This document shows positions 1 to 36,937 of a stretch of 36,937 nt of DNA, piece by piece (position 1 is the first letter of the stretch; each line of letters opens with the position of its first letter). The position numbers and the translations under genes were made by a program. The DNA lies in NCBI GenBank assembly GCA_019116905.1, contig DXAQ01000049.1, positions 1-36,937 of the forward strand, written 5' to 3'. This stretch comes from Candidatus Mucispirillum faecigallinarum (lineage in GTDB: Bacteria; Chrysiogenota; Deferribacteres; Deferribacterales; Mucispirillaceae). Below the pieces are notes generated by a model that was not told where the DNA came from, did no database searches, and worked only from the letters and a program-made list of their open reading frames with translations.

Positions 1-213
1 CATAACTATACTGTATATTATTATTTATTTGCATTTATATTATGTATATCTTAATAAACATATTACTTATATCTAAGCAGAAAGTTATAAAATATTTGTG
101 TATAATTTTATAATCATATAGATAAAACAAACAATAAATATCTAAAAATAAAAATCCTTAGATAAATTTTATAATCTGCTGTTTTTTATATTATCATATA
201 ACAATATAGTATA

Positions 214-576
214 TTACTGCAGTAATAAAAGAATTTCTTTTAATTCATTTTTTAATTCTTCTTTACTATATGGATTAGTTTCTGTATTTTCTGTGATACT
301 GCTGTTATTTACTTCGGCTTTAATTTCTGCATTTTCTTTATTTGCAATAATCTCTTTAATGCGCTGTTTTGCACCTTCAATCGTATATCTTTCATTATGG
401 AGCATATCTTTTAGCTGCTCCAGCAAATAAATGTGTTTACTTGTATAAAACCGCTGCCCACCAGTAGATTTTACTGGCTTTAACTGCTTAAACTGATTTT
501 CCCAATACCTTAATGTTGATGCTGGTAAATCCAGCATTTTAGACACTTCTCCAATTTTATAAAACTTATCAATCAT
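214..576 (-). CDS. MerR family transcriptional regulator
   Basis: N-terminal MerR helix-turn-helix (YKIGEVSKMLDLPASTLRYWENQF...LKPVKSTGGQRFYT); overlaps the end of the IHF/HU gene by 8 nt. Confidence 0.85.
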   Translation of the reverse strand: MIDKFYKIGEVSKMLDLPASTLRYWENQFKQLKPVKSTGGQRFYTSKHIYLLEQLKDMLHNERYTIEGAKQRIKEIIANKENAEIKAEVNNSSITENTETNPYSKEELKNELKEILLLLQ

Positions 577-844
577 TTACATCATCTTTAAAAATTTGGC
601 TTGGTCTAAAAACAACAACAGTTCTAGGTTCTATAACTGTTTCTTCACCTGTTTTAGGATTTCTGCCAATTCTTCTTCCTCTTTTTTTAACTTCAAAGTT
701 ACCAAAACCTGATATTTTAACATTTTCCGCTTTCAAAATATCTGTTTTTATCATATCAAATACTTCATCAACGACTTGTGCAATATCTTTTTTAGTTAAT
801 CCAAGTTTACTGTGGATATTTTCAACCATATCTGCTTTTGTCAT
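569..844 (-). CDS. HU/IHF family DNA-binding protein (IHF-alpha-like)
   Basis: 91 aa; GFGNFEVKKRGRRIGRNPKTGEETVIEPRTVVVFRPS is the IHF/HU family signature. Confidence 0.93.
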   Translation of the reverse strand: MTKADMVENIHSKLGLTKKDIAQVVDEVFDMIKTDILKAENVKISGFGNFEVKKRGRRIGRNPKTGEETVIEPRTVVVFRPSQIFKDDVND

Positions 845-929
845 TTTTATGCCCCCTTTTAATATGATTTATATTTTTATTTTTGTAAGCATATTAATAA
901 TATCATTAATTTATATTATCATAAATCAA

Positions 930-1859
930 TTATTGTGCACGAACTATTTTTATTATTCTATCTGTAATATTACTTTTCTGAGCTATTTGTTTAGCCTCAT
1001 TAAGCTCAGAGCAGCATAATTTTACAGTATACGTTTTTTCTGTAATGCCAACTTGTTTTATTAATGCATCAATATTTCTATTTTTAGCATATTCAACAGC
1101 ATCATTTTGTGTCAAAAAGTCTTCAATATGGTTTACTTTATTATCACCAAACATTTCGCTGCCAGTATCTGATTTTTCATAAACTTTCCACACAGAATAT
1201 GTGTTAGAGTATGCATCTACAACTTCCAGTTTGGTATTATTCTGTCCGCTTATCTCTTTTACTTTATTATACTGTTTTTCATCAATATTTTCAAATAAAA
1301 TTGAATATGTTTTTATAACAGGAGCAGCAGCCTGTGTTTTTTCATTTTCCTGCTTTAATGGTTTAGTAACAGGTTTTTCTTTTTTTACTTCCTGTTTTTT
1401 GTTTTCATCAACCTTTTTATTATCGGTAGTTTTTTCTGTTTCTTTATAATTATTTACAGGTAAAGCTTTTACAGGTATATTATTTTGTGCAAGCTGTTTC
1501 ACTGTATTATCTGCAGGAATAGTATTATTATCCTGCACAGTTGGTTCTTTAATTGTTTCAACAGGAGTATCTGCAAATTCAAATATCTGAATTTGCACAT
1601 ATCCTTGTTTTTCTTCTTCTGTTCTTGTATCTACAGGTGGAGGTGCCTCTACAACCTCCACAACTTTCTCAGAAAATACACCTAAATAATTAGCTACTAA
1701 TAAACCAGTTACAAGAGTAATAGCAGCTGCCAAAGCAACTTTTTTATCAATTCTTTTTCTAGAAACCCTTTTTGGTTTATTTTTAAGGGATTCAAGATAT
1801 TCTTTATTTATATCTGCAAGAGATTTATCATAATAACTATACAAATTTAGGTTATGCAT
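930..1859 (-). CDS. Single-TM protein with low-complexity linker and C-terminal SPOR-like domain, function unknown
   Basis: Basic N-terminus, one TM segment (VALAAAITLVTGLLVANYLGVF), Lys/Glu/Pro-rich linker, C-terminal repeat-like alpha/beta region. The SPOR-like assignment is tentative. Confidence 0.6.
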   Translation of the reverse strand: MHNLNLYSYYDKSLADINKEYLESLKNKPKRVSRKRIDKKVALAAAITLVTGLLVANYLGVFSEKVVEVVEAPPPVDTRTEEEKQGYVQIQIFEFADTPVETIKEPTVQDNNTIPADNTVKQLAQNNIPVKALPVNNYKETEKTTDNKKVDENKKQEVKKEKPVTKPLKQENEKTQAAAPVIKTYSILFENIDEKQYNKVKEISGQNNTKLEVVDAYSNTYSVWKVYEKSDTGSEMFGDNKVNHIEDFLTQNDAVEYAKNRNIDALIKQVGITEKTYTVKLCCSELNEAKQIAQKSNITDRIIKIVRAQ

Positions 1860-1886
1860 AATTCATCATCATACTATAAATATTTA

Positions 1887-3947
1887 TTAATCCTTTTTCT
1901 CATTTATTAATTTAACTGCTAAATGAGTAGGCAGTTCTTCATAATGGCTGAATTCCATAGTAAACATACCATGACCACCTGTCATACTTCTTAAATCAGG
2001 TGCATATTTTAATATTTCTGCCATAGGAACTGATGCCCTTATATGCTGACCTGCAGTTTGTGGTTCTACATTAGTTACTCTGCCGCGCCTTGAATTTAAA
2101 TCGCCAACTATTGCACCAACATACTGCTCAGGAGCATATACATCTATTATCATAATTGGTTCTAATATTACAGGTTTTGCCTCTGCTGCTATTTTTTTAA
2201 ATGCCATAGATGCTGCTATTTTAAATGCCATTTCAGAGCTGTCTACAGAATGGTATGAACCGTCATAAAGTGATGCTTTAAAATCTACCATAGGGTAGCC
2301 TGCCAAAATACCTTCTCTGGCTGCATCAATAATACCTTTTTCAACAGCAGGAATAAAGTTTCTAGGTACAACACCACCAACAATTCTATCTTCAAACTCA
2401 ATACCTGCACCTTTTTCTAAAGGTGTAATTTCAAGCCATACATCACCATACTGACCTTTACCGCCAGATTGTTTTTTATATTTACCCTGACCATTAGCTT
2501 TTATTTTTATTGTTTCCATATAAGGCACTTTTGGAGTATTTAATTCAACATGTACATTAAATTTTTTCTCTAATTTTTCAGCAACTACTTCTATATGCAT
2601 TTGCCCCATACCTGATAAAAGCAGGTCGCCTGTTTTTTCATCTCTCCTAAGTTTTAACCCTTTATCTTCTTCCATAAGTTTATGAAGGGCAGAAGATACT
2701 TTATCTTCATCTTCTTTTGATTTTGGAGTAATAGAAAATGATATAACAGGTTCAGGCAGTGTAACTGCTGGGAATGTAACAGGGTCCACATCTGATGATA
2801 ATGTATCAAATGTTTCTGTAACTTTAAGTTTAGTAGTCATACCTATCTGGCCGGCTGTTAATTCATCACATTTAACAAAGTTTTTACCCTGCAGAATATA
2901 AAGCTGTGAGATTTTCTCATATTCTTTTTTGTTAACATTATATACTGATGAATCATTTTTAAGAGAACCTGAATATATTCTAAAAACTGTAAGCTTTCCT
3001 GCATAAGGGTCTGCAAATGTTTTAAATACGTAAGCTGAAAATTCTTTATCTTCTGCTGTAACATCAACAGGTTCGCCAGAATTATCATCAATTGCAAATG
3101 CTGCCTCTCTTTGAAGTGGGGAAGGCAGGTAATCAATTATACCTTCTAACAGAAGTTTAGAACCAATATTTTTTATTGCAGAGCCGCAAAATACTGGAAC
3201 AAATCTTTTTGTTACAACGCCTTCTCTAAGACCTTTTCTGATTTCTTCCTCTGTAAATTCAGCACCTTCCAGGTATTTTTCAATTAAATCATCATCTGTT
3301 TCAGAAACTGCCTCTAATAATTTTTGTCTGTAAAATTCTGCTTCACTTAATAAATCTGCAGGTATATCTTCAATTGTATATTGTGCTGTAGGTTCAGCAG
3401 GATACATTAAAGCTTTCATTCTTACTAAATCTATAATACCCTTAAATGAACTTTCTTTACCAATAGGTAAAAAGATAGGTAAAGGAACTATACCAAACGC
3501 TTTTTCAATATCGCCAAGAGCTTTAAAAAAATCTGCTCTTTCTTTATCCATTTTATTAATAAATATAAGTTTTGAAAGATTGTATTCTTCTGCATACTGC
3601 CATACTCTTATTGTTTCAGCTTTAACACCTGTAATGGCAGAGGCAATAATTACAGCACCATCTACTGCAGAAAGTGCACATTTTGTTTCATGCAGGAAGT
3701 TTGTGTATCCTGGAGTATCTATAATATTAAGGAGGTTTTTATTCCACGTAACAGAAGCAACTTTTGCATTAATTGAAAATTTTCTTTCTATTTCTATTGG
3801 GTCAAAGTCCATAACGCTTGTTCCAGACTCTATATTTCCTATTTTTTGAGTAGCACCAGTATTATATAAGACAGCTTCTATCAGACTTGTTTTGCCAGCA
3901 CCACCATGGGAAATAAAAGCTACATTTCTTATCATACTTGTTTCCAT
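1887..3947 (-). CDS. Elongation factor G-like GTPase (EF-G paralogue)
   Basis: 686 aa; P-loop SHGGAGKT, DTPGY, NKMD, and EF-G domains IV/V (GKGQYGDVWLEI, GGVVPRNFIPAVEKGI, SRRGRV). Switch I is divergent from canonical FusA. Confidence 0.9.
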   Translation of the reverse strand: METSMIRNVAFISHGGAGKTSLIEAVLYNTGATQKIGNIESGTSVMDFDPIEIERKFSINAKVASVTWNKNLLNIIDTPGYTNFLHETKCALSAVDGAVIIASAITGVKAETIRVWQYAEEYNLSKLIFINKMDKERADFFKALGDIEKAFGIVPLPIFLPIGKESSFKGIIDLVRMKALMYPAEPTAQYTIEDIPADLLSEAEFYRQKLLEAVSETDDDLIEKYLEGAEFTEEEIRKGLREGVVTKRFVPVFCGSAIKNIGSKLLLEGIIDYLPSPLQREAAFAIDDNSGEPVDVTAEDKEFSAYVFKTFADPYAGKLTVFRIYSGSLKNDSSVYNVNKKEYEKISQLYILQGKNFVKCDELTAGQIGMTTKLKVTETFDTLSSDVDPVTFPAVTLPEPVISFSITPKSKEDEDKVSSALHKLMEEDKGLKLRRDEKTGDLLLSGMGQMHIEVVAEKLEKKFNVHVELNTPKVPYMETIKIKANGQGKYKKQSGGKGQYGDVWLEITPLEKGAGIEFEDRIVGGVVPRNFIPAVEKGIIDAAREGILAGYPMVDFKASLYDGSYHSVDSSEMAFKIAASMAFKKIAAEAKPVILEPIMIIDVYAPEQYVGAIVGDLNSRRGRVTNVEPQTAGQHIRASVPMAEILKYAPDLRSMTGGHGMFTMEFSHYEELPTHLAVKLINEKKD

Positions 3948-4102
3948 ATAACGCCTCCAAAAAAACTGCGATTTCTAAATATTTAATACTATCAGTAATA
4001 TTTGCAATATACAAGTATTTTTTATGATTTATTGTAAAAAAAGTTGTTTTTTTATTATAAATTTTATAATATGCTTATCTATTTTAATTGTAAAGGTGTA
4101 TA

Positions 4103-4372
4103 ATGAAACGTATATACGTAGGTAATCTTGATTATGGTGTAACAGAAAATAGTGTAAGGGAACTTTTTGCAAAGTATGGTAAAGTGGATTCTGTTGCTTT
4201 TATTAGAGATAAAGAAAGTGGTATATTTAGAGGGTTTTGCTTTGTTAATATGGAAGATGAGGACAGTAAAAGGGCTATTGAAAAATTAAATAAAACTACT
4301 TTTGCAGGAAGAATTATTGAAGTAATGCCTGCTAATATGAAAAAAAGACGAAAAAAGAAATTTGAAGAATAA
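4103..4372 (+). CDS. RRM-type RNA-binding protein
   Basis: 89 aa; RNP2 (IYVGNL) and RNP1 (RGFCFVNM), basic C-terminal tail. Confidence 0.93.
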   Translation: MKRIYVGNLDYGVTENSVRELFAKYGKVDSVAFIRDKESGIFRGFCFVNMEDEDSKRAIEKLNKTTFAGRIIEVMPANMKKRRKKKFEE

Positions 4373-4378
4373 TTTAAA

Positions 4379-4409
4379 TAAGCCTGATAATTTTGATTTA
4401 TCAGGCTTA
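4379..4409. terminator. Bidirectional hairpin terminator between convergent genes
   Basis: TAAGCCTGATAA-ttttgat-TTATCAGGCTTA, perfect 12-bp stem between the convergent RRM and PepSY-like genes. Confidence 0.7.
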
Positions 4410-4415
4410 AATATT

Positions 4416-4973
4416 TTAAAGAGATATGATTGCAAATATAATAGTTACTATAAAGCCAGCTGCTATAACAACATAGCTTTCTGTTTTTGGCACAAGTTTG
4501 CCGTTAACATTTTTCTTAAATACAGCAATTGTTAAACCAGAAATATAAAAACATACTAAAACAATACCATAAAGTATCATCATAATTTTAAATAACATGC
4601 CTGCTTTAGCTTTATGCAGCATAATCATATTACCAATAATACTTCTTTTGAAAGTAACAATTTCAGTAGAATTTTCTTTATCTTTTAATGTTATTAAATA
4701 ACCAGCACTTCCAACAGTTCTATTTACTTTTGATTTATCAAGTGAAACATTTTCTTTTGGCATTTTAACATTATTTTCTTTTGTCCATTGTTTTAAAAAT
4801 TCAACTTCCTGACCCTTGGCAATAGTTTGGTTAACTGTATAAGTATTTGTTTCTGCCCATGTATCCTGATTTGCACCTAAAATATACACAACACCTGTTA
4901 TTGCAACCATTATACCAACTGGAATAGTAAATAAAGCCATATAAAGATGGATTTTTCTAAAAATTTTTTTCAT
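4416..4973 (-). CDS. PepSY-associated TM helix domain protein
   Basis: 185 aa; N-terminal RKIHLYMALFTIPVGIMVAITGVVYI resembles PepSY_TM proteins; three predicted TM segments. Confidence 0.65.
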   Translation of the reverse strand: MKKIFRKIHLYMALFTIPVGIMVAITGVVYILGANQDTWAETNTYTVNQTIAKGQEVEFLKQWTKENNVKMPKENVSLDKSKVNRTVGSAGYLITLKDKENSTEIVTFKRSIIGNMIMLHKAKAGMLFKIMMILYGIVLVCFYISGLTIAVFKKNVNGKLVPKTESYVVIAAGFIVTIIFAIISL

Positions 4974-5182
4974 TTTCTACCTCAAAAAATTATTTAATTT
5001 ATACTTATGTATTATGTTTCAGTATTTTAGTTACATATTTTTATGAAAAAAACAATAAAAAAAATAATAAATATTTATATTGATATATAATTTCAATATG
5101 ATAATGCTATATTATTTATAACATATTATAAATAAAAGGTTTTTTTATTTTTTATAAAAATTAATTATCAATAATATTTATG

Positions 5183-5211
5183 TTGACTTGTCTAGTAAAA
5201 TAGTATATTTA
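5183..5211 (+). promoter_or_regulatory. Candidate sigma70-type promoter for the feo cluster
   Basis: TTGACT (5183-5188), 17-nt spacer, TATTTA (5206-5211), upstream of the DtxR-FeoA gene. Motif reading only. Confidence 0.4.
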
Positions 5212-5227
5212 TAGTTTAAAATACAAA

Positions 5228-6001
5228 ATGTGCAAATGGGATACTTGTTTGAGTGAAGAACTTACTGCTAGTTTAGAAGATTATTTGGAAACAATTTACC
5301 TTATTATATCTGAAAAAGAGGCTGTCAGACCAAAAGATATAGCAAAAAGGCTTGATGTATCAAATGCATCTGTTACAGGTGCATTAAAAACTCTTGCAGA
5401 TAAGGGAATGATAAATTATGCTCCTTATGATGTGATTACTTTAACAAATAATGGCAGGCTTGCGGCTATGGATATTGTCCGCCGTCATGAGCTTTTAAGA
5501 GATTTTTTTGTTAAAGTGCTTGGGGTTTCAAAAGCAGAAGCTGATAAGGCAGCATGTGCTATGGAGCATGGTATATCTATTGAAATTATAGATAAATTAG
5601 CCAGATTTGCAGAGTTTATTGAAATATGTCCACGTGGTGGAGAAGCCTGGGCAAATGGTAATATAGCTTACTGTGATAAGGCGTTGTCTTTAGATGTCTG
5701 TCAGGAATGTATATCTTCTATTTCAGATAAAGTGAATGAAAATCACAATAAACAACTGCATGGAGGTCGTATAGTGAAAAAATTAAATGATGTTCGTCCT
5801 GGGGAACGATGTAAGGTTGTGAAAATTACTTCAAAAGGTAATCTTTTTAAAAGACTTACAGAAATGGGACTTACAACTGGTACAATCATTGAGGTTGAAA
5901 GAGTCGCTCCTCTTGGAGACCCTGTGGAAATGAAAGTTAAAGGCTATCATTTATCTTTAAGAAAAGATGAAGCATCTAAAATAGAAGTAGAAATGATGTA
6001 G
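5228..6001 (+). CDS. DtxR/MntR-family metalloregulator fused to a C-terminal FeoA domain
   Basis: N-terminal winged helix (LEDYLETIYLIISEKEAVRPKDIAKRLDVSNASVTGALKTLADKGMI), C-terminal FeoA/SH3-like domain (LNDVRPGERCKVVKITSKGNLFKRLTEMGLTTGTIIEVERVAPLGDPVEMKVKGYHLSLRKDEA). A TTG at 5249 is an alternative start. Confidence 0.9.
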   Translation: MCKWDTCLSEELTASLEDYLETIYLIISEKEAVRPKDIAKRLDVSNASVTGALKTLADKGMINYAPYDVITLTNNGRLAAMDIVRRHELLRDFFVKVLGVSKAEADKAACAMEHGISIEIIDKLARFAEFIEICPRGGEAWANGNIAYCDKALSLDVCQECISSISDKVNENHNKQLHGGRIVKKLNDVRPGERCKVVKITSKGNLFKRLTEMGLTTGTIIEVERVAPLGDPVEMKVKGYHLSLRKDEASKIEVEMM

Positions 6002-6019
6002 TAATTTTTAAAATTACTA
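5999..6019. repeat. 21-bp palindrome overlapping the dtxR-feoA stop codon
   Basis: TAGTAATTTT-t-AAAATTACTA, followed by taTTTTTTT. Confidence 0.75.
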
Positions 6020-6090
6020 TATTTTTTTATAATAAATTTTAGGCAAGACTAAAAAAATAAATTACTCTAAAATTATTTATGAGGATTAAT

Positions 6091-8331
6091 ATGAAAGATA
6101 CATTGACAATAGCTCTTGCAGGTAATCCAAATGCCGGTAAGACTACAATATATAATGCATTAACAGGAGCCAGGCAGCATATAGGAAATTATCCTGGTGT
6201 TACTGTTGAAAAAAAAGAAAGTATGATTACATATAATAATCAGCAGCTAAAGATTATTGATTTGCCAGGAACATACAGTTTAACAGCTTATTCAGTTGAA
6301 GAAGTTGTAGCAAGAAATGTTATTATTAATGAAAAACCTGATGTTGTTGTTGATATTATAGATTCATCTAATTTAGAAAGAAATCTCTATTTAGCAGTTC
6401 AGCTTATGGAATTAAGAATACCACTTGTGTTTGTATTTAATATGAAAGATATGGCGCAGGAAATGGGTATTAAAATAGATGTGAAAAGCCTTTCTAATCT
6501 TTTTTGTGTACCTATAATAGAAACCGTTGGCAGTAAAGGGGACGGCGTTAAAACTATTTTAGAAGAAGCTATCAAAGTTGCAAAAAATCCTGAAATTAAA
6601 TATCCAGTTATAACTTATGATAAAGTAATAGAAAAATATGTTAATTCTGTTGAAGAATTAATTAAAAAGTATTCAACTAATATTGAAAATTACAATACAC
6701 GCTGGCTTGCAGTTAAACTTTTAGAAGGTGATAAGGATGTTATGCAGACAGTTCCTTCTCCTATTGTTGCAGAAGAAGTGAAAAGAGCATCTGTAGAAAT
6801 AGATGAAATGCTTGGAGATTCACCAGAAACAGCAATAGCAAGTGCCCGATATGGTTTTATATCAGGTGCATGTCAGGAATGTGTTACTACAACTGTTGAA
6901 GCGCGCCATAATATGAGCGATGCGATAGATTCAGTATTAGTAAACAGAGTGCTTGGTATTCCTATATTTTTAGGGCTTATGTATCTTGTTTTCCAGCTTA
7001 CTTTTACTCTTGGCGACCCATTTATGGGCTGGATTGAGCAGTTCTTTGGTTTTTTAGGCGAAAAAGCAAGTGTATTAATAACACATGATTTATTAAGGTC
7101 ATTGATTGTAGACGGCATAATTGGCGGCGTAGGTGGTGTTATTGTATTTCTGCCTAATATTATATTTTTATTTATAGCAATAGCAGTTCTTGAAGCAAGT
7201 GGGTATATGGCACGTGTTGCATTTATTATGGATAAAGTAATGCATAAAATAGGGCTGCATGGAAAAAGTTTTATTCCATTTTTAATTGGTTTTGGTTGCT
7301 CTGTTCCTGCAATTATGGCAACAAGAACTCTTGATAACCAGAGAGATAGAATTTTAACTATGCTTGTAACTCCTTTTATGAGCTGCGGCGCAAGGCTGCC
7401 TATATATTTACTTATTATTCCTGCTTTTTTTGATAAAAATCAGGCATTAGTTTTATGGGTTGTTTATTTAATAGGTATTATAATGGCAATAGTTGTAGCC
7501 AAAATATTGGGATTAACAGTATTAAAAGGTGAATCAGCTCCTTTTGTTATGGAACTTCCACCATACAGGATACCTACATTAAAAGGTGTTTTAATGCAAA
7601 TGTGGGAAAGAAGCTGGCTTTATCTTAAAAAGGCAGGTACTATTATTTTATTTGTATCTATTGTAATGTGGGCGTTAACTGTTTTTCCATTATTTCCAGC
7701 AGAAAAGGCGGCAGAATATGAAAATAAACTTCCAGAATTAGAGCAGGTTGTAGAAACTAAAACAGCAGAACTGGAAAAAACTGGCTATGTTATTATGACT
7801 GATGAAAACATGCAGCAGGCAGAAGAAATAAATTCTAAATTAAGTAATGAAGAATTATTAAAAGCAGAGCAGCTTATGGCTGAAATAGATGATGCAAATA
7901 TGCAGATAGAGCAGATTAATAATGATTTAGCAGAAGCAGAATTAGAAAACAGTGCTGCTGGCAGAATAGGTAAATTTATAGAGCCTGTTTTAACACCTAT
8001 TGGCTTTGACTGGAAAATTGGAACTGCATTAATAGGTGCTTTTGCAGCAAAAGAAGTGTTTGTTGCTCAAATGGGTATAGTTTACTCTCTTGGTGAAGCT
8101 GGAGAAGATTCTGATGCATTAAGAGAAAAACTTCGTGAAAACTATTCTGCTTTAACAGGTTTTGCAATTATGGTATTTGCTCTTTTAAGTGCACCATGTA
8201 TGGCAACTTTTGCAATAGTTAAAAGAGAAAGCAACTCTTGGAAATGGCCGATTTTACAATTTTTTGGAATGACAGCTATTGCATATATTATAACTTTTAT
8301 AATATATCAGGCAGGAAAACTTTTTATGTAA
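6091..8331 (+). CDS. feoB: Ferrous iron transport protein B
   Basis: GNPNAGKTTIYNALTG, IDLPGTYSL, NMKD; FeoB permease motifs (GFGCSVPAIMATRTL, PFMSCGARLPIYLL). The ORF opens at 6079, but a gagg RBS-like sequence favours the ATG at 6091. Confidence 0.96.
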   Translation: MKDTLTIALAGNPNAGKTTIYNALTGARQHIGNYPGVTVEKKESMITYNNQQLKIIDLPGTYSLTAYSVEEVVARNVIINEKPDVVVDIIDSSNLERNLYLAVQLMELRIPLVFVFNMKDMAQEMGIKIDVKSLSNLFCVPIIETVGSKGDGVKTILEEAIKVAKNPEIKYPVITYDKVIEKYVNSVEELIKKYSTNIENYNTRWLAVKLLEGDKDVMQTVPSPIVAEEVKRASVEIDEMLGDSPETAIASARYGFISGACQECVTTTVEARHNMSDAIDSVLVNRVLGIPIFLGLMYLVFQLTFTLGDPFMGWIEQFFGFLGEKASVLITHDLLRSLIVDGIIGGVGGVIVFLPNIIFLFIAIAVLEASGYMARVAFIMDKVMHKIGLHGKSFIPFLIGFGCSVPAIMATRTLDNQRDRILTMLVTPFMSCGARLPIYLLIIPAFFDKNQALVLWVVYLIGIIMAIVVAKILGLTVLKGESAPFVMELPPYRIPTLKGVLMQMWERSWLYLKKAGTIILFVSIVMWALTVFPLFPAEKAAEYENKLPELEQVVETKTAELEKTGYVIMTDENMQQAEEINSKLSNEELLKAEQLMAEIDDANMQIEQINNDLAEAELENSAAGRIGKFIEPVLTPIGFDWKIGTALIGAFAAKEVFVAQMGIVYSLGEAGEDSDALREKLRENYSALTGFAIMVFALLSAPCMATFAIVKRESNSWKWPILQFFGMTAIAYIITFIIYQAGKLFM

Positions 8332-8348
8332 TTTAATGGAGGTAATTT

Positions 8349-8516
8349 ATGTTAGGAAATATTGTTGTAGCATTAATAGTATTAACAGCAGCTGTTATAA
8401 GCGGCAGAAAAATATATAAAACATTAACAGGAAAATCTGGCTGTTCATGTGCATGTGGAAGCTCAAAAGGAGGAACTACTGGCTGCTGCAGTTCATCATG
8501 CGGCATAAAAAAATAA
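8349..8516 (+). CDS. FeoB-associated Cys-rich membrane protein (55 aa)
   Basis: My translation: MLGNIVVALIVLTAAVISGRKIYKTLTGKSGCSCACGSSKGGTTGCCSSSCGIKK; upstream ggaggt RBS; immediately after feoB. Below the length cut-off of the ORF track. Confidence 0.85.
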   Translation: MLGNIVVALIVLTAAVISGRKIYKTLTGKSGCSCACGSSKGGTTGCCSSSCGIKK

Positions 8517-8530
8517 GTAATTAAATTATA

Positions 8531-8560
8531 ACCTGCCTTGAAAGTAAGGCAGGTTTTTTT
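8531..8560 (+). terminator. Rho-independent terminator of the feo cluster
   Basis: ACCTGCCTT-gaaagt-AAGGCAGGT followed by TTTTTT. Confidence 0.9.
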
Positions 8561-8652
8561 ATCAAAATACATAATTTTAAAAATATAGTATTGATTTTAT
8601 TTTAAAAAGCTATATATTAATTTTTTTACGAATAAAAGGAGCAGAAAATAGT

Positions 8653-10362
8653 ATGGCGCGATTTACCTCATCAATGCTTGAACAGATTAGGTTAATAAAT
8701 ATAGCCACTATTATAGAGCCTTATGTAGAATTGCGCAGCAAGGGCAGGGATTTATGGGGGCTTTGTCCTTTTCATAATGAAAAATCTCCTTCTTTTAAAG
8801 TAGATGCTGAAAAAGGTTTTTTTAAATGTTTTGGATGTGATGCAAAAGGGGACGGCATTACATTTATAATGCGTAAACTTGGTTTTTCATACCAGGATGC
8901 TGTATTATATTTAGCTGAAAAGTATGGGATAAATATAGAATATGACGGCGAAAGTAATATGCACTCAAAAGACATATTAACTCTCCATGATGAAATACAG
9001 AAAATTTCCCGTAAACTTTTTTATACAAGTGCAGGCCAGGAAGCTAGAAACTATATTATAAACCGCAGTTTTAACGATGATGATTTTAATGAATTTGGAA
9101 TAGGCTATCTTTCTTCAGATGTAGATTATTCTGGAATTTATAAAATGTTTCCAAAAGATATACTTTATAATTCCGGCTTTTTTAAGGAATCTAAATACGG
9201 CGCGCCTTATGCAAGGTTTTTTAACAGGCTTATGCTGCCTATAAAAAACGTAACAGGTTCAATTGCAGCTTTTGCAGGCAGAAGTTTAGACGGCTCAAAC
9301 CCAAAATATCTAAATTCAGCAGAAAGCTCTGTATTTCATAAGGGTTATACATTATTTAATATAGATAAGGCAAAAGATGCCATGAAACAAAGCAGGCAGG
9401 CACTGATTGTAGAAGGTTATTTTGATGTAATGCGTCTTTATAAGAACGGCTTTAAAAATGCAGTAGCACCAATGGGTACAGCATTAACTCATGAGCAGAT
9501 AGGTCTTTTAAAACGGTATGCAGAAGAAATAACTGTTATGTTTGATGGGGACAGTGCAGGTGAGAAAGCTGCTTTTAGAAGCCTTGAAAGGTTTGCAGAA
9601 AGTGGACTTTTCCCAAAAGTAATTTTTCTGCCGGAAGTAGATGACCCAGACAGCTTTATTTTAAACTATGGAGCAGATAAATTTAAAGAAATATTTGAAA
9701 AAAGAGAAGATTTATTTATCCACATGATAAAAAGACTTGCACTTTCTGCAAAAAATGATTTTAATATAAAGCTTGTCAGGTTTAAATCAGTAAAAGATAT
9801 GCTTGCAAAAATAGAAAATCTCCATATTAGAGACTATTATATCGAGGCGGCAGCAGATATATTTGGTTTGAAAAAAGAAAATATTCAAGAAGAATTAGCA
9901 GTTAACCGATATAAAAAGAATGTTGCCTTAAATAAGTCAGTTAATAAGAACTTATACTTATGTGAGATGGATTTTGTTGCATGTTTATCACGTTTACCAG
10001 TAGATATTGTAGATAGTATTTTATCTGATATGAATCTGGAAATGATAAATAATGATGAAATTAGAAGTATTTTAAAAAAAATACTTGAATTTTTGCCAAA
10101 TATTTCAGATATTAGGCAGGTTACGCATGAATTAGGCAGTCAATTTGTAGAGCTTGCAATGCGGGAAATTGCAGAAGATAATGCTTATGATGAAGCACTG
10201 AAAAATAAAAGACAAATTGAGCTTAATTATCTAAAAAAACGTCAGAATGAGTTGATAGAGTTAATGCGTACAACTACTGACAAAACAGCTCAAATCAGTA
10301 TTTTGCAGGAATTAAATAATCTTACAAAACTGATTGCAGGTAAAAATAAGGATGGTGAATAA
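8653..10362 (+). CDS. dnaG: DNA primase
   Basis: Zinc-binding [13 protein letters not shown]...[10 protein letters not shown], Toprim [21 protein letters not shown]. Confidence 0.97.
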
Positions 10363-10367
10363 AGTTT

Positions 10368-12188
10368 ATGTCAAAGAAGATCAAACTACCTGAAGTAAAA
10401 CAATTAATCACACTTGGAAAAGAAAAAGGATTTCTTACTTTTGATGAGATTAATGATGCACTGCCTGAAGAAGCAGCAACAAGTGATTTTCTTGATGAAA
10501 TAATAACATTACTTTCACAGCTTAAAATTGATGTTATAGATAATAAAAGTAAAAAAGGAAATATATTTCCTACAAATGTTGTTATAGATGATGAAGATGA
10601 CGAAGACGGTCTTTCTTCACTTGACGGCGAATACCAGGAAGACGGGGAAGAAATATTAAGCACTGATGACCCTGTCAGGCTTTATTTAAAAGAAATGGGC
10701 AATATTCCTCTTTTAAACAGGGAAGATGAAGTTAATGTTGCAAAAGAAATAAAAAAAGGTCAAAGAAAAGTTATTAAAGCAATCTTATCTTTTCCGTCAA
10801 CTGCTGCTAAATTTATGGAATTTTCAGAAGGCGTAAAAAATGATACAATGCGCCTTAAAGATATCATAGATATAGAAGAAGATGATATAGAAATGGAACA
10901 GCTGCAGGAAGATTTTGAAGATATGGATGAAGAAGCTGTTAAAGAAATCAAAGATAATAAAGAGGCACAGTTAAAAGCTCAATTTTTTGATACAATTGAT
11001 GAAATAGTTAATAAACTTCGTCAGGATATTAATTTAGCAGAAGAATATAGGAAAAATGCTAAAAATCTGCCTGTTGAAGAACAGAAAAAAATGAAGGCTG
11101 ATTTAGATGCTTCTATTGAAGAATTAACTGATAAACTCCTTGAAATCAAAGTTAATTTTACAACAATTAATGAAATTTCTCAGGATATTAAAATTACATA
11201 CGATGCTATTCAAGACAGCATGTATGAATTTAATAAACTTGCTAAAATCTTAAAATTAGATACACCTACTCTTTTCACTATTACAAATGAAGAAATTACT
11301 CAAATAGCATCTAACCAGGGCATGCGTGAAAAAGAAATAAATACTATTATTAGTAAGCATGCACAAACTCTTGAAAAAATAAATAACCATTATAATAATA
11401 TTGGTATAGAAAAAGATGAGTTTGAGCAGATATATGAAAGCCTTTTAGAAGGCGAGCATGTAACTGACAGCGCTAAATCTAAATTAATTGAGGCAAACCT
11501 TAGATTAGTTGTAAGTATAGCAAAAAAATATACAAACAGAGGTTTACAGTTCCTTGATTTAATTCAGGAAGGAAATATAGGTCTTATGAAAGCTGTTGAA
11601 AAATTTGACTATTCAAAAGGATATAAATTTTCAACTTATGCTACATGGTGGATAAGGCAGGCAATTACAAGAGCTATTGCTGACCAGGCACGTACAATCC
11701 GTATACCAGTTCACATGATAGAAACAATCAATAAAATGATGAAAGTTACTAGAAATCTGCAGCAGGATTTAGGCAGGGAGCCAACACCAGAAGAAATATC
11801 TGAAAAAATGGATATTCCTGTTGAAAAAATCAAAAAAGTGATGAAAATAGCAAAAGAACCTGTATCTCTTGAAACACCGATTGGTGAAGATGAAGATTCA
11901 AGTCTTGGTGATTTTATTGAAGATAAGTCTGCTAAAAATCCGTCAGATGAAGTAACTTATTTAAAATTAAAAGAGCATACAAGAAATATTCTTGATACCT
12001 TATCGCCTAGGGAGGCAAGTGTATTAAGGCTTAGGTTTGGTATAGACTGCGATTCAGACCACACTCTTGAAGAAGTTGGTAAGAAATTTACAGTTACAAG
12101 AGAACGTATCAGGCAGATTGAAGCAAAAGCGCTGCGTAAATTAAGGCACCCTACAAGAAGTCGTATTATGCGCACTTTTACTGACTAA
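10368..12188 (+). CDS. rpoD: RNA polymerase primary sigma factor (sigma-70)
   Basis: [83 protein letters not shown], region 4 VLRLRFGID...[29 protein letters not shown]. Confidence 0.97.
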
Positions 12189-12189
12189 T

Positions 12190-12660
12190 ATGAAATTAAA
12201 TTTTTATACATATAAAACAGATATCGGCAGTTTAAATATAACTGCCGATAATTTTTATATAAGATATTTATCTATTGGAAAGTATAAATATTCTAATCAT
12301 ATATATAATGAAACAGAATTAATAAATAATGCTTTTCTACAAATTAATGAATATTTAGCAGGCATTAGAAAACAATTTGAATTAAATATTTTTTATGAAG
12401 GCTCTATTTTTCAGAAAAAAATATGGAATGAACTTTTACATATACCTTACGGGCAGGTAATATCATATAAGCAGCTGGCAGAAAAGGTTTATGCACCAAA
12501 AGCTTACAGGGCAGCAGGCTCTGCATGTGGATTAAATCCGTTACCTATAATTATACCATGCCACAGGGTAATACATTCAAACGGCAGTATTTCTGGATAT
12601 GCTTTTGGAAGTAAAGTAAAGGAGTATTTATTAAATTTAGAAAAAAATAGCGCTGTATAA
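12190..12660 (+). CDS. ogt: Methylated-DNA--protein-cysteine methyltransferase
   Basis: Active site IIPCHRVIHSNGSISGYAFGSKVKEYLL, and GQVISYKQLAEKV. Confidence 0.93.
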   Translation: MKLNFYTYKTDIGSLNITADNFYIRYLSIGKYKYSNHIYNETELINNAFLQINEYLAGIRKQFELNIFYEGSIFQKKIWNELLHIPYGQVISYKQLAEKVYAPKAYRAAGSACGLNPLPIIIPCHRVIHSNGSISGYAFGSKVKEYLLNLEKNSAV

Positions 12661-12730
12661 TAAAAATTATTGCATTTTAAAATTTATTATAGTAAACTCA
12701 CTTCGTAAAAATAAAAAAGAAAGGTATGAT

Positions 12731-12940
12731 ATGAAATTAAGTGCAAGAAATCAATTAAAAGGCGTTATAAAAGAAATAGAAAATGGTGCAGTTAATGCTG
12801 TTGTTAAATTAGATATAGGCGGCGGCAATATTATTTCTGCAACAATTTCTATGGATGCTGTTAAATCATTAAACTTATCAGTAGGTAAGGAAGCTTATGC
12901 AGTTATTAAATCTACATCAGTTATGGTTGGTGTAGAATAA
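12731..12940 (+). CDS. Molybdenum-pterin binding protein (Mop/molbindin domain)
   Basis: 69 aa; MKLSARNQLKGVIKEIENGAVNAVVKLDIGGGNIISATISMDAVKSLNLSVGKEAYAVIKSTSVMVG is a single Mop domain. Confidence 0.93.
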   Translation: MKLSARNQLKGVIKEIENGAVNAVVKLDIGGGNIISATISMDAVKSLNLSVGKEAYAVIKSTSVMVGVE

Positions 12941-12949
12941 TATAAATCA

Positions 12950-13033
12950 GCCGAAATGGTGGAACTGGTAGACACGCAGGTTTCAGGTACCTGTGGGGTA
13001 ACACCTGTGGGGGTTCAAATCCCCCTTTCGGCA
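12950..13033 (+). tRNA. tRNA-Leu (anticodon CAG)
   Basis: 84 nt; acceptor GCCGAAA/TTTCGGC + discriminator A; anticodon arm CAGGT-TTCAGGT-ACCTG; long variable arm; T arm GGGGGTTCAAATCCCCC. CCA not encoded. Confidence 0.95.
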
Positions 13034-13125
13034 TTTATACAATCTATATAAAATATACTGATTAGTATGGGGTATTTTATATATAGTGTATTGTCTTTAA
13101 TTAAATATTGTGAGGTAAAGTAAGC

Positions 13126-14151
13126 ATGCCGATGAATTTTATGTATAATATGTTTTCAAGTGATTTAGCGGTGGATTTAGGCACAGCTAATACTCTTATA
13201 TATGTTAAAGGCAGAGGGGTTGTTTCAAGTGAGCCTTCTGTTGTTGCAATAAATAGTAATACTAAAGAAATTCTTGCTATTGGGCAGGAAGCAAAAAATA
13301 TGCTTGGCAGGACTCCTGCAAATATTAGTGCTGTTCGCCCAATGAAAGATGGCGTTATTGCAGATTATGATACTACAGAAAAAATGATTAGATATTTTAT
13401 TCTAAAAGTTCATAACAGAAGAAGTCTTGTTCGTCCTAGAATGGTTATATGTATCCCGTCAGGTGTTACTCAGGTAGAAAAAAGAGCCGTTAAAGATTCT
13501 GCTATTCAGGCAGGCGCTAGAGAAGTATATTTAATTGAAGAACCAATGGCAGCAGCAATCGGGGCAGGTCTTCCTATCCAAGAGCCATCAGGTAATATGG
13601 TGGTAGATATAGGTGGCGGCACAACTGAGGTTGCAGTTATATCTTTATCAGGTATTGTTTATGCGAATTCTGTAAGGGTAGGCGGCGATGAAATGGATGA
13701 TAATATTGTTAACTATATTAAACGCCAGTATAACCTTTTAATCGGTACAGCTACTGCAGAAGATTTAAAAATTAAACTTGGTTCAGCATTTCCACTGGAA
13801 AATGAAATAAAAACTGAAATTAAAGGCAGGGATTTAGTTACAGGTATTCCTAAAACAATAGAAATATCTGATTCTGAAATTAGAGAGGCCTTAAAAGAAG
13901 CTATTGCAAAAATTGTTGATGCAGTTCGCATTGCATTAGAGCAGACTCCGCCAGAATTATCAGCAGATATTGTTGATAGAGGTATTGTATTAACTGGTGG
14001 TGGTGCACTTTTAAAAAATCTTGATAAAAGGCTTTCACATGAAACAGGTCTTCCTATTATCGTTTCTGATGACCCTTTAAAAGCCGTTGCTTTAGGTTCA
14101 GGTAAAGTGCTTGATGATTTAGAACTGCTTAAAAAGGTTGCTGTAGAATAA
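13126..14151 (+). CDS. mreB: Rod shape-determining protein MreB
   Basis: [60 protein letters not shown]. Confidence 0.97.
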
Positions 14152-14154
14152 GAA

Positions 14155-14946
14155 ATGTTTAAGTGGAAAAGATTATTTCTTGTTATTATTATAATACTGC
14201 TTATAATAATAGTACAGGCAAGGAATATAAATGTTGATGGTCCATTTCGCGGGTTGCTTGGTAATATTGTAAACCCAGTTATCTTTTTAACAAATAAGGT
14301 ATTTTCAGGTATTGGCGGTGTATGGAATTCTTACATTAATTTAGTTAATGTGCAAAAGGAAAACCAGGAATATAAGAAGATTATTGATAATCTTACTCTT
14401 GAAAATACTTTATTATCAGAAAAGCTTAGTCAAAGTGAAAGGTTACAGACATTACTTAGGTTATATAGAACTTATGATTTTCAGCAAATGCCTGCAAATG
14501 TTGTAGGTGTTAGTGATGGCTATGTAAAAAATATTGTGATTGATGCTGGTGATATTGACGGTGTGAAGAAAAATGACCCAGTTATTGGGTTTCAAGGGCT
14601 TGTTGGCAGAGTGTCTAATACTTATGCAACAACCAGCGAAGTGGATGTTATTTTAAATATTTCATCAAATGTCAGCGTTATGAACAGCAGAACAAGAGTG
14701 TCAGGTATTATGCGTGGAGACGGTAAAGGCCGCCTTTATGTAGATTATTATGACAGACTTGATGATGTGCGGGTTGGTGATGTATTTGTTACATCAGGGC
14801 TTGGAATGCTTTACCCAAAAGGTATAAGAATAGGAAAAGTATCGGAAATAGTTCGTGATAATACTGGGCTTTTTCAAAAAGTATTTTTAGAGCAGTCCGA
14901 AGATTTTTATAAATTGGAACATGTTTTCATTGTTAAGAATAATTAA
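14155..14946 (+). CDS. mreC: Rod shape-determining protein MreC
   Basis: N-terminal TM, coiled coil, VVGVSDGYVKNIVIDAGDIDGVKKNDPVIGFQGLVGRV; directly after mreB. Confidence 0.94.
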   Translation: MFKWKRLFLVIIIILLIIIVQARNINVDGPFRGLLGNIVNPVIFLTNKVFSGIGGVWNSYINLVNVQKENQEYKKIIDNLTLENTLLSEKLSQSERLQTLLRLYRTYDFQQMPANVVGVSDGYVKNIVIDAGDIDGVKKNDPVIGFQGLVGRVSNTYATTSEVDVILNISSNVSVMNSRTRVSGIMRGDGKGRLYVDYYDRLDDVRVGDVFVTSGLGMLYPKGIRIGKVSEIVRDNTGLFQKVFLEQSEDFYKLEHVFIVKNN

Positions 14947-15409
14947 AAATAGATATGTATCTATTATACTAATACTTACTTTATGTTACGTATTATCTCA
15001 TACAACATTTCATTTTTTATCAAATGTAAATTACTCCATAATACTTTATATGCTTACAGCTCAGCATATTAATGATGAAACTTATATTCCTTATTCTATT
15101 ATTTTTGGTTTATATTCAGATTACATTGCAGCATCATATATTGGTTTAAGTGTTTTATTTTTTCTGTTTTTATCAATTATAAAAATATTTACAGAATATA
15201 AGTTTGATTTAAAGACATCTTTTTCAATAGTCATATTTAGTGCGTTTGCTATTTTAGCATATAATTTATTTTTTTCCACTATTTTAGGATATAATATGAT
15301 ATTATCATCTATATATATTTTAAAAACAAGCGTATTTGATTTTATAATTTATTTAGTTATTTATTCTATAATGGAGTTTGCAAGTGCTTTTCGCAGCATT
15401 AAAAGATGA
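14921..15409 (+). CDS. mreD: Rod shape-determining protein MreD
   Basis: Small polytopic membrane protein between mreC and PBP2, overlapping both; assignment rests mainly on synteny. Confidence 0.8.
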   Translation: MFSLLRIIKNRYVSIILILTLCYVLSHTTFHFLSNVNYSIILYMLTAQHINDETYIPYSIIFGLYSDYIAASYIGLSVLFFLFLSIIKIFTEYKFDLKTSFSIVIFSAFAILAYNLFFSTILGYNMILSSIYILKTSVFDFIIYLVIYSIMEFASAFRSIKR

Positions 15410-17234
15410 CCTTTTAGGTTATTATAGAAGAAGAATAATTTTGTTTTTTGCTATATTTGTAATAATTTCCAGCATATTATTTGCGAGGCTTTTTATATTA
15501 CAGGTAATACAGTATGAACAGCTTTCTGTTGATGCTAATAGAAACAGAATAAAAACAAGAGAAATAATTGCAGAGCGTGGGTTTATTTATGATTCTAAAA
15601 TGAACCTTCTTGTAAGCAATACACCATCTTATGACCTTGTATTAAATAAGGATGAGATTAGGCGTGGTGATGATGTTATTGGTATGCTTAAACGTGTGCA
15701 GGAAGTTGTTGATTTTGATATGGATAAAGTCCTTAAAGATTATAAAGACAGGCGAATTCCGTCAGTCCTTATAAGCAGAGGTTTAAGTTTATCAGATATA
15801 GCATATTTTGAAGAATATTCAGATAATTTTGCTGGATTAAGTGTAGAGCTTCATTCTGTTAGAAAATATTCAGACGGGTTATCATTCAGTCATATTTTAG
15901 GATATGTTAGTGAGGCAACGCCTGAAGATATAGAAAAAAATAAAGAAATCTATAAACGAGGCAGCTATATTGGCACAATGGGTGTTGAGCTGCAGTATGA
16001 AAATGAACTGCGTGGCAGTCCTGGTTCAATGGAGATTGAAAGGGATGCAAGAGGCAGAATAGTAAATATTTTAAAAGAAAACCCTGCTGTTGCTGGTAAC
16101 GATGTTGTTTTAACAATAGATTCAGAGTTGCAGCAGTATGTTGCAGAAACTATGGAAGATAAAAAGGGGGCAGTTGTTATATTAGATATTTCTGATAATT
16201 CACTGCTTACTTTATATTCTGCACCAAGTTATGATTTAAATATGTTTACTCCATATCTTAATGAAACAGAGTGGGAAAGAATACATAAAGATAAAAGAAG
16301 TCCATTAATCAACCGTCCGATTGAGGGTCAGTATTCACCAGGTTCTGTTTATAAAGTTGCCATGGCGCTTGCTGGATATGAAGAAAAAGCTGTTACACCT
16401 GATACTACATATAAGTGTTTAGGAACATTTAGATTAAATTCATATTTTTCATACAGATGCTGGAAAAGGTCAGGTCATGGAAAAGTGAATATGCAGGAAG
16501 CTTTAGCACAGTCATGCGATATTTATTTTTATAATTTAGGGCTTGCTTTAGATATTGATAAAATGGAATATTATTCAAAAATATTATCTCTTGGTGAATA
16601 TACCGGCATAGATTTGCCTAATGAAAAAACTGGTATTTATCCTTCAAGAAAATGGAAGAAAGCAGCAAGAGGCGATATCTGGTATCCGGGGGATACTGTC
16701 AATACCTCTATTGGTCAGGGATATATGACTGCCACTCCTTTACAGATTGGGGTTATGATGAGTGGTGTATTTAATGGTGGTAAGATATATAAACCTAGAA
16801 TTTTAAAAGGAATTATTGACCAAAAAACTGGTGAATATATTGAAAAAGAATCAGAATTAAAACACCAGATTTATGTATCAAAAGAGATACAGGAAAATAT
16901 TATGGCTGGTCTAATAGATGCGGTATATAAACGCGGCGGTACATCAGGCAGGGCAAGAGTAAAGGAAATGAAAATAGGCGGAAAAACTGGAACAGCTCAA
17001 GTGGTAAGTGCAAAAATTACTGAAAAATATGAAAAAGATGAGATTCCAGAAGAATATAGAGACCATGCATGGTTTACTGGCGTATTTCCAGCACGTGAGC
17101 CTAAATATGTGATTGTTGTGTTAGCAGAAAACAGCGGCGGTGGTGGTGCAAGTGCTGCACCTATTGGTGGAAATATTATAAAAAAAATGCTTGATATGGG
17201 GTATGTTACTCCTGATAATGATAACAGGGAATAA
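15378..17234 (+). CDS. mrdA: Penicillin-binding protein 2
   Basis: Transpeptidase motifs SPGSVYK (SxxK), SCD (SxN-like), GGKTGTAQ (KTG); N-terminal TM and PBP dimerisation domain. Track start is TTG; GTG at 15384 is also plausible. Confidence 0.95.
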   Translation: MQVLFAALKDDLLGYYRRRIILFFAIFVIISSILFARLFILQVIQYEQLSVDANRNRIKTREIIAERGFIYDSKMNLLVSNTPSYDLVLNKDEIRRGDDVIGMLKRVQEVVDFDMDKVLKDYKDRRIPSVLISRGLSLSDIAYFEEYSDNFAGLSVELHSVRKYSDGLSFSHILGYVSEATPEDIEKNKEIYKRGSYIGTMGVELQYENELRGSPGSMEIERDARGRIVNILKENPAVAGNDVVLTIDSELQQYVAETMEDKKGAVVILDISDNSLLTLYSAPSYDLNMFTPYLNETEWERIHKDKRSPLINRPIEGQYSPGSVYKVAMALAGYEEKAVTPDTTYKCLGTFRLNSYFSYRCWKRSGHGKVNMQEALAQSCDIYFYNLGLALDIDKMEYYSKILSLGEYTGIDLPNEKTGIYPSRKWKKAARGDIWYPGDTVNTSIGQGYMTATPLQIGVMMSGVFNGGKIYKPRILKGIIDQKTGEYIEKESELKHQIYVSKEIQENIMAGLIDAVYKRGGTSGRARVKEMKIGGKTGTAQVVSAKITEKYEKDEIPEEYRDHAWFTGVFPAREPKYVIVVLAENSGGGGASAAPIGGNIIKKMLDMGYVTPDNDNRE

Positions 17235-17239
17235 ATAAT

Positions 17240-18349
17240 ATGTTTGCTAAGTTTAAAAAATATTTACTAGAAATGGATTATCTTCTTTTAGCTATTGTTT
17301 TATGTCTTGCTGGTATTGGTGTAGTATCTATATACAGTGCTGGTTATAATCCATATACAGGTGAAACAGACTCCTTTTATAAAAGACAGCTTATGTGGCT
17401 TATGCTTGGTGTTATTTCTTTTTTTATTATGAGCTATGTAAATTATAGAAAAATAGTCAGGCTGACACCATTTATATACGGTGCAGGTATTATATTACTT
17501 TTAATAGTATTAATTTTAGGACATATTAAAATGGGAGCTCAAAGGTGGATAGGGGTAGGACCTTTTCGTCTGCAGCCATCAGAGCTTTTTAAGATAATAT
17601 GGGTTATTTCTCTTTCCTGGCTTTTTATGGATTTTGATGGACGCCCACTTAGTTTATTAAAGATTATACAAAAATCATGGATGCTTATACCACCATTTCT
17701 TTTAGTATTTTCTCAACCTGATTTAGGAACAGCTTTAACTTATGTTGCTGTGTGGGGTATGATTTTACTTATGCTTGGTGTAAAGCGTCATGTATTTGTT
17801 ACGGCTTTAATAGCTATAGCTGTTATAGTGCCTATTGGCTGGAATAATCTGCATGATTATCAGCAGACACGTGTAAAAGTATTTTTAGGTTTAGTGCAGG
17901 ATAAGCAGGGGGACGGCTACCATGCAGAGCAGTCAAAAGTGGCTGTTGGCAGCGGCGGTATAACTGGTAAAGGTTTTTTAGGTGGAACCCAGGCCCATTT
18001 AAGTTTTCTTCCTGAAAGCCATACAGACTTTATTTTTGCAGTATTTAATGAAGAACAGGGGTTAATTGGTGGAACAGTTGTGATTCTGCTTTTCCTTTTT
18101 CTAATCTTTAAGATATTTAGTATAGCCATAAAGACAAAAGAGGCAGCAGGTAAGCTTATTGCTATGGGTGTTGGCTGCTATATATTTTTCCAGTTTATAA
18201 TTAATGCAGGAATGACTGTTGGTATGGTTCCTATTGTTGGTATTCCTATGCCGTTTGTAAGTTACGGCGGCACATCACTGCTGTCATTTTTTACGATGAT
18301 AGGGATTGTTAATTCAATACATTTAAGAAGATATTCTATAACTGAATAA
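17240..18349 (+). CDS. rodA: Rod shape-determining protein RodA (SEDS family)
   Basis: GAQRWIGVGPFRLQPSELFKI, SQPDLGTALTY, LPESHTDFIFAVFNEEQG, PMPFVSYGGTSLLS. Confidence 0.96.
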   Translation: MFAKFKKYLLEMDYLLLAIVLCLAGIGVVSIYSAGYNPYTGETDSFYKRQLMWLMLGVISFFIMSYVNYRKIVRLTPFIYGAGIILLLIVLILGHIKMGAQRWIGVGPFRLQPSELFKIIWVISLSWLFMDFDGRPLSLLKIIQKSWMLIPPFLLVFSQPDLGTALTYVAVWGMILLMLGVKRHVFVTALIAIAVIVPIGWNNLHDYQQTRVKVFLGLVQDKQGDGYHAEQSKVAVGSGGITGKGFLGGTQAHLSFLPESHTDFIFAVFNEEQGLIGGTVVILLFLFLIFKIFSIAIKTKEAAGKLIAMGVGCYIFFQFIINAGMTVGMVPIVGIPMPFVSYGGTSLLSFFTMIGIVNSIHLRRYSITE

Positions 18350-18359
18350 AGGAATATAT

Positions 18360-20759
18360 ATGAATATAAAAGAACTTATAAATGTTTCAAAACCAGCCAG
18401 ATATATTGGCGGTGAACTTAATTCTATAATAAAAGATAGTGATAATCTTTTAGATTTTTGCCTTATTTTTCCAGATATTTATGAAATTGGTTCAAGTCAT
18501 GTTGGCTATAAATTACTTTATGAAAGAGTAAATAAGTCAGATAAAGTATACTGCCAAAGGTTTTTTGCACCATGGAAAGATGCTCTTGACTATTTTGGTA
18601 AAGATATTTTTATAAGCCTTGAAAAATCAAAACCGTTAAGTGAGTTTGATGTATTAGGATTTTCTATTCATTATGAAATGAGCTATACAACAGTATTAGG
18701 CATATTAAAATATTCTGAAATTCCATATAAAACAGCAGACAGGGGAGAAAACTGTCCTATAATTATGGCAGGTGGTTCATGTACATATAACCCTGCACCT
18801 CTTACTCCTTTTATTGATGTATTTTACATTGGCGAAGGTGATATTAATTTAAGGAAAGTTTTAGAGCATATTAAAGAATTAAAAGATAAAAACGTAAAAA
18901 AATCAGATATATTAAAAGAATTAAATAAATATCCTTTTTTATTTGTTCCAAGTGTGGAAAGCGATAAAAAAGTTATGCGTGATATATTTATAGATTTTAA
19001 TACAAGTGATTTTGACTATGCTCCTGTTGTGCCATTAATACCTGCAATTCAAGACAGAGTGTCTGTTGAAATTGCAAGGGGTTGTACAGCAGGCTGCAGG
19101 TTTTGTCAGGCAGGTATGATATACAGACCTGTAAGAGAAAGAAATACTGATAATGTAATTAATGATGTATTACACCAGATAGAAAAAACAGGTCATCAGG
19201 AGGCATCACTGCTTTCTCTTTCAACAGGTGATTATTCTCAAATTGAACCGCTAATATTAAATTTAAATAAAAAATTATCTTCTGAAAATGTGTCATTATC
19301 AACCCCATCTCTTAGGGCAAACAGTGTATCTGAAACATTATTTAAGGAAATATCAAAGGTTAGAAAATCTGGCTTTACAATAGCACCAGAGGCTGGCACT
19401 CAAAGAATGAGAGATATTATTAATAAAAACATTTCAGAAGAAGATATATTATCAGCTGTTAAGCTTGCAGCAGAAAATGGATATACTAGCGTAAAATTAT
19501 ATTTTATGATAGGTCTTCCTTATGAAACTGATGAAGATATAATAGGTATAGCAGATACAGCCTCAAAAATAAAAAAAGCCGTGCAGGAAGTAAAAAAAGG
19601 CTCTTTTGATATTTCTGTATCAGTATCCCATTTTGTTCCAAAACCACATACACCATTTCAAATGTTTGGACAGGTGCCAAAACAGGAGCTGGAAAGAAGA
19701 ATGTATATGCTTAAAGATGAACTTAGAAGAAGAAAGTTTAAATTTAAGTTTCACGATACAAGAATGAGCCTTTTAGAAGCATTTTTATCAAGAGGTAATA
19801 TAGAAGTGTCTAAGGCACTTGAATATGTTGTTGAGCATGGATTTTATCTTGATGCATGGGATGAGTTTACTGATTATAACAAGTGGACAGAATTATGTTC
19901 AGAAATAGGTATAGATATTTCTTTAATGGCAGAAAAAAGCTATCAGGAACAAGATATACTGCCATGGTCAAATATATTAACTGGTGTAAGCGATAAATTT
20001 TATCAAAGAGAAATAGAAAAGGCAGAGAAAGGTCAGGCAACTGTTGACTGCCGTAATGGAAAATGTTCTGCATGCGGAGTGTGTGATTTTAAAGAGTTAC
20101 AGCCCCAGAAATCAGAAGATGTATTAAATGAAACTATTGAAACAAAATCAGATAAAAAAATATGCCAGTATGAAGTAGTTTATGAAAAATATGACAGGGG
20201 AGTATTTTTCTCTGCTCTTGATTTAAATAGAATATTTATACACAGCCTGCTTGTAAGTGGTGTAGAATTATCATACAGCCAGGGGTTTAATCCGCATCCA
20301 AAAATAAATACATGGATTCCACTTCCTGTTGGAATGGCAGGAGAAAATGAAATCATGAGTTTTGAATCATCAATGATTAATATGGATATATTTTTAAATA
20401 TATTTAATCAAAATCTGCCAAAAGGATTAAAAGCAAAAAGCGTAAGGCAGATAAATTCTATGAAAACAGGAACTGAGTTTATTTCCACTTATAAACTGCT
20501 TGATGAAACTAATATTATTTTTCAGGAAATTAAAAATAATAATAAGCTTTTTTATAATAAAAAAGATAAAAAAGGCGGATTAAAATCTGTTAATATAGAA
20601 GATTATCTTATAAATTATGACAGCGAAACAGGGATAATCATATTAAAAGCAGGTAATGCAGGCGGTTTTAATTTAATTGAGCTTATGCGCCAGTATATGC
20701 CTTTACAGAATATAAATATTGTTAGAATAAAGGTAGAAAAAGATGAAACAGGAAAATAA
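18360..20759 (+). CDS. TIGR03960-type radical SAM protein fused to a TIGR03936-type (DUF2344) domain
   Basis: Radical SAM motif CTAGCRFCQAG; C-terminal EKYDRGVFFSALDLNRIFIHSLLVSGVELSYSQGFNPHPKINTWIPLPVGMAGENEIM. Family names from memory. Confidence 0.9.
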   Translation: MNIKELINVSKPARYIGGELNSIIKDSDNLLDFCLIFPDIYEIGSSHVGYKLLYERVNKSDKVYCQRFFAPWKDALDYFGKDIFISLEKSKPLSEFDVLGFSIHYEMSYTTVLGILKYSEIPYKTADRGENCPIIMAGGSCTYNPAPLTPFIDVFYIGEGDINLRKVLEHIKELKDKNVKKSDILKELNKYPFLFVPSVESDKKVMRDIFIDFNTSDFDYAPVVPLIPAIQDRVSVEIARGCTAGCRFCQAGMIYRPVRERNTDNVINDVLHQIEKTGHQEASLLSLSTGDYSQIEPLILNLNKKLSSENVSLSTPSLRANSVSETLFKEISKVRKSGFTIAPEAGTQRMRDIINKNISEEDILSAVKLAAENGYTSVKLYFMIGLPYETDEDIIGIADTASKIKKAVQEVKKGSFDISVSVSHFVPKPHTPFQMFGQVPKQELERRMYMLKDELRRRKFKFKFHDTRMSLLEAFLSRGNIEVSKALEYVVEHGFYLDAWDEFTDYNKWTELCSEIGIDISLMAEKSYQEQDILPWSNILTGVSDKFYQREIEKAEKGQATVDCRNGKCSACGVCDFKELQPQKSEDVLNETIETKSDKKICQYEVVYEKYDRGVFFSALDLNRIFIHSLLVSGVELSYSQGFNPHPKINTWIPLPVGMAGENEIMSFESSMINMDIFLNIFNQNLPKGLKAKSVRQINSMKTGTEFISTYKLLDETNIIFQEIKNNNKLFYNKKDKKGGLKSVNIEDYLINYDSETGIIILKAGNAGGFNLIELMRQYMPLQNINIVRIKVEKDETGK

Positions 20760-21540
20760 AGAATCTATTTATAACTTTTTGGAATATTTATATAATTTCT
20801 ACAATAAAAAAGAGTATATATATTCTGACCCTATAAGGTTTCCCCATGAAATAAAAGGAGATACTGAATTTATTGCTTTTACGGCTGCATCTTTTGCATA
20901 CGGCAATATGAAAGCTATACAGGGTTTTTTATATAAATATTTTGAAAATGCAGGCACAACTGTTGCAGATTTAAATACGGATGTTAATGATATTTTGTAT
21001 TATAGATTTCAGACAAAAGAAGATGTTGCAGCGTATTCAATATTAATGAAACGGGTATATGAAAAATATGGCAGCTTATATGAACTTTTTAAAGCAGCAG
21101 GTGCAGTATCTATTGCAAATATAGATAAAGGTATAATTTTATTACGCTCTTATCTTGATAATATAACACAGGGGCTAAATTTTTTACTGCCTGTGCCTGG
21201 AAAATCAGCGTCTAAACGATTATATATGTTTTTACGCTGGATGGTTAGAAAAGACGATGTAGATTTTGGTTTTTGGAGTGAGTTTGATAAAACAAGCCTT
21301 TATATGCCAACAGATACGCATATATTAAGACTAGCTGGAAACCTTGGTATTATAGATAAAAATGAGAAGGGCAGGAAGGCAGTGATTAAAGTAACAGAAT
21401 TTTTTAGAGAGTTAAATATAGAAGACCCTGCAAAGTATGACTTTTCTTTAACAAGGTTAGGTATTATAAGTGGTTGTCAGTATTCAGAAAGTAGTGTATG
21501 TGAAAAATGTTTTCATAAAAAAGTTTGTCTTTTCTATTGA
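20743..21540 (+). CDS. TIGR02757-type family protein (function unknown)
   Basis: DPIRFPHEIKG...FTAASFAYGNMKAI...RLYMFLRWMVRKDDVDFGFW...LYMPTDTHILRLAGNLGI and C-terminal CEKCFHKKVC; overlaps the preceding gene. Confidence 0.85.
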   Translation: MKQENKESIYNFLEYLYNFYNKKEYIYSDPIRFPHEIKGDTEFIAFTAASFAYGNMKAIQGFLYKYFENAGTTVADLNTDVNDILYYRFQTKEDVAAYSILMKRVYEKYGSLYELFKAAGAVSIANIDKGIILLRSYLDNITQGLNFLLPVPGKSASKRLYMFLRWMVRKDDVDFGFWSEFDKTSLYMPTDTHILRLAGNLGIIDKNEKGRKAVIKVTEFFRELNIEDPAKYDFSLTRLGIISGCQYSESSVCEKCFHKKVCLFY

Positions 21541-21590
21541 CTTTTTTTGAAAAAAAGATAAATTTAGTATTAATTAAAAGGAGGCTAATT

Positions 21591-21908
21591 ATGGCACTAG
21601 AATTTAATGAAAACAACTTTAAAGATGAGGTTTTAAACTGTGATAAACCTGTTCTTGTAGACTTTTGGGCTGCATGGTGCGGACCTTGCAAATTACTTGG
21701 ACCAACTATTGAAGAATTACACAAAGAATTAGGTGATAAAGTAAAAGTTGGTAAAGTAAATGTTGATGAAAATCAAAGTTTAGCAGCAGCATACGGCATT
21801 ATGAGTATTCCAACAGTTCTTATCATTAAAAGTGGTAAAATTATGGAACAATTTGTTGGTATTCAACCAAAAGGCGTATACGTTGATGCATTAAATAAAC
21901 ATATGTAA
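21591..21908 (+). CDS. trxA: Thioredoxin
   Basis: VLVDFWAAWCGPCKLLGPTIEEL; true start at ATG 21591 preceded by aaaaggagg. The track start at 21525 adds an unlikely N-terminus. Confidence 0.96.
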   Translation: MALEFNENNFKDEVLNCDKPVLVDFWAAWCGPCKLLGPTIEELHKELGDKVKVGKVNVDENQSLAAAYGIMSIPTVLIIKSGKIMEQFVGIQPKGVYVDALNKHM

Positions 21909-21935
21909 TATTTATTTATATATATTATATATATT

Positions 21936-21973
21936 AAAAAACCTAAGTTTAGAAATAAACTTAGGTTTTTTTA
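21936..21973 (+). terminator. Rho-independent terminator of trxA
   Basis: AAAAAACCTAAGTTT-agaaat-AAACTTAGGTTTTTTT, perfect 15-bp stem with U-tract. Confidence 0.88.
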
Positions 21974-21986
21974 TTGCTTAAAAATC

Positions 21987-22011
21987 AAATTGCCTGATTA
22001 ACAGGCAATTT
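21987..22011 (-). terminator. Terminator of the hsp20-dnaJ-hspR-clpB operon
   Basis: AAATTGCCTG-attaa-CAGGCAATTT, 10-bp stem directly after the clpB stop; minus-strand read-out gives a T-rich tail (GATTTTTAAG). Confidence 0.75.
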
Positions 22012-22024
22012 AATTTTAATATTA

Positions 22025-24625
22025 TTAGTGTTTAATAACGATTTTACCGTCTTTTGCAGTAAGATAAATTGTAGTATTTGGTTTAGTTTCGCCTTTAATT
22101 ATACTTTCAGCAACTAAATTTTCTATCATTTTTTGTATAGCACGTTTCATAGGTCTTGCACCAAAAGTAACATCGTAGCCGCTTTGTACAATTAAATCTA
22201 TGGCGCTGTCATCTACTTCTAAACCAACAGGCAGGTCAGCTAACCTTTTTGCAACGCCTTTTATTAAAAGTTTTGCAATAGATACTATATTTTCTTTTGT
22301 TAATGGGTGGAAAACGATAATATCATCAACCCTGTTTAAAAATTCAGGTTTAAAATACATAGAAAGCTCATTCATAGCAATCTGATTGATTTTACTGTAT
22401 TTCTCATCCATTGAGCCGTCTTTTGCAAATTCTTCCATAATATGCTGTGAAGCAACGTTAGAAGTCATTATAACAACAGTATTTTTAAAGTTTACAACTC
22501 TGCCTTTTGAGTCTGTAAGTCTGCCGTCATCTAAAAGCTGCAGAAGTATATTAAATACGTCTGGATGGGCTTTTTCAATTTCATCAAGCAGGATAACAGA
22601 ATATGGGCGTCTGCGTACTTTTTCTGTTAACTGGCCGCCTTCTTCATAACCAACATATCCAGGAGGCGCACCAATTAATTTAGCCACAGAGTGTTTTTCC
22701 ATATATTCGCTCATATCTATACGTATAAGAGCATCTTCTGTATCAAATAAAAATTCAGCCAGTGCTTTTGCAAGTTCAGTTTTACCAACCCCAGTAGGTC
22801 CAAGGAAGATAAATGAGCCCATAGGTCTTTTAGGGTCATTAAGCCCTGCACGGCTTCTTCTTACAGCTTCGCTTATTGCTTTAATTGCAACATCCTGCCC
22901 TATAACTCTTTCATGGAGGTAACTTTCCATATTAAGTAGTTTGTCTGCTTCTTCTTCTAAAAGTTTTGTAACAGGCACGCCAGTCCATCTGGAAACGACT
23001 TCTGCAATATCTTCTTCATCTACTTCTTCTTTAAGCATAGCTTTACCATGCTGTATATCTTTTAATTTTTCAGAAATTTCTTCCTGTTTTTTAGCAAGTT
23101 CTACAAGTGTGCCGTATTTTAACTGGCTTGCTTTTTCTAAATCGCCGCTTCTTTCAGCTACTTCTGCCTGATGTTTAGTGTTTTCAATTTCTTCTTTTAT
23201 ATCACGTGATTGCTGAATAATATTTTTTTCATTATTCCACTGGGTAGAAAGAGTGCCGATTTTTTCCTTTAAATCACCTAATTCTTTCTCAATATTTTCA
23301 CATCTTGTTTTAGATGCTGCATCAGTTTCTTTTTTAAGAGCCTGTCTTTCTATTTCAAGCTGTCTTGCACGTCTTTCAAGCTCATCAAGTTCAGCAGGCA
23401 TACTGTCTATTTCCATTCTTAAACGAGCTGTTGCCTCATCTATTAAGTCAATCGCTTTATCAGGCATAAACCTGTCAGCAATATATTTATTAGCTAAATG
23501 GGCAGCTGCAACTAATGCGCTGTCTTTTATTCTAACACCATGGTGGATTTCATATTTTTCTTTTAAGCCACGCAGAATAGAAACTGTATCTTCAACAGAA
23601 GGTTCTTTTACCATAACTGGCTGAAATCTTCTTTCAAGAGCAGCATCTTTTTCTATATATTTTTTATACTCATCAAGTGTAGTAGCGCCTATGCAGTGAA
23701 GTTCGCCTCTTGCAAGTGATGGTTTTAAAATATTTGCAGCATCCATTGCACCGTCAGTAGCACCAGCCCCAACAAGAGTATGGATTTCATCAATAAATAA
23801 TATAATTTCGCCGTTTGATTCTTTAATTTCTTTCAATATTGCTTTAAGTCTGTCTTCAAACTCACCTCTATATTTTGTACCTGCAATCAGTCCACCCATA
23901 TCTAAAACGGCAATAACTTTATTTTTTAAGCTTTCAGGAATATCGCCTTTTACTATTCTTTGGGCAAGTCCTTCTGCAATAGCAGTTTTACCAACACCAG
24001 GTTCACCAATTAATACAGGGTTGTTTTTAGTTCTTCTTGATAAAACATGTATTACACGCCTAATTTCTTCATCTCTGCCAATAACTGGGTCTAGTTTACC
24101 ATTTCTAGCAGCTTCAGTTAAGTTAATAGTATATTTTTCAAGAGTATTCATTTTTTCTTCTGGGTTTTGGTCTACTATTTTACTGCTGCCGCGTATTTCT
24201 TTAATGGCTTTATTAATGTTATTTGCATCAATACCATTACTTGAAAATATTTTTCTTAATGAATAGCCTGCATTTTCAACAGCACCTAAAAGTAAGTGTT
24301 CTGTTGATACATATTCATCTCCCATTTTTTTAGCTGTATCAAAAGCATAATCAATAGCTTTTTGTGTATCATTTGCTAATGTTGGCTGGGCAGAGCCTGA
24401 AACTTTTGGCAGAGTATCAAGTATTGATTTGATTTCTGCTGCAATCATATCAGGGTTTACTCCTAATTTCTGAAGGAGAGGGCGGATAAGTCCGTCAGTC
24501 TGAGTAAGGATTGCATAAGTTAAGTGTTCCACCTGCAGCATCTGGTGGGACATATTTTCTGCTAATTTCACAGTATCCTGCAAAGCTTCCTGCGCTTTGA
24601 TTGTCATTTTGTTGTAATTAATCAT
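22025..24625 (-). CDS. clpB: ATP-dependent chaperone ClpB
   Basis: 866 aa; two AAA+ modules (GEPGVGKTAIAEGLAQRI, GPTGVGKTELAKALAEFLF), middle coiled coil, N-domain repeats. Confidence 0.97.
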   Translation of the reverse strand: MINYNKMTIKAQEALQDTVKLAENMSHQMLQVEHLTYAILTQTDGLIRPLLQKLGVNPDMIAAEIKSILDTLPKVSGSAQPTLANDTQKAIDYAFDTAKKMGDEYVSTEHLLLGAVENAGYSLRKIFSSNGIDANNINKAIKEIRGSSKIVDQNPEEKMNTLEKYTINLTEAARNGKLDPVIGRDEEIRRVIHVLSRRTKNNPVLIGEPGVGKTAIAEGLAQRIVKGDIPESLKNKVIAVLDMGGLIAGTKYRGEFEDRLKAILKEIKESNGEIILFIDEIHTLVGAGATDGAMDAANILKPSLARGELHCIGATTLDEYKKYIEKDAALERRFQPVMVKEPSVEDTVSILRGLKEKYEIHHGVRIKDSALVAAAHLANKYIADRFMPDKAIDLIDEATARLRMEIDSMPAELDELERRARQLEIERQALKKETDAASKTRCENIEKELGDLKEKIGTLSTQWNNEKNIIQQSRDIKEEIENTKHQAEVAERSGDLEKASQLKYGTLVELAKKQEEISEKLKDIQHGKAMLKEEVDEEDIAEVVSRWTGVPVTKLLEEEADKLLNMESYLHERVIGQDVAIKAISEAVRRSRAGLNDPKRPMGSFIFLGPTGVGKTELAKALAEFLFDTEDALIRIDMSEYMEKHSVAKLIGAPPGYVGYEEGGQLTEKVRRRPYSVILLDEIEKAHPDVFNILLQLLDDGRLTDSKGRVVNFKNTVVIMTSNVASQHIMEEFAKDGSMDEKYSKINQIAMNELSMYFKPEFLNRVDDIIVFHPLTKENIVSIAKLLIKGVAKRLADLPVGLEVDDSAIDLIVQSGYDVTFGARPMKRAIQKMIENLVAESIIKGETKPNTTIYLTAKDGKIVIKH

Positions 24626-24639
24626 ACTATATACACCTT

Positions 24640-25002
24640 CTACTTTTCTCTTTCTATTTTTATTGTTTTAATATTGCTGTTTTTTTCCATAAGTGAAATA
24701 TCTTCACCATATTTTGATTTAATGCTTGCTTCTATCTGCATTAATTTATTATTTAATACAGATATTTGACTCTGCATAGATAAAATAACTTCTACACCTG
24801 CCAAATTAACGCCTTTCTGTCTTGTTAAAGTTTTAATAAACTGTAATTTTTCTATATCATTTTCAGAATACAGCCTGTTTTTTCCGTCAACTCTGCTGGG
24901 CACTACAAGCCCTAAACGCTCATACTGCCTTAAAGTTTGCGGATGAAGTCCTAACATTTCAGATGCTATACTTATCATATATTTTGGCAGATTTTTATCC
25001 AT
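24640..25002 (-). CDS. hspR: HspR-type MerR-family heat-shock repressor
   Basis: KYMISIASEMLGLHPQTLRQYERLGLVVPSRVDGKNRLYSENDIEKLQFIKTLTRQKGVNLAGVEVIL, typical HspR; located between dnaJ and clpB. Confidence 0.9.
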   Translation of the reverse strand: MDKNLPKYMISIASEMLGLHPQTLRQYERLGLVVPSRVDGKNRLYSENDIEKLQFIKTLTRQKGVNLAGVEVILSMQSQISVLNNKLMQIEASIKSKYGEDISLMEKNSNIKTIKIEREK

Positions 25003-25016
25003 AATATACCTTTAAA

Positions 25017-26123
25017 TTAAATAGTGCCTTTAGCTAAAATACTGCTTCTATCAAGTGTTGGAGTTTTACTTTGTGCTTTTAAAAGTAAGTCTTTTACTTC
25101 ATCACTGATTTTTTCTGGTGCTTTAATATTAATAACAACATATAAATCACCATTAATATTTTTTCTAAGCACAGGCATACCTTTTCCTTTAAGTCTTAAT
25201 TTTTGCCCGCTTTTTACACCAGCTGGTATATTTAAGTTGACAGCTCCATAAGGAGTAGGCACTGTTAATTTAGTTCCAAGTGCTGCTTCAAAAATGTCTA
25301 TATCCATATTAATAGTTAAATCACTGCCATTTCTTTCATATACTGGGCTGTCAATAACTGTAGTTTTAATATATAAATCACCTTCAGGCGCACCATTTTC
25401 CCCAGCATTTCCTTTACCTGCTACCCTTATTTTAGAGTCATTATCAATACCTGCTGGGATTTTTATTTTAATATGTTCATTAATATGTACATATCCTTTT
25501 GCACCGCATTTTGAGCATGGCTCAACTATTTTTTCACCAGTTCCACCGCAGGCTCTGCATGTTGAAGCAAAGAATGAACCATCACTTGACATTCCAGTTC
25601 CATGACATGCACTGCATGTTGTTTTTTTACCACCTGTGCCGTTACATGCAGGACATGATGCATTTCTATTAATATTTAATTCATAAGTAGTGCCTTTTAC
25701 AGCATCTGCAAATGGAACTTTTATAGAATAAATAATATCAGTTCCTTTTGCAGCTTTTGTCCTGCTCCTGCTTCTTGAAGATTTTGTGGAGAAACCGCCA
25801 AAAAAATCACCAAATAAATCTTCAAAAGATGAACCACCAAAATTAAAGTTACGCATATCTTCGTAATTCATATTTTGGAAGTTATAACCATGACCGCTGT
25901 TTGTAAAAGCATCATGACCTACTGCATCATATTCTTTTCTTTTTTCAGGGTCAGAAAGTACTGCATAAGCTTCTGATAACTCTTTAAATTTATTTTCTGC
26001 ATCTTTATCACCAGGGTTTACATCTGGGTGATATTTTCTGGCAAGAGTTCTATAACTTTTTTTAATTTCATCAGCTGTTGCAGTTTTGCTTACACCTAAT
26101 ATGTCATAATAATTTTTAGCCAT
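25017..26123 (-). CDS. dnaJ: Chaperone protein DnaJ
   Basis: J domain with HPD ([35 protein letters not shown]), G/F region, four CxxCxGxG-type zinc repeats. Confidence 0.95.
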
Positions 26124-26142
26124 TGTAACCTCAATATATTAT

Positions 26143-26550
26143 TCAATATGAATTTTTTATATTTTTATTTAAAACTATTTTTAATATACCGTCTTTTAAT
26201 GATGCTTTCACAGAAGAAGTATCAATAGCAGCAGGAATAGCAAAAGTTCTGCAAAATCTGCCGCTTACACTTTCTATTTTGCACATATAGTCATCATTTT
26301 CAAAATCTTCTGATAATACTTTTTTATTACCACTAATAGATAATATACCATCACTTATATTTACTTCCATATCATTTTCAGACACGCCTGGAAGTTCTGC
26401 ATAAAGTATAATCACATTATCATTTTCTACAACATCTACAACAGGCAGCCAATCGTATGATTTTTCTTTAAAAGAATTATTTATAAGTTTATCAATATGT
26501 TTTTCCATAAAGAATAAATCTTTTAAAGGGTCCCATTTCATTATACTCAT
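26143..26550 (-). CDS. Small heat-shock protein, Hsp20/alpha-crystallin family
   Basis: DWLPVVDVVENDNVIILYAELPGVSENDMEVNISDGILSISGNKK...FCRTFAIPAAIDTSSVKASLKDGILKIVLNK. Confidence 0.94.
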   Translation of the reverse strand: MSIMKWDPLKDLFFMEKHIDKLINNSFKEKSYDWLPVVDVVENDNVIILYAELPGVSENDMEVNISDGILSISGNKKVLSEDFENDDYMCKIESVSGRFCRTFAIPAAIDTSSVKASLKDGILKIVLNKNIKNSY

Positions 26551-26576
26551 ATATCACCTTATACATTAGTATGGAT

Positions 26577-26607
26577 ATAATATGTGATTTGAGTCTAATT
26601 CTGTCAA
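26577..26607 (-). promoter_or_regulatory. Sigma70-like promoter of the heat-shock operon
   Basis: Minus strand TTGACA (26602-26607) with TATTAT (26577-26582, 19-nt spacer) or CATATT (26579-26584, 17-nt spacer). Confidence 0.6.
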
Positions 26608-26608
26608 G
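26588..26608. promoter_or_regulatory. HAIR-like HspR operator candidate
   Basis: Minus strand CTTGACA-N7-ACTCAAA versus HAIR consensus CTTGAGT-N7-ACTCAAG: 11/14 matches with exact N7 spacing, 38 bp upstream of the hsp20 start. Confidence 0.7.
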
Positions 26609-26649
26609 TGATTTTATAAAAAAAATAATTTTAATTTTTTTAAAACTAG

Positions 26650-26658
26650 TGCTATAAT
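26650..26658 (+). promoter_or_regulatory. Extended -10 promoter element upstream of the tonB-like gene
   Basis: TGcTATAAT, 27 bp upstream of the ATG at 26685; no clear -35. Confidence 0.45.
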
Positions 26659-26684
26659 AAATTGTTATATTAAATGTAGGTGAA

Positions 26685-27482
26685 ATGAAGTCATATAGAT
26701 TGTTAGCAGTTACAATATTATTATCATTAATACTGCATATATTAGTAATATTTTTTGTTAAATTTGTTCGTGAAGAACCAAAGGCGGAGGAGCATCCAAA
26801 AGGAGAGCCTGTTGAAATAGAGGTAATACCAAAAGAAAAACCAAAAGAAAATCCTTATTTGACAGCACCTGAAACAGATGATGCAGAAACTACTCTTGAC
26901 CATGATACATACGGCGGTAAAAGTGGAGGAGAAAGTGAAAGCCAGGATGAGCAGGGTGGAAGTCCTGCTAAAAGTCGTGATGTAACTAAAAAAGATATTA
27001 CTCCTCCAAAAGTTGAAAATAAAGTAAATGAAAGCAATGTGCAGGAAGAAGAAACAGCTCCATATAAGCTGAACCTTTATGATAATCAGGAAATTATCAA
27101 TAGAATAGCTAATGCAAAAAAAACTCCGCCAAAAGGGGAAGACAGCGCATCATATAACGTATTTGAAGAAAGGTATGCATCATATTTTGCAAAATTTCGC
27201 AGGCGTATCTATCAATTATGGGAATATCCTGCTGCCTCTATTGCAAGGGGTGAAACTGGTGTTGTTAAACTTTCTTTTTCAATATTAAAAGACGGCTCTA
27301 TTGTAAATGTCAGGATGCTTGAATCAAGCGGTTACCCTAATCTAGACAGGGAAGTTATGCGTGTTATTAAAAATATGGGTAAAGTACCGCTGCCAAAATC
27401 TTATGAATTAAACCAGTTAAATATTGAAGAAGCTTATTTTATATACTCTATTGGCAGCGGGTTTGGAAGATTTTTAGAGTAA
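26685..27482 (+). CDS. TonB-family energy transducer
   Basis: N-terminal TM, Pro/Glu/Lys-rich linker, C-terminal TonB domain (YQLWEYPAASIARGETGVVKLSFSILKDGSIVNVRMLESSGYPNLDREVMRVIKNMGKVPLP). Confidence 0.9.
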   Translation: MKSYRLLAVTILLSLILHILVIFFVKFVREEPKAEEHPKGEPVEIEVIPKEKPKENPYLTAPETDDAETTLDHDTYGGKSGGESESQDEQGGSPAKSRDVTKKDITPPKVENKVNESNVQEEETAPYKLNLYDNQEIINRIANAKKTPPKGEDSASYNVFEERYASYFAKFRRRIYQLWEYPAASIARGETGVVKLSFSILKDGSIVNVRMLESSGYPNLDREVMRVIKNMGKVPLPKSYELNQLNIEEAYFIYSIGSGFGRFLE

Positions 27483-27580
27483 ATGTGTAAAAAAATATAA
27501 AAAAAGTATTTTTTTGCTTTATAAAAATATTTTTTTCTTATAAAATAAATTAAATATTAATAAAATTTTAAGGTGCAAAT

Positions 27581-28651
27581 ATGAGCGAAAAGAAATGGGA
27601 TTTAAAATGGATGGCATGGGAAATAACATCAGCATGTAATTTAAGATGTGTTCACTGTCGTTCTTCATCAGAAGTATGTTCTCCCGTTGGTAAATTTACA
27701 TTAGAAAAGGCAAAAAATTTAATAGATGATATAGCATCCTTTGCATCGCCTGTTGTAGTTATTTCTGGCGGTGAACCATTAACAAGGCCGGATGTTTTTG
27801 ATATTGCAAAATACGGCACAGATGCTGGTCTTAAAATGGCAATGGCTACAAATGGAGTATTAGTAACAGATGAAGTATGTGAAAAAATAAAATCATCTGG
27901 AATACGTATAGTATCAATGAGTTTAGACGGCCCTAATGCAGAAGTTCATGATGATTTTAGAGGCGGCATAGCTGGTGCATTTGAAGGGGTGGAAAGAGCA
28001 GCTGCACTTTTTAATAAACATGGTATTAAATTTATTATTAACTCCTCTTTTACAAAACGTAACCAGCCTTATATTATGGAAACTTTTAGAAAAGCAAAAG
28101 AACTTGGTGCTCATGCCTGGTATATGTTTTTAATTGTTCCAACAGGCAGAGGCGAAGAAATATTTAAAGAGCTTGTATCAAAAGAAGATTATGAAGAAAT
28201 ATTAGAGTGGCACTATAAAATGGAAAGGGAGGAAGATGAAATATTAGTCCGTCCAACATGTGCCCCACAGTATTACAGAATATGGCATGAAAAAAGTAAG
28301 GAGGAAGGAAAAGATACAGAACGACGTTCACTTACTTTTTCAACAGGCGGCGGCAAAGGCTGTATAGCTGGCCAGACAATATGTTTTATTAACTCTGAAG
28401 GGGACGTGCTGCCTTGCTCATATTTCCCAGAGCCTGCAGGTAATGTATTTGAAAAATCATTAAAAGAAATATGGGATACATCGCCTTTATTTGAAGATTT
28501 AAGAGATTTTAGGCGCTATGAAGGTAAATGTGGCGTATGTAAATATTTAAAAGTATGTGGCGGCTGCCGTGCACGAGCTTATGCTGTAACTGGTTCTTAT
28601 CTTTCTGAAGAACCATTCTGCAACTACATACCAGCAAATTATAAAGGTTAA
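27581..28651 (+). CDS. Radical SAM/SPASM protein, AhbD/NirJ-like (possible alternative haem biosynthesis)
   Basis: Radical [16 protein letters not shown]-type C-terminus [29 protein letters not shown]...[31 protein letters not shown] resembling AhbD/NirJ. Confidence 0.78.
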
Positions 28652-28682
28652 TTCATAAAAAACATAAAAAGGAGGACGAGAT

Positions 28683-30245
28683 ATGTCTGAGTTAGAAAAC
28701 AGAATAAGGGATAAAAGCCTGCTTTCAAAAATTACTACACCTGAGAAATTAATACCTTTATTTAAGGAAACTGAAAAAAGGATATTAAATGTAGGCTTTT
28801 CAGGGTTTACACCTGTTGGTTATCCAAAAGTTATGCCATTAGTTCTTGCAGACTATGTTGAAAAAAATAACTTAAAAGGTAAATGGCGTTTTAACCTTTT
28901 TGTTGGTGCGTCAATGGGGGCAGAAGTTGAAGACAGGTGGGCAGAATTAGAACTTACTAATATGCGCTGGCCATATCAAACTGCAAAAGTATTAAATAAA
29001 AAAATAAATGACGGCTCTATAAAAATGGGCGATAAACATTTATCTATGTTTTCGCAGGATTTTCTTTATGGTTTTTATACAAAAGACAGTGGCGGCGGTT
29101 TAGATATTGCAGTAATTGAAGCATCTGCTATTGATGAAAACGGCAATATTATTCTTGCAGGCTCAGTTGGTGCTGCTCCTGAATTTATTGCAATGGCTGA
29201 TAAGATTATTGTAGAAATCAATACTCATAACCCTTCTTTTGAGGGTATGCATGATATTATAGTAAGTGATAAACCTCCTTATAAAAAAATCATACCTATA
29301 ACAGATGTAAGGCAAAGAATAGGTACTCCTTTTGTGCCAACTGATAAAAGTAAAATTGTTGGTATTATAGAATCTACTAAACCAGATAACGGCAGAGCTG
29401 TAAGAGGCAGCGATGAAGTATCAGATACTATTGCTCAGCATATTATAGATTTCTTCCAGGCAGAAGTAAAAGCAGGGCGTATGCCTAAAAATTTACTGCC
29501 GCTTCAATCTGGTGTTGGCTCTATTGCAAATGCAGTAGTTCTTGGACTTACTAACTCTCCATTTGAAAATTTAACAGTTTACAGTGAAGTGCTTCAAGAT
29601 GGATTTTTACCATTTTTAGATTCAGGTAAATGTAAATTTATTAATGCTACTTCTGTTTCATTATCAAATGAAGGTTTTGAACACTGGTGGAAAAATTATG
29701 ATACATACCGTGAAAAAGTTCTTTTAAGACCTATGCAGATTTCTAATAACCCAGAAGTAGTTCGCAGGTTAGGTGTAATTTCTATGAATACACCTGTAGA
29801 AGTAGATTTTTACGGACATGCAAACTCAACACTTGTAGGCGGTACAAGAATGTTAAACGGTATAGGCGGTTCAGGTGATTTTGCTCGTGCAGCTTATATT
29901 TCTATTATGCATACTCCGTCATGCAGACCAAGTAAAACAGACAAGTTTGGTATTTCAGCAGTTGTGCCAAAAGTGCCACACGTAGACCATACTGAACATG
30001 ATTTAGATGTAATTGTTACAGAGCAGGGGCTTGCAGATTTACGTGGTCTTGACCCAAAAGACAGAGCAAAAGTTATGATTGAAAAATGTGCTCACCCAGC
30101 TTATAAAGATTATTTAAAAGATTATTTAGACAGGGCTATAAAAGCAACAGGTAACCAGCATGAACCTCAAATATTAAGAGAATGTTACGATATGCACATA
30201 AGCCTTGCTGAAAATGGCACAATGCGTTTCTGGGAAAAAAAGTAA
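28683..30245 (+). CDS. Acetyl-CoA hydrolase/transferase family (succinyl-CoA:acetate CoA-transferase-like)
   Basis: 520 aa; GFSGFTPVGYPKVMPLVLADY, VIEASAIDENGNIILAGSVGAAPEF, GIGGSGDFARAAYISIMHTPS, VTEQGLADLRGLDPKDRA. Confidence 0.9.
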   Translation: MSELENRIRDKSLLSKITTPEKLIPLFKETEKRILNVGFSGFTPVGYPKVMPLVLADYVEKNNLKGKWRFNLFVGASMGAEVEDRWAELELTNMRWPYQTAKVLNKKINDGSIKMGDKHLSMFSQDFLYGFYTKDSGGGLDIAVIEASAIDENGNIILAGSVGAAPEFIAMADKIIVEINTHNPSFEGMHDIIVSDKPPYKKIIPITDVRQRIGTPFVPTDKSKIVGIIESTKPDNGRAVRGSDEVSDTIAQHIIDFFQAEVKAGRMPKNLLPLQSGVGSIANAVVLGLTNSPFENLTVYSEVLQDGFLPFLDSGKCKFINATSVSLSNEGFEHWWKNYDTYREKVLLRPMQISNNPEVVRRLGVISMNTPVEVDFYGHANSTLVGGTRMLNGIGGSGDFARAAYISIMHTPSCRPSKTDKFGISAVVPKVPHVDHTEHDLDVIVTEQGLADLRGLDPKDRAKVMIEKCAHPAYKDYLKDYLDRAIKATGNQHEPQILRECYDMHISLAENGTMRFWEKK

Positions 30246-30251
30246 TATAAA

Positions 30252-30992
30252 ATGATTATTTTATTTTCACCAAGCGAAAGCAAAACAAAACTTGATGAAT
30301 TTGGCAGTATATGCAGCGACAGCTTTATTTTTAATAAGCTTTATGAAAAAAGAATGGAGGCTGTTAATATATATAATAATTATATTAACAGCCATAAGGC
30401 AGATGAGCTTTTAGATATTTTTGGTATAAAGGATATTGAAGAAATAAAGCAGTATCAAAATGATATTTTTAAAAGCGCCACATGTACTGCTATTAAAAGA
30501 TACAGCGGGGTAAGTTATACTTACCTTGCTTTTAATTCTTTAAATGAAGATGCTCAAAAATATATTTTAGATAATGTTATAATTTTTTCAAACCTTTTTG
30601 GCCCAGTTTCAGCAAATGACAAGCTTCCCTTTTATAAATTAAAGCAGGGAGCAAAAATAGAAAATTTTGCTTTTGAAACATATTATAAAAAAGTATTTTC
30701 TAACTCATTAGATGAATATATAAACTCTCAAGATATAGTTGATTTGCGGGCAGGGTTTTATGAAAAATTTTATAAAATAAATAAACCATACCTTACTTTT
30801 AAATTTATAAAAAATGGAAAAGTAGTAAGCCATTTTGCAAAAGCATATAGAGGTATTCTTTTAAAAACAATGGCAGAAAATAATATTATTAAAAGCTGCG
30901 ATATACTTTCATGTCTGCCTGCAGCTCTTGAAATAATAGATAAAAACAAGCATGGCTTAAAAGAAGAAATAGTTTTAAATGTATTAGATTAA
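30252..30992 (+). CDS. yaaA: YaaA family (DUF328) peroxide stress-like protein
   Basis: N-terminal MIILFSPSESKT; YSGVSYTYLAFNSL, FGPVSANDKLPFYKLKQG, DLRAGFYEKFYKI. Confidence 0.85.
   Translation: MIILFSPSESKTKLDEFGSICSDSFIFNKLYEKRMEAVNIYNNYINSHKADELLDIFGIKDIEEIKQYQNDIFKSATCTAIKRYSGVSYTYLAFNSLNEDAQKYILDNVIIFSNLFGPVSANDKLPFYKLKQGAKIENFAFETYYKKVFSNSLDEYINSQDIVDLRAGFYEKFYKINKPYLTFKFIKNGKVVSHFAKAYRGILLKTMAENNIIKSCDILSCLPAALEIIDKNKHGLKEEIVLNVLD
30359..30393. repeat. 13-bp perfect inverted repeat inside yaaA
   Basis: GGCTGTTAATATA-tataataat-TATATTAACAGCC. Confidence 0.85.
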
Positions 30993-32011
30993 TCTTTAAA
31001 AAATAACCCTAATTCATCAAGCCTTGAATTACACCTTAAAAACTGGCGTTCAAAAGATGTTTCCATAAGCTCCTGTGGAAATATATTTTCATTAATCTGC
31101 CCATTAAAAAAAAGTTTTGTATCATGATAATAGCAGTGGTCAATAAATATTGTAAACCTAAGAGCATCATTTATTTTTGTAAATGGTTTAAAACCTGTTA
31201 TAAATACTGCATCAAATGTTTTAGGTATTACAAAAAATTTAAAAGGGTGGTTATTCTGCAGTGTTACTATTAAATCATTAAAATCTACAAGCAGCTTATC
31301 TTTTTTAGGCTCATAAGTTTCTGCCACTTCTTGAAATGATTTATTAGAAAATACAGCCTGCCATGCAGCTAAATTAATTCTAAAACTTTTACCCTCTACT
31401 GTAATTGTATCAAAAGTATTTGAAATAATACCTAACTCTCTTGCAAACTGTGTAGTATCAAATTTACCACCGCCAAGCTCCTTTGGCAGCCTGTTAGATG
31501 TGGTAATAATAGTAGTGCCGTCATTAATACTGTCTATAAACCTGGCAGCCATACGAGTAGTTGCAGGGTCATCTAAATCAAACTCATCTATAAGTAATAA
31601 ATCAATTGGTTTAAAATATTCTATTGTTTTTTCAAGCCCTGAATAGTTCATAAAATAAGTTAATTCTAAAAAACTCATAAAAGCTTTACTGCCTTTAAAA
31701 TTATGGAAACATGCAGAAAGCAGGTGAGTTTTACCTATTCCATAAGTACCATCAATATAAATATTTTTAGCAATTTTTTCATGTTTTTGTTTTTTAGAAA
31801 AAAAAGAACGTTTTTTTGCTTTTTTTTCTTTATTAGAAATACTGCGTAATAACTCTTTTAATGCTGCCTGAGAAGGATATGCAGCATCATCATGGTAATT
31901 ATCAAATGTGCAGTCTTTAAATTTTGGATGAGGGCGAAGTTCGCTGAAACACTCATCAATTGAAACATTAAAATTTATTGTGTTGATATCTTTGCAATTA
32001 TAGTTTATCAT
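30989..32011 (-). CDS. ZapE/AFG1-like P-loop ATPase
   Basis: Walker A GTYGIGKTHLLSACFH, Walker B LLLIDEFDLDDPATT, TTSNRLPKELGGGKFDTTQFARELG. The track ORF starts at 32065, but M19 (start 32011) avoids an odd hydrophobic extension. Confidence 0.85.
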   Translation of the reverse strand: MINYNCKDINTINFNVSIDECFSELRPHPKFKDCTFDNYHDDAAYPSQAALKELLRSISNKEKKAKKRSFFSKKQKHEKIAKNIYIDGTYGIGKTHLLSACFHNFKGSKAFMSFLELTYFMNYSGLEKTIEYFKPIDLLLIDEFDLDDPATTRMAARFIDSINDGTTIITTSNRLPKELGGGKFDTTQFARELGIISNTFDTITVEGKSFRINLAAWQAVFSNKSFQEVAETYEPKKDKLLVDFNDLIVTLQNNHPFKFFVIPKTFDAVFITGFKPFTKINDALRFTIFIDHCYYHDTKLFFNGQINENIFPQELMETSFERQFLRCNSRLDELGLFFKD

Positions 32012-32057
32012 AATGAAACATATTATATGATTTTTAAAAATAATCAAGGAGTTTATT

Positions 32058-32825
32058 ATGCTCAAACAAATATCTGATATAGTATTAGAAGCAGGATGTA
32101 TTGTTAAAGAGGGTTTTTATTCTGCAAAAAATATAAATCATAAAGGGGAAGTTGATTTAGTTACTGATTTTGATATCAGGACAGAAAATTTTTTAAAAGA
32201 AAAACTTCAAAAAGTATTTCCTTCATTTACTATCATAGGGGAAGAAACAAGTGCCGAAGGCAGCTACCCAGCTGAAAATGTTATTTTTATTGACCCAATA
32301 GACGGTACAACAAATTTTGTACATGGTGTTCCATTTGTGGCAGTATCTGTTGGTGTTATTACTGATTCTGAAACAAAATACGGTGTTGTATATAACCCAA
32401 TACTAGATGAACTTTATTCTGCAGAAACTGGTAAAGGTGCTTTTTGTAACGGCTCGCCTTTAAAAGTTTCAGATAATGCATCTTTAATTAATTCATTAGT
32501 TGCAACAGGTTTCCCTTATAAAAAAGATAACCTGCCATATTTAATGAAAGTATTAGAAGAAGTATTAAAATCAACACAAGGCATAAGGCGTGCAGGTGCT
32601 GCATCTCTTGATTTATGCTACACTGCAAAAGGTATTTATGACCTTTATTATGAAACAAGATTACAGCCATGGGATATGGCAGGCGGAATAATTATAGTCA
32701 GGGAAGCAGGTGGTATTGTAACAAAACTTGACGGCAGATATCACGATATGGACGATGACAGCCTTATTGCATCTAACGGCTTAATACATAAAGAATTTCT
32801 AAATATATTAAATGAAATAAAATAA
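32058..32825 (+). CDS. suhB: Inositol-1-monophosphatase family protein (SuhB-like)
   Basis: GEETSAEGSYPAENVIFIDPIDGTTNFVHGVPFVAVSVGV and WDMAGGIIIVREAGGIVT motifs. Confidence 0.93.
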   Translation: MLKQISDIVLEAGCIVKEGFYSAKNINHKGEVDLVTDFDIRTENFLKEKLQKVFPSFTIIGEETSAEGSYPAENVIFIDPIDGTTNFVHGVPFVAVSVGVITDSETKYGVVYNPILDELYSAETGKGAFCNGSPLKVSDNASLINSLVATGFPYKKDNLPYLMKVLEEVLKSTQGIRRAGAASLDLCYTAKGIYDLYYETRLQPWDMAGGIIIVREAGGIVTKLDGRYHDMDDDSLIASNGLIHKEFLNILNEIK

Positions 32826-32837
32826 TATTTTAATTAA

Positions 32838-32877
32838 CTTCCCAGGTCTGTATATATAAAATATCAGACTTGGGAAG
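32838..32877. terminator. Bidirectional hairpin between convergent suhB and torD-like genes
   Basis: CTTCCCAGGTCTG / CAGACTTGGGAAG, 13-bp stem with one G-U pair; no strong U-tract. Confidence 0.6.
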
Positions 32878-32880
32878 AAT

Positions 32881-33513
32881 TTATATGTCTAAATAATCAT
32901 ATTCTATATATTTTTTCAATATAGATGCTGTTTCAAAATAAAGTCTGCTTTTATCATACTTTTTTAAATCTAAAACTAAATAATGCAGCAGCGGAAGTAT
33001 ATGTTCATTTATAAAATTATACTGAATATCAATATTATTGATTTCATTATAATTATGGCTATTATTAATATTATTTAAAATCTCTTTATTTTTTAAAGAA
33101 ATATAAGATAATTCTGCAGAAATATGGTCTTCCTGCTCTTTAAAATTATCAGATAAAGAAAGCTTATCTTTTGCATATATTTCAAGTACAATATCTCTTT
33201 TTTCGCCCATAATAAGCCCGGTATTATCAAGATATATTGATTCAACAGGGCATAATATCTTACCATAAGCTCCAGATATAAATAATGAAGTATATATCCT
33301 GTTTAATTCTTCTGCATTATTGTTTTTTAAAAAATTTATAACAAAATTAAGGCTTTCTTCTAAACTATCATCATGCACCTGTTTTGCAAAGTCAATAAGC
33401 TTTGAAAACAGGTTGATGATAATTTCCTTAAAATCATTATTTAAAGGATATGCAAATATTTTAGAAAAGACGGCATAATCTTTATACCGTCTTTCATATA
33501 ACTTCTTTTCCAT
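32881..33513 (-). CDS. TorD/DmsD-type molybdoenzyme chaperone
   Basis: All-helical 210 aa; AEELNRIYTSLFISGAYGKILCPVESIYLD...EDHISAELSYISLKNKE; 1-nt overlap (TAATG) with the ferredoxin subunit gene. Confidence 0.82.
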   Translation of the reverse strand: MEKKLYERRYKDYAVFSKIFAYPLNNDFKEIIINLFSKLIDFAKQVHDDSLEESLNFVINFLKNNNAEELNRIYTSLFISGAYGKILCPVESIYLDNTGLIMGEKRDIVLEIYAKDKLSLSDNFKEQEDHISAELSYISLKNKEILNNINNSHNYNEINNIDIQYNFINEHILPLLHYLVLDLKKYDKSRLYFETASILKKYIEYDYLDI

Positions 33514-34205
33514 TATTTCACTTTATATTTAGCTTTTAATAAAATATTTGGCTTATGCAGATTTATTTTTTCAATATTATTAAAGTTAGCAGTAGAAGTA
33601 ACTGCATCTTTATATTTTATTTTTAATTCTTCAATAGGACCAGCATCTAATGCTCTTGCTGGGCAGATTGCTACACATGCAGGTTTTAAACCTTCTTTTA
33701 TTCTGCCAATACATAAGTTACATTTAGTCATACGTGGCCTTGCAGGGTCTTCTTCTGCATAATCTGCATAATTTTTATCATAATACTGAGGAGCACCCCA
33801 TGGACATTCTGCTTCACAGCTGCCGCAGGAAATACATATAGTCCTATCTGCCTGAACAATACCAAACTCACTGTCTTTACTGATAGCTTCTACAGGGCAT
33901 GCAGGAATACATGCAGGGTTTGTACAGTGGTTGCAGGAAATAGAAAGGTTAGTCATTTTTAATGCAGGAAAAGAGCCTTCTATTGTTTGAGATACCCGCC
34001 TCCAGTTTTCTTTCATATAGTATTTGCTGCATTCTTCCATAGATGGAAGGTTAACTTTATTATCTTTTGTATAGTCTGTATTAATATCGTATTGATGAAT
34101 ATTTATATCGCCTCTTAAATTTTCGTTATTTTCTTTGCAGGCAATCATACATGCTTTACATCCAACGCATCTTGTTTCATCAAAATAAAAACCCCATTGA
34201 TTCAT
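33513..34205 (-). CDS. DmsB-like 4x[4Fe-4S] electron-transfer subunit
   Basis: CVGCKACMIAC, CNHCTNPACIPAC, CISCGSCEAEC, CNLCIGRIKEGLKPACVAIC: four cluster motifs. Confidence 0.93.
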   Translation of the reverse strand: MNQWGFYFDETRCVGCKACMIACKENNENLRGDINIHQYDINTDYTKDNKVNLPSMEECSKYYMKENWRRVSQTIEGSFPALKMTNLSISCNHCTNPACIPACPVEAISKDSEFGIVQADRTICISCGSCEAECPWGAPQYYDKNYADYAEEDPARPRMTKCNLCIGRIKEGLKPACVAICPARALDAGPIEELKIKYKDAVTSTANFNNIEKINLHKPNILLKAKYKVK

Positions 34206-34214
34206 AATTTTCTC

Positions 34215-36878
34215 CTAATTTGGTTTTTGTAAACTTACTTCGCAAAGGTTACCGCCAGCAGCAAAACCGCCGGATTTGTTTGTAAACTGATGTGTTACTG
34301 GGTCGCCTGCACCAGATTCCATATCAACAGTTAAAGTGGAAACACATGCACCTAAATCAACAGGAGTAACCACTTCTTTATATTCACCTTTGCCAGAAAC
34401 ATCAAAATAAGCAGTATATGTTTCTTCGCTGCTTGGAGTATATATTCTACCTTCATTAATAATAACTACACCAGGCATAGGGCGTATACTTACAAGAGCA
34501 GGCAGCTTAATGCACCCATAATCATTATACACATATACCATATCACCGTCTTTTATACCACGTGCTTTTGCGTCAACTTCTGATATTTCAGCACAGTTTT
34601 GATATGTGTTTTGCAGTAATGGTACAGTGTCAAATGTAGAGTGAGCTCTATGGATTACGTGAGGAGTAATAAACTGTAAGCCATAAGTAACACCTTTACG
34701 GCTTTTACCTTTCTTTAATATTGTTTCGTATCCTTCTTTAAGAGGAATATATCTAGGGCCGTAAACTGCATGCTGAGCTCTTTGCCTCATTGCCATATAT
34801 GGAGAATAAAAGTTTATTCTGCCTGTATCTGTTGGAAATTCTCCTGCTTTATAACTCATTGTATCAACATAAGTTTTATCAAGTGGAGTAGGCAGCTGGT
34901 ATTCAGCCATTTGCACCATAGTGTCATATTCAGGCATATTTCTTTTTGGGTTAATATTTGCATAACCTTTTGGAAATTCTGCTTTTGTCCATTGAGCTTT
35001 CATTATTTCTTCATCAGTATATTCTTTTAATTCTATACCTAATTCTTTGCAAATAAGGCGTGTAATTTCTCTATCAAGTTTGCAGTCATAAAGAGGGTCA
35101 GATACTTTATTTGCAACATCTAATTCACAGTTCATTTGCCCGTATGTAAAAAATGACTGCTCTAAATTCATAGCAGCAGGAAGAATAATATCTGAATATT
35201 TAGCAGTTGTGCTCATCTGCTGTTCATAACATACTACATATTTAACTTTTTTAAAAGCTTCCAGTTTTCTATTAACATTTGCTTTTTGAGTAAAGAAATC
35301 GCCAGAGCCTTCACCTTTTATTACCATTTCAATATGAAGTCTTGGGTCATCACCTAAATCAATATTATTTAACAATTTTACATCATCTTTTAACTGTTCT
35401 GCTGTTCTTGCATCTCTGCCTGTTAATATAACTTCTGGCAAAGAGAAAATAGAAAATTTAATAGAGCCGTATTTTTTAGCATCAGTTAAAGGAGGATTTT
35501 TGCCTATTTTAATTTTGTAGCCGTCGCTTGGTGCAATCATACCAAACCCACCGCCGCGTCTTGCAATATTTCCTGTCATTGCAGATAAGGCAATTAAAAA
35601 CCATGAATAATATAATCCACTATTAGTTCTTTGTGCGCCACCAGTTGTCCAGCCGCAGAAAAATGATGCTGCACTGGCTTTGCCATATTCTAATGCAAGG
35701 TTTTCTATAATTTCTGCAGTTGTACCTGATAACGATGCTGCCCAGTTAAGCACACCTTTATAGTCCTTATGCTCTTTTTCAAGGCTTTCAAGATATTCTA
35801 CAAAAGATTCACCAGCAGGCACTTTAAAAGTCTGCCCCTTATATGGCTCTTTTGTTACAGGGTTTTCAAGTGATGAGTTACTGATAACTGTATCATTTGG
35901 AAAAAAACCAAATGTATATTCTTTTAAAAATTTTTCGTTATATAATTTTTTCTTATAAAGCACGTAAGCCATAGCTGCAAGCACAGCACCATCTGTTCCA
36001 GGTCTTACTGCGATAAAACCAGGTACTTTGCCAATACCTGTGCTGTATGTTGCTGCTGTATCTGTATACCTGCTGTCTACAACTACAATAGGAATACCAG
36101 CTTCTTTTGCTTTTGTTAAAAAGAAAGTTAAATGTGGCTGAGTAGTTCTTGTATCTGTTGACCAGATAATTATTAATTTAGAGTTTAATACATCAATAGC
36201 AGGGTTGCCTTGAACTTTTGCACCAAGAGCCGCATACATTGCGTCCATTTGGTTGCCTGCTGAATGGTGGCCGTATATATCAAGAGTTGTGCCTAAATAT
36301 TGAGCAGGAGAACTGCCTGTTGCAAAAACTGGAAGATAACCAAGTTCTTTTTCTCTTTCTTTCATTTCTTTAAGATATGATGCAACTGTTTTTGCTGCTT
36401 CTTCCCAGCTTATGCGTACAAACCCTGTAACATCGCCTCTTTCTTTTGTCTGTTTCATAGGGTATTTAATTCTATTAGGAGCATATAAACGTTTTTTCTC
36501 AGAAAGACCACGTGGACATGCTCTGCGCTGGCGCATAAATAAATCTTCATCTTTTTCTTTTGAATTTTCTCTTGGTATATCACCCATGGAAGTGATATTT
36601 ACTACTCTGCCATTTTTAACGTATGCTTTTAATAAACATGAACCATGGCAGTGGATTCTATGATGAGTGTTAATAACTTTTAATGAAGTATCAAAAGTAG
36701 TGTCAGGATTTTGAATCAATGGCTGTTCTGAAGTAACATTATCCATTATTTTTTCACTTACTGCTGTTTCTTCTGGTTTTTTCTTAGACGTGCAGGCAGT
36801 AAGCAGTAGTGCAGCACTTCCTTTTAAAAGTGTTCTGCGGGTAATACTACTATTATCTGCTTGATTATTTTTTCCCAT
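34215..36878 (-). CDS. Molybdopterin-dependent oxidoreductase, DmsA-like catalytic subunit (Tat signal, putative lipoprotein)
   Basis: Tat motif SITRRTLLKGSAALLLTAC; FS0 region HHRIHCHGSCLLKAYVKNG...RACPRGLSEKKRLYAPNRIKYPMKQ; MoCo domain motifs (VVDSRYTDTAATYS, RPGTDGAVLAAMAYVLY, ARGIKDGDMVYVYNDYG). Confidence 0.92.
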   Translation of the reverse strand: MGKNNQADNSSITRRTLLKGSAALLLTACTSKKKPEETAVSEKIMDNVTSEQPLIQNPDTTFDTSLKVINTHHRIHCHGSCLLKAYVKNGRVVNITSMGDIPRENSKEKDEDLFMRQRRACPRGLSEKKRLYAPNRIKYPMKQTKERGDVTGFVRISWEEAAKTVASYLKEMKEREKELGYLPVFATGSSPAQYLGTTLDIYGHHSAGNQMDAMYAALGAKVQGNPAIDVLNSKLIIIWSTDTRTTQPHLTFFLTKAKEAGIPIVVVDSRYTDTAATYSTGIGKVPGFIAVRPGTDGAVLAAMAYVLYKKKLYNEKFLKEYTFGFFPNDTVISNSSLENPVTKEPYKGQTFKVPAGESFVEYLESLEKEHKDYKGVLNWAASLSGTTAEIIENLALEYGKASAASFFCGWTTGGAQRTNSGLYYSWFLIALSAMTGNIARRGGGFGMIAPSDGYKIKIGKNPPLTDAKKYGSIKFSIFSLPEVILTGRDARTAEQLKDDVKLLNNIDLGDDPRLHIEMVIKGEGSGDFFTQKANVNRKLEAFKKVKYVVCYEQQMSTTAKYSDIILPAAMNLEQSFFTYGQMNCELDVANKVSDPLYDCKLDREITRLICKELGIELKEYTDEEIMKAQWTKAEFPKGYANINPKRNMPEYDTMVQMAEYQLPTPLDKTYVDTMSYKAGEFPTDTGRINFYSPYMAMRQRAQHAVYGPRYIPLKEGYETILKKGKSRKGVTYGLQFITPHVIHRAHSTFDTVPLLQNTYQNCAEISEVDAKARGIKDGDMVYVYNDYGCIKLPALVSIRPMPGVVIINEGRIYTPSSEETYTAYFDVSGKGEYKEVVTPVDLGACVSTLTVDMESGAGDPVTHQFTNKSGGFAAGGNLCEVSLQKPN

Positions 36879-36889
36879 TTTTTACCCCC

Positions 36890-36910
36890 ATATATAACTC
36901 AGTTATATAT
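36890..36910. repeat. Perfect 21-bp palindrome upstream of the DmsA-like gene
   Basis: ATATATAACT-c-AGTTATATAT, perfect 10-bp arms with 1-nt centre, 12-32 bp upstream of the minus-strand start at 36878. Confidence 0.85.
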
Positions 36911-36937
36911 TAAATACACACATATATATAATATAAT

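Follow-up and report, generated by a model that had tools for sequence, protein, structure and literature searches.

The window, that is, the whole stretch of 36,937 nucleotides analysed here (contig C118 of the genome of Candidatus Mucispirillum faecigallinarum, which comprises 2.31 Mb in 168 contigs), carries on its minus strand a four-gene operon that opens with hsp20 (26143..26550), encoding a small heat-shock protein (Pfam PF00011). This gene is followed by dnaJ (25017..26123), whose product has a J domain, a zinc-finger region and a C-terminal domain and scores above the cut-off of TIGR02349, by hspR (24640..25002), encoding a heat-shock repressor of the MerR family, and finally by clpB (22025..24625; above the cut-off of TIGR03346). 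The genes are separated by 19, 14 and 14 bases, respectively. HspR reaches 116.5 bits against NCBIfam model NF047375, the cut-off of which is 105, and both HspR and ClpB lie above the equivalog cut-offs of NCBIfam; the original prediction, which had named the four genes and had placed an HspR-type MerR regulator among them, was thus borne out by NCBIfam and Pfam. The helix–turn–helix motif of the protein, HPQTLRQYE...GVNLAG, is common to the HspR proteins of Campylobacterota and Armatimonadota. HspR (window 24640-25002) also ends in a tail conserved throughout the order, of the type IxKIKIExE, which reads TIKIEREK in Mucispirillum.

The terminator that had been proposed downstream of clpB is likewise present, in the form of two strong hairpins, both of which fold far better than shuffled sequences. 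One of them (21987..22011, minus strand; fold z-score −6.45) is followed by GATTTTT, while the other (21936..21971; fold z-score −6.56) is symmetrical, A/T-flanked, assigned to neither strand and located between the convergent clpB and trx genes. At its other end, the operon shares a 134-bp intergenic region with a tonB-like gene (26685..27482, plus strand; PF03544), which is divergent from the operon in most relatives also. An Rfam search of the window for an RNA thermometer found none.

The intergenic region contains a 21-bp site, CTTGACAGAATTAGACTCAAA (26588..26608; read on the minus strand from 26608 to 26588), upstream of hsp20-dnaJ-hspR-clpB and 37 bases before the hsp20 start (26550). 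Direct reading of the minus strand confirms the predicted resemblance to the HspR operator: the arms CTTGACA-GAATTAG-ACTCAAA match the HAIR consensus CTTGAGT-N7-ACTCAAG at 5/7 and 6/7 positions (11/14), with exact spacing, so that the inverted repeat is a variant of HAIR rather than a letter-for-letter copy. Palindromic conservation reaches one base past each arm, to A at 26609 and T at 26587. The left arm contains, as had been claimed, a −35 hexamer, TTGACA (26602..26607), which is followed after a 17-nt spacer by CATATT (26579..26584), the local form of a −10 hexamer that reads TATwwT across the order; the interval in which the site had been noted (26577-26608) spans this likely −10 as well. 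The two hexamers give 10 of 12 matches, and transcription would be expected to start near 26572, with the operator spanning −36 to about −16. Directly upstream of the −35 lies an A-tract, ATAAAAT (26611..26617), whose raised conservation (columns −9 to −3) and resemblance to a proximal UP element suggest a function of that kind. The left arm departs from HAIR CTTGAGT at exactly two bases, those needed for TTGACA; because TTGACA is invariant (37/37 genomes), the arm reads CTTGACA, the operator and the −35 sharing bases. The fused −35/operator half-site offers a clean case for studying how a palindrome and a promoter element can share bases.

In the genome-wide motif scan proposed with the original prediction, the loose pattern CTTGA-N11-TCAAG gave 35 hits with at most one mismatch across the 2.31 Mb, vs 29 for the reversed control, and was dropped as a source of further HspR targets because its counts are at control level. 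One palindrome match, taken alone, is therefore weak genome-wide evidence, with about 0.002 such matches expected by chance in the 134-bp intergenic region. The order-wide consensus CTTGAN9RCTCAAR, on the other hand, has a single perfect match in the Mucispirillum genome, which is the operator itself, and none in the reversed control; a pattern one base shorter, used as an off-register control, gave counts at control level. Other full-consensus matches in genomes of the order, mostly inside genes, were discarded. When several repeats were sought in the promoter, the second-best matches reached 6-8/10, the chance level, leaving one visible operator. Multiple repeats do not define the HAIR family, H. 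pylori having one repeat too. Further degenerate HspR sites may exist elsewhere in the Mucispirillum genome.

Conservation was assessed in 37 Deferribacterales genomes from 14 genera in which the promoter of the orthologous operon could be aligned. The operator is present at the same place in all 37 promoters, which, being related by ancestry, are not 37 independent observations; the expectation that the motif would be kept upstream of orthologous operons was met in every case. Beyond the 37, two further genomes (G029 and G034), the contigs of which are split, also carry it before an hsp20 start. The distance from the operator to this start is 34-51 nt in 36 of the 37 genomes and 108 nt in G013, with the start as called here. 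When each genus is weighted once, TTGACA is invariant, and so are C15, T16 and A18 of the right arm and the following base, T21, while G13 and C17 of the right arm stand at 91% and 78%; between the arms, the sequence varies almost freely (0.1-0.5 bits in columns 7-12). Immediately upstream of the left arm stands A in 88% (genus-weighted), which pairs with T21 and makes the palindrome 23 bp long. Nearly all members of the order have CTTGACA as left arm, two genomes having GTTGACA. The right arm is degraded in some genomes that keep hspR, to CTTAAT in G008 and to CTAAxx in G024, G031, G035 and G036.

The gene order hsp20-dnaJ-hspR-clpB is kept throughout the Deferribacterales and did not turn up at any locus examined from Campylobacterota or Armatimonadota; the suggestion that this combination is lineage-specific is accordingly right for the order, as far as the sampled genomes go. 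One genome (G017) has kept clpB (68% identity) and has no hspR; a HAIR site sought upstream of its clpB was not found. Another (G012) yielded neither an hspR match nor a clpB of this type. The latter genome contains, at G012:C28:11857-12063, five HAIR-like 21-mers of the CTTGATTATTACATACTCAAA type placed 46-47 bases apart, which look like a tandem repeat array. At three loci (L147, L148 and L128) from two families of the order, the operator is preceded, at a distance of about 22-23 bases, by an extra TTGAGT half-site.

We consider it very probable that HspR autorepresses hsp20-dnaJ-hspR-clpB by blocking RNA polymerase at the −35-fused operator, with repression presumably relieved upon heat shock. 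In unstressed cells, an HspR dimer bound to CTTGACA-N7-ACTCAAA would cover the −35 and most of the spacer, and would sterically bar sigma-70 RNA polymerase from the promoter. Heat shock would release HspR, probably as a chaperone on which it would depend is drawn to unfolded protein; Hsp20, DnaJ, HspR and ClpB would then be made together, and the newly made HspR, as the product of the third gene, would close the loop. The affinity of HspR for this site could be below that for a symmetrical HAIR, since two bases of the HAIR left arm are lacking in all the genomes. Counting against the proposal are the single visible operator, vs several in Streptomyces and C. jejuni, and the degraded right arm of the few hspR-bearing genomes named above. 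The HspR-autoregulated heat-shock operon of the original prediction nevertheless appears well supported by the comparison of sequences.

Alternatively, the site might simply be a strong sigma-70 promoter whose −35 reads CTTGACA, with a right arm that arose by chance. This would be consistent with the lack of genome-wide enrichment of the loose palindrome and with the presence of CTTGACA as the −35 of the CIRCE-controlled hrcA and htpG promoters of the Mucispirillum genome too. These two promoters, however, lack the right arm, which is therefore linked to HspR rather than to CTTGACA; the left arm alone would say little, and the right arm would be the signature of HspR. Moreover, across 14 genera the right arm hardly varies although it lies within the −35/−10 spacer, where sigma-70 reads little, a pattern that a promoter alone would not explain, and the palindromic conservation extends to the flanking A and T. 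A coincidental right arm thus seems improbable to us.

We give equally little credit to a heat-shock promoter of the sigma-32 type (CTTGAA ... CCCATnT), served by an alternative sigma factor while HspR acts elsewhere. CTTGA does resemble the −35 of sigma-32, and most members of the order have a sigma-70-family gene at the end of the operon. Yet the −10 is of the TATwwT form, with no CCCAT block seen; in 10 genomes of the order, the RpoH model had no hit above its cut-off, and the operon-linked sigma factor gives its highest scores with the RpoD and RpoS models, short of the cut-offs of both. Activation by promoter twisting in the classical MerR style, by HspR or another protein of this type, is the least plausible of these accounts. 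HspR does belong to the MerR family and the dyad does overlap the −35/−10 spacer; MerR activators, however, work on spacers of 19-20 nt with the dyad between the hexamers, whereas the hexamers are good here and 17 nt apart, and those HspR proteins that have been studied act as repressors of these genes.

Other chaperone genes carry the sites of a second repressor, HrcA. The CIRCE pattern, defined as TTAGCACTC-N9-GAGTGCTAA, occurs at four places in the Mucispirillum genome and at none in the control. Its targets are hrcA-grpE-dnaK, groESL, htpG and a second hsp20, and none of the four sites lies at the hsp20-dnaJ-hspR-clpB promoter. HrcA/CIRCE is thus, like HspR, a chaperone repressor system of this genome, but its operator and its four targets are separate from the HspR site, and each of the two repressors appears to control a set of chaperones of its own. 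The predicted heat-shock wiring of this common gut genus would have HspR controlling hsp20, dnaJ and clpB, and HrcA controlling dnaK, groESL, htpG and the second hsp20.

Elsewhere in the order, 11 genomes of five genera have an hrcA-grpE-dnaK promoter whose −35 is overlain by an HspR site and whose −10 is closely followed by CIRCE, vs none in the control; the identity of hrcA was checked in three of the 11. These joint promoters (L298-L308) are absent from Mucispirillum. An additional hsp20 with an HspR site is found in G021, G030 and G044. In front of the second hsp20, the CIRCE (L268:1001-1027, on contig C38 of G000; also in G007, G003 and G011) has TTGACA inside, at the cost of one right-arm base; this overlap is the same kind of operator/−35 fusion, with the other repressor.

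A literature search returned no paper on HspR in Deferribacterota and nothing on the Deferribacterales operon; our analysis thus extends a well-studied repressor–operator pair, HspR/HAIR, to this phylum. To judge from the sequence, what the Mucispirillum system adds is a lineage-specific gene order and the fused −35. In Streptomyces, the targets of HspR, recognized through CTTGAGT-N7-ACTCAAG, are the dnaK operon, clpB and lon. There, as in Mucispirillum, a MerR-family repressor is encoded in its own operon, the 21-bp repeat and its spacing are the same and clpB is a target; Streptomyces, however, has three operators vs one, whereas in Mucispirillum the left arm, CTTGACA, is merged with the −35, the operon groups hspR with hsp20, dnaJ and clpB, and dnaK is under HrcA.

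The HspR set of H. pylori and C. jejuni comprises cbpA-hspR, clpB, groESL and hrcA-grpE-dnaK, in concert with HrcA. These bacteria resemble Mucispirillum in having a DnaJ-type gene directly upstream of hspR, a HAIR-like site that overlies the core promoter of the operon containing hspR, and HspR and HrcA in the same cell, but the targets of the HspR and HrcA sites are distinct in Mucispirillum. In H. pylori, mutation of the HAIR-like repeat abolished HspR binding and derepressed Pcbp (PMC6102357), and at both Pcbp and Pclp of C. jejuni, HspR occupies the core promoter (PMC7464140). The joint HspR and CIRCE sites at hrcA-grpE-dnaK in Deferribacterales recall C. jejuni, in which, however, HspR is positioned upstream of the core promoter (PMC7464140) rather than over the −35. 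As far as the citation in PMC2687793 goes, the HspR targets of Deinococcus radiodurans are hsp20, dnaJ, clpB, dnaK, lonB and ftsH; the first three are common to Mucispirillum, where, unlike in this wide regulon that includes dnaK, one operon appears to hold all targets.

A sigma-70-family gene lies directly downstream of clpB in 26 operon-bearing genomes (e.g. L340:1086-2009 in G020 and L339:1488-2411 in G011), with a gap of about 60 bases as measured in two of them. A 27th case is G034, in which clpB and the sigma gene adjoin and the contig ends before hspR. To judge by spacing, clpB and this gene may be co-transcribed. In Mucispirillum the sigma gene is found elsewhere (L338:2886-3812), the distance from clpB being about 160 kb along a single chromosome in G007.

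In the Campylobacterota and Armatimonadota loci (L050-L120), which were chosen by HspR similarity, a HAIR-like repeat precedes dnaJ-hspR in most of those examined, with its spacing kept. The repeat is CTTGATTGACATTGACTMAA in Campylobacterota, where TTGAC occupies positions 5-9 in the majority of 27 loci, and CTTGAGTGTTATATACTCATG in Armatimonadota, with TATACT inside. The register of the operator relative to promoter elements thus appears to differ between phyla, with the caution that Campylobacterota promoters often have no functional −35. It is tempting to speculate, at somewhat less than even chances for the whole, that HspR controls a sigma factor and hence a second tier of genes in most Deferribacterales, a link that Mucispirillum would have cut by moving the sigma gene, and that the same HspR operator has come to lie over a different promoter element in each phylum, with the −35 in its left arm in Deferribacterales, TTGAC in its centre in Campylobacterota and a −10-like TATACT in its right half in Armatimonadota. 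The Armatimonadota loci contain a second half-site, TTGAGCG, as well.
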